This document shows, piece by piece, positions 1 to 64,000 of a DNA stretch of 64,000 bases. This stretch comes from Halorubrum sp. 48-1-W. GTDB lineage: Archaea > Halobacteriota > Halobacteria > Halobacteriales > Haloferacaceae. Under the pieces are notes generated by a model, which was given only the letters and a program-made list of their open reading frames with translations, ran no database searches and was not told the origin of the DNA. Within the stretch, counting starts at the first letter, position 1, and the number at the start of each line of letters is the position of its first letter. Both the position numbers and the translations under genes were made by a program. The DNA is taken from NCBI RefSeq assembly GCF_003287355.1, contig NZ_QMIM01000016.1:1-64000 (forward strand), read 5' to 3'.

Positions 1-205
1 CGCGGTGAACACTTAACCCCGTCGAAGCGAACCCGCCACGTCATGCGGTTTCATGGGATGGATGATCGAGGAAATAACGGCGAGAAGGGGTGCGGGCGGA
101 CCTGCTGAACGCGTGAACGTGCGAACGTGCTGAACGTGCGGCACCGACCTCGACGGCTCACGAACACGGCTCGTTGAGCAGGCCACGCATTGGATGGCGG
201 CATGT

Positions 206-310
206 GCCCCCCGCACCGGGGCGGTATGCCCCGCACCGGTCCGGTATGCCCCGCACCGGATCGGCGTGCCCGGCATCGGGTCGCGGATCGGCGTGCCCGG
301 CATCGGGTCG
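206..310. repeat. GC-rich imperfect tandem repeat upstream of tbp
   Basis: Degenerate copies of a roughly 20-bp unit (core ccccgcaccgg followed by ggtatg or ggcgtg) run into two copies of a 27-bp unit containing gatcggcgtgcccggcatcg. No coding frame here looks protein-like. The rest of the first 200 bases holds nothing I recognise. Confidence 0.8.
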
Positions 311-353
311 TTTATACCACGGGCGTTTATAAGGGAGGGGGCCACATATAAAA
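311..353 (+). promoter_or_regulatory. Clustered TATA-like elements of the tbp promoter
   Basis: Three TATA-like elements lie upstream of tbp: gtttatacc near 310-318, gtttataag near 325-333 and catataaaag near 344-353. The middle one is about 30 bases before the ATG, the spacing of a haloarchaeal leaderless promoter. The last is too close to serve the same start and might bind TBP itself, which would fit autoregulation (inference). Confidence 0.5.
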
Positions 354-360
354 GCGAACG

Positions 361-921
361 ATGACGAACCCTGCAGACTCGATCGAGATCCAGAACGTAG
401 TTGCATCGACGGGGATCGGCCAGGAACTCGACCTGGAGGCCCTCGCGGAGGACCTCCCGGGAGCGGACTTCAATCCCGACAACTTCCCGGGGCTCGTCTA
501 CCGGACCCAGGAACCGAAGGCAGCGGCACTCATCTTCCGGTCGGGCAAGATCGTCTGTACGGGCGCGAAGAGCATCGACGACGTTCACGAGGCGCTCGGT
601 ATCATCTTCGAGAAGCTTCGCGGGCTCCAGATCCCCGTCGAGGAAGATCCCGAGATCACGGTCCAAAACATCGTCTCGAGCGCGGACCTCGGCCACAACC
701 TCAACCTCAACGCCCTCGCGATCGGGCTCGGGTTGGAGGACGTCGAGTACGAGCCCGAGCAGTTCCCCGGACTCGTCTACCGGATGGACGAACCGGAAGT
801 AGTGATCCTGCTGTTCGGTAGCGGGAAGATCGTCATCACCGGCGGGAAACGCACGGACGACGCGGAGGGGGCGGTCGAAGAGATCGTCGAACGCATCGAG
901 GGGCTCGGCCTGTTGGGTTGA
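361..921 (+). CDS. tbp: TATA-box binding protein (TBP)
   Basis: General archaeal transcription factor that binds the TATA box and recruits TFB and RNA polymerase. The 186 residues form the two direct repeats of the TBP saddle, about 8-95 and 99-183. Each repeat carries FPGLVYR followed by a SGKI(V)xTG strand (FRSGKIVCTGAKS and FGSGKIVITGGKR). The acidic composition and the length are normal for haloarchaeal TBPs, and MTNPADSIEIQNVV is the usual N-terminus. It converges with the orc gene. Haloarchaea usually have several TBP paralogues, and which one this is cannot be told here. Confidence 0.97.
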   Translation: MTNPADSIEIQNVVASTGIGQELDLEALAEDLPGADFNPDNFPGLVYRTQEPKAAALIFRSGKIVCTGAKSIDDVHEALGIIFEKLRGLQIPVEEDPEITVQNIVSSADLGHNLNLNALAIGLGLEDVEYEPEQFPGLVYRMDEPEVVILLFGSGKIVITGGKRTDDAEGAVEEIVERIEGLGLLG

Positions 922-985
922 AGCGGTTCACGGGACGCTCGCCGCCGCTCCGCGACGGCGTGCCATCGGGTCGGGAAGACGTCGG

Positions 986-2191
986 TCAGCTGTTCGCGGA
1001 GTCCTCGACGAGTACTTCCTTGACCACGCCGGGGTCCTCGAGGAGCTGGTGTTTGGTGTAGCTTCCTTCCGCGCTCCCGCCGCTGTGTTTCGACTGTTCG
1101 ATGATGTCGAGAAAGGCGTGTTCTTTGAGTAGGTCACGGACGCGGCGCAACGAGAGGCTATCCGACCCCTCCTGTCGACAGATGTTCTCGTATATCTCGT
1201 ATACGCGACTGGTTCGAAACCCGTCCTTCCCCTCGTGTGAAAGCGAGAGCAACGCGAGAGCTTGGAGGACGTATCTCGAGTGTGGCGTCGACCCGCGGAT
1301 AAGCTCCCGAAAGCGATCCGTCTCCGCGCGCTCGCGCGCTTGCGTGACGAACTCCTCTCTGACCGTCGGTTCGCCGTTGGCTTGGGCGATCTCACCGGCA
1401 TATCGGAGGATGTCGATCGCTTTTCGGGCGTCACCGTGTTCACGGGCGGCGAGCGCGGCAGCTCGTGGGATCGTCGACGCTTCGAGGACGTCGTCGTGGA
1501 ACGCATCCGACCTGGCCTGCATGATCGCTCGGAGCTGGTTCGCGTCGTAGGGCGGGAAGACGAACTCACGTTCACAGAGGCTGGATTTGACCCGTTCGTC
1601 CATCCGGTCTTTGTATTGGATCTTGTTGCTGATCCCGACGACACCGAGTTTACAGTCGGTGATCTTCCCGGCCTCCCCGGCACGTGACAGTTGCATGAGG
1701 ATCGCGTCGTCGTCGAGCTTGTCGATCTCGTCGAGGATTATCAACACCACGTCGTAGCACTGGTCGAGGATCCGCCAGAGCCGTTTGTAGTACGTCGACG
1801 TCGAGAGTCCCTTGTCGGGGACGTTGATCCCGGTCGTCTCGGGGTCGTTCACGCCCTCGGCGATGGTCTGAACGGCTTGGGTCTCGGTCGTGTCCTGTGC
1901 GCAGTCGACGTAGGCGAACGTCGCGTTGACGCCCTCCTCGCCGGCGGTCGATACGAGCCGCTTCGAGACGTACTTCGCACAGAGCGACTTTCCGGTTCCG
2001 GTCTTCCCGTAGAGGAGAACGTTACTCGGACTCTGTCCGAATATTGCGGGGTTGACCGCTGTCGCCAGATCGGCGATCTCGTCGTCGCGGCCGACGATTC
2101 GACCTTCACCCGGGAGATGGCTTATTTCGAGGAGTTCCTTATTGGCGAAGATCGGGTCCTCCCTCGTGAAGAGATCGTCCGCGGCGTCCAT
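986..2191 (-). CDS. orc: Orc1/Cdc6 family replication initiator
   Basis: AAA+ ATPase that binds origin recognition boxes (ORBs) and starts DNA replication. With the ATG at 2191 it is 401 residues: Walker A GKTGTGKS at about 62-69, Walker B LIILDEID at about 149-156, and a C-terminal winged-helix domain. The N-terminus (EDPIFANKELLEI, then IVGRDDEI) is the standard Orc1 linker and box. An in-frame start 18 codons upstream (2245) is less likely because it would make the ORB-like element coding. The gene is transcribed toward tbp, downstream of the wHTH regulator. The ORB-like element just upstream of the start suggests autoregulation. Confidence 0.96.
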   Translation of the reverse strand: MDAADDLFTREDPIFANKELLEISHLPGEGRIVGRDDEIADLATAVNPAIFGQSPSNVLLYGKTGTGKSLCAKYVSKRLVSTAGEEGVNATFAYVDCAQDTTETQAVQTIAEGVNDPETTGINVPDKGLSTSTYYKRLWRILDQCYDVVLIILDEIDKLDDDAILMQLSRAGEAGKITDCKLGVVGISNKIQYKDRMDERVKSSLCEREFVFPPYDANQLRAIMQARSDAFHDDVLEASTIPRAAALAAREHGDARKAIDILRYAGEIAQANGEPTVREEFVTQARERAETDRFRELIRGSTPHSRYVLQALALLSLSHEGKDGFRTSRVYEIYENICRQEGSDSLSLRRVRDLLKEHAFLDIIEQSKHSGGSAEGSYTKHQLLEDPGVVKEVLVEDSANS

Positions 2192-2197
2192 AGGGGA

Positions 2198-2220
2198 GAC
2201 ACCGGGTTTCCGGTGAAATA
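2198..2220 (-). promoter_or_regulatory. ORB-like element upstream of orc
   Basis: acaccgggtttccggtgaa matches the core of the two ORB-like elements at 9.76 and 10.26 kb apart from one base or so. It lies about 7-29 bases upstream of the orc ATG, so the initiator could bind its own promoter or 5' region. A 13-bp palindrome (cactcccggagtg, 2243-2255) lies just upstream. The remainder of 2192-2368 shows nothing else. Confidence 0.6.
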
Positions 2221-2368
2221 CGTTCTGTTTTCTCCGCTGTATCACTCCCGGAGTGGGAGACGGAGGAACGGGTAGTACAGACGGGGGAACGAACGGGAAG
2301 CCGTGTGCTGGCGTTTCGGTGGGCGTCCGCGGCGAATCCGTCCGCGAGCGAGGCGCCGGCGCGGTGCG

Positions 2369-2902
2369 CTAGTGTGCGGCTTCGCCGGCGGGAGCGTGCA
2401 TGTCGTCGATCCGGAGAATGAGGACGTTCGCGGTGTCGTCCTTACCGTCGACGGTCCCCTCGATGAGCAACTTCGAGAGCGGCGTGGGCCCGACCGTCAC
2501 CGAGTCGCCCTCGTGGAAGCTACGTACCGAGCCCTGAACGTGGATCTCCGCCCGGCAGAGTTCGGGGTGGTGGACGCTCGAGAGGTCGATCCCGTCGACG
2601 TTCACGCCCTCGACCGTCTCACCTTCGTGTTTGATCGGGACGTACGCGGGCTCGTCCATCCGCTGGATGTCGAGCGCCTCGTAGGCGGTCGACGTCGGTT
2701 TGTAGCCGCCTTTCGGGCCTGGGACACCCTCGACGAGTTGGAGCGCCTTCAGGCTCTGCATCTGGTTCCGGATGGTTCCCGGGTTGCGGTCGACTTCCTC
2801 GGCGATCGCCTCCCCCTTGACGGCGTCCTCCTCCTCCCCGTAGAGGTTGATGAGCGCCGAGAGGATGCTCTTCTGGCTCGACGTGAGTTCGATCGATGAC
2901 AT
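2369..2902 (-). CDS. Winged-helix transcriptional regulator (Rrf2-like, haloarchaeal)
   Basis: A 177-residue protein. The N-terminal winged helix (about 5-75) begins IELTSSQKSIL and contains GEAIAEEVDRNPGTIRNQ and a wing GPKGGYKPT. It is followed by a linker and a beta-rich C-terminal segment ending LRIDDMHAP. Similar haloarchaeal proteins are usually annotated as Rrf2-type regulators, but the Fe-S cysteine cluster of IscR/NsrR is absent; I see a single cysteine, in PELCRAE. The start MSSIELT (2902) is preferred; MAMSS at 2908 is equally possible. It lies upstream of orc on the same strand, 177 bases away, so separate transcription is likely. Target unknown. Confidence 0.75.
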   Translation of the reverse strand: MSSIELTSSQKSILSALINLYGEEEDAVKGEAIAEEVDRNPGTIRNQMQSLKALQLVEGVPGPKGGYKPTSTAYEALDIQRMDEPAYVPIKHEGETVEGVNVDGIDLSSVHHPELCRAEIHVQGSVRSFHEGDSVTVGPTPLSKLLIEGTVDGKDDTANVLILRIDDMHAPAGEAAH

Positions 2903-2998
2903 GGCCATGAGTAGATGGCGACCCCGCATAAAGGCGATGGAAGTCACTTATAAAAGAACCTGGGCGAGGCAGCCCGGTTGGTTCACCGCTACCGGCGT

Positions 2999-3295
2999 TC
3001 ACGCGTAGAGCTGCCGGTATCGAACGTACGCTACGGGGCTCGCGAACACGACGACGAGCCCGATCACGACGAGGACGAAGCCGATATCACCGAGGAGAAC
3101 GAACAGCCCGAAGCCGACGAACGCGATCACCGATCCCGTGAACGCGACGGTGATCATCGCCCCCGCCGGACCGATCTCCTCCGGATCGACGGGTCCCGGC
3201 TCGCGATCGCTTCCGTCCGTATCACCTCCGGCCGGATCACCTCCGGCCGGATCACCTCCGTCCGTATCACCTCCGTCCGCGTCGTCACCGTCCAT
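2999..3295 (-). CDS. Small acidic two-helix membrane protein, hypothetical
   Basis: A 98-residue protein. The N-terminal 35 residues are an Asp/Gly repeat (GGDTDGGDPAGGD...), then come two hydrophobic helices (about 46-66 and 69-90) and a short basic tail ending RYRQLYA. The start ATG at 3295 is the only ATG that does not overlap arginase. The frame stays open upstream, and the region 3296-3370 reads protein-like (AEIDRIRHGFLAG), but no usable start codon was seen there. The Asp/Gly stretch is encoded by short tandem repeats. Function unknown. Confidence 0.65.
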   Translation of the reverse strand: MDGDDADGGDTDGGDPAGGDPAGGDTDGSDREPGPVDPEEIGPAGAMITVAFTGSVIAFVGFGLFVLLGDIGFVLVVIGLVVVFASPVAYVRYRQLYA

Positions 3296-3466
3296 GCGTA
3301 CCCGTTCGTCACCTGCCAGGAAACCGTGACGGATCCGGTCTATCTCCGCACCGATGGCCTCGAGTAGCGTGTTCCCCGGCGTCGATCCAGCGCGAATCCA
3401 GTTCTCCCTGGGGCCGACTAACCACGGATCCTCCCCTTTCAAGCGACAGGGGGGTCCCTTACCGGT

Positions 3467-4372
3467 ATGACGAGAGTCAAGATCATCGGCGCACCGACCG
3501 ACTACGGAGCCAACCGACGCGGGGTCGACATGGGGCCGTCGGCGATCCGCTACGGCGGGCTCGGGGACGAGCTGGCCGGCGCAGGCGTCGACGTCGTCGA
3601 CGCGGGAGACCTCGCGGTCCCCCGCGCCGAGGAACGGGACCCGGACACCGACGCCCCGTCGGAGGGGGAGGCAAAGTTCCTCCACGAGGTCGCGGACGTC
3701 TGCCGGCGGCTTGCGGACGTGGTGGAGGGGACACTCGCCGAGGGGGCGGTCCCGCTGGCGCTCGGCGGCGACCACTCGATCGCGATCGGGTCGCTCGTGG
3801 GGGCCGCCCGCGACGCCGACATCGGCGCGGTATGGTTCGACGCCCACGCCGACCTCAACACCCCGTCGACAACGCCCTCGGGCAACGTCCACGGGATGCC
3901 GCTCGCGGCCGCGCTCGGGATCGGCGATTTCGCGGACACCGAGTGGGCGAACGCTTCGGGACTCGAACCGGAGAACGTCGCGCTCGTCGGACTCCGGTCG
4001 GTCGACGCAGAAGAGGTCGAACTCCTTCGTGAGCACGGGTTCACCGCCTACACGATGTCCGATATCGACGAACGGGGGATCACGGACGTGACGGAGGACG
4101 CGTTGAACGCGGCCTCGGCGGGCGTCGACGGCGTTCACGTCAGCCTCGACCTGGACTGGCTCGACCCCAAGGAGGCGCCAGGCGTGGGGACGCCCGTCCG
4201 CGGCGGAGTTACCTATCGGGAGGCCCACAGCGCGATGGAGATCGTCGACGAGTTCGACTGCCTCCGCTCGATGGAGGCCGTCGAGGTCAACCCGACGCTC
4301 GACCAGCACAACGAGACGGCGGAGCTCGCGACGGAGCTTGCCGCGAGCGCGTTCGGAAAGCGCGTTATCTAA
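3467..4372 (+). CDS. rocF: Arginase (ureohydrolase family)
   Basis: Hydrolyses L-arginine to ornithine and urea with a binuclear Mn centre. The 301 residues carry all family metal motifs: GGDHS, WFDAHADLN, and SLDLDWLDP. The substrate loop NTPSTTPSGNVHGMP is of the arginase type rather than the agmatinase type. Length matches bacterial and archaeal arginases. It stands alone with no arginine-catabolism partner nearby, diverging from the small membrane protein. Agmatinase or formimidoylglutamase activity cannot be fully excluded from sequence. Confidence 0.9.
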   Translation: MTRVKIIGAPTDYGANRRGVDMGPSAIRYGGLGDELAGAGVDVVDAGDLAVPRAEERDPDTDAPSEGEAKFLHEVADVCRRLADVVEGTLAEGAVPLALGGDHSIAIGSLVGAARDADIGAVWFDAHADLNTPSTTPSGNVHGMPLAAALGIGDFADTEWANASGLEPENVALVGLRSVDAEEVELLREHGFTAYTMSDIDERGITDVTEDALNAASAGVDGVHVSLDLDWLDPKEAPGVGTPVRGGVTYREAHSAMEIVDEFDCLRSMEAVEVNPTLDQHNETAELATELAASAFGKRVI

Positions 4373-4438
4373 CGGGCGATTCCGACGGCGGAACCGGTCA
4401 GATCTATCGCATCGGTCACTCAGTCGAGCGATCAGTAC

Positions 4439-4472
4439 GTCCGAGCGATCTGTCCGTCCGAGCGATCTGTCC
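4439..4472. repeat. 17-bp tandem duplication between convergent genes
   Basis: Two perfect copies of gtccgagcgatctgtcc, preceded by a degenerate copy, between the arginase stop and the DUF7117 stop (4478). The unit is not a multiple of three and lies wholly in noncoding DNA. Confidence 0.85.
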
Positions 4473-4477
4473 GGGAG

Positions 4478-5401
4478 CTACGGTTCGGACTCGTCGATCC
4501 GGTCCCGTGCCCGCTCGAGGGAGGCAGTGGTTCCGGATCGAACGTAGTCGCCGAGGGCGTTCGCCGCCGCGACGAGCGCGTCGGCGGTTGCGGGTTCGAC
4601 GTCTCCCTGGAGCGCCTCCACTCGCCGGATTCTATCACGGAGTCGCTCGAGCGCCTCGCGTGCGGGCGCGACACGATCGACGTCGACATCGTCAACAGCA
4701 TCGACGTCGACATCGTCAACAGCATCGACGTCGACATCGTCAACAGCAACGTCGACGTCGGCATCCTCAACGTTGGCGTCCCGTTCACCGTTCCGTTCGG
4801 CGTCGACCCCCACGCCAACGTCTCGGACCGAGACCGCTCCTTCTCCCTTGCCTCCCGCCGGTTCCCGGAGGTCCGCCAGTTCCTCGAGGAAGGTCGACAG
4901 GTCCGCACGATACTCGTCGACCGAGCGGACTGCAGCCATGCCGCGGGCCTCCCGCATGGCTTCGGGGACGACGGTCGTGTCGGGACGGTCGCCGTCGTCC
5001 GCGCCGGCGAGGAGCGCGAGGAGATATTCCCGGTCGGCGTCGGTCGGGTTCCGAAGCCGGTCGTAGACGTCTACCGCCTCGATCAGCTCCCGCGCCGCGA
5101 GGTACGTCGAGTCGAGGTCGCGAAGCTCCCCGCTGTGGATGAACCCTCGCTTGTGGACGTACTCCCGGAGGTCACGTTTCAGGTCGTCGATGCCTTCGGT
5201 GGGGAGCGTTCCGCGCGCCTCGCCGAACCGGTCGCGGTGGGGGCTCAACTCGAGCGTGACGGGGGAGTCGGTGTGGGTCGCACGCGCGGTCGTCCCGACA
5301 CTACGGAGGCTCCCACAGTCGGGGCATTCGACGGTGCCGGTCTCGAAGTACGACCAGCGGTTCCCGCAGTCGTGACACTTCCGCTCGCCGCGGATCTTCA
5401 T
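4478..5401 (-). CDS. Zinc-ribbon protein of the haloarchaeal DUF7117 type
   Basis: A 307-residue protein with an N-terminal TFIIB/rubredoxin-like zinc ribbon (CHDCGNRW, then CPDCGS, residues about 9-32). An alpha-helical domain follows (about 65-185), then a variable acidic linker (about 205-240) and a C-terminal helical region. The linker is encoded by about three copies of a 24-bp repeat (4673-4750), giving DVDAVDDV units. I recognise the overall layout as a haloarchaea-specific family without known function. The ribbon could bind nucleic acid or protein. It diverges from the DUF7544-like gene. Confidence 0.8.
   Translation of the reverse strand: MKIRGERKCHDCGNRWSYFETGTVECPDCGSLRSVGTTARATHTDSPVTLELSPHRDRFGEARGTLPTEGIDDLKRDLREYVHKRGFIHSGELRDLDSTYLAARELIEAVDVYDRLRNPTDADREYLLALLAGADDGDRPDTTVVPEAMREARGMAAVRSVDEYRADLSTFLEELADLREPAGGKGEGAVSVRDVGVGVDAERNGERDANVEDADVDVAVDDVDVDAVDDVDVDAVDDVDVDRVAPAREALERLRDRIRRVEALQGDVEPATADALVAAANALGDYVRSGTTASLERARDRIDESEP
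4673..4750. repeat. 24-bp in-frame tandem repeat inside the zinc-ribbon gene
   Basis: About three copies of a 24-bp unit containing gacatcgtcaacagcatcg encode an Asp/Val/Ala repeat in the acidic linker. The period keeps the reading frame. Confidence 0.8.
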
Positions 5402-5468
5402 TGTCGAGGCTTCGTGGACTCACAGCTAAAACGCTACGGGTCGATCGTCGACCGTCGTCGTCGAGCAC

Positions 5469-5540
5469 GTGCTGGTCGTTGAGTGTGTGCTGGTCGTTGA
5501 GTGTATGCTGGTCGTTGAGCGCATGCTGGTCGTCGAGCGG
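5469..5540. repeat. Four 18-bp tandem copies in a divergent promoter region
   Basis: Four near-perfect copies of gtgctggtcgttgagtgt lie between the divergent zinc-ribbon and DUF7544-like genes. They are upstream of the TATA element of the latter, so they could be spacer DNA or regulator sites. No dyad symmetry is obvious within a unit. Confidence 0.85.
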
Positions 5541-5565
5541 CGATCGCAGACCGGACCGAGTGAAA

Positions 5566-5580
5566 ATCATATATATGGGA
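5566..5580 (+). promoter_or_regulatory. TATA element for the DUF7544-like gene
   Basis: aatcatatatatggg is centred about 28 bases upstream of the ATG at 5601, the spacing expected for a leaderless haloarchaeal transcript. It supports that start over longer frames. Confidence 0.65.
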
Positions 5581-5600
5581 TGCCCACGAAACGCCCGATC

Positions 5601-6947
5601 ATGAGTTGGAGTGCCGTTGACGCCGTGGACGACGCGGTCGAGGCCACCCGTAGCTTCCTGTTCCCGTTCAGTCTCGTCCGCTGGGCGAAACTTGCCCTCC
5701 TCGTCCTCCTGATGGGAGGTGGCGTACGCACGAACGTCTCGGTCCCGTTCTTCCCGAATCCCGAGTTCACGGCGGGTCCGGGAGGGACGGTAGAGCCGGG
5801 ATCCACGGGTAGCGCCCCGCTCTTCGGGCCGAACGGGCTCCGAGGGGACGTCGGGTTGGAGACGGTCGACGTGAACCTCGTCATCGCGATAGCGGCGGTC
5901 GTCGTCGCCGTCGCCGTCGCGTTCTCGATCGCGTCGCTCTCGCTTCGGCTGGTCTTTTACGATGCGCTTCACAAGAACGAGGTCGAACTCTGGCGACCGT
6001 TCGTCGGTCGGCTGCGGCAAGCGTTCGGGCTGTTCGTCTTCTCGACGCTACTCAGCCTGCTGATGGCGATCCCGATCGTCGTCGCCGTGCTGGCGGAGGC
6101 GGATCTCGGGTGGGAGCCCGCGGACGCGCTCGGTTCCGTCGTGGCGAGTGTTCCGACCTGGGGGATCGGGCTGTTGATGTCGGTCGCGGTCCTACTCGCG
6201 GTCGTGGTGCTCTTCGTGCTCCGGTTCACCTACGAGTTCGTCGTTCCGGTGATGGTCCTCCGTAACGAGGGCGTCCTCGCAGGATGGAGTCGGTTCTGGC
6301 AGACGCTTCGTGCGTCGTGGGTCGAGTTCCTCCTGTATCTGGTCGTCCACTTCTTTTTGGGGGTCGGTATCTCGGTCGCCGAGAGCTTCGTCTTCCTCTT
6401 CGTCGGTGGCCTCGTCGCGGTGTTCGCGGGCGTCGCCGTGTTGATCGCCGCTGGGGTGCTGGGCGGGTTGCCAGCCATGACCGGAACGACGGTCGGACTC
6501 GCGGTGCTTGCGGTCGTCGTCGCCGTCGCGTTGCTCGCGCTCTTGATCCTGCTACTTCCGGTTCGGCTCCTCACGCGGACGTATCTGATCGCCTACGAGG
6601 TCTCGACGCTCGGCGGCGTCGATCCGGAGCTCGCACTGCTGGCTCCGGCGATCGATCCGAACGTGTCGGATGGATCAAGCGATGGTGGCGGGTCGAGTGG
6701 TTCGGATCGGGATGACGGGCCGGGTGGTTCTGGTGGCTCTGGTGGCTCTGGTGGTTCTGGTGGTTCTGGTGGCTCTGGTGGTTCTGGTGGTTCTGGTGGT
6801 TCTAGTGGATCGGGAGGGGTCGGTGGTGTAGAGAATACGGCAGATCCGGATCGACGGGATACCACGAGTGAGGACCCTGCTCCGGAGGATCGACCCGTGG
6901 AACGTTCTCGAGATCGATCCGGTGATCTCTTCGGAAACGATCGGTGA
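5601..6947 (+). CDS. Polytopic membrane protein, DUF7544-like
   Basis: A 448-residue membrane protein starting MSWSAVDAVDDAVEATR, then FPFSLVRWAKLALLVLL. I count about six hydrophobic helices up to residue 350. The C-terminal tail of about 100 residues is a Gly-Gly-Ser repeat (6722-6808) followed by an acidic stretch, probably cytoplasmic and disordered. The N-terminal layout matches a haloarchaeal family of unknown function (DUF7544), close to glycerophosphoryl-diester-phosphodiesterase-type membrane domains. The leaderless TATA supports this start. The stop codon lies inside an 18-bp duplication. Confidence 0.8.
   Translation: MSWSAVDAVDDAVEATRSFLFPFSLVRWAKLALLVLLMGGGVRTNVSVPFFPNPEFTAGPGGTVEPGSTGSAPLFGPNGLRGDVGLETVDVNLVIAIAAVVVAVAVAFSIASLSLRLVFYDALHKNEVELWRPFVGRLRQAFGLFVFSTLLSLLMAIPIVVAVLAEADLGWEPADALGSVVASVPTWGIGLLMSVAVLLAVVVLFVLRFTYEFVVPVMVLRNEGVLAGWSRFWQTLRASWVEFLLYLVVHFFLGVGISVAESFVFLFVGGLVAVFAGVAVLIAAGVLGGLPAMTGTTVGLAVLAVVVAVALLALLILLLPVRLLTRTYLIAYEVSTLGGVDPELALLAPAIDPNVSDGSSDGGGSSGSDRDDGPGGSGGSGGSGGSGGSGGSGGSGGSGGSSGSGGVGGVENTADPDRRDTTSEDPAPEDRPVERSRDRSGDLFGNDR
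6722..6808. repeat. Gly-Gly-Ser coding repeat
   Basis: Tandem 9-bp units (ggtggctct or ggtggttct) encode a GGS repeat at the C-terminus of the membrane protein. This kind of sequence is expected to vary in copy number between strains. Confidence 0.9.
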
Positions 6948-6973
6948 ACGAAGACCGATCGGTGAACGAAGAG
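6938..6973. repeat. 18-bp duplication spanning a stop codon
   Basis: cgatcggtgaacgaagac is repeated once with one change. The first copy contains the stop codon (6945-6947) of the upstream membrane-protein gene, so the stop-region sequence is duplicated. Confidence 0.85.
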
Positions 6974-7009
6974 ACAGTGGGTCGATGAACACACAGAATA
7001 GGAGCAAAT

Positions 7010-7096
7010 GGAAGGAGAACACGGGGAAGGAGAACACGGGGAAGGAGAACACGAGGAAGGAGAACACGGGGAAGGAGAACACGGGGAAGGAGAACA
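7010..7096. repeat. 15-bp purine-rich tandem repeat, about six copies
   Basis: Six copies of ggaaggagaacacgg (one carries a base change) lie between the DUF7544-like gene and maeB. The strand is strongly purine-biased. It sits upstream of the maeB TATA element at about 7160. Confidence 0.9.
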
Positions 7097-7159
7097 AATC
7101 GACGTCCTGTGGTGTCAACGGGGTTAGACACGTGTCGAAAGGAAATCTCGACGAGTACG

Positions 7160-7172
7160 GATAGCTTTTTAC
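7160..7172 (+). promoter_or_regulatory. TATA element for maeB
   Basis: atagctttttact lies about 30 bases before the ATG at 7196, consistent with a leaderless transcript. Confidence 0.55.
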
Positions 7173-7195
7173 TCCGTTCCCGAAAGGGGGTATTC

Positions 7196-9448
7196 ATGGG
7201 ATTAGACGACGACGCACGCGAGTACCACCGGCGGGACCCGCCCGGGAAGATCGAGATCTCGACGACGAAGCCCACGAACACCCAGCGAGACCTCTCGTTA
7301 GCCTACTCTCCAGGTGTCGCCGCGCCGTGCCGGGACATCGCCGCGGACCCGGAATCGATCTTCGAGTACACGGCGAAGGGGAACATGGTGGCTGTCGTCT
7401 CGAACGGCTCGGCCGTGCTCGGCCTCGGCGACATCGGCGCCGCAGCGTCGAAACCCGTCATGGAAGGGAAAGGGGTTCTGTTCAAGCGGTTCGCCGACAT
7501 CGACGTCTTCGACATCGAACTCGACATCGACGAGGTCGACCCGTTCTGTACCGCGGTCTCCGCGATGGAGCCCACCTTCGGCGGGATCAACCTCGAGGAC
7601 ATCAAGGCGCCCGAATGTTTCGAGATCGAAGAGCGTCTCCGCGAGGAGATGGACGTACCCGTCTTCCACGACGATCAGCACGGGACCGCGATCATCTCGG
7701 GTGCGGCGTTGCTGAACGCGACCGACATCGCCGACAAGGAACTCGCCGACCTCGATATCGTCTTCTCCGGCGCGGGCGCGTCCGCGATCGCGAGCGCTCG
7801 GTTCTACGTCTCGCTCGGTGCGAAACGCGAGAACATCACGATGTGTGACTCCTCGGGGATCATCACCGAGGAGCGAGCCGAGGCGGGAGACGTGAACGAG
7901 TACAAACGGGAGTTCGCGAGCGACGTCGACGGCGGCGATCTCGCGGACGCCATGGAGGGTGCGGACGTGTTCGTCGGGCTCTCCGTCGGCGGGATCGTCT
8001 CACAGGAGATGGTCCGCTCGATGGCGGCGGACCCGATCCTGTTCGCGATGGCGAATCCCGACCCGGAGATCACCTACGAGGACGCGAAATCGGCTCGCGA
8101 CGACACCGTGATCATGGCGACGGGACGGTCCGACTACCCGAACATGGTGAACAACGTCCTCGGGTTCCCGTTCCTGTTCCGCGGGGCGCTCGACGTGCGC
8201 GCGACGGAGATCAACGAGGAAATGAAGCGGGCGGCTGCGACGGCGCTCGCGGAGTTGGCTCGGAAGGACGTCCCGGACGCGGTCGTGAAGGCGTACGGCG
8301 ACGACCCGCTCCAGTTCGGCCCCGAGTACGTCATCCCGAAACCGCTCGATCCCCGCGTGCTCTTCGAGGTCGCTCCCGCGGTCGCACAGGCGGCCATGGT
8401 GTCCGGATCCGCGCGGACCGACATCGACCTCGAGCAGTACCGCGAACGGCTCGAGGCTCGGCTCGGCAAGTCCCGCGAGATGATGCGGGTCGTGTTGAAC
8501 AAGGCGAAAAGCGACCCGAAGCGGATCGCGCTCGCGGAGGGGACCGACGAGAAGATGATCCGGGCAGCCTACCAGCTCTCCGAACAGGGGATCGCCGAGC
8601 CGGTGTTGCTCGGCGACGCCGACGAGATCGCTCGCACGGCGGACGGCCTCGGCCTCTCGTTCCATCCGGAGATCGTGGACCCCGACGAACGGGACGTTAC
8701 CGCGTACGGGGACCAGTTGTACGAGCTCCGGAAACGGAAGGGCATCACTCGACGAGAGGCGAACGAACTCGTTCGGCGGGACACGAACTACCTTGGGAGC
8801 GTCATGGTGAAGGCCGGCGACGCCGACGCGATGTTGACCGGGCTCACCCATCACTACCCGTCAGCGTTGCGACCGCCGCTTCAGGTGATCGGCTCGGCAG
8901 CCGACACCGACACCGTCGCCGGGGTGTACATGTTGACGTTCAAGAACCGGGTCGTGTTCTGTGCGGACACGACCGTCAACCAGGACCCCGACCGGGAGAC
9001 GCTCGCGGAGATCACCCGTCACACCGCCGAGCTCGCCCGACGGTTCAACGTCGACCCGCGCGCGGCGGTCCTCTCGTACTCGAACTTCGGGAGCGTCGAC
9101 AACGAGGGCACGCGAAAACCGCGTGAGGCGGTCGAACTCCTCCACGAGGACCCCGATGTCGACTTCCCGGTCGACGGGGAGATGCAGGCAGACACCGCCG
9201 TCGTCGACGAGATCCTCAACGGAACCTACGAATTCTCCGAACTCGACGAGGCCGCGAACGTGCTCGTGTTCCCGAACCTCGAGGCCGGTAACATCGGCTA
9301 CAAACTGCTTCAGCGGCTCGGCGGCGCTGAGGCGATCGGACCCATGCTGGTCGGAATGGACGAACCCGTTCACGTCATCCAGCGTGGCGACGAGGTGAAG
9401 GACATCGTCAACCTGGCCGGCGTCGCGGTCGTCGACGCACAGGAGTGA
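7196..9448 (+). CDS. maeB: NADP-dependent malic enzyme with phosphotransacetylase-like domain
   Basis: Oxidatively decarboxylates malate to pyruvate. The 750 residues form the hybrid MaeB type: a malic enzyme part (about 1-430, with [22 protein letters not shown], and the nucleotide-binding FSGAGASA) and a C-terminal phosphotransacetylase-like domain (about 435-750, with [17 protein letters not shown]). In enterobacterial MaeB the second domain is regulatory, responding to acetyl-CoA, rather than catalytic. Start [18 protein letters not shown] is the usual haloarchaeal N-terminus and fits the TATA element. It reads toward the putative origin at 9.76-10.28 kb. Confidence 0.95.
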
Positions 9449-9549
9449 CCGTGGGCACGCGCCGGTAACTGCGGTCGCGGTCACGGGTGAACGGCCGGAG
9501 ATGCGGTTGGCGTCACCGAGTTCGAAGCGTCGTCGCGTACGATCCCGGC

Positions 9550-9618
9550 GTTGTGACCGGGATGTTCGACTCGTTGTGACCGGGATGTTCGACTCGTTGT
9601 GACCGGGATGTTCGACTC
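9550..9618. repeat. Three perfect 23-bp tandem copies
   Basis: Three identical copies of a 23-bp unit (containing gttgtgaccgggatgttcg) lie about 100 bp after the maeB stop, on the left side of the putative origin. The unit shows no match to the ORB core, so I do not call these initiator sites. Confidence 0.9.
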
Positions 9619-9756
9619 GACCATGAGCGGGTGAAATCCGCCGTCCGTTGAAATCGCGTTCGCTGAAAACGTGATGTCCGCTTGGTCGCGATCTTCGTTT
9701 TGCTACTGAGTTCGCGATTTTCGTTTTCGCGATGCTTCGGATACATTGCTGATGTG

Positions 9757-9803
9757 GGGGACACACCGTGTTTCCGGTGAAATGGGGTGATGGTGGGGGT
9801 GGT
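9757..9803 (+). other. ORB-like element 1 with G-rich tail
   Basis: Core acacaccgtgtttccggtga (9761-9780) is followed by aatgggg and a G-rich tail (to about 9803). The core and tail recur, inverted, at 10236-10282. Archaeal ORBs are bound by Orc1/Cdc6 and typically combine a dyad core with a G-string. The tail here points toward the AT-rich core. Confidence 0.75.
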
Positions 9804-9845
9804 CTTTCGTTCAGGACGGGCCCTGCTTTCGTCGAGTACCGTCGA

Positions 9846-9955
9846 GTACCAACTACTTCACTAACTATTTGTAAGACACTGTATAGTTGATTTAAGTATA
9901 ACCAGTACTATTATATATAACACTCGAGAATATTCCAGTAAGTCAAATGTAGTCA
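9846..9955. other. AT-rich core, candidate duplex unwinding element
   Basis: The stretch from about 9851 to 9947 is the most AT-rich of the window by eye, with runs such as tatagttgatttaagtataa and actattatatataacac. It sits between the two inward-facing ORB-like elements, closer to the left one, where an origin would be expected to melt. Confidence 0.65.
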
Positions 9956-10013
9956 CGAGACGAACTTCGTGTAGTCACATCACGGGATACACTAGAAGAC
10001 GTGATCTAGTCAC
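9950..10013. repeat. Three tagtcac repeats beside the AT-rich core
   Basis: tagtcac occurs at 9950-9956, 9972-9978 and 10007-10013, all in the same orientation, right after the AT-rich core. The arms catcacg and cgtgatc around 9977-10005 also form a weak dyad. These could be secondary protein sites of the origin; there is no direct evidence of function. Confidence 0.5.
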
Positions 10014-10052
10014 GATCGACGACAACACGTGTCGATCTCGCGTATCAGGAAC

Positions 10053-10070
10053 CCACGACGGAAGTCGTGG
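10053..10070. other. Perfect 7-bp hairpin with GGAA loop
   Basis: ccacgac-ggaa-gtcgtgg is a perfect stem-loop. It resembles the hairpin near the right ends of haloarchaeal IS200/IS605-type (TnpB) elements, which from memory often read cacgactgaagtcgtgg. No TnpA or TnpB frame is present, so at most it is a relic. Confidence 0.4.
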
Positions 10071-10235
10071 ACTTGCCAGTGGACCACCGCTCTGACCGAA
10101 TGATTCAGGTTGATTCGTGATCCGTGAATCGTGGCCGGATGACCCGTAAATCGCACTCGTGGCCCGTTTGACTGGTCGTCTGTATCCTGTTTTCTCGGAC
10201 TTCTCGTCTCGGACCACACCTCGTTTCCGATGAAT

Positions 10236-10282
10236 CCCCACCCCCAACCACCCACCCATTTCACCGGAAACACGGTGTGTGT
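10236..10282 (-). other. ORB-like element 2 with G-rich tail (inverted)
   Basis: On the minus strand the core acacaccgtgtttccggtga is identical to element 1, followed by aatggg and a G-rich tail (to about 10236). It faces element 1 across the AT-rich core. Confidence 0.75.
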
Positions 10283-10327
10283 CTCAACGAATTCAATACA
10301 CTCCGTAGAACGGGATCGTTGCTGGCG

Positions 10328-10600
10328 GGATGAACGCCTCCAAAGCCTCAGCCGCTCGATTCTACAGAGTAGTGAGCACAACTTCGGTGAACACTTCCAA
10401 AGCCCCAGCCGCGAGGGCTCACGGCTTCGTCGCCGGCGGCGTTGCCGCCGGCTTCCAGAGGCGCGGAGCGCCTCGCGGCCGTTCGCCATTCGAGGGCTCG
10501 CGACTGCCCCTTTGAGTCCCGCCCCGCACAGCCCCGCAACCGCACCTCATACCTCCCCAGCCTCGCGCCCTACCGGGCGCTCGGAGGCGCGCCACCGTAA
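10328..10600. repeat. Structured intergenic element with hairpins
   Basis: Begins with two direct copies of a cctccaaagcctcagccgc-like unit (10337-10356 and 10394-10412), 57 bp apart. Three strong hairpins follow: gccggcggc/gccgccggc (10432-10452), gaggcgc/gcgcctc (10458-10474) and gcgccc/gggcgc (10565-10580). I recall very similar sequence (ccaaagccccagccgcgagg and ccctttgagtcccgccccgc) as a multi-copy intergenic repeat in Halorubrum genomes. That is recollection, not a search. No convincing protein is encoded. The rest up to 10800 shows no feature. Confidence 0.5.
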
Positions 10601-10800
10601 AATCGTTCGTTCTTTCAGCTGTACTGAGTGAACCCCGCATCAGACGTGTGAGCCGTTTCGAGACACCTTCTCAGGAAGCTACCACACCCGGAAAGATGTC
10701 AAGCCGCTAGCGAGCGTGAGTAGTGTCGTGCTGTCGGCCGAGTTCCCACACCTAACCGGCAGTCTAGGACATCTAGAGAGCCACGCCTCGAAAACGGTGG

Positions 10801-11982
10801 TTACATGTCGCCGAACGCGCCGACGCCGCGACCGGGGGAGGAGACCTTCGCGATCCAGCGCGAGGCGATCGCCTTCTTCAACAGCTTCGCGGGAGTCCCG
10901 CCGAACGTCTTGATCGGCATCCCGACCACGTCGTGTGCGACCGCCTCCTCGCCCACGGAGATCACGGTTCCCTTGTCCTCGTGTTGCCACGACTGGAGCG
11001 GCGCGCCGCGGGCGGCGCGGGCGAGGTTCTCGCCGGCGATCTCCGCAGCCTGCCAGGCAGCCTGGGCGGTCGGCGGCGCGACGTCGTCGCCACCCTGGTC
11101 GATCAGGGCGGTGTCGCCGATGGCGAATACGCGATCGTCGCTCGTGGTGAAATCGGACTCCGCGAACACCCGGTTCGAACGGTCGTCCTTATCGATCTCG
11201 ACCGCGTCAAGCTCCTCCTGGCCGGTGATCCCTCCGGTCCAGATCAGCACGTCGTAGGTCAGTTCCTCCGGCTCCTCCTCCTCGCCGCCACCGAGGTACA
11301 CCGCACCCTCGTCGGCCTTCGAGATGAAGTCGCCGGTGAGGATCTCGACGTCCGCGTCCTCGAGCCGCTGGCGGAGCGCCCCCTGGATCTGCGGGTCGTT
11401 CCCGGGGAAGACCTCGTCCAACCCCTCGACGAGCTTGATCTCGAGGGGGGCGCGGTGTTTGTCACGGTACTCCGCGATCTCGCCGGCGGTCTGGATGCCC
11501 GAGAGACCCGCACCGCCGACGACGACGGTGCCGGGATCGGAGCGGGTCGCGCTCCCCGCAGCCTCGCGGACGTCGTCGTGGATCGCCTGTGCGTCGGCGA
11601 GGCTCTTGAGCTGGTGGGCGTGTTGCTTCAGCCCGTCGATGCCGAAGAAGGCGGTCGTCGAACCGATCGCCAGGAGGAGGTAGTCGTACTCGACGGCCTC
11701 GCCGTCGTCGGTCTCGACGACCCGGTCGTCGGTGTCGACGTCGACGACGCGGCCCTGGACGAACTCGCCGTCGTCGGACATGATCTCGCCGACGGGAATG
11801 GTGATGCTGTCCTCGACGGCGGGGTTCCGGATCGCCCGGTGGACCTCGTGTAACACGAGGTGGTAGTCGTGTTCGGAGATCCAGGTGAGTTCCGCCTCGC
11901 CCTCGCCGACCTCGCCTTCGAACGACTTCACCGCCCCGGCACCGGCGTACCCGGAGCCGACGACGACGACCTGAGTAGTCAT
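10801..11982 (-). CDS. NAD(P)/FAD-dependent oxidoreductase, type II NADH dehydrogenase-like
   Basis: A 393-residue flavoprotein that starts with the FAD dinucleotide fold (TTQVVVVGSGYAGAGAVKSF) and has an AIGSTTAFFGI segment. A second, NAD-binding fold follows (VVVGGAGLSGIQTAGEI), then the FAD motif FAIGDTALID. The layout is that of NDH-2 / sulfide:quinone oxidoreductase relatives, which pass electrons from NADH to quinone at the membrane face. There is no predicted membrane helix; a C-terminal amphipathic region would do the membrane contact. The conserved redox cysteines of SQR were not seen, favouring NDH-2. It reads toward the putative origin. Confidence 0.85.
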   Translation of the reverse strand: MTTQVVVVGSGYAGAGAVKSFEGEVGEGEAELTWISEHDYHLVLHEVHRAIRNPAVEDSITIPVGEIMSDDGEFVQGRVVDVDTDDRVVETDDGEAVEYDYLLLAIGSTTAFFGIDGLKQHAHQLKSLADAQAIHDDVREAAGSATRSDPGTVVVGGAGLSGIQTAGEIAEYRDKHRAPLEIKLVEGLDEVFPGNDPQIQGALRQRLEDADVEILTGDFISKADEGAVYLGGGEEEEPEELTYDVLIWTGGITGQEELDAVEIDKDDRSNRVFAESDFTTSDDRVFAIGDTALIDQGGDDVAPPTAQAAWQAAEIAGENLARAARGAPLQSWQHEDKGTVISVGEEAVAHDVVGMPIKTFGGTPAKLLKKAIASRWIAKVSSPGRGVGAFGDM

Positions 11983-12044
11983 GTATGTCGTTCCGCGGTC
12001 CGCGGATAAAGACGCTTTGGAACCGCGTTCGGCGGCGTCGTGGG

Positions 12045-12908
12045 CTATCGGATCGAGAGCCCGGCGTGCCAGCGGTCGGCACCGGCCTCGCGTTTGACCT
12101 CGTCCATCCGCGCGAGCAACTTCACGGCGAGGCTCGCGGTCTCGGCCGCCCGCGACTCCCCCTCGGTCCGGAACTCGCCGGTGACGCGGTTGGCGTACAC
12201 AGAACATATCGCGCCCGCGCGCAGGCCGTACACGTTCGCGATCGTGAGGATGGACGACGCCTCCATCTCGATGTTCTTCACGTTCGCGTCCCGGAGCGCA
12301 GCGACCAGCTCGTCCGATCCTGCCGCCTCGAACCCCTCGAACCCCGGGCGACCCTGTCCGGCGTAAAACGAGTCGGCGCTCATCGTGATCCCGGTGTGGT
12401 ACTCGTAGCCGAGCTGTTCGGCGGCGGCGACGAGCGCGGAGACGACCTCCCGGTCGGCAGTCGCCGGGTAGTCCTCGCGGACGTACTCGTCGCTCGTCCC
12501 CTCTTGCCGGACCGCGCCGGTGGTTATCACTAGGTCGCCGACGTCCATCCCCGGCTGGATGGCCCCACAGGAGCCGACCCGAACGAACGTGTCGACGCCG
12601 ATCCGGGCGAGCTCCTCGACGGCGATCGCCGCCGATGGCGAGCCGATCCCGGTGGAGGTCACGGAGACGGGCGTGCCCCCGTAGGTCCCGGTCGCGGTGC
12701 GGTACTCGCGGTGGTATGCGACTTCCTCGTGGTCGTCCCACAGCGCGGTGACCTTGTCGACCCGCTCCGGGTTTCCGGGGAGAAGCACGGCGTCGGCGAC
12801 GTCGCCCGTGCGGAGCTCGACGTGATACTGGACCTCGTCGTTGGGATCTTCGCTGTCGCCGGCGGTTCCGGTGTTGCCAGAGATCCCAGCGTCGTGCTCG
12901 TCGGTCAT
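12045..12908 (-). CDS. udp: Uridine phosphorylase / nucleoside phosphorylase
   Basis: Phosphorolysis of uridine to uracil and ribose 1-phosphate in pyrimidine salvage. The 287 residues carry the PNP/UDP family-1 features: LLPGNPERVDKV, the phosphate loop VRVGSCGAIQPGM, and the ribose/base region NIEMEASSILTIANVYGLRAG. The N-terminal 25 residues are an acidic extension. It lies directly after cytidine deaminase on the same strand. Together they would take cytidine through uridine to uracil. Substrate preference (uridine or purine nucleoside) is inferred from the family and the neighbour. Confidence 0.9.
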   Translation of the reverse strand: MTDEHDAGISGNTGTAGDSEDPNDEVQYHVELRTGDVADAVLLPGNPERVDKVTALWDDHEEVAYHREYRTATGTYGGTPVSVTSTGIGSPSAAIAVEELARIGVDTFVRVGSCGAIQPGMDVGDLVITTGAVRQEGTSDEYVREDYPATADREVVSALVAAAEQLGYEYHTGITMSADSFYAGQGRPGFEGFEAAGSDELVAALRDANVKNIEMEASSILTIANVYGLRAGAICSVYANRVTGEFRTEGESRAAETASLAVKLLARMDEVKREAGADRWHAGLSIR

Positions 12909-13000
12909 GACCTCGACCTTCGAGGAGACGTTTAAAAGTCGTTCCGCATCGAGTGACCTCGAGTGGCGCCCGCGCACTCGTGTCGAACGACGCGACGTAC

Positions 13001-13402
13001 TCAGCGGTTGCGGGCGTCGTCGAGCGTCCCCTCGCTGATGGTGTTCGGGAGGAGCTCGCCGAGCGTGTACTCGCTGGTCTCGCCGTCGCCCTCGTCACAG
13101 ACCACCGGGAGGTCGTCGTCCGCGAACTCGGTGAGGCTCTGTCGGCACATCCCACAGGGAGTGACGCCGTCCCGCGCACCCGAGGCGACGGCCAAGCGGT
13201 CGAACTCCCGGTGGCCGTTCTTCACTGCCTCCGCGAGCGCCACCTCCTCGGCGTGGAGGCTGTTGGAGTAGTTGGCGTTCTCGATGTTACAACCGGTGTA
13301 GACGGTGCCGTCCGCGGTCCGGAGCGCGGCCCCGACGCGGTACTCGGAGTACGGGACGTGAGCGTCCGCGAGCGCGTCACGGGCGGCCTCGATCAGGTCC
13401 AT
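13001..13402 (-). CDS. cdd: Cytidine deaminase
   Basis: Deaminates cytidine to uridine. The 133 residues contain both zinc motifs of the small cytidine deaminase family, LHAEEVALAEA (HAE) and TPCGMCRQ (PCxxC), plus the substrate motif GCNIENANYS. Two starts are possible: GTG at 13411 or ATG at 13402. I chose the ATG, giving MDLIEAARDALADAH. It is 92 bp upstream of udp and probably forms a nucleoside-salvage pair with it. Confidence 0.93.
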   Translation of the reverse strand: MDLIEAARDALADAHVPYSEYRVGAALRTADGTVYTGCNIENANYSNSLHAEEVALAEAVKNGHREFDRLAVASGARDGVTPCGMCRQSLTEFADDDLPVVCDEGDGETSEYTLGELLPNTISEGTLDDARNR

Positions 13403-13501
13403 GTTCGCCACTCGAGGGGCGACCCGATAAGCGACCGGGTCACCGACGGGTATCTACTGTCGGGTATCCACCGCCCGGTGTCGTTCACTCCCCACCGTCG
13501 T

Positions 13502-14101
13502 TTATCGCCCGGTGTCGTACTTGTAGGTCGCCGACTCCGGGTCGATCCCGAAGTCCTCGGGTGATTCGACGGGTTCCTCCGTGTCGCCTTCGTCCCCGTC
13601 GGGGTCGCCGGCGTCGGCGTTCTTGAACGCGTCCCGGAGCCGATCCGGCATCTCGAAGTCGTCGACGTCGACGTGGAGCCCGACCACGCCGCCGCCGAGG
13701 AACTCGCGTTTCTCCGCCAATCGGTCGGAGAGCGCTGACGGGAGGTCGTCGGTGTCGACCTCGTCGAAGCCGAACTGCGTCAGGTAGTCGGGCTGGTCAG
13801 TGAGCACGTACACCGTCTCGAACCCCTCTGCGGACGCGGTATCGACGAGCCGCTCGACGACGTGTGCCCCGACGCCCCGCCCCCGCCACTCCGGGAGCAC
13901 GCCGATCCCGGTGAGCTCGATCCGCTCCACGTCGTCGCCTCGATGAAGCCGGAGCCGACCGAAGCCGGCCCTGTCACCCGACTCCTCGTCGACCGCGATC
14001 ACGTAGTCCCGTGACCGGAAGGCAACGTCGTCGAGCCCTAGCCGCTCGATCGCGTCCAGTAACCACGCCTCGTCACGGTTCTTGGCGTCGCGGACGTACA
14101 T
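13502..14101 (-). CDS. GNAT family N-acetyltransferase
   Basis: A 199-residue protein. The N-terminal two thirds (about 1-140) is a GNAT fold, with the acetyl-CoA loop GIGVLPEWRGRGVGAHVVERL and the strand YVLTDQPDYLTQFGF near the end. The C-terminal 45 residues are acidic and probably disordered (DEGDTEEPVESPEDFG). The ATG at 14101 gives MYVRDAKNRDEAWLLDAI; the frame is open further upstream but lacks domain character. Substrate unknown. Confidence 0.87.
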   Translation of the reverse strand: MYVRDAKNRDEAWLLDAIERLGLDDVAFRSRDYVIAVDEESGDRAGFGRLRLHRGDDVERIELTGIGVLPEWRGRGVGAHVVERLVDTASAEGFETVYVLTDQPDYLTQFGFDEVDTDDLPSALSDRLAEKREFLGGGVVGLHVDVDDFEMPDRLRDAFKNADAGDPDGDEGDTEEPVESPEDFGIDPESATYKYDTGR

Positions 14102-14159
14102 AGGCTGTCCTACGAGGCCGAGAGTAAAAACGGTTCGCCGGCGGCCAACCGTCACCGCT

Positions 14160-14205
14160 CGATGGAGACCGACCTCACCGCTCGATGGAGACCGACCTCA
14201 CCGCT
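14160..14205. repeat. 21-22-bp duplication at the end of the MBL gene
   Basis: ctcgatggagaccgacctcac occurs twice in tandem, followed by a partial third copy (cgctcgacggagcgctcg) that contains the stop codon region (14198) of the minus-strand MBL hydrolase gene. Confidence 0.8.
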
Positions 14206-14932
14206 CGACGGAGCGCTCGTCGAGCGCGACCGGGATCGACCGGGACGCGACGTCGCCGGCGAACGCCTCCCCATCCGCCTTCAGGGCGTCGAAGGTGTCG
14301 TAATGTATCGGGACGACCAGGTCGGGCCCCATGCGATCGGCGAGGTCGGCGGCAGTGTGACGGTCGGAGACGATCCCGCCCCCGCCGATGTTCGCGAGGA
14401 GGACGCCGACGTCGAGCTCGGCGAGCCCGTCGAGCGCGTCGCCGTCGCCGGGCCAGAGCACGGTTCGGCCCCCGATCGAGAACAGGAACCCACAGCCGAA
14501 CCCCGGCGGGTGTGGAACCGTCCCGTCGTCGTTCGCACAGGGGCCGTCCGGCTCGTTGTGCGCTGGGACCGTCCAGACCGTCACCGTCCCGGCGTCGGTC
14601 TCGACGTCGACGCGGGCCTCGTCGTCGACGCGGACCACGTCGTAGTCGGCTGTCAGCGCCTCGATCGGCTCCACATCGCGGTCGATCCGCTCGGCGTCGA
14701 CGGCGTCGTAGATCACGAGCGTCGCGTCCACGTCGGCGACGGAGCGGATCCCCGCCGGGTCGTAGTGGTGGTCGTGGGTGACGACGACGACGTCGCCGTC
14801 GCGGGCCCAGTAGTCGTCGAGCACCCCGTACCGACCGGGGTCCGTGTAGACGACGGGTTCGCCGACAGCGGAGACGCGGGCGGTCGCGTAGCCGAGCCAC
14901 TCCACGGAGAGGTCGTCGTATCTGACGGTCAT
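14198..14932 (-). CDS. MBL-fold metallo-hydrolase (UlaG-like)
   Basis: A 244-residue metallo-beta-lactamase-fold enzyme. The motif VVVTHDHHYDPAG provides the first metal ligands, VWTVPAHNEPDG an interior histidine, LWPGDGDALDG the bridging Asp region, and VPIHYDTF the final histidine. The compact fold beginning VEWLGYATARVS is typical of the UlaG/UPF0173 'metal-dependent hydrolase' group. It lies 36 bp after the unknown gene at 14969-15826 on the same strand, probably in one transcript. Substrate not predictable. Confidence 0.88.
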   Translation of the reverse strand: MTVRYDDLSVEWLGYATARVSAVGEPVVYTDPGRYGVLDDYWARDGDVVVVTHDHHYDPAGIRSVADVDATLVIYDAVDAERIDRDVEPIEALTADYDVVRVDDEARVDVETDAGTVTVWTVPAHNEPDGPCANDDGTVPHPPGFGCGFLFSIGGRTVLWPGDGDALDGLAELDVGVLLANIGGGGIVSDRHTAADLADRMGPDLVVPIHYDTFDALKADGEAFAGDVASRSIPVALDERSVER

Positions 14933-14968
14933 ATCGGACGATACGGTCCGTCGACGCCTTGAGGGTAG

Positions 14969-15826
14969 CTATTTGTCACGTCCGATCGGTTCCTCGACGA
15001 CGATCTCCCACGCGTCCTCGACGTCGACCCCAGGACCGAGGACGTGTTCGGGGACGAGCGGCATCGGGATCGGCACGAACCCGGCGGTGCGCATCGCCGC
15101 GAAGCCGCTCGCGGTCTCGACCACGGTCCCGTCGTCGCAGTGTCGCACGCGGAACCGCTTGTCCGCCGGGTCGCGACGGTAGACGTACGGGAACGCCCCA
15201 GCAGGCGGCGTCCGAAGGCTCGCCGTGCCCGCGAGCACGGCGACGACCCGATCGTCGGCCTCACACACCAGTCGCGGGACGGTCGGACGACCGTCCGGCC
15301 CACTCGCGGCTGTATCGACCCCGTTCACGGACGGAACAGGACCGGACGGCGTGTCCGTCTCCCGCCAGCGGAACGTCGGATCCGCGTCGGATCCCGCCTT
15401 TCGACCGACGAGGTCCTCGACGCGAACGCAGGCGTAGCCGCCGGTGGCCCCCGGAAGTCCTTCGGTGTCGACGGCGACCCGGTCGGGACCCGCGTGGAAC
15501 GTCCGGCGACCGTCCGTCTCGTCGACGAGGAGCGGCGGGTCGGTGAGGACCGATCGAACCGCGGCCGCGACCTCGGAGTCGGCGACGACGAACAGCGCCC
15601 GACGGTCGCGATCGATTGCGTGACCGAGCCGCGAGACGACCGTCGTCGGCGTGGCATCCGCCTCGGTGAGCGGTTCGACCCCGAACGTCTCCTCGCCCCG
15701 TACGGCGATCGCCGGCGGCTCGGCTCGGGTCTCCGGCCGGGAGACGTCGTAGCCGCACGCCGCGAGCCGGTCCGTCACTGCCTCCGTCAGCCGCCGCCGC
15801 GCGGCGTCGCCGAGGGGATCTGGCAT
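14969..15826 (-). CDS. Conserved haloarchaeal protein of unknown function
   Basis: A 285-residue soluble protein that I do not recognise. It starts MPDPLGDAARRRLTEAVTDRLAACGYDVS. The middle part contains DRRALFVVADSEVAAAVRSVL, which resembles a Rossmann-like strand-helix unit of some haloarchaeal unknowns. There are no membrane helices, cysteine clusters or nucleotide motifs. It is placed 42 bp after ligA and 36 bp before the MBL gene, so it is probably cotranscribed with both. A role in nucleic-acid metabolism is only a guess from position. Confidence 0.7.
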   Translation of the reverse strand: MPDPLGDAARRRLTEAVTDRLAACGYDVSRPETRAEPPAIAVRGEETFGVEPLTEADATPTTVVSRLGHAIDRDRRALFVVADSEVAAAVRSVLTDPPLLVDETDGRRTFHAGPDRVAVDTEGLPGATGGYACVRVEDLVGRKAGSDADPTFRWRETDTPSGPVPSVNGVDTAASGPDGRPTVPRLVCEADDRVVAVLAGTASLRTPPAGAFPYVYRRDPADKRFRVRHCDDGTVVETASGFAAMRTAGFVPIPMPLVPEHVLGPGVDVEDAWEIVVEEPIGRDK

Positions 15827-15868
15827 GGCTATCCGTACGACCCCGACTCGAAAGCCCTTTCGCGTCCG

Positions 15869-17740
15869 TCACGCTCGATCCGGGCCGTCGTCCTTCGTCT
15901 CGTTCTCGTCCGACCCGCCCTCCCCGTCTGCGAGCCTCGCGACCCGTTCCAGGGTGTCGACGTCCCCCGCAGACTTGTCCTCGCGGACGCCGACGAACCG
16001 GGGGAACCGGAGGGCGTACCCGGAGCCGTACGTCGGGGAGGTCTGGATCTCCTCGTAGCCGACCTCGAGGACGACTTCGGGCCGGATCCGTAGCTCCGTC
16101 CCCGACTCGGCGACGACGTGCGGTTCCAGCCGCGCCGTGAGATCCTCGAGTTCCTCGTCGGAGAGGCCGGTGGCGACCTTCCCGATCGGTTCGTACTCGT
16201 CGCCGTCGCGGACCGCGAGCAGGAACGTCCCGAACAGCTCCGCACGACGCCCCTCGCCCCACTCCGCGCCGACCACGACGGCGTCGAGCGTCTCCACGTC
16301 AGGCTTCCGTTTCAGCCACTCACGACCGCGGTTTCCGGGCGTGTACGCCGACGCAGGGTCCTTCAGCATGACGCCCTCGTGACCCGCCTCGAGGGCCGTC
16401 GACTCGAGCCGGGCGATCGTCTCCACGTCGTCGACGGTCCGCAGGTCCGCGGCAGCGTCGGGAACGACGTCGACGAGCCGGTCGTGACGGAGTCGGAGCG
16501 GTTTCGCGAGGAGGTCGTCGAGTTCGTCGTCGTCGCCCACGAGCAGGCAGTCGAACGCGTGAAGACGGCAGGTGACCGCCTCGCGCATCCGGTCCACGTC
16601 GTGTTTCCGACGGAACCGACGGAGCACCTCCTGGAACGGCAGGGGGGAGCCGTCGTCGTCGACGGCGACGATCTCCCCGTCGAGGACCACGGGTACCTCG
16701 ACCCGCTCGGAGACGTACTCGACGATCTCCGGGAGCGCGTCGGTCACGTCGTCCATGTTCCGCGAGTAGAGTCGCGGGCCGGCTCCGTCGGACCCCGGCG
16801 CGTAGTGGACCTGAACGCGGGCCCCGTCGAACTTCGTCTCGACGGCGACCTCGCCGAACGACTCGACGGCGTCGGCGGCGGTTCCCGCCTGCGCCAGCAT
16901 CGCCTGGACCGGCCTGCCGACCCGGATCCGTTCGGCGTTCAGCCCCTCGATCCCCGACTCCCGGGCCAGCCGTGCGACGTGCCCGTAATCGTTCGTCACC
17001 TGGAGCGCGCGCTCGACCGCCGCGTTCGCCTCGTCGGTCGCGCTCTCCGCGTTCTCCTCGTCGGTCGCGCTCTCCGCGTTCTCCTCCCCCTCGTTGTCGG
17101 CTCCACCGTCCTCGCCGTCCCCCTCGCCACCGCCGCCTCCCTCGCCACCGCCTCCCTCGTCACCGCCGACCCCGCCGTCCTCCGCGAGGAACGCCTCGGC
17201 GATCGCGTCCCGAACGGTGCCTTCGCCGACGCCGATCCGCATCTCGCCGAGCACCAGGCGCGCGAGCGTCTTCGCCTCGGCTGGGTCGCACCGATTGAAC
17301 AACCCGAACAGCGCGTCGACTTTGTAAGACTCGCTTCCCTCGCCCGTCGAGGCCGCGAGCTCCCGGAGCGTCCCGTCGACCTCGGCGACCGAGAGCGGGT
17401 CGCTCCCGGCCCCGAACGCGGAGAGCCCTCGCTGGCCGCCGAAGTCGAACCCGGCGGCGACCGCGCCGATCTCACCTCGGCTCGCGAGCCGCTCCTCCAC
17501 GTCCTCAGCGGTGACGTTCGGGCCGGCTGCGCGGGCGATGGCCTCGCGACACGAGGCGGGACCGACGTCGATGGTTCGGTCGTCGTGTGCGGGGTACGTC
17601 CGGCCGAGCAGGAACCGCGTCACCGTCTCGAGGTCGTCGCCGGCGTCCGCGAACAGCTCCGCGACGAGCGCCGTCGTCTCGAGGTCGGCCGGCTCGGACT
17701 CCAGTCGCTCCACCCGCTCGGCGAACGCGGCGAACTCCAT
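15869..17740 (-). CDS. lig: ATP-dependent DNA ligase
   Basis: Seals nicks in replication and repair. The 623 residues comprise an N-terminal DNA-binding domain (about 1-185), the adenylation domain with motif I ETKFDGARVQ (lysine about 303) and VLDGEIVAVD, motifs EGVMLKDP and WLKRKP, and a C-terminal OB fold. Between the first two domains lies a low-complexity acidic Gly/Glu insert (about 188-240), partly encoded by a 27-bp repeat. Other archaeal ligases have a short linker there. It heads the minus-strand group 15869-14198 and diverges from the GCS-like gene. Confidence 0.95.
   Translation of the reverse strand: MEFAAFAERVERLESEPADLETTALVAELFADAGDDLETVTRFLLGRTYPAHDDRTIDVGPASCREAIARAAGPNVTAEDVEERLASRGEIGAVAAGFDFGGQRGLSAFGAGSDPLSVAEVDGTLRELAASTGEGSESYKVDALFGLFNRCDPAEAKTLARLVLGEMRIGVGEGTVRDAIAEAFLAEDGGVGGDEGGGGEGGGGGEGDGEDGGADNEGEENAESATDEENAESATDEANAAVERALQVTNDYGHVARLARESGIEGLNAERIRVGRPVQAMLAQAGTAADAVESFGEVAVETKFDGARVQVHYAPGSDGAGPRLYSRNMDDVTDALPEIVEYVSERVEVPVVLDGEIVAVDDDGSPLPFQEVLRRFRRKHDVDRMREAVTCRLHAFDCLLVGDDDELDDLLAKPLRLRHDRLVDVVPDAAADLRTVDDVETIARLESTALEAGHEGVMLKDPASAYTPGNRGREWLKRKPDVETLDAVVVGAEWGEGRRAELFGTFLLAVRDGDEYEPIGKVATGLSDEELEDLTARLEPHVVAESGTELRIRPEVVLEVGYEEIQTSPTYGSGYALRFPRFVGVREDKSAGDVDTLERVARLADGEGGSDENETKDDGPDRA
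17029..17165. repeat. In-frame repeats encoding the ligase insert
   Basis: A 27-bp unit (containing gcgctctccgcgttctcctc) is present twice at about 17029-17085. It is followed by short repeats of ccgcctccctcgccaccg type to about 17165. These encode ENAESATDE and Gly/Glu-rich stretches, all in frame. Confidence 0.75.
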
Positions 17741-17830
17741 GCCCCGGATCGGCGATCGGCGGGCAAAAACGCGCCGATGCGGGACGGGCCGTCGACGCGT
17801 GCGGAACGAACCGAGACTCCGGGTCGGGGC

Positions 17831-17842
17831 TCTTTTATTATC
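17831..17842 (+). promoter_or_regulatory. TATA element for the GCS-like gene
   Basis: tcttttattatc is centred about 27 bases upstream of the ATG at 17863. This is a textbook leaderless spacing and fixes that start. Confidence 0.65.
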
Positions 17843-17862
17843 GGAGGTCGTCCGGCCATCGC

Positions 17863-19404
17863 ATGAGTACCGAGTCGGCCCTGGCCGACGGCGTCCGGGA
17901 GGCGCTCGCCGTCGACGCGGACGAGTTCGCCGTGCGCGCCGAGGAGGAGGCGGAGGTCGTCAAACAGGGGCTACACGACGGGGCGTTCGACAACCACCAG
18001 TCGATCGTCGGCTTCGAGTACGAGTTCTACGCCGTCGCCGACGGCCGCTGGAGCGAGGAGTCCCGTGCCGGCGAGTACGCTCTGATGCGCGTACCGCGCC
18101 GCCTGTTGGAGCTGATGGGCTTCGAGAAGGAGCTCGGGCTCCACAACGCCGAGATGTCGACGAGCCCCCAGCCGCTCTCGGACCACGGCCTGCGCGCCCA
18201 GCTCGCGGAGGTCCGCGCCCGGTTGGAGGCCGCGGAGAACACCGCCGGGGTCGAGGGGATGCGGCTCGTCTCCGACGGCGTCTGGACCATCCCGCCCGCG
18301 GGCGAGACGGCACGGGAATATCTCACCGACAGCGTCGACCTCGACGGCGTGACCGTCGCGGCCAACATGAGCGACGCCGTCCGCTACCACGCGATGGCGA
18401 ACGCGGGCGACGACGCGCCCGTCGCCATGGAGGCACCCGGCGTCACGCTCCACGCGGACACCGTGATGCCCGAGAGCCTCATCACCTCGATCCAGCCGCA
18501 CTACCAGGTCGCACAGGCCGATACGCTCCCCGTTCACTTTCGATACGCACTCCGGATCGCGGGACCGCTTTTAGCGCTCGGCGTGAACTCGCCGTTCCTC
18601 CCACCGGACCTCTACGACGACGACTGGGACGCGGAGCGGGTCCTCGAGGAGGGCGCGACGGAGAACCGGATCCACGTGTTCGAGTCCGTGCTCAACGCCC
18701 GGACCGACGCCGAGAAGGTGCGGTTCCCGCACGACTTCCACGACGTCGAGACCGCCGTCGACCGGATCGCGGGCGACGAGACGCTGATACCGATGCCCGA
18801 ATCGGACGGCACCGACCGGTTCGACGACGGCTTCGCCACGTTCCGAACGAAACACGGCACCTACTGGCGATGGGTCCGTCCGGTGTTCGAGGGGGCGACC
18901 CGCTCGAGCGCGAACGCCCGGATCGAGTTCCGACCGGTGCCCGCACAGCCCACGGTGCGCGACTCGATCGCGTTCCAGGCCGCGTTCGCCGGGCTGATGG
19001 GCGCGCTCCCGCGACACGAACACCCCGTCATCGGGCTGGAGTGGGAGACCGCACGCGACAACTTCTACGCCGCGGTCGCGGACGGACTCGACGCCGAGAT
19101 GGAGTGGATCGGCTACGACGGCGAACACACCACGGACGCGACGGCGATGTACGCGGACCTCCTCGACCACGCGGCCGCCGGTCTCCGGACGGCCGGCTGT
19201 TCGGAGGCCGAGGCCGAGTCGTGGCTCGCGCCGCTCAGGTACCGGGTCGAGCACGGGGTCACCCCGGCCGGCTGGAAGCGGACGGGCGTCCGGTCACGGC
19301 TGGCGGACGGCGAGCCGTTCGCCGACGCGGTCCACGACACCCAGCGGGCGTACATCGAACGGCAGGCAGACACCCTCATCGACGGCGGGTTCTCCGACTG
19401 GTGA
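17863..19404 (+). CDS. Glutamate-cysteine ligase-like (GCS-type) protein
   Basis: A 513-residue protein with the features of carboxylate-amine ligases of the GCS superfamily: FEYEFYAV near residue 50 (Glu metal ligands), HNAEMSTSPQP, a His/Arg-containing NMSDAVRYHAMAN, the strand YWRWVRPVFEG and IEFRPVPAQPT. It would join glutamate to an amine or cysteine using ATP. Haloarchaea make gamma-glutamylcysteine rather than glutathione, but their known GshA (about 360 residues) is shorter, so this is perhaps a paralogue. It stands alone between divergent lig and the histidine kinase. Confidence 0.7.
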   Translation: MSTESALADGVREALAVDADEFAVRAEEEAEVVKQGLHDGAFDNHQSIVGFEYEFYAVADGRWSEESRAGEYALMRVPRRLLELMGFEKELGLHNAEMSTSPQPLSDHGLRAQLAEVRARLEAAENTAGVEGMRLVSDGVWTIPPAGETAREYLTDSVDLDGVTVAANMSDAVRYHAMANAGDDAPVAMEAPGVTLHADTVMPESLITSIQPHYQVAQADTLPVHFRYALRIAGPLLALGVNSPFLPPDLYDDDWDAERVLEEGATENRIHVFESVLNARTDAEKVRFPHDFHDVETAVDRIAGDETLIPMPESDGTDRFDDGFATFRTKHGTYWRWVRPVFEGATRSSANARIEFRPVPAQPTVRDSIAFQAAFAGLMGALPRHEHPVIGLEWETARDNFYAAVADGLDAEMEWIGYDGEHTTDATAMYADLLDHAAAGLRTAGCSEAEAESWLAPLRYRVEHGVTPAGWKRTGVRSRLADGEPFADAVHDTQRAYIERQADTLIDGGFSDW

Positions 19405-19486
19405 CGCGTATGATGTGCGGACGTGACCCGGATCCTTTCCTCCATTTTAAATACTGATCGCCCTATCTTCTGCTAGCTCCGACCAC

Positions 19487-21211
19487 ATGCCCTGGCAATC
19501 GACGTCGTACGTGCTTCTGCTCTTTCTCTCGGCGCTGGTGGCGTCTATCTGGGCCGGGTACGGGATCGTGTCGGTCCCACGGGAGAGACGGAACCGCACT
19601 GTCACCACGTTCGTCGTCCTCTGTCTCTCGGCGGCGGTGTGGGCCGTGACGTACGGGATCCAGCTCGCGAGCACCGGCCTCGAGGCGAAGCTGTTCGCCT
19701 ACCGGGTGTTACACGTCGGCGGGGCCGCCACGCCGTCAGCCTGGCTGGCGTTCGCGCTGGCGTACAGCGGTCGGGGAGACCGGCTCACGCCGATCGTCGT
19801 CACGGCGCTCACGGCGATCCCCGCTGTAGTGGTCGTACTCCTTGTCGCGAACCCGTACTCGTTGGTGCTGGTGGACGCGGAACTCGTCACGATCGGGTCG
19901 TTGACCCGGCTCGAGACGACGCTGGGTCCGGCGTATCAAGCTCACCTCGCCTTCTCGTATGTCGCGGTCGTCGGGGGCGCAGGGCTCGTCGTCGACCACG
20001 CGCTCCGGTCTGGCGGACGGATCAGACGGCAGGCTGCGCTCCTGATCGTCGGGGCGACGGTTCCCCTCGCGTTGAACGTCTTCGAGGTCCTCTCGCTGCC
20101 GCCGTTCGGGACGACAGCCGTGAACCTGACTCCCGTCTCGATTTCGCTCTCGACGGCGTGTTTCGGCGTCGCCGTGTTCCGCTACCGGCTCCTCGATCTG
20201 ACACCCATCGCCTCGCGGGTCGTCCTCTCGGAGATGGACGACGGCGTGGTCGTCGTCGACGCCGGGGGGACGATAGTCGACGTCAACCCGGCGGCGGAGG
20301 CCGTCGTCGGCGACCGGACGACGGCGATCGGCGCGTCGATATCGGCACGGCTCCCGGAGTACGACCGGCTCGAGACTGAAGCGGGCGCTTCCGTCCTCGT
20401 GACCCGGGACGGCACGGACGGGGAGCGGTTCCTCCGGTTGAGCCAGTCGCCGCTGCGGCGGAACAGCGAGACGTACGGCCGGGTCGTCCTGATCGGGGAC
20501 GTGACCACGATCGAAGAGCAGCGCCGGGCCCTGGAGGAACGGAACGAGCGGCTGGACGCCTTCGCGGGGATCGTCTCACACGACCTCCGAAACCCCCTTT
20601 CGGTCATCGGTGGCTACGCGGACCTCGCGAGCGAGACGAACGACCCGGAACACTTCGAGGTGATCGGCGATACCGTCGACCGCATGACCGAGTTCCTCGA
20701 GGACCTGCTACAGCTCTCGAGACGGGGCGAGGTCGTGACCGTGGTCGAGCCGGTCCGGCTGCGGGCGATCCTCGAGACGGTCGAGACCGATATCGCGGAC
20801 GACGATCTGACGGTGGTCGTCGACGACGCGGTCGACGAGACGAGTGTTCTCGCCGACCCTGCCCGGCTACGCCAGGTCCTCGACAACGTCCTGCGGAACG
20901 CCCGCGACCACGCGGACGGACCGGTGACGGTGGCCGCCGGCCGGCTGTCGGACGGGTTCTACCTCGCGGACGACGGTCCCGGAATCCCCGAGTCCGAACG
21001 CGAGAGCGTCTTCGACGTCGGCTTCACGACCCGTGGGTCGGGGACGGGGCTCGGACTGGCGATCGTTCGCGACGTCGTCGAGGCCCACGGCTGGTCGATC
21101 GAGGTGGTCGAGGGTGGGGAGGGCGGTGCCCGGTTCGAGATCACTGGTGTCGAGTTCGGCGAGGCCGGGACGGCCGAGGAACCGACCGGCTCACCTGTCG
21201 ACTCGTCGTGA
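19487..21211 (+). CDS. Membrane histidine kinase with 7TM sensor and PAS domain
   Basis: A 574-residue sensor kinase. About seven hydrophobic helices occupy residues 5-230 (HisKA_7TM type). A PAS domain (about 240-350) begins SEMDDGVVVVDAGGTIVDVNPAAE. The HisKA box FAGIVSHDLRNPL has the phosphoacceptor His near residue 365. The HATPase contains DNVLRNARDHA, DDGPGIPE and GTGLGLAIV. No response regulator is adjacent, as is common in haloarchaea. A TATA-like attttaaata at about 19443-19453 precedes it. The ligand is unknown. A 17-bp duplication spans its stop codon. Confidence 0.93.
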   Translation: MPWQSTSYVLLLFLSALVASIWAGYGIVSVPRERRNRTVTTFVVLCLSAAVWAVTYGIQLASTGLEAKLFAYRVLHVGGAATPSAWLAFALAYSGRGDRLTPIVVTALTAIPAVVVVLLVANPYSLVLVDAELVTIGSLTRLETTLGPAYQAHLAFSYVAVVGGAGLVVDHALRSGGRIRRQAALLIVGATVPLALNVFEVLSLPPFGTTAVNLTPVSISLSTACFGVAVFRYRLLDLTPIASRVVLSEMDDGVVVVDAGGTIVDVNPAAEAVVGDRTTAIGASISARLPEYDRLETEAGASVLVTRDGTDGERFLRLSQSPLRRNSETYGRVVLIGDVTTIEEQRRALEERNERLDAFAGIVSHDLRNPLSVIGGYADLASETNDPEHFEVIGDTVDRMTEFLEDLLQLSRRGEVVTVVEPVRLRAILETVETDIADDDLTVVVDDAVDETSVLADPARLRQVLDNVLRNARDHADGPVTVAAGRLSDGFYLADDGPGIPESERESVFDVGFTTRGSGTGLGLAIVRDVVEAHGWSIEVVEGGEGGARFEITGVEFGEAGTAEEPTGSPVDSS

Positions 21212-21235
21212 ACGTCGGCTCGTCGTGAACGTCGG
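21202..21235. repeat. 17-bp duplication spanning the kinase stop codon
   Basis: ctcgtcgtgaacgtcgg is present twice in perfect tandem. The first copy contains the TGA (21209-21211) of the histidine kinase gene. Confidence 0.88.
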
Positions 21236-21264
21236 CTCGGAGGAACGATCCCGAGAACGGCCTC

Positions 21265-22437
21265 CTACGCCTCGCGGAACGTCAGCCCGTCGCGAAGCTC
21301 CCGGGCCCGCGACAACAGCGCGTCGCGGGTGGCACCGTCGGAATCGAGGGTCCCGTCGGTCAGCGTCAGGTGGCCCATCTTCCGGAGCGGGCGCGCGTCG
21401 TCCTTGCCGTACCAGTGGAGGTCGGCCTCCGGCGCGCCGAGGACCGCCTCGACGCCCCGGAGGGTCGCGGGGCGGCTCTCGTCGGTGTCCCCGAGCACGT
21501 TCGCGGTGACCGCGGGCGCGACGAGTTCGGTCGGCCCCAGCGGCCAGCCGAGGACGGCGCGGACGTGGTTCTCGAACTGCGAGGTTCGCGTTCCCTCGAT
21601 CGTCCAGTGTCCGGAGTTGTGGGGACGCGGCGCGATCTCGTTGACGAGCACGTCGCCCTCGCGGGTCTCGAACAGCTCGATCCCGTAGACGCCCCGCCCG
21701 TCGAGGAACTCGAGGACGTCCGTCGCGACCGCCTCGGCGCGGGCGATCACCTCGTCGCTCGCGCGGGCGGGGGCCACGCTCTCGCGGAGGATCTCCTCGC
21801 GGTGGATCGTCTCCGTCACAGGGTAGGTCCGCGTCGCGCCGTCGGCACCCTTCAGTCCCATCACGGCGATCTCGCGCTCGAAGTCGACGAACCGCTCGGC
21901 CATCGCGTCACCGCCGACCGCCGCGAGCGCGTCGGCCGCCCCGCTCGGCTCGTGGACCGGGACGTTCCCGCGACCGTCGTACCCGCCGCGGCGCGCCTTG
22001 AGCATGACGCCGTCGAACTCCTCGACGACGCGCTCGAGCCCCCTGGCGGTCGCGACCGCGGCGAACTCCGGGACGGGGATCCCGGCGTCCGCGAGCGCCT
22101 CAGTCTGGACCAGCTTGTCCTGGATCGTCTCGAGGGTCCCCGGGTCCGGGTGGACCGGCACGTCGTGTTCCTCGCCCGCCGCAGCCAACACCTCGGGGTC
22201 GGCGAGCTCGATCTCGAAGGTGAGCGCGTCGACGCGCGCGGCGAGCTCGAAGATACCGTCGGAGTCGTCGAAATCGGCGACGATCTGGTCGCGGGCGACG
22301 CCCGACGCCGGACACGCCGGCGTGGGGTCCAACACGACGACGTCGACGCCGAGCGGCGAGGCCGCCTCCGCGAGCATCCGTCCGAGCTGTCCCCCGCCGA
22401 CGACGCCCAGGGTCGGGCCGGGAAGCGTGATCGACAT
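21265..22437 (-). CDS. purK: 5-(carboxyamino)imidazole ribonucleotide synthase
   Basis: ATP-grasp enzyme of purine synthesis that converts AIR plus bicarbonate to N5-CAIR. The 390 residues begin PGPTLGVVGGGQLGRMLAEAA, the family signature. They also contain LKARRGGYDGRGN (ATP-grasp loop) and VNEIAPRPHNSGHWTIEG (metal and substrate loop). The usual partner purE is not next to it in this window. A TATA-like gaataaaca lies at about 22463-22471, 27 bases upstream, supporting the start MSITLPGP. Confidence 0.95.
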   Translation of the reverse strand: MSITLPGPTLGVVGGGQLGRMLAEAASPLGVDVVVLDPTPACPASGVARDQIVADFDDSDGIFELAARVDALTFEIELADPEVLAAAGEEHDVPVHPDPGTLETIQDKLVQTEALADAGIPVPEFAAVATARGLERVVEEFDGVMLKARRGGYDGRGNVPVHEPSGAADALAAVGGDAMAERFVDFEREIAVMGLKGADGATRTYPVTETIHREEILRESVAPARASDEVIARAEAVATDVLEFLDGRGVYGIELFETREGDVLVNEIAPRPHNSGHWTIEGTRTSQFENHVRAVLGWPLGPTELVAPAVTANVLGDTDESRPATLRGVEAVLGAPEADLHWYGKDDARPLRKMGHLTLTDGTLDSDGATRDALLSRARELRDGLTFREA

Positions 22438-22574
22438 CTACGCCGGAGTATTGAACGTCGACGAATAAACATTCCTCAATCCACCGATCGATATACACGT
22501 GTGTGGATCGTCTCGGGTCGGCGCTCGCCGTGGACCTCGGCGTCGGCGACACAGATCCCCTGTCTCGGTCCCGT

Positions 22575-23486
22575 TCAGCCGTCGATCCGCGCCTCCTCGC
22601 CGGCCAGCATCTCGAGGACCTGCATCACGCCCGAGTTGTCGTCGCGGCCCATGTCGTTCTGGACCATCGACTTGTACAGCTCGTGGGCGAGCTCGGTCTG
22701 GGGCATCGGCGAGCCGAACGTCTCGCCGGCGTCCGTCGCGATCCGGAGGTCCTTGTACTGGTACTCCGCGAAGAAGCCCGGGTCGAAGTCGCCGCGGATC
22801 ATCGACGGGGCGCGATTGTCGAGCGTCCAACAGCCGGCCGCGCCGCCGCTTATCGCGTCCACGACCGCCTCGAGGTTCGCGCCCGCGTTGTGCGCGAACA
22901 CCAGCGCCTCGCTCACCCCGACCATCTGGGCGGCGACGACGATCTGGTTGCACGCCTTCGTCGTCTGGCCGGCCCCGCTCGGCCCGCAGTGTGTCACCGT
23001 CTCGCCCATGACCTCGAGGGCGTCCGTCCACTCCGCGAGGACGTCCTCGTCGCCGCCGACCATGATCGAGAGCGTCCCCTCGATCGCGCCGGACTCGCCG
23101 CCCGAGATGGGCGCGTCGAGGGTGTCGACGCCCTCTTCCGCGAGCTGTTCGGCGACCGCTTCCGCGACCGTCGGCGAGATGGTCGAGTGGTCCACGACCG
23201 TCATCCCCGCGCTCACGCCGTCGATCACCGGGTCGGGCTCGCCGTCCTCGCCGAGCACGACGTCCGCCACGGCCGGCGAGTCGGGGAGACACAGGAAGAC
23301 CACGTCGCTCCGCTCGGCGACGCCCGCGGGCGATCCGCCGTCCTCGCCGCCGTACTCGACGAGTTCCTCGACCGGCTCGGCCGAGCGGTTGTGCCCCACG
23401 ACGTCGTACCCCGCGTCGAGAAGGTTCTTCGCCATCGGCAGGCCCATGATCCCGAGTCCAACGAATCCGGCTGTTGCTGTCGGCAT
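22575..23486 (-). CDS. 2-hydroxy-3-oxopropionate reductase / beta-hydroxyacid dehydrogenase
   Basis: A 303-residue NAD(P)-dependent dehydrogenase of the 3-hydroxyisobutyrate/GarR family. It has the dinucleotide loop GFVGLGIMGLPMAKNLL, the substrate motif DAPISGGESGAIEGTLSIMV, the catalytic lysine region GAGQTTKACNQ and KDLRIATDAG. The DAPISGGE segment is closest to tartronate-semialdehyde reductase (GarR) in my reading, but 3-hydroxyisobutyrate dehydrogenase is possible. No glyoxylate or valine pathway gene is adjacent. Start ATG at 23486 (MPTATAGFVGLG). Confidence 0.87.
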   Translation of the reverse strand: MPTATAGFVGLGIMGLPMAKNLLDAGYDVVGHNRSAEPVEELVEYGGEDGGSPAGVAERSDVVFLCLPDSPAVADVVLGEDGEPDPVIDGVSAGMTVVDHSTISPTVAEAVAEQLAEEGVDTLDAPISGGESGAIEGTLSIMVGGDEDVLAEWTDALEVMGETVTHCGPSGAGQTTKACNQIVVAAQMVGVSEALVFAHNAGANLEAVVDAISGGAAGCWTLDNRAPSMIRGDFDPGFFAEYQYKDLRIATDAGETFGSPMPQTELAHELYKSMVQNDMGRDDNSGVMQVLEMLAGEEARIDG

Positions 23487-23535
23487 ACTCCCAGTGGCGA
23501 GGAGTACGACATAAACCTGACCCTGGCGGCCGCCT

Positions 23536-24279
23536 CTACACCGAGACGGTCTCGAGGTCGCTTTCCAACCCCTCCACGAACTCGTTGTACGCCTCGACGA
23601 AGCCCGCGAACGACTCGGCGTACTCGCGCACGTCGACAGCCGAGGGGGCCCCGTACTGTGAGAGGAGGTAGAGCCCGCCGGAGCCGCCGACGCGGAGGTA
23701 CGACACCGCACCCTCCTCCCACTTGAGCTCCCAGCGGTCGCCGTCGACGCGGGCGGTGAACGTCCCGTAGTCGTCGCCCTCGTACCGGTACACCTCGCCC
23801 GCGACGACGCCGCACGTCTCACGGATCGAATCGAGCACCCGGTCGCGCTCGGCGACGACGCCGTCGGTCGAGGCGGGGTCGGGGAACTCCGCGGAGACCC
23901 CGTCGAGCACGCCCGACAGCGAATCGACGTACGCGTTCCAGGCGGTGACCATGTTCGGGTAGTCGGCCAGCGCGGGCGAGAGCCCCGAGGGATCGGGCGG
24001 CTGTTTCGTCGAGACGACGTAGGTGTCGGACCCGCTCTTCGGCGAGAACAACAGGAACTCCAGCTCGCCGGCCTCGTGTTTGACCGTCCACTCGCCGCCC
24101 GCCGTCGACAGCGCCTTGCGGCCGTAGTCGCCACCCTGGAGCTTGGCGAGCAGGTAGGCGATCCCGCCGGCGTGGTCGCGGACGGCGGCGACCAGCTCGT
24201 CGCGCTGGTCGGCCACCGCCTCGACGTCGGACACGTCGAGGTCGATGCCGAGCCCGGCGGTCTCGGAAGGGGAACTCAC
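23536..24279 (-). CDS. Conserved hypothetical protein
   Basis: A 247-residue soluble protein starting at a GTG (24279) that gives MSSPSETAGLGIDLDVSDVEAVADQ. It seems to contain two related halves. The first has YGRKALSTAGGEWTVKHEAGELEFLLFSPK; the second has YGTFTARVDGDRWELKWEEGAVSYLRV. Both share a G-(D/E)-W/R-x(3-4)-K-x-E-x-G pattern that suggests an internal duplication of a beta-sandwich-like unit. A longer start at 24348 would run into the neighbouring tandem repeat and is unlikely. Function unknown. Confidence 0.75.
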   Translation of the reverse strand: MSSPSETAGLGIDLDVSDVEAVADQRDELVAAVRDHAGGIAYLLAKLQGGDYGRKALSTAGGEWTVKHEAGELEFLLFSPKSGSDTYVVSTKQPPDPSGLSPALADYPNMVTAWNAYVDSLSGVLDGVSAEFPDPASTDGVVAERDRVLDSIRETCGVVAGEVYRYEGDDYGTFTARVDGDRWELKWEEGAVSYLRVGGSGGLYLLSQYGAPSAVDVREYAESFAGFVEAYNEFVEGLESDLETVSV

Positions 24280-24330
24280 GTCCGGAAGCGGGCGACGAAC
24301 GGTGTTAACGGGTTCGGTCGCGGACGGCTC

Positions 24331-24391
24331 GAGTCGGTCGCGGATCACTCGGTCCGCCCGCGAGTCGGTCGCGGATCACTCGGTCCGCCCC
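24331..24391. repeat. 31-bp duplication spanning the stop of the FtsZ-like gene
   Basis: A 31-bp unit (gagtcggtcgcggatcactc then ggtccgcccgc) is present twice in tandem. The right copy contains the stop codon (24376) and last codons of the minus-strand FtsZ-like gene. The period is not a multiple of three. Confidence 0.88.
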
Positions 24392-25527
24392 GGGATCGAC
24401 TCGCGGATCTCGCGTATCCGCTCCGGTTCGTCGATCCCCGACCGGAGCACGATCGCGAACACCTCCTCGCCGTCGGGGATGGGCGCGTCCCCGCTCAGGA
24501 TCGCCCCCGAACCGGTCTCCTCGGCGAGCCACCGTCGACCGTCGGCGATCGCCTCGCGGTTGAGCCACGGCGGCGGGCCGCCGACGACGAGCAGGGTCCG
24601 GTCGGCGCGTCCCTCCGGGACCTCGACCGTGTTCTTCCCGCGTGTCGCCTTCCGGATCACCGTCTCGACGGCCGACACCGCGGCGCTCGCGTCCACCTTC
24701 TCCGGCTCCGAGGAGCCGAACAGCCCGAGACCGAACCGCGACTCCGTCTTCGGCGGCTCGACCGCCTGGGTCGCGTACCCTACCGCCGCGAGCTCGCCGT
24801 CGTCGCCGACCGCCCGGGCGACGTCGCTCGCGTCGAGCACCTGTTGCGGGGTGACGACGTCGGCGTCGCTCTCGCCCGCCCCGAACAGCGCCGCGATCCG
24901 GTCGGCGACGGTCCCGTTCAGCCGGTCACGGGCGTCCGGGACCGTCTCGCCGGGACGCAGCCACGCGTCGGTGTCGAAGGGGAGGACGGCCGCCGTCCGC
25001 TCCGAGAGCGCCCCCAGCGTTCGGGCCGCGTTCCGTTCCGCGAGCGGGCGTCGCGGTTCCGCCCCGTCGCCGGGCCCGGTCCCCGTCTCCATCCCCGCGT
25101 CCGGGTCGCTCTCCGCGGCCGCGGGCAGGATGGCAACCGCGTACACCGGTGCGTCGTAGAGCGTGTCGAGCTCCACAGCGAGCGACGGGGCGACCCCACC
25201 GCCGGCGGCGCCGCCGACCCCGACGACGAGAACGAACGCCTCCGCGAGCGACGGGCGTTGGTCGTCGAGGGCCCGACCGAGTTCGCTCGCGTGGACCTCG
25301 CCGAGTTCGCTGCCGGCGTGGAGGTCGCCGTCGAGCCCGTCGCCGCCGGCGGCGTCCCCGAACCGATATCGTCGCTCCTCGCCGAGCGACTCGAGCCGGC
25401 GGAGCGCCTCCATGTCCGTGTCGAACGCGGAGACGCCGTGGAGGAAGCCATCCCCGTCGTGGTCGGCTGTGAGCCGGTCGACGATCCGGCCACCCGCCCC
25501 GCCGAGGCCGATGACGTGTACGCGCAT
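24376..25527 (-). CDS. Divergent tubulin/FtsZ superfamily protein (FtsZ3-like)
   Basis: A 383-residue protein with the FtsZ/tubulin N-terminus (MRVHVIGLGGAGGRIVDRL) and a following SAFDTDMEALRRL strand-helix. The tubulin signature GGTGTG is replaced by GGAAGGG (VVGVGGAAGGGVAP), so GTP binding or hydrolysis may be altered. A C-terminal region (about 290-383) would be the second tubulin domain. Haloarchaea encode FtsZ1, FtsZ2, CetZs and a poorly conserved third FtsZ type; this fits the last. No division gene adjoins it. Possible roles are in cell shape or division (inference from the family). Confidence 0.8.
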   Translation of the reverse strand: MRVHVIGLGGAGGRIVDRLTADHDGDGFLHGVSAFDTDMEALRRLESLGEERRYRFGDAAGGDGLDGDLHAGSELGEVHASELGRALDDQRPSLAEAFVLVVGVGGAAGGGVAPSLAVELDTLYDAPVYAVAILPAAAESDPDAGMETGTGPGDGAEPRRPLAERNAARTLGALSERTAAVLPFDTDAWLRPGETVPDARDRLNGTVADRIAALFGAGESDADVVTPQQVLDASDVARAVGDDGELAAVGYATQAVEPPKTESRFGLGLFGSSEPEKVDASAAVSAVETVIRKATRGKNTVEVPEGRADRTLLVVGGPPPWLNREAIADGRRWLAEETGSGAILSGDAPIPDGEEVFAIVLRSGIDEPERIREIRESIPGRTE

Positions 25528-25555
25528 ACGTCTCCGGTCGGCGAACGGGGATTTA

Positions 25556-26770
25556 TCACCTTCGGCCGGTCGGGGAGCGGTCGCGGTCGCCCGGGACGCC
25601 GGGCCAGTTGTCGTCGTCGCCGCGAGGATCCGACGCGCCGGACCCGTCGTCGGGGACCGTCCACTCGAACTCGTCGAGCCGCCGTTGACCGTCGGGAAGC
25701 CGGTCCGCGGGGGCCTCCGGCTCCACGCCGAGCAGTCGGGGTAACGCGGTGTCCCCGAACGTCAATACGAGCACCAACACGATGGGCGCGAGGAACAGCC
25801 CGTGGAACCCGAACACGACCGGGCCGAGGATGTACGCGAGCATCAACAGCCCGACGTGCGTCGTCTTCCCGCTGAAGTACGGCCGCAGTACGATGTCGGG
25901 GATCGTGTCGACGACGACGACGGCGACGAGGAGGAACCCGACGACGTACACCAACAAGGCGGTCTCGTCGTTCATGATCGCCGGCACCGCGGTCGCCGCG
26001 GTCAACGGCAGGTAGACGATCTTCATGCCGATGACCGGGATCAGGCTCGCGACGCCCGTGAGCGCACCCGCGAGCGTCGGGTACGGAACCGCGACGGCGT
26101 CGGGCGCGACCACGTTGTAACCGGTGTACGTCGCGATCGCAATGATCGATATCGCGATGACGTTGAGCAGGTTCCCGTACAACACCGCCTCGAGTTCCGC
26201 GTCGGCCGCCTCGAAGTACTCGCGGACGATCGCGTCGTCGTCGAACCGGAGCACCCACTCGTGGAACTTCGAGCCGTCGAGGAGCAGGTAGTAGGTGACG
26301 ATGACGGTGATGAGCAGGTTGAGGAGCAGACCCGATACCGTGTTCGTCAACAGCGCGGCGTTGTCGACGAGGAAGTCGATGAGCGGGTCGAACTGTCCCG
26401 ACCGGTACGCCTCGACGACGTTTCCGACCGAGAGGTTAGAGAGCTCCGTCACCCGCTCTACCCACTGGTTCCCCGACCCGAGCGTTTCGGCGATCGGGAA
26501 CTCCTCGATGAACCGGCGAATCTCGACCACCAACAGCACCACCGCCGAGCTCAAAAGCAGGATGAGCGGGACGGCGATCAACGACAGCGCGGTCACCGCC
26601 CGGACCCGTGGGGGGAGCCGCAACCGCTCGAGGTAGTGGTAGAACCGCCGGGTAGTGTAATACAGGAAGACGGCGACGGTGAGGGCGGCGACGAAGCGAT
26701 AGGCGATGTAGCCGGCGATGAGCGCGACCGTGAGACCGAAGAGGGCGACGACGAAGCGCTTCTCGTCCAT
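25556..26770 (-). CDS. AI-2E family transporter (UPF0118 membrane protein)
   Basis: A 404-residue integral membrane protein with about eight helices. Two near the N-terminus (about 5-40) are followed by one at about 60-85, an extracellular segment, and a C-terminal core with VTYYLLLDGSKF, LIPVIGMKIVYLP, TIPDIVLRPYFSGKTTHVGLL and GFHGLFLAPIVLVL, which are family hallmarks. Members export peptides, Na+/H+ or autoinducer-like compounds; the substrate here is unknown. The 65-residue tail is hydrophilic. It lies 28 bp upstream of the FtsZ-like gene on the same strand, so they are probably cotranscribed. Confidence 0.9.
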   Translation of the reverse strand: MDEKRFVVALFGLTVALIAGYIAYRFVAALTVAVFLYYTTRRFYHYLERLRLPPRVRAVTALSLIAVPLILLLSSAVVLLVVEIRRFIEEFPIAETLGSGNQWVERVTELSNLSVGNVVEAYRSGQFDPLIDFLVDNAALLTNTVSGLLLNLLITVIVTYYLLLDGSKFHEWVLRFDDDAIVREYFEAADAELEAVLYGNLLNVIAISIIAIATYTGYNVVAPDAVAVPYPTLAGALTGVASLIPVIGMKIVYLPLTAATAVPAIMNDETALLVYVVGFLLVAVVVVDTIPDIVLRPYFSGKTTHVGLLMLAYILGPVVFGFHGLFLAPIVLVLVLTFGDTALPRLLGVEPEAPADRLPDGQRRLDEFEWTVPDDGSGASDPRGDDDNWPGVPGDRDRSPTGRR

Positions 26771-26825
26771 GCGCGGACGTGTTCGACCCAGGATATAAAT
26801 GGTGTGGACGGTCTAGCGTCCGATT

Positions 26826-26865
26826 CAGGAACGGGTGGACTCGGTCAGGAACGGGTGGACTCGGT
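26826..26865. repeat. 20-bp duplication spanning the aglJ stop codon
   Basis: caggaacgggtggactcggt occurs twice in perfect tandem. The aglJ stop codon (tca at 26845-26847 on the plus strand) lies at the junction, so one copy is coding and the other is not. Confidence 0.88.
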
Positions 26866-27924
26866 TGTGAGGTCGTCGGGTCGGTCTTCGCCGAGCCGGC
26901 TGTCGTCGGGTCGGTCGTCATCGCCCGACTGGCAGGCCCCACTCCCCGTAGCGGAACGCCCGCCGTCACGGTCTCCGCCACGGTTGCCGGCGGACGACCC
27001 CAACCGCTCCGCGACGACGCGGTCCTGCCGGTCCAGTTGCTCTCGGTGTAACGAGAGGATCATGTCGGCGAGCACGCCGAACACGACGAGTTGCATGCCG
27101 AGGATGATCGCGCCGGTCGCGGCCACCGCGATGATCTCGTGGCCGACGTCGAAGACGATCCACCGGTAGAGGACGAACGCAGCCATGAGTGCCCCGGCGA
27201 GCGTCGAGACCGTGCCGACGCTCCCGAAGTAAAAAAGCGGGTTGTTCGTCTTCGCCTTCCGGTACAACTCCAGGAAGATCACGCCGCCGTCGCGGACCGG
27301 GTGGAGGTTCGTCGAGGAGCCGTCGGGGCGCGGCCGGTACGTGACGGGGACGACCGCGACCGAGACCCGCTGTTTCACGCACTCGACGGCCATCTCGGTC
27401 TCGACGCCGAAGCCGTCGGCGGTGAGGGTGAGCCGGCCGAACGACTCGCGGGTGAACGCCCGGTAGCCGGAGAGGATGTCGCCGTAGTCCTCCCCGTGGA
27501 TCGCGCGGAACGCCCCGTTGATGAGGCGGTTGCCGACACGGTTCAGCCGCGTCATCGCGCCCGGACGCATGTCCGCGAAACGGTTCCCGACGACGTGTTC
27601 GGCCTCGCCCGCGAGGAGCGGCTCCAGCATCGCGTGGGCGTCGCCCGCGTCGTAGGTGGCGTCGGCGTCGGCCATCAGGACGTACGGGGCCTCGACGTGC
27701 TCGCGGACACCCTCGCGGATCGCCTGACCTTTCCCTTCCCCGGACTGTTCGACGACACGTGCGCCAGCCTCGCTTGCGATCTCGCGGGTGCCATCCGTCG
27801 AGCCGCCGTCGACGACGAGGACGTTCGGGAGGCCCGCCTCTCGGAACGAGGAGACGACGGTCCCGACGGTCTCGGCCTCCTCGTAGGCCGGCAGTAGGAC
27901 ACAGACGTCGTCGAAGTCGCTCAT
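26845..27924 (-). CDS. aglJ: S-layer glycoprotein N-glycosyltransferase AglJ
   Basis: GT2-type glycosyltransferase that loads the first sugar on dolichol phosphate in haloarchaeal N-glycosylation. The 359 residues begin with VCVLLPAYEEAETVG and NVLVVDGGSTDGTRE. MADADATYD is the metal-binding DxD-type region, and YGDILSGYRAFTRE follows. Two C-terminal membrane helices (about 230-300) and a hydrophilic variable tail complete it. The similarity to Haloferax AglJ is from memory of the family. No other agl genes are in the window, whereas in Haloferax most cluster elsewhere from aglJ. Confidence 0.85.
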   Translation of the reverse strand: MSDFDDVCVLLPAYEEAETVGTVVSSFREAGLPNVLVVDGGSTDGTREIASEAGARVVEQSGEGKGQAIREGVREHVEAPYVLMADADATYDAGDAHAMLEPLLAGEAEHVVGNRFADMRPGAMTRLNRVGNRLINGAFRAIHGEDYGDILSGYRAFTRESFGRLTLTADGFGVETEMAVECVKQRVSVAVVPVTYRPRPDGSSTNLHPVRDGGVIFLELYRKAKTNNPLFYFGSVGTVSTLAGALMAAFVLYRWIVFDVGHEIIAVAATGAIILGMQLVVFGVLADMILSLHREQLDRQDRVVAERLGSSAGNRGGDRDGGRSATGSGACQSGDDDRPDDSRLGEDRPDDLTTESTRS

Positions 27925-28024
27925 CGTCCGGGCGATGTCGGCCGAGTCGCTAAACTCTGTCCCTCCGGTCGCAAAACGAGGGGCGACCCACACGCTCATG
28001 TATCCCTCCACCATACGTGGTGAC

Positions 28025-28420
28025 ATGTCACAAACACTCGAGAGGCACACCGAGGAGCTGCTCAGTGCGGCACGGACCGCGACGGGCGACGAGCTTCGGA
28101 GCCTCACGTACTTCACCGCGGACGCCGTCGAGCAGCTCTACTTGCGGAGCGACCTGAGCAGGACCGCCGACCTCGTCGGGTTCGCCGAGAGCGAACGCCA
28201 CGGGTTCCACGCGCAGTCGTTGTACGCCAACACCCAGCTCGGGGACTACTTCTTTACCGTTCGAGTGTTCGAAAACGGCTACCTCACCCGCGTGATCGCC
28301 AACGACCACGGCGTCTGGGTGACGACCGATTCGATGGAGATCGGTCGGTTCGAAGAGCTCGCCAGCGCGCTCGCCGAGATCCTCCGCTCGTTCGATCCCG
28401 TCTCTATCGAGGGGGAGTGA
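28025..28420 (+). CDS. Conserved haloarchaeal protein (DUF7522-like)
   Basis: A 131-residue soluble protein starting MSQTLERHTEELLSAARTATGDELRSLTYF. It has a central QLYLRSDLSRTADLVGF and a C-terminal strand NGYLTRVIANDHGVWVTTDSMEI. I recognise the pattern as a small haloarchaea-specific family (DUF7522-type) of unknown role. A fold resembling a sensor domain is suggested by the alternating strands. It diverges from aglJ and precedes the AbrB-PhoU gene. Confidence 0.78.
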   Translation: MSQTLERHTEELLSAARTATGDELRSLTYFTADAVEQLYLRSDLSRTADLVGFAESERHGFHAQSLYANTQLGDYFFTVRVFENGYLTRVIANDHGVWVTTDSMEIGRFEELASALAEILRSFDPVSIEGE

Positions 28421-28509
28421 ACCCGAGGGCGCGGACAACTCCACGATCGATCACCTCCACGAGGTATCACCTTGTATATCCGATCGAGAGTATAATGAAC
28501 ATAGGAACA

Positions 28510-28536
28510 AGGTTAAGGTATCTCACACGATACCAA
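28510..28536 (+). promoter_or_regulatory. Promoter and dyad upstream of the AbrB-PhoU gene
   Basis: A TATA-like ggttaagg (28511-28518) lies about 27 bases before the ATG at 28542. It overlaps an inverted repeat ggtatc-tcacac-gatacc (28517-28534). The arrangement would let a dimeric regulator, possibly the AbrB-type protein encoded downstream, block transcription (inference). Confidence 0.5.
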
Positions 28537-28541
28537 GGGAT

Positions 28542-29573
28542 ATGGAAACGCGGAAGGTCCAGCGACTGGGGCCGTCGACACTGGCGATGACGCTCCCTGC
28601 CGAGTGGGCAAAGGAACACGGGGTGAACAAGGGCGACGAGGTATCCCTGCGGATGGGCGGAAAGGGGACGCTGACGGTGCTCCCCGAGTCGGTGAGCTCG
28701 GAGGAATCGGAGGCCGTGATCAACGCGGACGGGCTCGACGCCCGGGCGCTCGAGCGGGCCGTCGTCGCCCAGTACGTGCTCGGTCGGCGGGTGATCCACG
28801 TCCGGAGCGAGGGAACCCTCGACAGCGAACACATCAACGCGGTGTACAAAGCCGAGACCCAGCTCATGGGCCTCGGCGTGATAGAGGAGACGCCGGAGGA
28901 CATCTCGATCCGATGTTCCGTCGACCCCGAGGATTTCACGCTCGACAACCTGCTGGAGCGGTTGGAGAACACCGGATCGACGATGCGCGGCGAGGCCGTC
29001 AAGGCGCTCGCCCACGGCAACGCCGACCTCGCCCAGCGCGCGCTCAACCGCGAGCGACAGGCGAACAAGATATTCGTGCTCCTCCTGCGGTTGATATTCA
29101 CCGCCTACCAGAACCCGAACCTCGCCCGGGCGGTCGGGCTGGAGGAGGGGTTCCCCCTCATCGGCTACCGGTCGGTCGCAAAGAACCTCGAGCTCACCGC
29201 CGACAACGCCGAGGACATCGCCGACATCGTGATGGAGGCCGACGGTCACACGCTCGACGTCGACAAAGCCACGATGCGGCAGATCCGCGAGTTCACGGAC
29301 CAGGTCGACGAGCTCACGGCGCTCGCGGTCCGGGCCGTCGTCGAGCGCGACTACGACCTCACCGTCGAGTGCCGGGACCTCTTCTCCCGTCTGGAGGACC
29401 GCGAACAGGAGATCCTCGGCGAGCTCCCGGACGACCTCGACAACGACGTCCTGTTGATGACGCGGGAAGTACTCGTCAGCCTCCAGCACACGGCCGAGTA
29501 CGCCATGCGGAACGCCGAGATCGCCGCGAACCTCGCGCTCAACGAGGCGTCCGACCACGTCGACATCGTCTAG
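28542..29573 (+). CDS. AbrB-PhoU domain regulator of phosphate signalling
   Basis: A 343-residue protein. The N-terminal SpoVT/AbrB swapped-hairpin domain (about 3-50) reads RKVQRLGPSTLAMTLPAEWAKEHGVNKGDEV. Two PhoU-like helical repeats follow (about 120-340), with ERQANKIFVLLLRL, EDIADIVMEADG and LQHTAEYAMRNAEIAANLAL. Haloarchaea carry several such PhoU paralogues, thought to control phosphate uptake or related metabolism. No pst transporter is adjacent. A 14-bp duplication copies its stop codon. Confidence 0.92.
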   Translation: METRKVQRLGPSTLAMTLPAEWAKEHGVNKGDEVSLRMGGKGTLTVLPESVSSEESEAVINADGLDARALERAVVAQYVLGRRVIHVRSEGTLDSEHINAVYKAETQLMGLGVIEETPEDISIRCSVDPEDFTLDNLLERLENTGSTMRGEAVKALAHGNADLAQRALNRERQANKIFVLLLRLIFTAYQNPNLARAVGLEEGFPLIGYRSVAKNLELTADNAEDIADIVMEADGHTLDVDKATMRQIREFTDQVDELTALAVRAVVERDYDLTVECRDLFSRLEDREQEILGELPDDLDNDVLLMTREVLVSLQHTAEYAMRNAEIAANLALNEASDHVDIV

Positions 29574-29587
29574 TCGACATCGTCTAG
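29560..29587. repeat. 14-bp duplication containing the stop codon
   Basis: tcgacatcgtctag occurs twice in perfect tandem. The first copy contains the TAG (29571-29573) of the AbrB-PhoU gene and the second repeats it, so the last four codons plus stop are copied downstream. Confidence 0.9.
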
Positions 29588-29675
29588 CCGTCGGTGGCAC
29601 CCGCGGACGCTCCCACGCACCCACGCGGATCGCCAGGTTCGCATGAACTAAGTGTCCACCCGCGAAGCGATGCGT

Positions 29676-29858
29676 ATGACCGAGGGATCCATCGCGTCCG
29701 ACAAGGGGATCGGCGTGACGCTCGCGCTGTCGGCCGTCGCGGTGGTCGGCGCAGTCGTGATGTACGGCCACCCGACCCAGTACGGCAAGGCATGGGGGTT
29801 CGCGGCCGCGTTCGTCTTCGCGCTGTTGGCGGTCGTCGCCATCCAGGCGTTCGAGTGA
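29676..29858 (+). CDS. Small two-helix membrane protein (DUF7525-like)
   Basis: About 60 residues with two hydrophobic helices (GVTLALSAVAVVGAVVMYG and WGFAAAFVFALLAVVAIQAF). The start MTEGSIASDKG (29676) is preferred; an ATG two codons earlier (29670) and a GTG (29652) are also in frame. It matches a small haloarchaeal membrane family of unknown function. No operon partner is evident. Confidence 0.72.
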   Translation: MTEGSIASDKGIGVTLALSAVAVVGAVVMYGHPTQYGKAWGFAAAFVFALLAVVAIQAFE

Positions 29859-29918
29859 CGGCGTGACGGAGGAGCCCGACGAGAAACCGTTAAGCGCGTC
29901 TGACACCAACGTTCGACG

Positions 29919-30143
29919 ATGACCGAGTACACCGAGGAGGAGCGGCGGATCCTCGCGTATCTCACGGACGGCGTCGCCCGTGGCGAGCGATACGTCCGCT
30001 CGAAGACGATCGCCGACGCGATCGGTCTCACCGCCAAACAGGTCGGCTCCAGGCTACCACGGCTCGCCGAGAAGGCCGACGACATCGAGATCGAGAAGTG
30101 GGGTCGGGCCCGGTCGACGACGTGGCGCGTGACGCAGGGGTGA
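29919..30143 (+). CDS. Small winged-helix protein (DUF7123-like)
   Basis: A 74-residue DNA-binding-type protein: YTEEERRILAYLTDGV, then YVRSKTIADAIGLTAKQVGSRLPRLAEKADD (helix-turn-helix) and a wing WGRARSTTWRV. A TATA-like ccgttaag at about 29887-29894 is spaced for leaderless transcription. The layout matches a haloarchaeal wHTH family of unknown target. Confidence 0.85.
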   Translation: MTEYTEEERRILAYLTDGVARGERYVRSKTIADAIGLTAKQVGSRLPRLAEKADDIEIEKWGRARSTTWRVTQG

Positions 30144-30163
30144 GGAATCGCCCAGGGAGCGAT

Positions 30164-30225
30164 CCGAACGCGAGGGCCCGATCGAACGCGAGGGCCCGAT
30201 CGAACGCGAGGGCCCGATCGAACGC
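30164..30225. repeat. 18-bp tandem repeat after the DUF7123-like gene
   Basis: Three perfect copies of cgaacgcgagggcccgat (30168-30221), followed by a partial fourth (cgaacgcg), lie in the noncoding gap 30144-30291. The gap otherwise contains the TATA element of the next gene (cccttttattctc, about 30257-30270). Confidence 0.85.
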
Positions 30226-30291
30226 GTCCGGAGCCGGCGGCCGGATCCGTGATTCCACCCTTTTATTCTCCCCCCGTTCGTACGCGGAGCT

Positions 30292-30720
30292 ATGACCGTC
30301 CGAGTCTCCCGGACGTTCGAGTTCGATGCCCCCGCCGAGGACGTGTGGGCGTTCATCTCGGACGCGGAGAAGCGCGCAGGAGCGATCAGCGTGGTCGATA
30401 CCTTCGAGGTCCACGAGGACGGAACGGCGACGTGGCACGTCGCGCTCCCGATCCCGATGATCCGGTCGACGATCACGGTCGACACCGAGGAGGTCGAACG
30501 CGACCCGCCGAACCGGGTGAAGTTCGTCGGGAGGTCGAGCGCGTTCCGGGTGACCGGTGAACACGTCATCACGGGGACCGACGGGGGCTGTCGGCTCGCG
30601 AACGAGTTCGTCGTCGAGGGGAAACTGCCCGGCGTCGAGTCGTTCTTCAAACGGAACTTCGACGCGGAGCTCGACAACTTGGAGGAGGCACTCCGCAGAT
30701 CGCTGACGGCCGACGCCTGA
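30292..30720 (+). CDS. SRPBCC / START-like lipid-binding-fold protein (CoxG-like)
   Basis: A 142-residue protein of the SRPBCC fold: VSRTFEFDAPAEDVWAFISDAEK at the start, a central strand TWHVALPIPMIRSTITVDT, and a terminal long helix FKRNFDAELDNLEEALRRSL. Such proteins bind hydrophobic ligands in a deep cavity; CoxG-type members are linked to carbon monoxide dehydrogenase, but no such genes are nearby. The leaderless TATA 30 bases upstream fits the start. Ligand unknown. Confidence 0.85.
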   Translation: MTVRVSRTFEFDAPAEDVWAFISDAEKRAGAISVVDTFEVHEDGTATWHVALPIPMIRSTITVDTEEVERDPPNRVKFVGRSSAFRVTGEHVITGTDGGCRLANEFVVEGKLPGVESFFKRNFDAELDNLEEALRRSLTADA

Positions 30721-31049
30721 CGTCGCTCGGCTCCTAACCTTCCCGAACCGGTACCGATCCGGCTCGATCCGGTCTCCGTGGATTTATACGCAAGGGAGCC
30801 ATACTTGGACTTGCCGGAGTTCGACGCTTTTCTCGTCGAAGTTCGGCGACAACGACCCGCACCCGTCCCACCACGGGCGACGGCCCGATACAGCCTGGGG
30901 GTCCGCTGTTCGGCGCCGTCACCCGTCCGCCCGCCTCCCGCACCCGCCCGCCTCCCGCGCCCGTCTTTCACGTTCGTGAGCCGACGGCGGGGACGTCGCT
31001 GTCCTCGAAACGCAAGGACGATACGTCTCTGTAGAGAACGTTCGTTCGA
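30721..31049. other. 329-bp gap without a recognised gene
   Basis: Contains a TATA-like gatttatacg (30781-30790) on the plus strand. A perfect 7-bp hairpin, ttcgacg-cttttct-cgtcgaa, follows at 30820-30840. It might drive a short RNA, but no tRNA, snoRNA box or good ORF was found. The protein read from a GTG at 30778 degenerates into proline-rich sequence and then an antisense-like frame. Confidence 0.35.
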
Positions 31050-32078
31050 ATGTCCCCCCGCGAGTACCGAGGCGTCGCCTTCGCCGTCGGGCTCTTCCTC
31101 GTCGTCCAACTGGGCGCGCTGGCGCTGGTCCCCGAGTTCACGGAGAGCGGCTACCAGCCCGTCGAGGACCCGCAGGACCCGACGAACAGCCTGGTGTACA
31201 TCCTCGCTATCGTGGTCATGACGGGGCTGATGCTCGCGGCGTTCCGCTACGAGTTCGACTGGGCGATCCGGCTCCTCATCGTCGGCGTCTCCGCGTGGCT
31301 CTCGTGGTACGTGTTCTCCGCGTTCGCTCCGCCGCTCGTCGCCGCCGTCCCCGCGGTCGCGGTCGCGGTCGGCCTCCTCGTCCACCCCGAGTGGTACGTG
31401 GTCGACACTGCGGGGGTGTTGATGGGGGCGGGCGCGGCCGGACTGTTCGGGATCTCCTTCGGGATCTTACCCGCGCTCGTCCTCCTGACGGTCCTCGCCG
31501 TCTACGACGCGATATCGGTGTACGGCACCGAACACATGCTCTCGCTCGCGGAGGGCGTGATGGACCTCAACATCCCCGTCGTCCTCGTGATCCCGCTTTC
31601 GCTCTCCTACTCGCTCCTCGAGGACGAGGAGATCGACGACGAGGTCGACGATGGCACGGGGACGGCCGACAGCGACAACGGGGAGATCGCCGACGAACCC
31701 GTTGCCGACGGGGACCGCGATACTGCTACCAACGGCGACCGTGATACCGCTGTCGACGTTCCCGACATCGAGGAGCGTGACGCCTTCTTCATCGGGCTCG
31801 GCGACGCGGTGATCCCGGCAGTGATGGTCGCCAGTGCCGCCACCTTCTCGTCGGCCCCGGCGCTTTCGGTCCCGTTCGTCGGACTCAACCTCCCGGCATT
31901 CTTCGCGATGGTCGGCACGCTCGCTGGCCTCCTCGTCCTGTTGCGCTGGGTGATGAAGGGACGACCCCACGCCGGGTTACCCCTGCTCAACGGCGGGGCG
32001 ATCGGCGGGTACCTGCTCGGAGCGCTCGTCGCCGGCGTCCCGCTCGTCGAGGCGCTCGGGCTCGGCGTCGTGATTTAA
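31050..32078 (+). CDS. Presenilin family intramembrane aspartyl protease (PSH)
   Basis: Intramembrane protease of the presenilin/signal-peptide-peptidase-homologue family. The 342 residues form about nine helices. The catalytic aspartates are in VYDAISVYG (Asp about 153) and FIGLGDAVIP (Asp about 252, GxGD motif). The PAL-like motif is GLPLLNGG. A hydrophilic acidic loop (about 192-243) separates the two halves, as in other haloarchaeal members. It contains a 24-bp repeat encoding GDRDTA(T/V). Substrates are unknown. Confidence 0.93.
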   Translation: MSPREYRGVAFAVGLFLVVQLGALALVPEFTESGYQPVEDPQDPTNSLVYILAIVVMTGLMLAAFRYEFDWAIRLLIVGVSAWLSWYVFSAFAPPLVAAVPAVAVAVGLLVHPEWYVVDTAGVLMGAGAAGLFGISFGILPALVLLTVLAVYDAISVYGTEHMLSLAEGVMDLNIPVVLVIPLSLSYSLLEDEEIDDEVDDGTGTADSDNGEIADEPVADGDRDTATNGDRDTAVDVPDIEERDAFFIGLGDAVIPAVMVASAATFSSAPALSVPFVGLNLPAFFAMVGTLAGLLVLLRWVMKGRPHAGLPLLNGGAIGGYLLGALVAGVPLVEALGLGVVI

Positions 32079-32139
32079 GCGTCGAGGACTGCCCCCCACG
32101 GCCACGGATTTCTTGTCGATCCCGAAGGACGTCCCACGT

Positions 32140-32352
32140 ATGCGTATCCCCGCCATCCCCCGCCGATACCCCCTCGCGACCCTCACGACGGGTGCGTTCT
32201 TCCTCGCGCTCGTCTCGACCGCGGCGTACTACGCCGGCATCGTCCCGTGGATCCCGAAGACGCTCCCCACCTTCGTCGACCTGCTGGTCGTCACGGGACT
32301 CCTGCTCGCGGTCACGTTGGCCGTGTGGGTCGTCGCGCTCGCCCGGTCGTGA
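32140..32352 (+). CDS. Small two-helix membrane protein, hypothetical
   Basis: A 70-residue protein with a basic start MRIPAIPRRYPLATLTT and two helices (about 12-30 and 45-68). The ATG at 32140 is 61 bases after the protease stop. An in-frame TTG at 32113 would add nine residues but lacks support. Unknown function. Confidence 0.65.
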   Translation: MRIPAIPRRYPLATLTTGAFFLALVSTAAYYAGIVPWIPKTLPTFVDLLVVTGLLLAVTLAVWVVALARS

Positions 32353-32357
32353 GTGGT

Positions 32358-32867
32358 TCACTCCCGGTCGTCCGAGACCCCGTGACGGACCTTCACCGCG
32401 ACGCCGCTGTCGAACGCGAGCGCCTCCGCGCCCGACAGCTCCGCGCGCCCGGCCGCGAACAGGGCGTCGTCGCCGTCGACGACGAGGACCTCGTCGCCCG
32501 GCCGGATCCCGCGGTCAGCCGCGGTCACGAACTTCGCGAAGGCGTTCCGCCCGTCGCGGACGAACGGCTCGCTCTCCTCGCCGACGACGACGCGATGGGC
32601 GGGCGCGGGGGACACCCGGCGTATCCGCCTCGCACCGACCTCGCCGAGGGTGAACCGCCCGTCGGTCCCGTAGGTGACGATCCGGTCGCCCTCGCTGCTC
32701 CCCGGGGTGTCGTCGACGTCGCCGGCGATCACCTGTCGGGGTCGCCCCCCGCTGGACCGGCGGATCGTGACCGGTTCCTCGGGCGGGAAGAGCGCCTCCC
32801 CGGCCCCCGACCCGAACTGGTAGTCCGCACCGGTCCGCAGGTCGGCGAGGTCCTCGCTGTCGCTCAT
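32358..32867 (-). CDS. PUA-domain RNA-binding-type protein
   Basis: A 169-residue protein. The C-terminal half is a PUA domain, with FVRDGRNAFAKFVTAADRGIRPGDEVLVVDGDDALFAAGRAELSG in spaced motifs (VTAAD, GDEVLVV, AAGRA). The N-terminal half has ADYQFGSGAGEALFPPEE, which resembles the region preceding the PUA domain in archaeosine tRNA-ribosyltransferase-related proteins. It probably binds RNA. It follows the MFS gene on the same strand at a distance of 68 bp in front of its start. Confidence 0.83.
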   Translation of the reverse strand: MSDSEDLADLRTGADYQFGSGAGEALFPPEEPVTIRRSSGGRPRQVIAGDVDDTPGSSEGDRIVTYGTDGRFTLGEVGARRIRRVSPAPAHRVVVGEESEPFVRDGRNAFAKFVTAADRGIRPGDEVLVVDGDDALFAAGRAELSGAEALAFDSGVAVKVRHGVSDDRE

Positions 32868-32935
32868 GGGCGCGGTACCGCCGCCGCGCGCAAATCGGTT
32901 CCGATACGGCCGACCGTCACCGGTAGGGCCGGCCG

Positions 32936-34222
32936 TCACGCCACGGTCCCGTCCGGAGCCTTCGCCGCTGCCCGTCGCGCTTGGACGACGAAGAGCGTCG
33001 TGGCGAACCCGATGAAGCCCGCTGCGAGCAGAAAGCCCGTCTCGGTCGTGGTGAAGTCCATCGTCGTCCCGACGAGCACCGGCCCGACCACCTGTCCGAT
33101 CTTCCAAGAGATGGAGCGCAACGACATCGCACTGGCGACGGAGTCGTGACGCTCGCCCTCGTCGACGAAGAGCGACATACTGGCGGGCAGCCGGATCGAG
33201 TCGGCGACGCCGAGAAGCGAGTAGGCGGTGAACAGCGCGAAGAAGGCCCCGCCGAGCGTCTGGGAGTCGCCGAAGTACGAGACGGTGACCGGGTCGACCG
33301 TCCCCTCGAAGTAGACGGCCAGCGGGATCGCGGCGGTACCGACCCCGTACAGCAGGGCCCCGGTCGCGACGAAGGCGTGTCGCCGCCCGTACCGGTCAGT
33401 CAGGTCGCCCACGAACCCCTGTGTGACCGCCTTCGTCGCCTTCCCGCCGGCCATGATCCACCCGATCGCGAACGCCGAGATGCCGAACGTCGTCCGCGCG
33501 TAGATCGGGAGGAAGATGATAACGGCCATCTTGCCGACGCTGAAGGTGAACCGGAAGACGACGAGCGAGCGGAGCATCGGTAACGCCAGGAGCGACCGGA
33601 ACGTCTCGATCCCCCCGACCGCCTCGGGGTCGGTCCGTCCTCCCGGGTTGTCCCGCAGGAAGCGGTAGACGAGGAGGAAGCTCACGAGCGTGATCAAAGA
33701 GAGCACCGCGTACGTCTCGGTGAACCCGTACGCGTACAGCAGATAGCCCCCGAGGAGGTCACCCATGAGCGAGGACACCGACGCGAACTGATTGTACGAC
33801 CCGAGCCAGAGCCCCTGTTCGTCGTCGGGACTGATCTCGCCGATTATCGTCGCGCCGGTGATCCAGAGGACGCTCGCGCCGAGCCCCTGGAGCATCCGCA
33901 CGAGGATCACGTGGACGGGGCTCGAGACGAACGCGAACCCCACGAAGACGACGACGTTGATCAGGAACCCGGCGAGCAGGAAGCGCTTGGAGTTGCCCGT
34001 GTCGATCGCTCGCCCGAGCGGGAGGACGACGAGCAGTTGTACGGCTGCGAAGGCGGTTCCGAAGAGCCCCTCGACGAAGCCGGTGGTCCCGAAGAGGTCG
34101 GCGTACAGCGCGAGCGCGATGAGTATGGTCGAGTACGCCTGGCTACGCGCGAAGGCGGTCCCGGCGAGCGACGCGAACTCCGCGTTGCCGAGGAGCCGTA
34201 CCGAGTTTCCGAAGCGGGCCAC
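32936..34222 (-). CDS. MFS transporter
   Basis: A 428-residue permease with about twelve helices. It starts at a GTG (34222) giving MARFGNSVRLLGNAEFASL; a TATA-like ctttaatac at about 34254-34262 is 35 bases upstream. The loop-2/3 motif is weak (LPLGRAIDTGNSKRFL) and loop 8/9 has GDLTDRYGRRH. The region VLVRMLQGLGASVLWITGATIIGE is typical of drug/metabolite MFS members. Substrate unknown. It diverges from nothing, since the HD gene lies upstream on the same strand. Confidence 0.87.
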   Translation of the reverse strand: MARFGNSVRLLGNAEFASLAGTAFARSQAYSTILIALALYADLFGTTGFVEGLFGTAFAAVQLLVVLPLGRAIDTGNSKRFLLAGFLINVVVFVGFAFVSSPVHVILVRMLQGLGASVLWITGATIIGEISPDDEQGLWLGSYNQFASVSSLMGDLLGGYLLYAYGFTETYAVLSLITLVSFLLVYRFLRDNPGGRTDPEAVGGIETFRSLLALPMLRSLVVFRFTFSVGKMAVIIFLPIYARTTFGISAFAIGWIMAGGKATKAVTQGFVGDLTDRYGRRHAFVATGALLYGVGTAAIPLAVYFEGTVDPVTVSYFGDSQTLGGAFFALFTAYSLLGVADSIRLPASMSLFVDEGERHDSVASAMSLRSISWKIGQVVGPVLVGTTMDFTTTETGFLLAAGFIGFATTLFVVQARRAAAKAPDGTVA

Positions 34223-34395
34223 GTCCGGGTATCGACTCGCCCGAGGGGGTCCACGTATTAAAGGCCGGGCGACCCGGCGGTCCCTGCTGGGTTCCGTCGT
34301 CGTCGCCGATCCCGGCGACGGGTCGGTCCCAACCGTCGCGACGGCTCGGCGTCGAGCACGGCGAGACGGTGTCGGAGCACAGTGACGGTACCGGA

Positions 34396-35217
34396 CTACA
34401 GCTCGATCCGCTCGACGAGCGACCCCTCGCCGTTCTCCTTGGTGTTGATCGCGACGATCCGGACGTCGTCTTCGAGCAGGGAGCCCTCGACTTTGGCCTT
34501 CAGGAGCGAGTCCACCTGGTAGACGCCCGCGGCGTTGTTCATCCGGATCTCCACCTGGACGGGGTTCTCTTCGTCGGAACGGAGGATCACGGACTCGATC
34601 GCCTGCGAGGAGACGGTGTTGATCCCGCGGCCACCCTTCTCGTAGGGGACCCGCGAGCGGCCACGCTCCATGTCGAGTCCGTCGGCGATCCGGATGACGC
34701 CCGCCTCCCGGGTCAGCGGTTGCTCCTCGGTGTGGTGACACAGGATCGCGTGGAGCACCTCCGACTTCACGCGGACGTGCTCGGGGACGTCGTAGAACTC
34801 CGGCAACAGCCGGTCGAGCACGTCGGCCGCCAACGGGATCGAGTAGTAGGAGTGGTCGTCGCGGTGGACCACGTGGCCGACGTCGTGAAGCGTCGCCGCG
34901 AGCACGATGATGACCGGCTCGTCGGCCTCGTCGAGCCCCTGCTGGCGGGCCCCGTTGAACTGGACGTCGTTGGCCTTGAGCAGTTCGTAGAGCTTGAGCG
35001 CGCGGTCACGGACGATCTCGACGTGTTTCGTCCCGTGGTCGTTGTACCCCTTCCGGGCGACCGCGTTGACGTTCTGTGCCTCGAGGTACGTCGTGACCTC
35101 CGGGTCGGTCTCGAGCCGCTCGAGCACCTCGTTGATCCGGCCGTCTGGGAACGGGTGATCGGCGTCCGGGTCGTACTCCTGTCTTTCGGCGCGTGCGTCG
35201 TCGGCCGCCTTCGTCAT
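34396..35217 (-). CDS. HD-domain phosphohydrolase
   Basis: A 273-residue protein starting MTKAADDARAERQ. The HD metal-binding residues are in HGTKHVEIV, LAATLHDVGHVVHRDDHSYY and ILCHHTEEQPLTREAGVIRIADGLDME. The C-terminal part (about 185-273) is a beta-rich extension conserved in archaeal members. HD proteins cleave nucleotides or phosphoesters; this group is uncharacterised. It is divergent from the MFS gene at 35361. Confidence 0.88.
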   Translation of the reverse strand: MTKAADDARAERQEYDPDADHPFPDGRINEVLERLETDPEVTTYLEAQNVNAVARKGYNDHGTKHVEIVRDRALKLYELLKANDVQFNGARQQGLDEADEPVIIVLAATLHDVGHVVHRDDHSYYSIPLAADVLDRLLPEFYDVPEHVRVKSEVLHAILCHHTEEQPLTREAGVIRIADGLDMERGRSRVPYEKGGRGINTVSSQAIESVILRSDEENPVQVEIRMNNAAGVYQVDSLLKAKVEGSLLEDDVRIVAINTKENGEGSLVERIEL

Positions 35218-35360
35218 GGGATAACTCCGACGCGACGGGGCGACAAAAGGGTGTGGTCCGGTCGGTATTCGTCGTCGGTATCGGGCGACCTCCGAAGCGT
35301 TCCCCACCCGTTCCGGTACGCCAACCTATACCAGCGTCCCCGCGAGAGGACGGCCCATCG

Positions 35361-36635
35361 ATGTCGCGACGGGTCGTCGGTCGCCGGGAGTACGGGATGA
35401 CCCTCGCCGCGAGCGCGAGCTACACCTGTCTGATGTTCGTCTGGTTCTCGCTGCCCGCGTACCTCCCGACGATCATCGACGACGTGGGACTGACGAACAC
35501 GCAGGCGGGCGTCCTCGCGGGGGCGATCCCGCTGACGTACGTCCCCGTCGCGCTGTTCTCCGGGCTCGCCGTTGACCGACTGGGTCCGGGGAGGGCCATC
35601 GGCGTGGGGGTCCTGGTCTACGGCGGCGGGCAGATCGGCCGGAGCGTCGCCCCCGGGTTCGCCTCCCTGCTGGCGTTCACGCTGGCGATGGGCGTCGGCG
35701 CGACGGCCGTCACGTTCGGGCTTCCGAAGCTCGTCTCCGTGCTGTTTCCCCCCGATCGGACCGGCCGACCGACGGCGCTCTACCTCGTCGCCGCCTCGGC
35801 GGGATCCGCGGGCGTCTTCGCCGTCGGCAGACCCGTTCTGGGTCCCGTCCTCGGCGGGTGGCGACCGCTGTTCCTCTGGAGCGGCGTCGTCGCGGTCGCC
35901 TACGGGGCGGTCTGGCTCCTCGTCGCGATCCGGACCGGCGTCGACGACGCGGACGCCGGCGGGACTGGTGACGGAGACGCCGGCGGGACTGGTGACGGAG
36001 ACGCCGGCGGGACAGGTGACGGGGAGGCGTTCGACCTCGGGTCGCTAACAGCCGACCTCCGACTCGTGCTCACCCACCGCGAGCTTCGGCTGGTCGTCGT
36101 GGTCGGGACGATGTTCCTGCTGATCAACCACGGGATACAGGGGTGGCTCCCGACGTTTTTGGAGTCGCGCGGGCTGTCGGCGGCCCTCGCCGGACGGTCG
36201 ACGAGCCTGTTCGTCGTCGCCTACGTCGTGGGTGTCCTCGGGATCCCCGAGCTGGCGGACCGGTTTACGGTCAGGCGGCCCGCGCTCACAGCGTCCGGCG
36301 GCGTGGCTTTCCTCGGGATCGCAGCGCTGATCGCGGGTGACACCGGGGCCCTGGCGGTCGTCGGCATCGCCGTCGCCGGGGTGGGAACCGGCGGGCTCTC
36401 GCCGCTGATCCGGACGATCCCGCCGGACCTCGAGGGGATCGGGTCCAGGCTGACGGGGACGGCGGTGGGGTTCATCTTCGCGGTCGGCGAGATCGGCGGG
36501 TTCGCCGGGCCGGTGCTCGTCGGGACGCTGTACGACGCGACCGGCTCGTACGGCCCCGGGTTCGGGATACTCGCAGCCGGCGGCGTCGGGATCGCCGTCG
36601 CCGGGGGCGTGCTGACCGCCTCGGAACGTCGGTGA
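35361..36635 (+). CDS. MFS transporter (CynX/nitrate-type)
   Basis: A 424-residue twelve-helix permease. The start MSRRVVGRREYGMTLAAS precedes a first helix YTCLMFVWFSLPAYLPTI, and the next loop contains SGLAVDRLGPGRAIG (MFS motif A). The central cytoplasmic loop (about 197-225) is a variable GGTGDGDA repeat made by a 24-bp tandem unit. Family resembles cyanate or nitrate/oxalate transporters, but the substrate is not predictable. No metabolic partner adjoins except GH32 to the right on the opposite strand. Confidence 0.87.
   Translation: MSRRVVGRREYGMTLAASASYTCLMFVWFSLPAYLPTIIDDVGLTNTQAGVLAGAIPLTYVPVALFSGLAVDRLGPGRAIGVGVLVYGGGQIGRSVAPGFASLLAFTLAMGVGATAVTFGLPKLVSVLFPPDRTGRPTALYLVAASAGSAGVFAVGRPVLGPVLGGWRPLFLWSGVVAVAYGAVWLLVAIRTGVDDADAGGTGDGDAGGTGDGDAGGTGDGEAFDLGSLTADLRLVLTHRELRLVVVVGTMFLLINHGIQGWLPTFLESRGLSAALAGRSTSLFVVAYVVGVLGIPELADRFTVRRPALTASGGVAFLGIAALIAGDTGALAVVGIAVAGVGTGGLSPLIRTIPPDLEGIGSRLTGTAVGFIFAVGEIGGFAGPVLVGTLYDATGSYGPGFGILAAGGVGIAVAGGVLTASERR
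35954..36025. repeat. 24-bp in-frame tandem repeat in MFS loop
   Basis: gccggcgggactggtgacgg plus agac is repeated three times (last copy diverged) in the central loop of the MFS gene, encoding AGGTGDGD units in frame. Confidence 0.85.
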
Positions 36636-36718
36636 CGGACCGACGGGGGAACCGACGACTCCCGACCGGACGTCCGGAGCCCGGACCCTGCCCGTCCGGA
36701 TCGAGTCGCCCCCGCGAC

Positions 36719-39106
36719 CTACCGGGGGTCGGCCCGCCGGAGCCCGTCGCTACCGATCGGCCACGCGCCCGCCATCCGCCACACCGAGAGGTCGACCTCG
36801 ACGCGCTCCGGGGATTCGGGGTCGGTCACCGTCCCGCTCGGAACGGTCGAAAGCGAGACGCCGGTCGCGTCGTGACGCGTCGGATAGATCCGCGTCGCGA
36901 GCGCCCGCCGCCCGTTCACGAACACCTCGAGGACGGAGGCGTCGACGAAGACGCGGACGTCGAGGGGACGCTCGAGGTCGTCGACGGCCACGCCGACCGG
37001 CGCGTCCCGCGCGTCGCGGTCGAGACTGCTCTCCGAGCGGTCGACGACGATCCGGTCGCAGCCGACCCGGACCGTCGTCCGTTCCGCGCCGTCCGGCGAC
37101 TCCCGAACCCGGAGCGCGACGACCACGTCGCCGGGGTCGAGGCGGGCCCGGACCTCGAACGCCTCGACGGTCACGTCGAGTCGGTCCGAGGTCGGTCCGA
37201 CGGTCCGCGTTTCGTTAACCAGCCGCGTCCCGCGGAGACGGTCGACCTCCCGTGCGGGTCGCTGTCGGAGTTCGCCGTCGACGACGGCCACCTCGCGCGG
37301 GAGGCTCATCGCCCCGGACCAGCCGGCGTCCCACTGGCTCGTTGCCGACCGTTCCTCGCGGAGCCAGCCGACGGTTACCGTCCGGCCGTCCGGCGTCGAG
37401 AGCGACTGCGGGGCGTAGAACGCGCCGGGATCGAGGGTCCCCTCGTCGTCCACGCGGAACCGGTCGTCGTCGGCGTCGAAGGTCCCGAGGAAGTACCGCA
37501 CGTCCTCGTAGTCGGAGACGTGGAGGAGGTCGCCGTCGGGGAACCGCAACAGCTCCGGACACTCCCAGACGACGCCCGGTTCGGCCTCCGCGGTCACGAG
37601 GGCCGGGCCATCGTAGGTCCACTCGCGGAGGTCTCGGCTGGTGTACAACACCACAGCGCCGCCGCGGTCCTGGAGGCCCGCGCCGATCAGTTGGTGCCAC
37701 CGGTCGGCCTCGTACCACAAACAGTGGTCCCGGAAGTGCGCGGGCTCGCCGGGCGTCGACAGCAGGTCCAGTTCGGGCGGCGGCGACCGGACGACCGGGT
37801 TCGCCCCGTCGGCCTCGAAGCCCGTCAGGTCGGCGTCGGTCGCGGTCGCGAGACACGGGCGCTGCCACCCGTCGCGTCCGCCGGTGTAGAGCGCGTAGAC
37901 CGCGTCGGCGTCCGCGGCCTCAACGGGGGTGTCGGGGCCGCCGTCCGGCCCACCCGCCGGGACGACGCGCCGCGTCTCGCCGTCCGACCCTTCGAGCACG
38001 TCGACGGCGACCGCACAGCCCGACCAGCAACCGTCCCGGTCGGGTCCGCTCGGGTCGGGAGACATCGCCACGGGACGGTCCTCCCAGCGGACGAGGTCCT
38101 CGCTCACGGCGTGGCCCCAGTGGACCGAGTGGTGGTACGGGCCGGCCGGGTTGTACTGGTAGAAGAGGTGGTACGTCCCGTCGTGATGGATCAGTCCGTT
38201 GGGGTCGTTGAGCCAGTTGACCGGCGGGGTGACGTGGTAGGCGGGACGGTCGCGGTCCCCGGAGAGCGCGTCGCGGTAGCGCGCGAGCTCTCGACCGCTC
38301 TTCGGTCTGCCCGTCGCGAGCGCGGTGTCGTACTCGCTCGCGCCGGCGAGCCACCGGAGCACGTCGGCCGTGAAGCGCTCGCGGGTCGCCTCGGTCGTCT
38401 CGTCGTCGTGCTGGGCGAACTCCATGCCGACGCCGACGCCGAAGACGGTCCCCGAGCCGATCCGCCACTGGAGCACGGTCGCCTCCCGGGGAACGTCCTC
38501 GACGCCGCGGTAGGTGGACGCCAGCACGTCGGCCCGCTCCGGGAGCACGTCCTCGTATCGCGCGTACGGGGCGGTCGAGCCCGCGGGCCGGATGTGGTGA
38601 CGGAGCCCCTCGAGCCCGTCGACCGCGGGGTGGCCGGCGTACAGCGGGTGCCACAGCGGGCCGACGGGCTCGCTCACCTCCTCGGTCCCCGTCGCATCCG
38701 GCGGAACGGGGTCGATCCCGAGCGCACTCACTTGCGCGAGCGCCCGCGCGGAACAGAACAGCCCGCCGCCGTCGGCGAGGAACGTCCGGATCGGTCCCGC
38801 ACAGTCGGCGACGGTCGCGGGGTCGCTCACGGGGTCGTAGGCGTGCCACCAGAGCGCGTCGAACCGGTCGAGGTCGACGTCGCCGACGGCGACCGCCGCG
38901 AGCGGCACCGTCTCGACGTCGCCCACCACCCTGCGGGCGAACGCGAGCGCGGCTGTGGGCTCCTCGCCGGTCGGCACTGCCTCCACGTTTCCGGCCGTCT
39001 CCACGTTTCCGTCTGCGCCCCAGCCGTCCGTCGCCTCCGCTGTCGTGCGTCCCTCGTCCACGGACCGCTCGACGAGGAACCCGAGGCGGGCCTCGATCTC
39101 GGACAT
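36719..39106 (-). CDS. GH32 fructosidase with N-terminal amidotransferase-like domain
   Basis: Hydrolyses beta-fructosides (sucrose, levan or inulin). The 795 residues divide into an N-terminal alpha/beta domain (about 55-255; DALWWHAYDP, FLADGGGLFCSARAL, resembling ThuA/GATase-like folds) and a GH32 five-blade propeller plus beta-sandwich (about 285-790). The catalytic residues are present: nucleophile in NWLNDPNG (Asp about 301), transition-state Asp about 460 in HFRDH, where the usual motif is RDP, and acid/base Glu about 515 in WECPELL. No signal peptide is visible, so action inside the cell is likely. Confidence 0.9.
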   Translation of the reverse strand: MSEIEARLGFLVERSVDEGRTTAEATDGWGADGNVETAGNVEAVPTGEEPTAALAFARRVVGDVETVPLAAVAVGDVDLDRFDALWWHAYDPVSDPATVADCAGPIRTFLADGGGLFCSARALAQVSALGIDPVPPDATGTEEVSEPVGPLWHPLYAGHPAVDGLEGLRHHIRPAGSTAPYARYEDVLPERADVLASTYRGVEDVPREATVLQWRIGSGTVFGVGVGMEFAQHDDETTEATRERFTADVLRWLAGASEYDTALATGRPKSGRELARYRDALSGDRDRPAYHVTPPVNWLNDPNGLIHHDGTYHLFYQYNPAGPYHHSVHWGHAVSEDLVRWEDRPVAMSPDPSGPDRDGCWSGCAVAVDVLEGSDGETRRVVPAGGPDGGPDTPVEAADADAVYALYTGGRDGWQRPCLATATDADLTGFEADGANPVVRSPPPELDLLSTPGEPAHFRDHCLWYEADRWHQLIGAGLQDRGGAVVLYTSRDLREWTYDGPALVTAEAEPGVVWECPELLRFPDGDLLHVSDYEDVRYFLGTFDADDDRFRVDDEGTLDPGAFYAPQSLSTPDGRTVTVGWLREERSATSQWDAGWSGAMSLPREVAVVDGELRQRPAREVDRLRGTRLVNETRTVGPTSDRLDVTVEAFEVRARLDPGDVVVALRVRESPDGAERTTVRVGCDRIVVDRSESSLDRDARDAPVGVAVDDLERPLDVRVFVDASVLEVFVNGRRALATRIYPTRHDATGVSLSTVPSGTVTDPESPERVEVDLSVWRMAGAWPIGSDGLRRADPR

Positions 39107-39440
39107 GATCCGAAGTTACCACGCTCGTTGTAAAAACCGTTCTCCACCGCGCGACGTCGAACCCGTCTGCGAACCGGGGGGACCGCGGGTGGCAGATTCC
39201 GTCGGAGACAACACATATAAGCCACCGATTCCCGTATCCGGGAGCGTGACTCGAACCGCGTCGTCGCTCGGCTCGCGACCGCCGACAGCGACGCGGCTCT
39301 TCTCGAAGAAACGCACGTGACGCGTCCACAGGCGGGAGTGGCGACCCCGTCCCGGACGACCCCCGACGCACATCGTTTCACGACGAGTACAGCCGTTCCG
39401 ACGACCGACCCGCGACGACGCGACCGACACCACGACACCG
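39107..39440 (+). promoter_or_regulatory. Promoter and leader region of dapA
   Basis: A TATA-like acatataag lies at 39213-39221. No TATA is seen closer to dapA, so its transcript probably begins near 39244 with a leader of about 200 bases. The leader contains the short ORF described next. No lysine-riboswitch-like structure was recognised. Confidence 0.5.
39246..39320 (+). CDS. Possible 24-residue leader peptide upstream of dapA
   Basis: A GTG at 39246 lies about 29 bases after the TATA centre, exactly where a leaderless transcript would start. It opens a 24-codon frame that ends TRLFSKKRT before TGA. Two adjacent lysine codons (AAG AAA) and an arginine codon lie three codons from the stop, upstream of a lysine-biosynthesis operon. 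This would suit an attenuation-type leader peptide, but the peptide is short and may be chance. Confidence 0.45.
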   Translation: MTRTASSLGSRPPTATRLFSKKRT

Positions 39441-40433
39441 ATGACGAACGCTACGACAACGACGACACCGTACACGACCGACCGCGACGACACCGACCGA
39501 GAACCGACCGACGAACCCTTCGAGGGGGTGTACCCCGCGATGACGACCCCGTTCACGGACGAAAACGGGATCGACCACGACCGGCTCGCCGAGAACGCCC
39601 GCTACCTCGAGCGGGCGGGCGTCGACGGGGTGGTCCCCGTCGGCTCCACCGGCGAGTCGGCGACGATGACCCACGACGAGCACATCGAGGTGGTCGAGAC
39701 CGTTCGTGACGCCGTCGACGGCGTGCCCGTGATCGCGGGCACGGGCTCGAACAACACCGCCGAGGCGCTCTCGCTCTCCCGCCGGGCTGTGGAGGCGGGC
39801 GCGGACGGGCTCCTGCTCATCTCCCCGTACTACAACAAGCCGGAGCCCGAGGGGTTCTTAGAGCACTACCGGACGGTCGCGGACGCGGTCGACCTCCCGC
39901 AGATCGTCTACAACGTCCCCTCGCGGACCGGGCGGTCGATCCCCGTCGACGTCGCCGTCGAGCTCGCGAGCCATCCGAACGTCCAGGGGTACAAGGCCGC
40001 CTCCGGCGACTTGAACCGGATCAGCGAGGTGATCGAGCGGACCCGCGATGAGGAGTTCTCCGTGCTCTCGGGCGACGACGGGCTGACCCTCCCGACGCTC
40101 TCCGTCGGCGGGACGGGCACGATAAGCGTCGTCGCGAACGTCGAGCCGGAGCGCGCGTGTGCGATGGTCGGCTCGGCGCTCTCGGGCGATTACGGTCGCG
40201 CGCGCGAGCTCCACCACGAGCTCGCCCCGCTGGTCCGCGAGCTGTTCGCCGAGACGAACCCGATCCCGGTGACGGAGGCGATGTACATCCGCGGCCGTGG
40301 CGGCCCGCACGTCCGGTCGCCGCTCACCCGGCTCTCCGCGGAGCGTCGCGAGTCGCTCCGGGAACTGCTCGCGGAGTACGAGGGGGAGGAGGGGACACCG
40401 GTTGCGACCGGGACGGCGGGGGGTGTCGAATGA
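39441..40433 (+). CDS. dapA: 4-hydroxy-tetrahydrodipicolinate synthase
   Basis: First committed step of lysine synthesis: pyruvate plus aspartate semialdehyde to HTPA. The 330 residues contain FEGVYPAMTTPF, VPVGSTGESATM, SPYYNKPE, VYNVPSRTGRS and the Schiff-base lysine in GYKAASGD. The first 27 residues are a Thr/Asp-rich extension that may not belong to the mature fold; a GTG at 39528 is a possible internal start. The TGA overlaps the dapB ATG (ATGA), so translation is coupled. Confidence 0.95.
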   Translation: MTNATTTTTPYTTDRDDTDREPTDEPFEGVYPAMTTPFTDENGIDHDRLAENARYLERAGVDGVVPVGSTGESATMTHDEHIEVVETVRDAVDGVPVIAGTGSNNTAEALSLSRRAVEAGADGLLLISPYYNKPEPEGFLEHYRTVADAVDLPQIVYNVPSRTGRSIPVDVAVELASHPNVQGYKAASGDLNRISEVIERTRDEEFSVLSGDDGLTLPTLSVGGTGTISVVANVEPERACAMVGSALSGDYGRARELHHELAPLVRELFAETNPIPVTEAMYIRGRGGPHVRSPLTRLSAERRESLRELLAEYEGEEGTPVATGTAGGVE

Positions 40434-41278
40434 CGGCCCGGGGCGACACGGGCGATGGCGGGGCGAGCGCCGGGGACCTCCGGATCGCCGTCACCGGCGC
40501 GGGCGGCCGGATGGGTCGGGAGGTGATCGAGGCCGCGACGGCCCGGGAGGGCGTGACGGTCGCGGTCGCGGTCAACCGCACCGCCACGGACCCGGTCGCG
40601 GGCGTCGAGGTCGCGGACGCGGCCCGGCTCGCCGAACTGCTCGACGAAACCGACCCCGACGTGCTCGTCGACTTCACGGGACCCGCGTCGGCCGTCGCGT
40701 ATGCCGAGACCGCCGCGGACGCCGGCGTGGCGGTCGTCATCGGGACGACCGGCTTCGACTCCGACGGGACGGCACAGCTCCGGGCCCTGAGCGAGCGCGT
40801 CCCCCTGCTGAAGGCGTCGAGCTTCGCGCGCGGGCTCGCCGCGCTCCGCCGGGCGGTCCGCGAGGCGGTCGCGGCGGTCCCCGGCTACGACGTGGAGGTG
40901 ACCGAGACCCACCACAACGGGAAGCGGGACGCCCCGTCGGGGACGGCGAAGACGCTCCTCGACGACGTGGAGTCGGTCCGCGGGGACCTCGACCGCCGGG
41001 TCCACGGCCGCGAGGGCGACGCGCCCCGCGAGCCCGGCGAGGTGGGCGTCCACGCGAGACGCGCCGGCGACGTGACCGCCGAACACGAGGTGTTGCTCGC
41101 GGGCAACCACGAGACGCTCTCGCTCACGAACCGCGCCGGCGACCGCGGCGTGTTCGCGGAGGGGGCGCTCGACGCCGCCGTGTGGCTTTCGGGCCGCGCT
41201 CCCGGCCGATACGACTTCGACGACGTGCTCGGCGGGGGGTCGGCCCCGCCGACGCGGGACGAGGGGACGGACCGGTGA
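40430..41278 (+). CDS. dapB: 4-hydroxy-tetrahydrodipicolinate reductase
   Basis: Reduces HTPA with NAD(P)H. The 282 residues start with a 16-residue Gly-rich tail, then the dinucleotide fold IAVTGAGGRMGREV, IGTTGFD, and the active-site motif ETHHNGKRDAPSGTA. Overlaps dapA by four bases. The next gene dapD is 89 bases away with its own TATA-like element, so dapAB may be one transcript and dapD onwards another or a read-through. Confidence 0.96.
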   Translation: MTARGDTGDGGASAGDLRIAVTGAGGRMGREVIEAATAREGVTVAVAVNRTATDPVAGVEVADAARLAELLDETDPDVLVDFTGPASAVAYAETAADAGVAVVIGTTGFDSDGTAQLRALSERVPLLKASSFARGLAALRRAVREAVAAVPGYDVEVTETHHNGKRDAPSGTAKTLLDDVESVRGDLDRRVHGREGDAPREPGEVGVHARRAGDVTAEHEVLLAGNHETLSLTNRAGDRGVFAEGALDAAVWLSGRAPGRYDFDDVLGGGSAPPTRDEGTDR

Positions 41279-41329
41279 GCGGTCGACGAGCCGGCGAACA
41301 CGATGAGTGAGGTACCCATGGACACACAT

Positions 41330-41363
41330 CGACGAATAAATACCGCCGGTCGGCGTCAGGGGG
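41330..41363 (+). promoter_or_regulatory. TATA element and Shine-Dalgarno before dapD
   Basis: gacgaataaatac (41329-41341) is about 32 bases before the dapD ATG and agggggag (41358-41365) is a strong Shine-Dalgarno-like sequence. This suggests an internal promoter for dapD-lysA-dapF-dapE, and unusually also a leadered start. Confidence 0.55.
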
Positions 41364-41367
41364 AGTA

Positions 41368-42207
41368 ATGACGCTCGAATCCGACGTGTCCGACCTCTGG
41401 CGGCGATACGAGGACGGGCTCTCGGCTGTGGAGACGACCGCCGACGACGTGGCGGTCCTCGACGACTTCCTCGCAGCACTGGAGGCCGGCGAGGTCCGCG
41501 CCGCCGAGAAGACTGGGAGAGACGTGACGAGTTGGGAAGCCAACGAGTGGGTCAAACGCGGGATCCTGCTCAACTTCGCGCTCCGCGGGACGGAGCCCCG
41601 CGAGTACGGCGGCGTGATCTACTACGACGTGTTACCGCTGCGGGACACCGCCGACCTCGCCGAACGCGGCACCCGGAACACGCCCGACGGCACCGTCCTC
41701 CGCCCCGGCGCGTACCTCGGGAGCGACTGTATCGTGATGAGCCCGGCGTTCCTCAACATGGGCGCGTACGTCGGCGACGGGACCCTCGTCGACTCCTGTG
41801 ACACCGTCGGTTCCTGCGCGCAGGTCGGCGCGGAGGTAAAGCTCGGCGCGAACACGCTGATCGGCGGCGTCCTGGAGCCGATCGAGGACGCACCCGTCGT
41901 GATCGAGGACGGCGTCTCGCTCGGTGCCGGCTGTCGGGTCACCTCCGGGTTCCGCGTCGGCGAGGGCTCCATCGTCGGCGAGAACACCCTCCTGACCCCG
42001 CGGATCCCCGTCTACGACCTCGTCGAGGAGGAGGTCATCTACGGCCACCTCCCCGCCGAGCGGCGGGCGTTCGCGCGGATGGTCGAGTCCTCCGTCGGCG
42101 ACCACGACCTCTTCGAGGGCGGCGCGTACAAGCCCGCGGTCGTCGCTACACACGTCGAGGAGGAGACGCTCGAGGCGACGCGGCGCGAGGGGGCGCTCCG
42201 GGAATGA
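41368..42207 (+). CDS. dapD: Tetrahydrodipicolinate N-succinyltransferase
   Basis: Transfers a succinyl (or acetyl) group to tetrahydrodipicolinate, defining the acylated DAP branch. The 279 residues have an N-terminal helical part (about 1-85) and a left-handed beta-helix of hexapeptide repeats (about 105-235; MNMGAYVGDGTLVDS is not exact but the pattern SPAFLNMGAYVGDG, GSCAQVGAEVKLGANTLIGG is clear). The TGA overlaps the lysA ATG by four bases. Confidence 0.93.
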   Translation: MTLESDVSDLWRRYEDGLSAVETTADDVAVLDDFLAALEAGEVRAAEKTGRDVTSWEANEWVKRGILLNFALRGTEPREYGGVIYYDVLPLRDTADLAERGTRNTPDGTVLRPGAYLGSDCIVMSPAFLNMGAYVGDGTLVDSCDTVGSCAQVGAEVKLGANTLIGGVLEPIEDAPVVIEDGVSLGAGCRVTSGFRVGEGSIVGENTLLTPRIPVYDLVEEEVIYGHLPAERRAFARMVESSVGDHDLFEGGAYKPAVVATHVEEETLEATRREGALRE

Positions 42208-43571
42208 CGGCGACCGAAGGGGGTGGACCCGACGCGAACGCCTCCGGCGGAGACGAGTCCGACGCGAACCCCACCGTCCGACGGACGGACGACTGGGACG
42301 CCGGCCGGCTCCACGACCTGGCCGACGAGCACGACACCCCGCTGTACGTCCAGGACCTCGATCGGGTTCGTGAGAACTGCGAGCGCCTGCTCGCAGCGTT
42401 CCCCGACGCGGACGTGCGGTACGCGGTCAAGGCACACACCGGCCGTGCGGTGTTGGAGACCGTTCGCGACGCGGGGCTCGACGCCGAGTGTGCCTCCGCC
42501 GGGGAACTCGACCGCGCGCTCGCGGCCGGCTTCGACGGCGACCGGCTCCACTACACCGCGGTCAACCCGCCCGCCCGCGACCTCGACTACGTCGTCGATG
42601 TCGCGGAGTCGGAACCGGCCCTCACGGTCACGGCCGGCGCGGTCGACACCCTCGACCGGCTCGCCGAACGGGGCTACGACGGCCGGCTCTGTCTCCGGGT
42701 GAACCCCGGCGTCGGCGCGGGCCACCACGAGAAGGTCACCACCGGTTCGGCCCCCAAGTTCGGCGTCCCCTACGGGCGTGCCGTGCGGGTCGCCCGCGAG
42801 TCAGCCGAGCGGTTCGACGTGGTCGGGGTCCACGCGCACGCGGGCTCCGGGATCGACCCCGACCAGCTCGACAGCCACCGGGAGCTCGTCTCGCGGATGG
42901 GCGACCTCGCCCGGGAGCTGATCGGTGTGGAACCGGCCGACGACGCGGGCTCACGGGGGGCGGACCCCCTCGACCTCGAGTACGTCGACGTCGGGGGCGG
43001 GTTCGGCGTCCCCTACCGCGAGGACGACGAGCCGCTCGATCTGCCCGCCGTCGCGGAGGCGACGCGGGACGCGGTCGGCGACCTCGGCGGGCTCACGCTC
43101 GCGGTCGAACCCGGGCGATACGTCGTCGCCGACGCGGGCGTCCTCCTGACGCGGGTGAACACGGTGAAGCCGACGCCGGCGGAGACCGTCGTCGGCGTCG
43201 ACGCCGGGATGACGGACCTCCTCCGGCCCGCGATGTACGACGCCTACCACCCGATCCGGAACCTCGGCGGGGCCGACGGCGAGCCGGCCCCGGCGGATCG
43301 GGGGGTCGAACCCGCCACCGTCGCAGGACCTATCTGTGAGACCGGCGATGCCTTCTGTACGGGACGCGCGATGGCGCGACCGGCCCGCGGGGACCTCCTC
43401 GCGGTCGGCGTCGCGGGCGCGTACGGGTACGAGATGGCGAACCAGTACAACTCGCGGCCGCGGCCCGCGGAGGTCGCGCTCGCGGACGGGGAGGCGTCGG
43501 TCGTCCGGCGGCGCGAGCTGGTCGCGGACCTCACGACTGTCGAGCGGGAGTCGCCGGGGGGGAAGCGATGA
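42204..43571 (+). CDS. lysA: Diaminopimelate decarboxylase
   Basis: PLP enzyme that converts meso-DAP to lysine. The 455 residues begin with a 25-residue acidic tail. They contain the PLP lysine motif RYAVKAHT, ECASAGEL, the substrate motif GPICETGDAFC, and YGYEMANQYNSRPRPAEV. Overlaps dapD and dapF by four bases each, so the four-gene set is translationally coupled. Confidence 0.95.
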   Translation: MTATEGGGPDANASGGDESDANPTVRRTDDWDAGRLHDLADEHDTPLYVQDLDRVRENCERLLAAFPDADVRYAVKAHTGRAVLETVRDAGLDAECASAGELDRALAAGFDGDRLHYTAVNPPARDLDYVVDVAESEPALTVTAGAVDTLDRLAERGYDGRLCLRVNPGVGAGHHEKVTTGSAPKFGVPYGRAVRVARESAERFDVVGVHAHAGSGIDPDQLDSHRELVSRMGDLARELIGVEPADDAGSRGADPLDLEYVDVGGGFGVPYREDDEPLDLPAVAEATRDAVGDLGGLTLAVEPGRYVVADAGVLLTRVNTVKPTPAETVVGVDAGMTDLLRPAMYDAYHPIRNLGGADGEPAPADRGVEPATVAGPICETGDAFCTGRAMARPARGDLLAVGVAGAYGYEMANQYNSRPRPAEVALADGEASVVRRRELVADLTTVERESPGGKR

Positions 43572-44542
43572 GCACCCACGCCGTTCCGGTGGAGAAGTAC
43601 CACGGCACGGGCAACGACTTCCTCGTTGTCGACGCTGGCGAGGGCGTCGGCGACCGCGCCGTGTTCGCCCGGGCGTACTGTGACCGCGAGACGGGCGTCT
43701 CGGCCGACACGGTCGACGACGGAATCCCGGCGACGGACGACCCGAACGACGACCACGCCGGTCGCCGTGGGGCGGACGGCGTCCTCTTCTTAGAGCTCGG
43801 CGAGCGCTACCGCCCGACCCGCGTCGTGATGACGCTCGTCCAGCCGGACGGCTCGACGGCCGCCATGTGCGGCAACGGCGCGCGCGTCGTCGCCCGGTGG
43901 GCGCACGACCGGACCGGCGAACACGAGTTCATGATCGACACGCAGGCGGGGACGCGCCGGGCGACCGTGAGCCCCGACGGGAGCGAGGTGACGATCGAGA
44001 TGGGGACGCCGCGGTTCGACCCGACGACGGTGCCCGTCGACCGCGAGGAGCCACTCGTCGAGGAGGCGGTCGGGGGGCTCACCGTCACCGCCGTCGACAC
44101 CGGCGTTCCGCACGCCGTGGCGTTCCTCGAGGGGGGCCGTGGCGACCCCGACGGGATCGACACCGTCGACATCGACGCGGTCGCACCGCCGGTCAGACAC
44201 GCGGACGTCTTCCCCCAGGGCGCGAACGTGAACCTGGCCGCCGTGGTCGACGCGGGCGGTAAAGGCGAGAACGGCGGGAGCCGGGACGGTCGCGACGAGC
44301 CGGCAGTCATCGATCAGCGCACCTTCGAGCGCGGCGTCGAGGGCGAGACGCGCTCGTGCGGCACCGGCGCGGTCGCGGTCGTTGCGGTCGCCCGCCGGCT
44401 GGGCTTGATCGACGGCGACACCGCCGTGACCCGGCCGCCGGGCGGCGAGTTGGAGATCACGGTCCCGGACGACGACCACGCGACGTTGACCGGGCCGGTC
44501 GCCCGCGAGTTCTCCGGGCGGATCGCGGCGGATCCGCGATGA
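43568..44542 (+). CDS. dapF: Diaminopimelate epimerase
   Basis: Interconverts LL- and meso-DAP with a two-cysteine mechanism. The 324 residues start with YHGTGNDFLVVDAGEG, the first catalytic Cys is in MCGNGARVVA, and the second in ETRSCGTGAVAV. The DAVAPPVRHADVFPQGANVN region is the family signature. An Asp/Gly loop after residue 50 is longer than in bacterial enzymes. It overlaps its neighbours by four bases. Confidence 0.95.
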   Translation: MSTHAVPVEKYHGTGNDFLVVDAGEGVGDRAVFARAYCDRETGVSADTVDDGIPATDDPNDDHAGRRGADGVLFLELGERYRPTRVVMTLVQPDGSTAAMCGNGARVVARWAHDRTGEHEFMIDTQAGTRRATVSPDGSEVTIEMGTPRFDPTTVPVDREEPLVEEAVGGLTVTAVDTGVPHAVAFLEGGRGDPDGIDTVDIDAVAPPVRHADVFPQGANVNLAAVVDAGGKGENGGSRDGRDEPAVIDQRTFERGVEGETRSCGTGAVAVVAVARRLGLIDGDTAVTRPPGGELEITVPDDDHATLTGPVAREFSGRIAADPR

Positions 44543-45762
44543 CCGACGCGTCGTCCACGCTCGGAGGGATCGACTTCGATCCCGTCGAGTTCCTCGCGGA
44601 GGCCGTCGCGACCCCCTCCCACGAGGACGTCGCGGAGATGCGTCGACTGCTCGTGCGGACGCTCGAGCGCTTCGGCGTCGACGCCGCGGTCGACGACGCC
44701 GGCTGTGTCATCGCGGAGAAGGCCTCGCCGGCTCCCGAGGAGGGTCCGCACGTCGTCGCGAACACTCACATCGACACCGTCACCCCACACGTCGCGTTCG
44801 AGCGCGACCGCACAGCGACTGGTCCGGAGGCGGGAGAATCCGACGACTCGGCCGACGTGATCCGCGGTCGCGGGGCGTGTGACGCCAAGGGGCCGCTCGC
44901 GGCGCTCCTGTACGGGTTCCTCAGGGCCGAGCCGGATCGCGGACGGCTCACGCTGGCGGTGACTCCCGACGAGGAGACGCTCTCACTCGGGGCCGCGGCG
45001 CTGACCGGGAAGCTCTCGGGGACCGCGGACCGGCTCGAGGGCGACCTGTACCTCGTCGGCGAACCGACCGGCCTCGACGTGTGTACGGCCGCGAAGGGGC
45101 GGTTCCAGGGGCGCGTCGAACTCTCGGGGGAGGCGGCACACGCCGCCGAGTTCGCCGGCGCGAACGCGGTCACAGCTGTAGAGGGGGCGCTCGCCGCGAT
45201 CCGTCGGTTCGACGAGGGGACGGACGAGCACCCCCAGCTCGGGCTGTCGAAGCTCACGCCGACGGTCATCGAGGGCGGCGGGGCGACGAACCAGGTCCCC
45301 GCCGACTGCGCGGTCACGGTCGACCGGCGGAGCGTCCCGCCCGAGACCGCGGCGGGGTTCCGGACCGGCCTCGAGGAGGCGGTCCGGGAGGCGGTCGGCG
45401 CGATGGACGGGGGCACGGCGAGCGTCGACGTCGACGTCGCGCTCACCGACCGCGACTCCCCGTTCTTCGAGGCGTTCTCGACCGACCCGGACCACGAGTT
45501 CGTCGAGACCGTCGCGGAGGCGGCACGGACGGCGACCGCGGACGTGGGACTCCCGGGGAGCCGCGGCGGCGGTGTCCGCCCGTTCGGCGCGGCCACGGAG
45601 GCGTCGTACTTCGCGCCGACACCCACGGTCGTCTTCGGCCCGGGTGACCTCGCGGACGACGCGGGCGCGGTGGCGCACGCCGAACGCGAGTACGTCAGGG
45701 TCCGTGAGGTCGAGGCCGCGGCCGTGACGGTCGCGAACGCCCTCGATCGCGTTCTCGCTTGA
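44539..45762 (+). CDS. dapE: M20 family peptidase, probable N-succinyl-DAP desuccinylase
   Basis: A 407-residue binuclear zinc amidohydrolase of the M20/ArgE/DapE family. The zinc ligands lie in NTHIDTVTPH, RGRGACDAKGPLAA, TPDEETLSLG and VGEPTGLD. The operon position after dapF favours desuccinylation of N-succinyl-LL-DAP, which the acylated branch implied by dapD needs. ArgE- or LysK-type activity is possible on sequence alone. Its stop is followed by a tandem repeat at 45766. Confidence 0.85.
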   Translation: MTDASSTLGGIDFDPVEFLAEAVATPSHEDVAEMRRLLVRTLERFGVDAAVDDAGCVIAEKASPAPEEGPHVVANTHIDTVTPHVAFERDRTATGPEAGESDDSADVIRGRGACDAKGPLAALLYGFLRAEPDRGRLTLAVTPDEETLSLGAAALTGKLSGTADRLEGDLYLVGEPTGLDVCTAAKGRFQGRVELSGEAAHAAEFAGANAVTAVEGALAAIRRFDEGTDEHPQLGLSKLTPTVIEGGGATNQVPADCAVTVDRRSVPPETAAGFRTGLEEAVREAVGAMDGGTASVDVDVALTDRDSPFFEAFSTDPDHEFVETVAEAARTATADVGLPGSRGGGVRPFGAATEASYFAPTPTVVFGPGDLADDAGAVAHAEREYVRVREVEAAAVTVANALDRVLA

Positions 45763-45765
45763 GCC

Positions 45766-45806
45766 CGCGGATCGGACGGACGCGGATCGGACGGACGCGG
45801 ATCGAC
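45766..45806. repeat. 15-bp tandem repeat after dapE
   Basis: cgcggatcggacgga is repeated twice with a partial third copy, four bases after the dapE stop and just before the convergent zinc-ribbon gene (stop at 45812). Confidence 0.85.
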
Positions 45807-45811
45807 GCGGG

Positions 45812-46204
45812 CTACCCGACGAAGAAGTCGATCGCGTTGCCCTTCGACTGGCCCTTGTACAGCTCCGAGTAGCCGCAGTTCGCACACGAGACGACGACGA
45901 ACCGCCGGTTCTGGACGTCGAACAGCCTCGTGAGGCCGGTGCCGCTCGTCGCGATCTCGTCGGCTTCGGTCGCCTCGCTACCACATTTGGGACAGCCCGG
46001 ATCGCCGTCCGAGCCGAGCGTCTCCGGATCGGGGTCGGCACGGCTCTCGTTCCAGGCGCGGGTCCCCTCGTCGTACGCCGCTCTACCGGGTCCGGGGCCG
46101 TCGTCGGTGGTGTCGTTGTCGGCGGAGCCGGCACCCGGTGGTTCGTCGTCGGTCGAGTCGCCGCCGAAGACGGAGTACTCCGTCCCGCTGTCGTCGGAGG
46201 GCAT
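45812..46204 (-). CDS. Acidic protein with C-terminal zinc ribbon
   Basis: A 130-residue protein. The first 65 residues are acidic and disordered; the rest is a zinc ribbon with CPKCGSE and CANCGYSE. Between them GTGLTRLFDVQNRRFVVVSC is the pattern of the family of small predicted nucleic-acid-binding zinc ribbons. Convergent with dapE and followed upstream by the NYN gene on the same strand. Function unknown. Confidence 0.82.
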   Translation of the reverse strand: MPSDDSGTEYSVFGGDSTDDEPPGAGSADNDTTDDGPGPGRAAYDEGTRAWNESRADPDPETLGSDGDPGCPKCGSEATEADEIATSGTGLTRLFDVQNRRFVVVSCANCGYSELYKGQSKGNAIDFFVG

Positions 46205-46254
46205 CAGTTCGGCTCAGAACCGTCGTGGACAAAGGCTTTCCGGGGGATCCCCGA

Positions 46255-46752
46255 TCACAACAGGAAGCGGTCCTCGTGTTCGTCGATGTCGACGAACTCG
46301 TCGACGGCATCGACCAGCTCGTCGGCCGTGGAGCTGCCGAGACCGATCGCTTCGACGCGGACGCCCTCGTGTCTGAGGTGCGAACAGAGGCGGGCGAAGT
46401 CGCCGTCGCCGGTACACAACACCACGGTGTCGACGTGGCTGGCGAGCGTCACCGCGTCCAGGCTCATCCCCACGTCCCAGTCGGCCTTCTTCGAGCCGTC
46501 GGCAAACGTCTTGATGTCCTTGATCTTGGCCTCGAAGCCGATGTCGCGGAGCGCCTCGAAGAAGCTCTCCTCCTCCGGCGAGTCGGCGCGGATCACGTAG
46601 GCGATGGCCCGGACCAACGCCCGGTCGCGGACCGCCTCCTCGAGCAGCGCCGAGTAGTCGATGTTCCGAGAGTACCGACTCTGTGCGGAGTGATAGAGGT
46701 TCTGTGAGTCGGCGAGGACGCCGACGCGCTGTGCGGGATGAATGTCGACCAT
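46255..46752 (-). CDS. NYN-domain (LabA/DUF88-type) putative ribonuclease
   Basis: A 165-residue PIN-like NYN domain: VGVLADSQNLYHSAQ with the first acidic residue, then SKKADWDVGMSLDAVT, and CTGDGDFARLCSHLRHEGV. These give the acidic active-site set of the NYN superfamily, which cleaves RNA. The C-terminus is helical and acidic. A plausible partner is the zinc-ribbon protein 50 bases downstream. Targets unknown. Confidence 0.88.
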   Translation of the reverse strand: MVDIHPAQRVGVLADSQNLYHSAQSRYSRNIDYSALLEEAVRDRALVRAIAYVIRADSPEEESFFEALRDIGFEAKIKDIKTFADGSKKADWDVGMSLDAVTLASHVDTVVLCTGDGDFARLCSHLRHEGVRVEAIGLGSSTADELVDAVDEFVDIDEHEDRFLL

Positions 46753-46855
46753 ACGTGACCGACCGTCGGCATCGATTAGGGTTTTGGGATCCGCCGCGAG
46801 CGTTCGTCGAACCCGACACGCCCCGTCCAGCCGATTTTCAACGGGTGTAGTAACC

Positions 46856-46866
46856 GTTTTTTATCC
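46856..46866 (+). promoter_or_regulatory. TATA element of the GH68 gene
   Basis: gttttttatcc is centred about 25-28 bases before the ATG at 46885, the leaderless spacing. Confidence 0.6.
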
Positions 46867-46884
46867 GAGCGTCGAACGGCCGGT

Positions 46885-48174
46885 ATGACGACCGACCGCG
46901 ACGGCCGCGCCACCTGGACTCGGGAGGCCGCTGGCCGGATCGAACGCACCGACGGGACCGTCGCGCCGGTGATCTACCCCCCGGAGACGGATCGGTTCGA
47001 GGGGTACCACGTCTGGGACACGTGGCCGCTGCGGAACCGCGACGGGAGCCTCGCGGAGAACGACGGGTACCGCGTCGTCTGTGCGCTCACGACGACCGAC
47101 GACCTGCTTCCGGGCAAGCGCCACGACGTGGCGTCGATCCACTACTTCACCTCGCGGGACGGCGAGTCGTGGAGCCACGGCGGGCCGCTCTTTTCGGGCG
47201 ACGCGCTTGGCTCCCGGCAGTGGGCCGGATCCACGATGTACGACGACGGCGACGTCTACGCCTTCTACACCGCCGCGGGTGAGCGCGGCGAGGATGACCT
47301 CTCGTACACCCAGCGGATCGCGGTCGCGACCGGCGGAACCGTCGACGTCGAGGACGACGGGCTCCGGATCGACGGCGAGTGGGACCATCGGATCCTGCTG
47401 GAACCGGACGGCGATCGCTACGAACGACCGGATCAATCGCGAGGGATGACCTACACCTTCCGTGACCCGTGGTTCTTCGAGGACCTCGAGACCGGCGAGA
47501 CGTACCTCCTCTTCGAGGCGAACACGCCGACACCGGAGGGAGCGGACCCCTGTGGCGGCGACGTCGAGGCTGGGAACTTCAACGGGAGCGTCGGGATCGC
47601 GCGTTCGCCGACGGGCGACCCGATCGACTGGGAGCTGGAGCCGCCGCTCCTCGACGCCGTCTGCGTCAACCAGGAGCTGGAACGTCCCCACCTCGTCGTC
47701 CGCGACGGCACCTACTACCTGTTCGTCTCCAGTCACCAGCACACGTTCGCGCCGGGGATCGTCGGGTACGACGCCCTGTACGGCTTCGTCGCCGACGACC
47801 TCCGCGGCGCGTACCGGCCGCTGAACGGTCACGGGCTGGTCGCGACAAACCCCGCGAACGCGCCGTTCCAGTCGTACTCCTGGACCGCCTACGACCACGG
47901 CGACGAGGTACTCGTGGTGAGCTTCTTCAACTACTACGAGTACGTCGGAGAGAGCCTCGACGGGATCGCGGACCTGCCCGAGAGCGAGCAGCGCCGGCGC
48001 TTCGGCGGAACCCTCGCGCCGACCCTCCGGATCGACCTCGACGGCGACCGGACCGAGCTGCTCGGGACCCTCCGGCACGGGTCGCTCCCGCTCCCGTCGG
48101 AGGAACTCTCGCCGGTCGATCTCGGCGGTCGACTGCGCGGGACCGACGGGCAGGGCGGTTCCTACCGGTCGTAG
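46885..48174 (+). CDS. GH68 levansucrase-like enzyme
   Basis: Transfers fructosyl groups from sucrose to make levan, inulin or short oligosaccharides, or hydrolyses sucrose. The 429 residues form the GH68 propeller with the nucleophile in HVWDTWPL (Asp about 45), the transition-state Asp in TFRDPWFF (about 194) and the acid/base Glu in QELERPHLV (about 266). There is no signal or Tat peptide, which is unusual because bacterial levansucrases are secreted. Alternative: a sucrose hydrolase. It lies 7.8 kb from the GH32 gene and is convergent with the ANL-like gene. Confidence 0.88.
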   Translation: MTTDRDGRATWTREAAGRIERTDGTVAPVIYPPETDRFEGYHVWDTWPLRNRDGSLAENDGYRVVCALTTTDDLLPGKRHDVASIHYFTSRDGESWSHGGPLFSGDALGSRQWAGSTMYDDGDVYAFYTAAGERGEDDLSYTQRIAVATGGTVDVEDDGLRIDGEWDHRILLEPDGDRYERPDQSRGMTYTFRDPWFFEDLETGETYLLFEANTPTPEGADPCGGDVEAGNFNGSVGIARSPTGDPIDWELEPPLLDAVCVNQELERPHLVVRDGTYYLFVSSHQHTFAPGIVGYDALYGFVADDLRGAYRPLNGHGLVATNPANAPFQSYSWTAYDHGDEVLVVSFFNYYEYVGESLDGIADLPESEQRRRFGGTLAPTLRIDLDGDRTELLGTLRHGSLPLPSEELSPVDLGGRLRGTDGQGGSYRS

Positions 48175-48208
48175 CCGTTCCGAGAGCCCCGTCGATCCCC
48201 GTCCCGCT

Positions 48209-48985
48209 TCAGCCGTCGAGCGCCGGCAACGACGCCACGTCGACCCGGGCGGGCTCGGGCGGGTCCGCATCCGCGCCGTCGACGACCGCCAGATCCCCGC
48301 GAGGTTCCGATCCGGTCTCCGTTTCTTTAGTCGCCTTCTCCGGTCGACCCTCGAGGACGACCACGCCGCCCGCGGAGAGCGGCGCGATCACGCCCACAGC
48401 GAGCGCCCGCGGGTCCGCGAACGAGGTGCGCAGGACGACCCGCGTGCCGGCGTCGATCCCGCGATCCGTCGCCACGGCCGCCGCCGCGCCGACGAGACGC
48501 CCGTGCGAGACGGTTCCGCGGTCGTCGCGGACGACGGGGTCGTCCGGCGAGACGGTCGACGGCGGCGTGGCGGGGTTCTCGCTCCAGAGCTCCTGCTCCC
48601 AGTGTGTCGTCTCGGGACGCTCCGGCGGCCCGCCGAACGCGGTGAGGTTCGTTCCGGGCGACGGGTCGATCGTCGGCTCGGCCGCGACGGGAACCACCAC
48701 GACGCGGTCGCCCGCCTCGGCGCCCGCTGTGGGGTCGAAGCGGACCGCCGCGCCGAGGCCGGCAGCCCCGAGGAACGCCAGCGCGGTGTGGAGCCCCGGC
48801 GTCGGGTCAATGGCGACCGTCGACCCCTCGCGCACGCCGAGATACCGGAGCACGTTCGCAGCCTTGTACGCGTTGGTGATCAGGTCGTGTGCGGTCCGCT
48901 CACTGCCGTCGGGCGTGACGAGCGCGGGGTCTCGGCTCCGCCGGTCGCGCGCGAGGAGGTCGCCGACGACGTCGATCGACGCCAC
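48209..48985 (-). CDS. ANL (acyl-CoA synthetase)-like truncated protein
   Basis: A 258-residue protein starting at a GTG (48985). The first half resembles the N-terminal part of acyl-CoA synthetases: RDPALVTPDGSERTAHDLITNAYKAANVL, then LGVREGSTVAIDPTPGLHTALAFLGAAGLGAAV. The AMP-binding P-loop and the C-terminal domain are absent, and the second half has no recognisable motif. It could be a regulator or a degenerate remnant. The start is two bases after the cupin stop, so the pair is translationally coupled. Confidence 0.6.
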   Translation of the reverse strand: MASIDVVGDLLARDRRSRDPALVTPDGSERTAHDLITNAYKAANVLRYLGVREGSTVAIDPTPGLHTALAFLGAAGLGAAVRFDPTAGAEAGDRVVVVPVAAEPTIDPSPGTNLTAFGGPPERPETTHWEQELWSENPATPPSTVSPDDPVVRDDRGTVSHGRLVGAAAAVATDRGIDAGTRVVLRTSFADPRALAVGVIAPLSAGGVVVLEGRPEKATKETETGSEPRGDLAVVDGADADPPEPARVDVASLPALDG

Positions 48986-48986
48986 C

Positions 48987-49307
48987 TCAGGGCGCGCCCG
49001 CGACCACCATCCGGGAGCCGTCCACCTCGAACGAGAGCGTGCGGTTCGACTCGGGGTCGACCCGGACCGCATCGCCGGCAGTGAGGGCGACCGACTCGCC
49101 CTCGACGTCGAGCGTGGCCTCGCCCTCGAGGAGGAGGTACACCTCCTCCTGGCCGTTCTCGGCGTGGTCGTGTTCCATCCCGTCCCAGTCGGCGTCGCCC
49201 TCGACGACGGTCACGCCGAGTTCGGCGCAGTCGAGCGCCTCGCGCAGGAAGTACATGCCGGGCGCTTTCGGTTCGACGTCGGTGTAGGTGACTTCGTCGT
49301 AGCCCAT
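48987..49307 (-). CDS. Small cupin protein
   Basis: A 106-residue cupin: MEHDHAENGQEEVYLLLEGEATLDVEG gives the first metal motif (H-x-H... E) and AGDAVRVDPES begins the second. The start MGYDEVTYTDVEP (49307) is preferred over an earlier ATG (49328). It is upstream of and coupled to the ANL-like gene. Function is likely binding or modification of a small molecule. Confidence 0.82.
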   Translation of the reverse strand: MGYDEVTYTDVEPKAPGMYFLREALDCAELGVTVVEGDADWDGMEHDHAENGQEEVYLLLEGEATLDVEGESVALTAGDAVRVDPESNRTLSFEVDGSRMVVAGAP

Positions 49308-49357
49308 ACCACACGGTGGGGGCGCCATCCCGAAAAACCTACCCTCGGATCCGGTTT

Positions 49358-49440
49358 CGACGCGTTGGTTGGGGACACGACGCGTTGGTTGGGGACACGA
49401 CGCGTCGGTTGGGGACACGACGCGTCGGTTGGGGACACGA
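49358..49440. repeat. 20-bp tandem repeat between cupin and dnaJ
   Basis: Four copies of gacgcgttggttggggacac (two with a C at position 8) in a 160-bp gap between the cupin start and the dnaJ stop. The units are G-rich and may adopt structure; no ORF or promoter is seen in them. Confidence 0.9.
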
Positions 49441-49468
49441 CGAGGGGGCTAGGGGCGCGACGACCCGA

Positions 49469-50629
49469 TCAGAAGGAGCTCTTCAGCTTCTCGAAGAAGC
49501 CGCCGCCGACGTCGATGTCCTCGCCGCCTGCCTCCGCGAACGCCTCCAGCGCCTCGCGCTGCTCCTCGTTGAGCGACTCGGGGACGACGACGGCCACCTG
49601 GACGTAGAGGTCGCCGCGGCCGCGCCGCCGGAGCCGGGGCATCCCCTTCCCCTTCAGCCGGAACGTCTCGCCGCTCTGGGTCCCCGCAGGCACGTCCATC
49701 TCGACGGTGCCGTCGACGGTCTCGACGTCGATCGTGTCGCCGAAGACCGCCTGCGGGAACGAGATCGCTTCGTTGACGCGGAGGTCGTCGCCGTCGCGCT
49801 CGAAGTGGTCGCCGACGTCGACGTCGACCTCGATCAGGAGGTCGCCGTTCGGGCCGCCGTTCTCGCCGGGCGCCCCCTCGCGTTCCATCCGGAGGCTCTG
49901 TCCCGATCGGATCCCGGCCGGCACCTCGACGGTGAGCGTGGCCTCCTCGCGGACGATCCCGTCGCCGCCGCAGTCGGGACAGTCCTCGCTGTACACCTCG
50001 CCCGCGCCCTCACACCGCGGGCACGTCGAGGTCTGTTGGACGCGCCCGAGCGGCGTCTGCTGGACCTGTCGGACCTGCCCCTGCCCGTTACACTGCGGAC
50101 AAGTACGCACGTCGGCGTCCGGCGGGTGCCCGTCGCCTCCGCAGGTGTCACACCGGGTGGGTCGCGTGATCGTGAACTGCTTTTCGGTCCCTTCGAACGC
50201 CTCCTCGAGGTCGACGGTGAGGCCCGTCCGGAGGTCCGATCCCTGCCGCGGGCGGTCGTCCCGGCGGCCGCCCCGGCCGCCCGGACCGCCGCCACCGCCG
50301 AAGAACTGGTTGAAGATGTCCTCGAAGCCGCCGGCACCACCCGCGCCGCCGAACGGGCCACCAGCACCGCCTGGTCCGGCCCCGCCGGTCGCACCGTGTT
50401 TGTCCGCCTCGGTGAACCGCTCGTGGCCGAGTTGGTCGTACTGCTGGCGCTTCTGTTCGTCCGTGAGCACCTCCTTGGCCTTCTGTATCTTCTTGAACCG
50501 CTCCTCGGCGTCGTCGTCGTCGCTGACGTCGGGGTGGTGTTTCGCGGCCTTCTTCCGGTACGCCTTCTTGATCTCGTCCTCGCTGGCGTCCCGGGAGACA
50601 CCCAAGACGTCGTAGAAGTCCTCGCTCAT
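49469..50629 (-). CDS. dnaJ: DnaJ co-chaperone
   Basis: Hsp40 partner of DnaK. The 386 residues have the J domain with HPD at KHHPDVS (residues about 31-37), a Gly-rich linker (about 80-115), and four zinc motifs [24 protein letters not shown] and CPDCGGDG. Two C-terminal substrate-binding domains and a short dimerisation tail follow. It lies 82 bases after dnaK on the same strand. Stimulates ATP hydrolysis by DnaK. Confidence 0.97.
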
Positions 50630-50711
50630 GCGTTGCGTTGGTGGTGTACTCGTGGTTCGGTCGTGTTAAACGGCGCGGCCGACGGCTCGGGGGGCTGGTC
50701 TCCCCGCGTCG

Positions 50712-52649
50712 CTACTCCTCGTCGTCCTCGTCGTCGACGTCCTCGAAGTCGGCGTCGACGTACTCCTCGTCGTCGCCCGCACCGTTCGCCCCGGCGCCGC
50801 CGGGGCCGGCGCCGCCGGGGCCAGCGCCACCCATGCCACCGGGGCCGGCGCCACCCATGCCACCGGCGCCGCCCGCACCACCGGGACCGGCCTGTGCGGC
50901 CTGCTGTTGCTGGTACATCTGCTTGCCGATCTCCTGGAGCTGTTCGGAGAGCGCCTCGGTGACCGACTCGATCTCCTCGGTCTCGGCGTCCTCGTCCTCC
51001 AGCGTCTCCTCGACGTCCTCGATCGCAGCCTCGATGTCCGCGACGAGGTCGTCGTCGACGTTCTCCTCGTTCTCCTCGAGGAGGGTCTCCGCGCGCTGGA
51101 TCGCCGTCTCGGCCTCGTTGCGGGCCTCGATCCGCTCGCGGCGGGCCTCGTCCTCCTCGGCGTGCTTCTCGGCCTCCTCTTGCATCTGCTCGATCTCCTC
51201 GTCGGAGAGGCCGACGCCGCCCTCGATCGTGATCGACTCGGCGTTGCCGGAGCCCTGGTCTTCGGCCTCCACGTTAACGATCCCGTTCTCGTCGATGTTG
51301 AAGGAGACCTCGATCTGCGGGGTTCCGGCGGGCGCCGGGGGGATGCCCGACAGCTGGAACGCGCCGAGCAGCTCGTTCTCGTCGGCGATCTCGCGTTCCC
51401 CCTGGAAGACGCGGACGTTGACGGAGGTCTGGTTGTCCGCAGCGGTGGTGAACACCTTCGACTCCTCGGTGGGGATCGTGGTGTTCTTCTCGATGAGCCG
51501 CTCGAACAGGCCGCCCTTCACCTCGATGCCGAGCGAGAGCGGGGTGACGTCGAGCAGGACGATGTCGTCGACGTCGCCGGAGAGCACGCCGCCCTGGACC
51601 GCCGCGCCGAGCGCGACCGCCTCGTCAGGGTTGACGTTCTTCTTCGGCTCCTGGCCGACCAGTTCCTCGACCTTCGCCTGGACCTGCGGCATCCGGGTCG
51701 AACCGCCGACGAGGATGACCTCGTCGATGTCGCCCTTGTCGTAGCCGGCGTCGGCGAGCGCCCCTTCGGTCGGCTCGACGGTACGGTCGAGCAGGTCCGA
51801 GGTGAGGTTCTCGAAGGTGGCGCGCGTGACGGACTGCTCGAGGTGGACCGGGCCGCTGTCGGTCGCGGTGATGAAGGGGAGGTTGACCGTCGTCTCCTTC
51901 TTGTTCGACAGCTCGATCTTCGCCTCCTCGGCGGCGTCCTTCAGCCGCTGGAGCGCCTGTCGGTCCTCCCGTAAGTCGATCCCGTGGTTGTTCTCGAACT
52001 CCTCGGCGAGGTGGTCGATGAGCGCGTCGTCCCAGTCGTCGCCGCCGAGGTCGTTGTCTCCGTTCGTGGCGACGACCTCGTAGACGCCACCGCCCAGGTC
52101 GAGGACGCTCACGTCGAAGGTACCGCCGCCGAGGTCGTACACGAGGACGGTCTGGTCCGACTCGTCGTCGAGGCCGTACGCCATCGAGGCCGCGGTCGGC
52201 TCGTTGACGATCCGTTCGACCTCGAAGCCGGCGATCTCGCCGGCGTCCTTCGTCGCCTGCCGCTGTTTGTCGTTGAAGTAGGCGGGGACCGTGATCACGG
52301 CCTTCTCGACGTCGTCGCCGAGGTACTCCTCCGCGTCGCGTTTGATCTTCTGGAGGATCATCGCCGATATCTGCTCGGGGCTGTACTCGTCGTCCCCGAT
52401 CCCGACGGTGTAGTCCGCATCGCCCATGTGCCGTTTGATCGACTGGACCGTCCGGTCGGGGTTCTGGACGGCCTGGTTCTTCGCCGGCTTCCCGACGAGC
52501 CGCTCGCCGTCGTCGGAGAAGGCGACGACGGACGGCGTCGTCCGGTCGCCCTCCGCGTTCGCGATGATCTCGGGTTCGTCGCCCTCCATCACCGCGAAGG
52601 CGGAGTTGGTGGTACCGAGGTCGATACCCAGGATCTTGTTGGTCGCCAT
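50712..52649 (-). CDS. dnaK: DnaK chaperone (Hsp70)
   Basis: ATP-dependent chaperone. The 645 residues have the nucleotide-binding domain with [34 protein letters not shown] and a [10 protein letters not shown] loop, a substrate-binding domain ([13 protein letters not shown] onwards), and a helical lid ending in a Gly/Ala-rich tail with repeated GGAGPGG units. A TATA-like ctttaacc about 30 bases upstream of the ATG (52674-52681 on the plus strand, reverse) fits a leaderless transcript. grpE, often next to dnaK, is not in the window. Confidence 0.98.
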
Positions 52650-52827
52650 CTTGCCTACGAATACCGGCTTGTGTCGGTTAAAGGTTACTAGACGCCCCGA
52701 TACCGATATCGACCCGATACCGCTTACGTCGGGCGTTTTCCTCGATCGTGGTAGCCACTCACATCGATGTCTTTATACTGACCCGCAAGCCCAGCCGGAG
52801 CGACGACGGTCGGGGCGTTCAGTCGAT

Positions 52828-53472
52828 TCAGATCCCCGAGACGAGGTCCTCGAGCACCCCAACCGGGTCGTCCGCCTTGGCGACGCCTGACGCGAGGAGG
52901 ACGCCGGACGCGCCGAGGTCGGCCGCCGCGTCCACGTCGTCGCCGGTGGAGACGCCGGCCCCGCAGAGCACGTCGACGTCGGGGTCGACCTCCTCGGCGG
53001 CTGTGACCGCGTCCTCGACGATGCCGGGGTCGGCCGTCGCGACGGAGACGTCGCCGCCGATGAGCTCCGGCGGCTCGACGGCGACCGCGTCGGGCGAGAG
53101 CGCCGCGGCCGCGGCGACCTGCGCCGGGTTGTTCGCACAGACGATCGTCTCCAGGTCGGCCCGTTCGGCCGCCCGGACGGAGCCGTCGACGTCGGCGAGC
53201 TTCAGCCGGTTCTCCGAGTGGTTGATGAGCGTCCCCTCGGCCCCGTTTTCGGCGACCGCCTCCGCCAGCGTCGAGCCGGTGTACGAGCCGTGCGCGTTCG
53301 GCGAGACGTGTTGAGCCCACGTCTCGACGTCCGTCTCCGCGACGCGTGCGAGGTCGGCGGCCTGTGGCGAGACGGCGATCCGCGCGCCGGACGTCTCGGC
53401 GACGTCGCGGGCGGCGGTCGCGACCTCGATCGGATCACAGGGATACGCCTTGAGGTTCACCAGGATGAACAT
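52828..53472 (-). CDS. tpiA: Triosephosphate isomerase
   Basis: Interconverts DHAP and glyceraldehyde 3-phosphate. The 214 residues are the short archaeal form. The lysine is in VNLKAYP (about residue 8), the general acid His in LINHSENR, and the catalytic Glu in [11 protein letters not shown]. The phosphate loop is [11 protein letters not shown] and [11 protein letters not shown]. It diverges from the DICT gene across a tandem repeat. No other glycolytic gene adjoins it. Confidence 0.96.
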
Positions 53473-53512
53473 ACCCGGGGTAACGTGCGGGACCGCAAAT
53501 ACCTTCGTGGTT

Positions 53513-53567
53513 GCTCCGGTGACTCCCTGATCGCTCCGGTGACTTCCTGATCGCTCCGGTTCCCCGG
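53513..53567. repeat. 19-20-bp tandem repeat between tpiA and the DICT gene
   Basis: tgctccggtgactccctgatc and cgctccggtgacttcctgatc, plus a partial third copy cgctccggttcccc, lie upstream of both divergent genes. Confidence 0.8.
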
Positions 53568-53633
53568 AGTAACACTATTAACCCGCGAGGAATACCGACA
53601 GACGAACCCGCGTCACGACGGGTCGAATATCGC

Positions 53634-54449
53634 ATGTCGCTCATCGAGATAATTTCCGGCGTCGAGGCCCGCGAAGCCACGCTGACGGTGTTCGATCCGG
53701 ACCCGGAGGTCGCGTCGACGCTCGCGGAGCACTTCGCCGACCGTAACCTCCGGGTGGTCGCCGAGCCGGCGGCGGACGGCCCGACGGGATACGCCGTGCT
53801 CTCTCGCGACGGCGAGTTCGTGACCGCGACCGCGATAGCCGACCTCCTGCCCGACGCCGACGACGCCGGTTCGGCCGGTGACGACCGCGCGGACCGCCTC
53901 GACACCGACGATGCCGACCACGCCGACGGGTCGACCGGAGCGAGCGACGGACCGACCCCTCGGCGAGTCGGTCGACCGGTCCTCGATCACCTCGAGGAGA
54001 CCCTGTTCACCTCCTACTCCCGATCGGACATGGTCGCCGCCTCCCGCGAGATAGAGGACCGGGCGTGGCGCGTCGGGGACGGCGAACTCCACGCGGGGTT
54101 CCAGACGCTCGACGTGCTGGCCGGCGAGTCGAACACGTACGACAGGCTCAGCGGAAAGGACCGCCTCGAGGTCCACGCCTACGCCGCCGCGGAGGGCGAC
54201 GCCCCCGAATCGGCGAACTTCACCCTTCACATCGGCCGAACCGCCGAGATCCGCGAGACGTGGTTCGTCGCCTACGACGGCGGCGGGTTCGACGGCGCGA
54301 AGTGCGTGCTACTCGCCGAGGAGCGCGAGCCCGGGCGGTTCTACGGCTTCTGGAGCTACGACCCCGACACGGTCGATCGGGTCGTCGACTACTTGACCGG
54401 ACGGTACTGGGGGTCGGAACACCGGGACGAAGACGACGCCACCGCCTGA
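53634..54449 (+). CDS. DICT-domain sensory protein
   Basis: A 271-residue protein. Residues about 1-75 start MSLIEIISGVEAREATLTVFDPDPE. An acidic insert follows (about 75-110), then LDHLEETLFTSYSRSDMVAASREIEDRAWRVGDGELHAGFQ, which is the core of the DICT domain, a haloarchaeal sensory module found next to kinases and Bat-type regulators. The C-terminal half ends GFWSYDPDTVDRVVDYLTGRYW. It directly precedes the Bat-type regulator (95 bases), so they likely act together. A TATA-like ctattaacc occurs at about 53575. Confidence 0.82.
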   Translation: MSLIEIISGVEAREATLTVFDPDPEVASTLAEHFADRNLRVVAEPAADGPTGYAVLSRDGEFVTATAIADLLPDADDAGSAGDDRADRLDTDDADHADGSTGASDGPTPRRVGRPVLDHLEETLFTSYSRSDMVAASREIEDRAWRVGDGELHAGFQTLDVLAGESNTYDRLSGKDRLEVHAYAAAEGDAPESANFTLHIGRTAEIRETWFVAYDGGGFDGAKCVLLAEEREPGRFYGFWSYDPDTVDRVVDYLTGRYWGSEHRDEDDATA

Positions 54450-54544
54450 GTCGGCACCTCCCCGTCCCGAGGGCGTGTATCCGCCGCGAGCGCCGTCGGC
54501 GATCGGTCGATGTCTTGAACCGGGCCGGCGTTCAACGGCGAGTG

Positions 54545-57484
54545 ATGACCACCGAGTCGAGCACGCCGTCCCCCTCGCGGCTGCTACTGGTCGGGGACGC
54601 GACGTGGACCGAGCCGTTCGCCGACGCGCTGGAGACCGATCTCGGAGCGACGGTTCGGGCGGTCCCGACCGAAACACACGCGCTCGAAGCGATCCGAACG
54701 CGACGACCGGACGCCGTCGTCACCACACATCGACTCCCCGAGACCTCCGGGGTGGACCTGCTCCGGTCGATCCGTGACCGGGACGCGACGCTTCCCGTGA
54801 TCGTGGCGACCGCGTCCGGGAGCGAGGCGCTCGCGAGCGAGGCCATCGCCGCCGGAGTCAGCGACTACGTGCGTCTGGATCCCGACGGCGACCCGGTTCA
54901 CTGCCTCCTCGAGCGAACCGAGACCGTCGTCGAGACGGCCCGTCACGACCGCGCTCGGCACGACCGTGCCAGACAGTTCGACGCGATCTTTCGCGACCCT
55001 CGGACCGCGACGTGGGTGCTCGACGCCGACGGCACCGTGGATCGGATGAACCGGACCGCCCGCGAGCTGTCGGGCGGGCGTGACGGGAGCGACGCGACCG
55101 TCCCCGCCGAGTCGGCCGAAAGCGCGGCCGTCCCCCTCTGGGAGCTACCCCGCTGGTCCGACACCGATCGCGTTCGGGGGGACGTCCGACAGGTAGTCGA
55201 GACCGCACTCGAGGGCGAGTTCGGGAACGCGGTCGTCATCCGCGGTTCCGACCGTCGAGTCGCGGGTGGGGCCGGAGACGACCACGGGAACGGCGGAGAC
55301 GACCGCGCCGTGGTCGAACTGTCCGCGCGTCCGATCACCGACGACCGGGGCGAGTTGGTCTCCGTCGTCGTCGAGGGCGTCGACATCACGGACCACGCCG
55401 ACGTGGAACGCGACCTCCGTCGGTCCGAGGAACTCCATCGAGTCACGCTCAACAACATGACCGACACGGTCCTCATCACGGACGAGGACGGCGAGTACAC
55501 CTACGTCTGCCCGAACGTTCACTTCATCTTCGGATACACGGCCGGGGAGATCCGCGAACTCGGCACCATCGACGACCTCCTCGGCGAGGACCTCTTCGAC
55601 CGGGAAGTCCTCGCCGAGTCGGGCGTGTTGAAGAACATCGAGTGTACGGTGACGGACAACACGGGTCGCGAACACGCGCTCTTAGTCAACGTCCGGGAGG
55701 TGTCCATCCACGACGGGACGCTCCTGTACAGCTGTCGTGACGTCACCGAACGCAAACAGCGAGAACGGGCGCTCGCGACGCTCCAGGACACGGCACGCGA
55801 GTTCCTGTACGCCGGAACCGACGAGGAGATCGCTCGACGCGTCACGGCGGACGCGCCGGACGTGCTCGGGCTCGAGGCCGGCGCGGTGTACCGCTTCGAC
55901 CCCGACGCCAACGTGCTCCGCCCGGTCGCGTACTCCGCCGGGATGCGGGAGGTCCACGGACCGCCATCGCCGATCGACGCCGACGGGAGGACGCTCGTTG
56001 GCCACACGTTCGTCGAGGACGAGCGGCTGTTCCTCGACGACGTCCACGCCGACGACCGGCTCGCGGACCGGTCGACCGACCTCCGGAGTGCCGCGTTCGT
56101 TCCGCTGGGCGGACACGGCGTGTTCGTCGCCGGGACGACGGAAACCGGCGTGTTCGACGAGGTGACCCGCGAGCTCGCCGACCTGCTCGCGGCGACCGCC
56201 GAGGCCGCGTTCGACCGTATCGGCCGCGAGGAGCGGCTCCGCGAACAGGACCGTGAGCTACAACAGCGAAACGACCGTCTCACGGCGTTGAACCGCATCA
56301 ACGAGACGATCCGGGAGGTCGACGGTGCGCTCGTTCGCGCGGGGACCCGCGAGGAGATGGAACACGCGGTCTGTGAGTTATTGACCGGCGAGGACCGCTT
56401 TCGGTTCGCGTGGATCGGGTCGACGGACGCGGCCGGCGGGAGCCTCACCCCGCGGGCGTGGGCCGGCACGGACCGCGGCTACCTCGACGACCGATCCGTC
56501 CCGCTGACCGACGACGGCGGCGAACCGGCCGGACGGACCGCGTCGACCGGGGAGGTGACCGTCGTCGGGAACGTTCCGGGCGGACTCCGCGAGGAGGAGT
56601 GGCGAAAAGCCGCGGTCGCGCGCGACTACCTGTCCGTGATCAGCGTCCCCCTCGTCTACAACGATCTGACGTACGGCGTCCTCACCGTCTACGCAGCGGA
56701 GCGGGAGGCGTTCTCCGGGATGGTCCGGGAGGTGTTCGCGGAGCTCGGCGAGACGATCGCCTCCGCGATGGGCGCGATAGAACGGAAGAACGCCCTGCTG
56801 ACGACGTCGACGACGCGAGTCGAGTTCGCCGTCGAGGACCCGTCGTTTCTCCTCTCGCGGCTGGCGCGTGCCGCCTCGTGTACGGTGGCGTATCAGGGTG
56901 GCGCACGCCAGACGGCAGCCGGGAGCTACGTCTTCGTCGACGTGGACGGGGCGACCGTCGAGTCGGTCACAGCGGTCGCACGGGGGCTCCTCGTGGTGGA
57001 GTCGGTCAAGGAGATCAACGCGACGGAGACGGGGGGCGTGTTACGGCTACGGCTCTCACGGCCGTTCCTCGCACAGGAACTGGCCGACCACGGGGTTCTG
57101 TTTCACGGCGCGTCCGCCACGCCGACGTCGACGAGCATCGTCGTCGACGTCCCCGACAGCGCCGACGTCTCGCGGATCGGCCGGCTCCTGGAGGAGCGAT
57201 TCGGGGAGACACAGCTCGTCTCGAAGCGCACCCGGGACCGCACGGCCGACCGCGACCTCCACTCACGGTTCCTCGGCGAGGTGACCGAGCGACAGCTCGA
57301 GGTGATCCAGACCGCGTACTACGCCGGGTTCTTCGAATCCCCGCGGGAGCGCTCCGGGGAGGAGATCGCCGAGACGCTCGAGATCTCTCCGTCCGCGTTC
57401 TACCGACACGCCCGTACCGTCCAGCGAAAACTGTTCTCCACGCTCTTCGAGGAACGGAACGTCGACGGCGCCGGCCCGACGTAG
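54545..57484 (+). CDS. Bat-type multidomain transcriptional regulator
   Basis: A 979-residue regulator. An N-terminal receiver-like domain (about 10-125) lacks the usual phosphoacceptor Asp (VVTTHRLPE where VVLLD is expected). Next come a PAS-like region (about 150-290), a PAS domain with RKQRERALATLQDTAREFLYAG in the C-terminal linker (about 300-420), GAF domains (about 420-565 and 590-720), and the bacterio-opsin activator domain (about 750-900). A helix-turn-helix, ERQLEVIQTAYYAGFFESPRERSGEEIAETLEISPSAFYRHART, ends it. It would sense redox or light and activate genes nearby, possibly the rubrerythrin-like gene. Confidence 0.9.
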   Translation: MTTESSTPSPSRLLLVGDATWTEPFADALETDLGATVRAVPTETHALEAIRTRRPDAVVTTHRLPETSGVDLLRSIRDRDATLPVIVATASGSEALASEAIAAGVSDYVRLDPDGDPVHCLLERTETVVETARHDRARHDRARQFDAIFRDPRTATWVLDADGTVDRMNRTARELSGGRDGSDATVPAESAESAAVPLWELPRWSDTDRVRGDVRQVVETALEGEFGNAVVIRGSDRRVAGGAGDDHGNGGDDRAVVELSARPITDDRGELVSVVVEGVDITDHADVERDLRRSEELHRVTLNNMTDTVLITDEDGEYTYVCPNVHFIFGYTAGEIRELGTIDDLLGEDLFDREVLAESGVLKNIECTVTDNTGREHALLVNVREVSIHDGTLLYSCRDVTERKQRERALATLQDTAREFLYAGTDEEIARRVTADAPDVLGLEAGAVYRFDPDANVLRPVAYSAGMREVHGPPSPIDADGRTLVGHTFVEDERLFLDDVHADDRLADRSTDLRSAAFVPLGGHGVFVAGTTETGVFDEVTRELADLLAATAEAAFDRIGREERLREQDRELQQRNDRLTALNRINETIREVDGALVRAGTREEMEHAVCELLTGEDRFRFAWIGSTDAAGGSLTPRAWAGTDRGYLDDRSVPLTDDGGEPAGRTASTGEVTVVGNVPGGLREEEWRKAAVARDYLSVISVPLVYNDLTYGVLTVYAAEREAFSGMVREVFAELGETIASAMGAIERKNALLTTSTTRVEFAVEDPSFLLSRLARAASCTVAYQGGARQTAAGSYVFVDVDGATVESVTAVARGLLVVESVKEINATETGGVLRLRLSRPFLAQELADHGVLFHGASATPTSTSIVVDVPDSADVSRIGRLLEERFGETQLVSKRTRDRTADRDLHSRFLGEVTERQLEVIQTAYYAGFFESPRERSGEEIAETLEISPSAFYRHARTVQRKLFSTLFEERNVDGAGPT

Positions 57485-57531
57485 GGTTCAATATTCAACC
57501 ACGTGAACACGAAAGGGTTGAATACTGAACC
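57485..57531. promoter_or_regulatory. 16-bp inverted repeat downstream of the Bat-type gene
   Basis: ggttcaatattcaacc (57485-57500) and ggttgaatactgaacc (57516-57531) are complementary in inverted orientation with one mismatch, and are separated by 15 bases. The site lies between the Bat-type gene and the small rubrerythrin-like gene. It could be an operator bound by the Bat-type protein or a terminator hairpin; both are inference. Confidence 0.55.
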
Positions 57532-57595
57532 ACACGCTACTCGGAGGCCCACGGCTACCGTCCGGTAGAGCATCCGAACGGTGCTCACGTATACA

Positions 57596-57733
57596 ATGAG
57601 AGACGTGACCCAAGACGCCGGGAGAGCAGCGTACGAGTGTTTCGATTGCGGGACCGTCGTCGTCGGGACGAATCCGGGGACCTGTCCCGAGTGCGAGAGC
57701 ACGATGCGGAACCGCCGGACTCCGCTCGAGTAG
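57596..57733 (+). CDS. Short rubrerythrin-like zinc-ribbon protein
   Basis: A 45-residue protein too short for most gene calls. It reads MRDVTQDAGRAAYECFDCGT, then a second pair of cysteines in CPECES, and ends MRNRRTPLE. The CxxC-x(14)-CxxC spacing is that of the rubredoxin-like domain of rubrerythrin, as found in haloarchaeal 'rubrerythrin-like' small proteins. The iron-binding helical part of rubrerythrin is missing. It is probably a metal-binding or redox accessory to the preceding regulator. Confidence 0.8.
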   Translation: MRDVTQDAGRAAYECFDCGTVVVGTNPGTCPECESTMRNRRTPLE

Positions 57734-57737
57734 GGGC

Positions 57738-58262
57738 CTAGTCCTTCCGTTTGACGACGTCGCCGAGCGTCATCGTGCCCGCGTCGTTCGACTCCCAGTC
57801 GGCGTCGACCTCCTCGCCCTCGACGAGCGAGACGTCGAGCGCGCGCTCGAGCTTCCGCTGGATCTCGTCGGTGGGGAGGGTGTCGCCGCGCTCGAGTTTC
57901 CGGATCAGGCTCGCCTTCTCGTTGAGGTCGTCCGCGAGCTCTTCCTGGCTCAGTCCCTTCGACTCCCGGCCCTGCCGGATCCGGTCGTCGTAGTCGGTGG
58001 CGATCTCCTCCATGTCGTCGAACATGTCGCGGCGACGCTGTGACCCGCCCGAGGAGCCGCCGGAGCCGCTGGAACCCCCCGAGGACGAGGGGGTGCCCGA
58101 ACTGGAGCTCGTCGAGTACTTGCTCCCCGCCGAACTGCTCGGCTCCTCGCGGACCTCCGTGCCGAAGTCCGTACAGGAGCTACACAGCTCCAACTCGGCG
58201 CCTTCGACCTTCGTCGTCGTCAGGGAGGCCTGCTCGGCACCACACATTTCACACTGGGGCAT
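57738..58262 (-). CDS. mbf1: Archaeal multiprotein bridging factor aMBF1
   Basis: A 174-residue protein. The N-terminal zinc ribbon is MPQCEMCGAEQ and ELCSSC; a Ser/Gly-rich linker (about 45-75) follows, then the Cro-like helix-turn-helix with KGLSQEELADDLNEKASLIRKLERGDTLPTDE. It links transcription regulators or ribosomes in archaea; aMBF1 is reported to interact with the 30S subunit. The ATG is at 58262. It converges with the rubrerythrin-like gene. Confidence 0.94.
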   Translation of the reverse strand: MPQCEMCGAEQASLTTTKVEGAELELCSSCTDFGTEVREEPSSSAGSKYSTSSSSGTPSSSGGSSGSGGSSGGSQRRRDMFDDMEEIATDYDDRIRQGRESKGLSQEELADDLNEKASLIRKLERGDTLPTDEIQRKLERALDVSLVEGEEVDADWESNDAGTMTLGDVVKRKD

Positions 58263-58377
58263 ATGCGGGGCTAACACAGCCGGTCGTATAAAGGGTGCGC
58301 CGCCACCGTCCGATCCCCACGACCGGGACCGTGTGTCGCCGTAACAATCATATGAACCCGTGCTATATCCAGACCCA

Positions 58378-59064
58378 GTGGCATCCCGACAGGGCGGGCC
58401 GGGGAGTGCCGATACACCCCGTCCCGGATCGACGGAGCGTCGCACCACGTCCACGACCGCGTCGCCGGATCGTACGCGACGGGCGCCGACGGCCGGTTCC
58501 CTCGCGTCGGAACCGCGGGGCGCCCGACCCGCGGTCGCCCGATCGCCGGAGGACCCTCCCCTCCGCGACCCGAGTTTGTACGCGCTCACGGACCACTTCC
58601 GGAAACGGCTCCACCAGCCCGGGAGATACGTCTCCACGCGGACCGTCACCGACGCGATCCGCAGCGGGCAACTCCGCTGGAACCGGACCGACGGCTGGCG
58701 GTTCGCGCTCGTCGAGGGTGGGATCCGGTTCGTCGTCGTCGTGAGCGACACCGAGACCGCCTCGCCGGTCGTCGTCACGGGGTGGACCGAGGTGGCGGAC
58801 CGCGAGGCCGCCCTCGAGGCGGGACGGTTCGACCCGGTCGACGTCGACACCATCGCCCTGCGGGCCGCGCTCAGCGAGGCGGCGGCGGCGATCCCCGACC
58901 GGATCCGCCCCCGCGCGGTCACGCGTCCGTTCGTCGTCGGCGGACACCGCCTGGAGACCGACCCCGGCGAACCGTTCGTCCGGTGTGTCGACTGCGGCTG
59001 CCGGTTCCGGTCGAAGGACGCGATCACCTCGCGACGCTGTCACGGGCCGTCGCCCGGACGATAG
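58378..59064 (+). CDS. Haloarchaeal protein with C-terminal zinc ribbon, unknown function
   Basis: A 228-residue protein from the GTG at 58378 (MASRQGGPGSADTPRP). A TATA-like aatcatatg at about 58346-58354 lies 27 bases before; a GTG at 58360 is also possible. The first 60 residues are disordered. Residues about 70-205 form a domain with LYALTDHFRKRLHQPGRY and GWRFALVEGGIRFVVVVS. The C-terminus is a zinc-ribbon-like CVDCGC...CHG. I do not recognise the family. It precedes the helicase gene by 109 bases. Confidence 0.68.
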   Translation: MASRQGGPGSADTPRPGSTERRTTSTTASPDRTRRAPTAGSLASEPRGARPAVARSPEDPPLRDPSLYALTDHFRKRLHQPGRYVSTRTVTDAIRSGQLRWNRTDGWRFALVEGGIRFVVVVSDTETASPVVVTGWTEVADREAALEAGRFDPVDVDTIALRAALSEAAAAIPDRIRPRAVTRPFVVGGHRLETDPGEPFVRCVDCGCRFRSKDAITSRRCHGPSPGR

Positions 59065-59173
59065 ACGGCGACCGTCCCACGGTCCGCCGGCTCGACCCCG
59101 TGACCGTGGTCCGCGTGGTCTCGACGGTCCGGTGACGCTACCCATTTCAGCGTCGCTGTCGAACCGGGAAGTG

Positions 59174-61036
59174 ATGACCGACGACACCGGCGATCCCGCC
59201 GCCGGCGACAATCCCGAGATGCCCGACGAGATCCCGCTCGATCGGTTTCACGAGGCGCTCGAAGCCGAGGAGCGTCCCGTCGCGACCGCGAGCGAGGTCG
59301 CCCGCCGGCTGGGGACGACGCAGGCCGCCGCCCGCGACGCGCTCGCCGACCTGGTCGAGCGCGGGGAGGTGGACCGGCTCGACGTCGAGAGCGACCCCGT
59401 CGTCTTCTACCCGACCGACTGGGGCGCGCTGGCGTCCCGCGAGCGCGTGGTCGTCTTCCCGAGCCGCCGGGAGATCGTCGTCGACCGGCCGACGCAGTTC
59501 ACCCGGGCGCGGCTCTCACAGTTCGCGTACCTCGTCGACACGACCGGCACCGAGCCCGGCACGCGGGGATACCTCTACCGGATCCGCCAGGAGGACGTGT
59601 GGGCCGCGCCCTTCGAGGACGCCGACGCGCTGATCGCGAGCCTTCGCTCCGTCCTTCCCCGGCGGTTCGAGCACCTCGAGGAGTGGATCCGCGACCAGTG
59701 GCGGCGCGCACACCGCTTCCGGCTGTACACCCACGCGGACGGGTACGTCGTCCTCGAGGCCGCCAACGAGAGCCTGATGGGCAACGTCGCCGAGAGCCAC
59801 CTCGAGGACGGACAGCTCCGCGCGCCGATCTCCGAGACGGAGGCGTGGGTGAACGAGGACGCCGTCGCGAGCGTCAAACGCGCGCTGTACGACGCCGGCT
59901 ATCCCGTCGAGGACGACCGCGACCTCGAGACGGGCGACCCGGTCGACGTCGACCTCACGACCGAACTTCGCGACTACCAGGAAGCGTGGGTCGAGACGTT
60001 CCTCGAGGCCCGCTCGGGGGTGTACGTCGGGCCGCCGGGCTCGGGCAAGACGGTCGCCGCCATCGCGACGATCGCGGCCGTCGGCGGCGAGACGCTGATC
60101 CTGGTCCCCTCCCGCGAGCTCGCCGAACAGTGGCGCGAGGAACTCCTCGCCCACTCCACGGTCGACCCCGCGGACGTGGGGCTGTACCACGGCGGTCGAA
60201 AGGAGATCCGTCCGGTCACGATCGCGACCTACCAGATCGCCGGGATGGACCGACACCGGAGCCTCTTCGACTCCCGGGAGTGGGGACTGATCTGTTTCGA
60301 CGAGGCACACCACGTCAGCGCCCCGGTCTACTCCCGCACCGCCGAGCTCCAGAGCAAGCATCGGCTCGGGCTCTCGGCGACGCCGGTCCGCGAGACGGGA
60401 AGCGAGGAGGAGATCTACACCCTGATCGGTCCGCCGATCGGTGCCGACTGGGACGCCCTGTTCGAGGCGGGGTTCGTCCAGGAGCCGGAAGTCGAGATCC
60501 GGTACGTCCCCTGGCGCGAGGAGCTGGCCCGGAACGAGTACGCCAGCGCCGACGGGCGGGAGCGTCGCCGGCTCGCAGCGGAGAACCCCGCCAAGGTCGA
60601 GGAGGTCCGCTACCTGCTCGCAGCCCACCGCGACAAGAAGGCGCTCGTGTTCATCGAGTACCTCGACCACGGCGAGGCGATCGCCGAGGCGCTCGGGGTC
60701 CCCTTCGTCAGCGGGGAGACGCCGCACCACGAGCGTGCGGAGCTGTTCCGGCGGTTCCGCGACGAGGGGAGCGACCTCGACACGCTCGTGGTCTCCCGGG
60801 TCGGCGACGAGGGGATCGACCTGCCGAACGCGGAGCTCGCGGTCGTCGCGAGCGGGCTCGGCGGCTCCCGCCGGCAGGGCTCACAGCGCGCCGGACGAAC
60901 GATGCGTCCCGCGGGCTCCGCGCTCGTGTACGTGCTCGCGACCCGCGGGACGAGCGAGGAGGAGTTCGCCCAGCGGCAGATGCGGCACCTCGCGCGCAAG
61001 GGCGTTCGGGTGCGCGAGACGAACGTCGCGGAGTGA
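59174..61036 (+). CDS. XPB/Rad25-like DEAH-box helicase
   Basis: A 620-residue SF2 helicase. An N-terminal winged-helix-like region (about 20-70, PVATASEVARRLGTTQAAARDAL) is followed by an extended domain (about 75-240). The helicase core has the Walker A motif VGPPGSGKTVAA, FDEAHHVSAP (DEAH), LSATPVRETG, and motif VI QRAGRTMRPAG. Archaeal XPB is linked to DNA repair, sometimes with Bax1 nuclease, which is not in this window. Confidence 0.93.
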   Translation: MTDDTGDPAAGDNPEMPDEIPLDRFHEALEAEERPVATASEVARRLGTTQAAARDALADLVERGEVDRLDVESDPVVFYPTDWGALASRERVVVFPSRREIVVDRPTQFTRARLSQFAYLVDTTGTEPGTRGYLYRIRQEDVWAAPFEDADALIASLRSVLPRRFEHLEEWIRDQWRRAHRFRLYTHADGYVVLEAANESLMGNVAESHLEDGQLRAPISETEAWVNEDAVASVKRALYDAGYPVEDDRDLETGDPVDVDLTTELRDYQEAWVETFLEARSGVYVGPPGSGKTVAAIATIAAVGGETLILVPSRELAEQWREELLAHSTVDPADVGLYHGGRKEIRPVTIATYQIAGMDRHRSLFDSREWGLICFDEAHHVSAPVYSRTAELQSKHRLGLSATPVRETGSEEEIYTLIGPPIGADWDALFEAGFVQEPEVEIRYVPWREELARNEYASADGRERRRLAAENPAKVEEVRYLLAAHRDKKALVFIEYLDHGEAIAEALGVPFVSGETPHHERAELFRRFRDEGSDLDTLVVSRVGDEGIDLPNAELAVVASGLGGSRRQGSQRAGRTMRPAGSALVYVLATRGTSEEEFAQRQMRHLARKGVRVRETNVAE

Positions 61037-61070
61037 CGTGTGTACTACCTCATGGACCGTTTCCCCGCGT

Positions 61071-62408
61071 TCACTCCCCGTGTTCGATCGTCGCGCCCAG
61101 GTCTCCCATCGTCTCGAAGAACGCCGGAAACGAGACGTCGACGTGTTCACCGCCGCGGATCGTCGTCGTTCCCTCGGCAACGAGCGCGGCGACCGCGAGC
61201 GCCATCACGATCCGGTGGTCCGCCCGGCCGTCGACGGTCGCGCCGCGGAGGTCGCTCTCCGAGCCGTGGACCGTGAGCACGTCCGGCTCCTCGGTCGTCG
61301 CTGCGCCGAGCCGTTCGAGCTCCTCGGCCATCGCGGCCACCCGGTCGGTCTCCTTGTAGCGGACGTGTTCGCAGTTGACGATCCGCGTGTCGCCGTCGGC
61401 GACCGCCCCGAGCGCCGCGATCGTGGGGAGGAGATCGGGCGTGTCGCCGACGTCGACCTCGACGCCGGAAAGGGCGGACCGCTCGACCGTGATGACGCCC
61501 GTCTCGCGGTCCCAATCGATCGACGCGCCCATCCGTTCCACGACGTCGACGATGGCGGCGTCGCCCTGCGCGCTCGGGCGGGCTCCCTCGATCCGGACCG
61601 CGCCGTCGGGGGCGGCGGCGACCGCGCCGACAGCGACGAGGTACGAGATGGACGAGAAGTCACCGGGGACCGCGTACTGCCCACCCTCGGGGGCGTACGT
61701 CTGGTTGCCGGGGACGACGAACCCGTCCGCGCCGTCGGCAGTCTCGCTGCCGACCGGCTCCGCCGTGATACCGAAGTCGGCGAGGAGCTCGAGCGTGATG
61801 TCGACGTAGGGCGCGGACTTGAGCTCCGTCGTCAGCGACACCTCGACCCCGTCGTCGGTGACCGCCCCGGCCATCAACAGCGCGGTGACGTACTGCGAGG
61901 AGACGTCGCCGGGGATCGCTACCTCGCCGCCAGAGAGCGGGCCGAAGACGACGAGGGGAGCCTGGCCGTTGCCCCGAGTCGATTCGGCGCGGACGCCGAG
62001 GTCGGTGAGCGCCTCGAGAAGCGGTCCCTGCGGCCGCGACCGGAGCGACGAGTCGCCGGTGAGGACGGTTCCGCCGTCGCCGAGCGCGGCGGTACCGGTG
62101 ACGAGACGGGTCGTCGTCCCCGAGTTCCCGCAGTCGATGACGTCGTCGGGGACCGCGGGACGACCGTCGAAGCCGTCGACGTCGACCGCGTCCCGATCGG
62201 GGTCCCACTCCTCGGGGACCGGTTCGACGGAGCCGCCGAAGGCGGTCACGGCGCGGGCGGTCGCCCGGGTGTCGGCCGAGACGAGCGGCGAGGTTACCGT
62301 CGCACCGTCGCTGTATCCCGCAGCGAGTAACGCGCGGTGCGTGTAGCTCTTCGAGGGCGGCGCGCGGGCCGTCCCTTCGACCGTGGACCGGGTGACGTGA
62401 ACGTCCAT
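61071..62408 (-). CDS. aroA: EPSP synthase (3-phosphoshikimate 1-carboxyvinyltransferase)
   Basis: Sixth shikimate step: shikimate 3-phosphate plus PEP to EPSP. The 445 residues contain the substrate motif [28 protein letters not shown] near residue 7 and [18 protein letters not shown]. Further motifs are [11 protein letters not shown], a [17 protein letters not shown] loop and the terminal [18 protein letters not shown]. The ATG at 62408 is followed by MDVHVTRS. No other aro gene is beside it. Confidence 0.96.
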
Positions 62409-62531
62409 GTCGTCCCCTGTCGCGCGCGTCGGTAAGTGGGTACCGGATGCGGGACGCTCACATCCGGAACGTGCCGTGATCTCACGTGACCTGCGAGCCG
62501 CTTATGTCCCTCGTGGCCGTACCCGCGGCAC

Positions 62532-63677
62532 GTGTTCATCGGTCACGCGCTGTTCGCGTTCGCCCTCGCGGCCCTCCTCGCGGACCGACTGGGCTGGTCT
62601 ACCGAGCGGGCGCTGGCGCTCGGGGTGGTCGCCGGGGCGTTCGCTGCGCTCCCCGACGTCGACATGGCGTACGCGGCGGTGGCGATCGATCTCGCCAGCC
62701 TCTCCGCGGAGTCGCTGACCCGGCCGAGCACCCTCTGGGACGCCACCCGCGACGTCCATCGCGCGTTGACCCACTCGCTCGTCGTGTCGGTCCTCGCCGG
62801 CGGCGCGTTCGGCCTCTGGGCGGTCGCGTGGGACCGTCGGCCGTGGGTTCGGGTGGCCGGATCGCTCCTCTCCGTGGCCGTGCTGGCCGTGATCGTCGCG
62901 ATCGCGTCGGTGCGGAACGGCACGCTCGGGCTGGTCGTCCTCGGGACGTTCGCGGTCGGGGGGCTCGCGCTCGCGACGCTGGGTCGATCACGGACCGACC
63001 TCTCCGGACGCGCCGTTGCGGGCGCGGCGGTCTTCGGACTGCTCTCGCACCCGTGGGGCGACCTCGTCACCGGCGAACCGCCGAAGCTGTTCTACCCGTT
63101 CGATGTCCAGGTGCTCGACGGGCGGGTGTTGCTCCACGGCGACCCGACGGTCCACCTGCTCGGCGCGTTCGCGCTCGAGTTGGCCGTCGTCTGGCTCGCG
63201 GTGGTCGCAGTCGCCACCGTGACCGACCGCTCGTGGCGGGGCGCGGTCGATCCGCGCGCTACTGCCGGGGTGGCCTACGGCGTCGCCGCCGTCCTCATGA
63301 CGCCGCCGACGCTCGAGGTGTCGTACCACTTCGTGTTCTCCATTCTCGCCGTCGGCGTCGTCTGCGGCGGGTTGCCCGTGACGCCCGGGTCGGCCGGCTG
63401 GTGGGGGTGGGCGACCGAGTGGCGGGGGCGGGCGACCGAGTGGCGGGGGCGGACGGCCGAACGCCGGGGGCGGACGGCGAACGCGGGGAGGATCGGCTCC
63501 GAACTCTCGCTTCCGGGATCGGACGCGCTCCGCCGGCGGATCGCCGTCCCGCACTCGGCGTTCGAGGTCACGGTCACCGCGCTCGTCGGGATCGCGGCCG
63601 CACTGGTCGGATACGCGGCGGTGTACGTTACAGCCGAACTCCTCTCCGTGGCGGTCGGCGGCGTCCTTCCGGCGTGA
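62532..63677 (+). CDS. YdjM-like membrane-bound metal-dependent hydrolase
   Basis: A 381-residue polytopic protein of the YdjM/LexA-binding metal-dependent hydrolase family. It starts at a GTG with VFIGHALFAFALAALLAD. Conserved polar residues occur in LPDVDMAYA, HRALTHSLVVS and LSHPWGDLVTG. About seven helices follow, with a variable Arg/Gly-rich cytoplasmic stretch (about 295-315) made by a 21-bp repeat. A TATA-like cgcttatgtc at about 62497-62506 suits leaderless transcription. Role unknown. Confidence 0.85.
   Translation: MFIGHALFAFALAALLADRLGWSTERALALGVVAGAFAALPDVDMAYAAVAIDLASLSAESLTRPSTLWDATRDVHRALTHSLVVSVLAGGAFGLWAVAWDRRPWVRVAGSLLSVAVLAVIVAIASVRNGTLGLVVLGTFAVGGLALATLGRSRTDLSGRAVAGAAVFGLLSHPWGDLVTGEPPKLFYPFDVQVLDGRVLLHGDPTVHLLGAFALELAVVWLAVVAVATVTDRSWRGAVDPRATAGVAYGVAAVLMTPPTLEVSYHFVFSILAVGVVCGGLPVTPGSAGWWGWATEWRGRATEWRGRTAERRGRTANAGRIGSELSLPGSDALRRRIAVPHSAFEVTVTALVGIAAALVGYAAVYVTAELLSVAVGGVLPA
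63413..63476. repeat. 21-bp in-frame repeat in the YdjM-like gene
   Basis: About three copies of a 21-bp unit (gcgaccgagtggcgggggcg) encode ATEWRGR-like units in frame within a cytoplasmic loop. Confidence 0.8.
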
Positions 63678-63848
63678 ACTCCGGGCGGCATCCGTCGCGC
63701 GTCGGGAACCCGGTACAGCCGGGGCGAGCCGGCCGGAGGTCGGGACGCGTTCTCGGGTCGAACGCGAAGACGTCGGGAGCGCGGGTTCCCGCTCGCGAGT
63801 AACGGGGTCGAGGTAAGAAACTAACACCCACGCGGTCGAAGACGACGT

Positions 63849-64000
63849 ATGGGAGACACCGACGACGCACCCGCACGAGCCGGCGAGAGCGACAGTCCCC
63901 GGAAGCCGCCCGCGTTTCCGCGCGCCCCCGACCGTCGTCCGTCGTTCAGCGTTACTCACGAATCGTCCCCGAGCGAGACGCTCATCGCGGGGTTCTCGGC
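63849..64000 (+). CDS. PAC2 family proteasome-assembly-chaperone-like protein (partial)
   Basis: The first 50 residues of a gene that runs off the window. After an acidic tail (MGDTDDAPARAGESD), PSFSVTHESSPSETLIAGFS matches the N-terminus of haloarchaeal PAC2-family proteins, which are related to proteasome assembly chaperones. A TATA-like gtaagaaactaac at about 63812-63825 precedes the ATG. The gap 63678-63848 shows nothing else. Confidence 0.65.
   Translation, partial: MGDTDDAPARAGESDSPRKPPAFPRAPDRRPSFSVTHESSPSETLIAGFS

Follow-up and report, generated by a model that had tools for sequence, protein, structure and literature searches.

A probable rRNA-linked replication origin of Halorubrum sp. 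48-1-W, apparently separated from its orc gene by an inversion

The interval at positions 9761 to 10280 of the 64,000-nucleotide (nt) stretch of Halorubrum sp. 48-1-W DNA analyzed here (the window) is in all likelihood the rRNA-linked chromosomal replication origin of Halorubrum, the orthologue of oriC2-orc5 in Haloferax volcanii, moved off its orc gene by an inversion. Archaeal origins are usually sought beside orc/cdc6 genes, and such adjacency is thought to aid the control of initiation. In the present genome, the origin appears to have been parted from its initiator by a rearrangement that can be mapped, and the corresponding distances in sister species are approximately 0.5, 3, 12, and 23 kb, a series that offers a natural test of whether origin-initiator adjacency matters. 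Adjacency to orc is a habit of such origins and a rule for predicting them, and predictions based on it would overlook origins like the one at 9761-10280; an adjacent orc1/cdc6 gene has been used as an origin search criterion (PMC3528665).

Anatomy and conservation of the inverted ORB pair

The original prediction of an origin at this locus started from a 20-nt core present twice in opposite orientation, and all of the coordinates that it gave are correct. Both copies are exact (9761-9780 on the + strand and 10261-10280 on the − strand), and each continues into a G-rich tail that, as predicted, points inward (9781-9799 and, on the − strand, 10260-10242). The resulting ORB arms are 39 nt each, 90% complementary, and 442 nt apart (9761-9799 and 10242-10280). 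The AT maximum of the window does lie between the arms, with the 60-, 100-, and 200-nt maxima at 9861, 9852, and 9828, respectively, and no supported gene is found there. The elements of the interval are as follows.

9761-9799, + strand: ORB-L, on the malic-enzyme side, ACACACCGTGTTTCCGGTGAAATGGGG plus a G-rich tail, conserved in six relatives
9852-9948: AT-rich core (77% AT over 60 nt), a putative duplex unwinding element
9949-9980, + strand: TAGTCA repeat pair, 22 bp apart, clade conserved in the alignment with relatives
10007-10013, + strand: third TAGTCAC, degenerate in relatives (GTTCACG at the corresponding site)
10214-10237, + strand: inner degenerate ORB, CACACCTCGTTTCCGATGAATCC, facing ORB-R, conserved in six relatives
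10242-10280, − strand: ORB-R, orc-proximal in relatives and the far one here (core search and comparison with relatives)

The interval has the at least two inverted ORBs around an AT-rich element that characterize archaeal ORB-type origins, together with the G-string that halophiles carry at the ORB end. Two further ORBs had been overlooked, one at the orc start (2199-2218) and the inner one at 10214-10237. With up to three mismatches allowed, the 18-nt ORB core matches the window four times, at 2199 (1 mismatch), 9763, 10216 (3 mismatches), and 10261, versus 0.03 matches expected, and four matches were reached in no shuffle. The possibility that the pair is a general repeat scattered through the genome, which had been raised along with the prediction, is ruled out because a 25-nt ORB, again with up to three mismatches, was found only at the 9761-10280 pair in the whole genome (3.58 Mb, 69 contigs). 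The three TAGTCAC repeats predicted between the arms are all present on the + strand (at 9950, 9972, and 10007), but only the first two are conserved in relatives. GC skew is too weak for a judgment both in the window contig, where there is a maximum at 9820 but a small one, and over the 420 kb that surround the origin's homologue in a complete relative (G020).

Using the interval as a query, we identified matching ORB pairs in nearly all genomes of the same genus, which the named loci identify as Halorubrum. Of 80 named haloarchaeal loci with the orthologous orc, 77 have an inverted ORB pair no more than 3 kb upstream of the gene. The count relies on a consensus pattern, and in a few loci (e.g., that of cibi) one of the two arms counted is the promoter ORB. 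In nearly all of the 80 loci an ORB is located approximately 26 nt upstream of orc, and in most Halorubrum the promoter ORB and the nearest origin ORB are tens of base pairs apart. Between the window and six relatives, the ORBs are 86 to 100% identical and the inner ORB 96 to 100% identical, versus 22 to 42% for the spacers. Identity is intermediate for the TAGTCA pair and for the AT core, being 48 to 72% at positions 9899 to 9948 of the latter. This conservation of the ORBs over the spacers, part of which may predate the inversion, argues for continued selection on the origin. The origin reading is thus supported by orthologous, inverted, G-tailed pairs upstream of orc and by elements that are conserved while spacers are not, and 9761-10280 very probably represents a genuine origin of chromosomal replication, the activity of which we infer from sequence.

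Two minor features lie on the malic-enzyme side of the interval. Three perfect 23-bp tandem units are located at 9549-9619, between the malic enzyme gene and the origin, and 9457-9563 is the decayed remnant (78%) of an HTH/DUF7839 gene, the intact form of which adjoins the origin in relatives.

Initiator gene and type of origin

The nearest orc gene had been placed 7.6 kb from the pair instead of beside it, and this proved accurate, as the gene (986-2190/2245, − strand) is approximately 7.5 to 7.6 kb off. Its product contains a Cdc6 lid and a Cdc6_C winged helix and is presumed to be the initiator of the origin at 9761-10280. Three features make up this locus.

361-921, + strand: TATA-box-binding protein (TBP), which accompanies orc in the rRNA-linked locus
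986-2245, − strand: orc1/cdc6-family initiator, Orc5 type, with a likely start at ATG 2190 (TIGR02928, 424 bits)
2199-2218, + strand (orc being read on the − strand): lone ORB, 9 to 28 nt upstream of the orc ATG (core search, 80 loci)

The probable identity of this gene as Orc5 rests on synteny and on Haloferax orthologues other than the H. volcanii protein, to which it is 88% identical and which show the gene order orc-HTH-TBP. In the literature, H. volcanii orc5 is HVO_1725, located at oriC2 with rrnB 6 kb off. The oriCb family, which includes a Halorubrum member, is reported to be linked to an rRNA operon (PMC3528665). An orthologous Orc5-type initiator, as in oriCb and H. volcanii oriC2-orc5, is present in the window. 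The rRNA linkage of the oriCb type is seen in G020, where orc and TBP are followed by 16S, tRNA, 23S, and 5S genes; the window contig ends before the rRNA operon.

The window orc does not have the setting of oriC1-cdc6A, whose Cdc6A orthologue has the sec and polD small subunit genes as neighbors. For the assignment of the oriC1 initiator, two orcs were compared, and the one on contig C6 scored 365 bits to Sulfolobus Cdc6-1 versus 207 bits for the window orc. The C6 gene adjoins a signal-peptidase-like reading frame (read from the sequence), and the PolD small subunit gene is also on C6. Identity with the universal oriC1 is ruled out by the TBP/rRNA context and the separate C6 orc, and the origin is predicted to be of the rRNA-linked, H. 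volcanii oriC2-orc5 (oriCb) type and not the ancestral euryarchaeal oriC/oriC1.

The window locus shares with H. volcanii oriC2-orc5 (HVO_1725) and the oriCb family (Hvo_orc5, Hbo_14700, and Hla_1524; PMC3528665) an orthologous orc, TBP and rRNA neighbors, and inverted G-string ORBs around an AT-rich core; unlike that family, it has its origin approximately 7.5 kb from orc after the inversion, with an extra inner ORB and a TAGTCA pair. Haloarcula hispanica oriC1-cdc6A (PMC3936714) also has two inverted G-string ORBs around an AT-rich region, with G-rich motifs just inside the ORBs, but it is served by another orc family, and the oriC1 orc of the window's genome is the separate C6 locus. The origins of Halorubrum cibi, rubrum, and G020 have the same ORBs, AT core, TAGTCA pair, and inner ORB and differ in that the origin is still at orc, across a 0.5- to 0.6-kb spacer that holds a dispersed repeat.

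We propose that an AT-rich unwinding element is framed by the two inverted, G-tailed ORBs plus the inner ORB and that Orc5 (986-2245), as knowledge of the family suggests, would bind to the ORBs, open up the core, and load MCM. Two inverted copies of a dispersed intergenic repeat most likely recombined, and the resulting inversion of approximately 8 kb would have taken both the malic-enzyme block and the origin to a distance from orc. The orc promoter retains an ORB of its own, probably for autoregulation. We infer that Orc5 now works on the origin in trans, which is plausible because cdc6 in cis is unnecessary for ARS activity and plasmid replication in H. hispanica (PMC3936714). That finding also bears on the proposal that the interval is a dormant or dead relic and that, since the inversion, the chromosome has fired other origins (oriC1 on C6 or other orc loci). 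With about nine orc/cdc6 paralogues in the genome, a dormant origin known in H. mediterranei (PMC4595724), and most archaeal origins needing an adjacent initiator according to the literature, a relic would not be without precedent, but we consider it unlikely, given that the ORBs and inner ORB have stayed conserved although the spacers are no longer alignable and that the cognate orc is intact, 98 to 99% identical to its nearest orthologues, and still preceded by its promoter ORB.

Gene order and the proposed inversion junctions

The ancestral order, as found in relatives, is TBP-orc-origin-malic enzyme-DUF7544-DUF7117, and that in Hrr. cibi is NDH-HTH-arginase-DUFs-malic enzyme-origin-orc-TBP, where NDH is an NADH-dehydrogenase-like gene. 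In the window, the order is TBP-orc-HTH-arginase-DUF7117-DUF7544-malic enzyme-origin-NDH, with the HTH-to-origin block reversed between orc and NDH relative to cibi, an arrangement that a single inversion would produce. The arginase, HTH, and NADH-dehydrogenase-like genes are located beyond the DUF genes on the same contig in cibi, aquaticum, and ZY8, and G020 and G011 have the malic-enzyme block with these three genes apart from the origin. Approximately 9 kb between arginase and DUF7117 in cibi is absent from the window. The ORBs themselves are turned around, in that the signature of the orc-proximal ORB of relatives (ATTCATCGGAAACGAGGTGTGG, on the inner-ORB side) is at the far end in the window. 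The segments concerned are as follows.

2246-2370: left inversion junction, where the orc-side spacer meets the HTH gene at its 3' end, seen in 1 of 53 genomes of the genus (the window's own)
2369-9448: inverted block of an HTH repressor-like gene, arginase, DUF7117, DUF7544, and malic enzyme/PTA
10281-10790: right inversion junction, containing a copy of the dispersed intergenic repeat (10301-10670)

The left junction is spanned by a single alignment in the window's genome and in none of the others among the 53 of the genus. Both the orc-origin and the HTH-NDH spacers of cibi, G020, and G011, that is, the breakpoints, hold the repeat, the two copies being in opposite orientation, and therefore the substrate required for inversion by recombination is present in relatives. 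The right junction of the window keeps the repeat, and the left has only a short fragment resembling the repeat end; the left copy would thus have been mostly lost, and the exact recombination path is uncertain because that junction is without the repeat body. A lineage-specific inversion, presumably by such a recombination event, would explain both the gap of approximately 7.6 kb and the missing adjacent orc. The orc1/cdc6 gene that normally adjoins an ORB-type origin is approximately 7.5 kb off here, and we read its displacement as a secondary loss because the orthologous element adjoins orc elsewhere.

Tens of copies of the 10301-10670 repeat are spread over the genome, with many at contig ends, and the family also occurs in other Halorubrum. 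As the right junction passes through such a repeat, misassembly is possible there. That the block as a whole was misjoined via this repeat and that the origin is truly beside orc is nevertheless very improbable, even though the left junction recurs in none of the other genomes among the 53. No long repeat is present where orc meets HTH at that junction, and both this junction and the adjacency of malic enzyme and origin are independent of the right junction; the segment HTH-arginase-DUFs-malic enzyme-origin is continuous, so a false right join would leave the origin away from orc all the same.

Origin-orc distances across the clade

Measured from the promoter ORB to the nearest origin ORB, the distance is 0.5 kb in cibi, 0.6 kb in G020, 0.6 kb in rubrum, and 7.6 kb in the window. 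The three exceptions to the pattern seen in 77 of 80 loci are aquaticum, ZY8, and halodurans, all of them members of the same clade as the window's genome. In ZY8 a histidine kinase/response-regulator gene intervenes and the distance is 3.1 kb; in halodurans it is 11.9 kb, the origin there being divided between two contig ends and apparently inverted; in aquaticum approximately 22.7 kb of glycan-related genes intervene, on two contigs joined via a 95-bp overlap. The inserts of ZY8, halodurans, and aquaticum have no match to each other or to the window block, and a shared ancestry of the separations is accordingly unsupported. As the clade tree also has weak internal support, the number of events is the count of distinct arrangements. 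We lean slightly toward the view that one Halorubrum clade has repeatedly lost the cis linkage of origin and initiator while keeping an intact origin, such that adjacency would be dispensable in nature here. No report of a separation of this kind was found in the literature searched, the coverage of which was incomplete.

Two observations concern the genomes compared. No match to the malic enzyme was found in the halodurans genome (L223, G063), where its neighbors are present. The record named Halobellus captivus ZY8 (L107) groups with the window's Halorubrum clade (98% orc) and is probably misnamed.

The interval can hardly be an Orc-binding regulatory or titration site in place of an origin, after the manner of the ORB-rich region downstream of H. 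hispanica oriC2: Orc would be expected to bind ORBs at any location, and a lone conserved ORB does occur elsewhere in the clade, but inverted, G-tailed ORBs around the strongest AT-rich element of the window and a conserved core have the layout of an origin, and the same element in relatives is an orc-adjacent candidate origin. The lone ORB, ACACCTCGTTTCCGGTGAAA, is present in all seven clade genomes checked (L217; G000 contig C11:97572-97591). In the window's genome it separates a nucleoside diphosphate kinase-like gene from a convergent gene, and it may itself be a site of Orc titration or of regulation.
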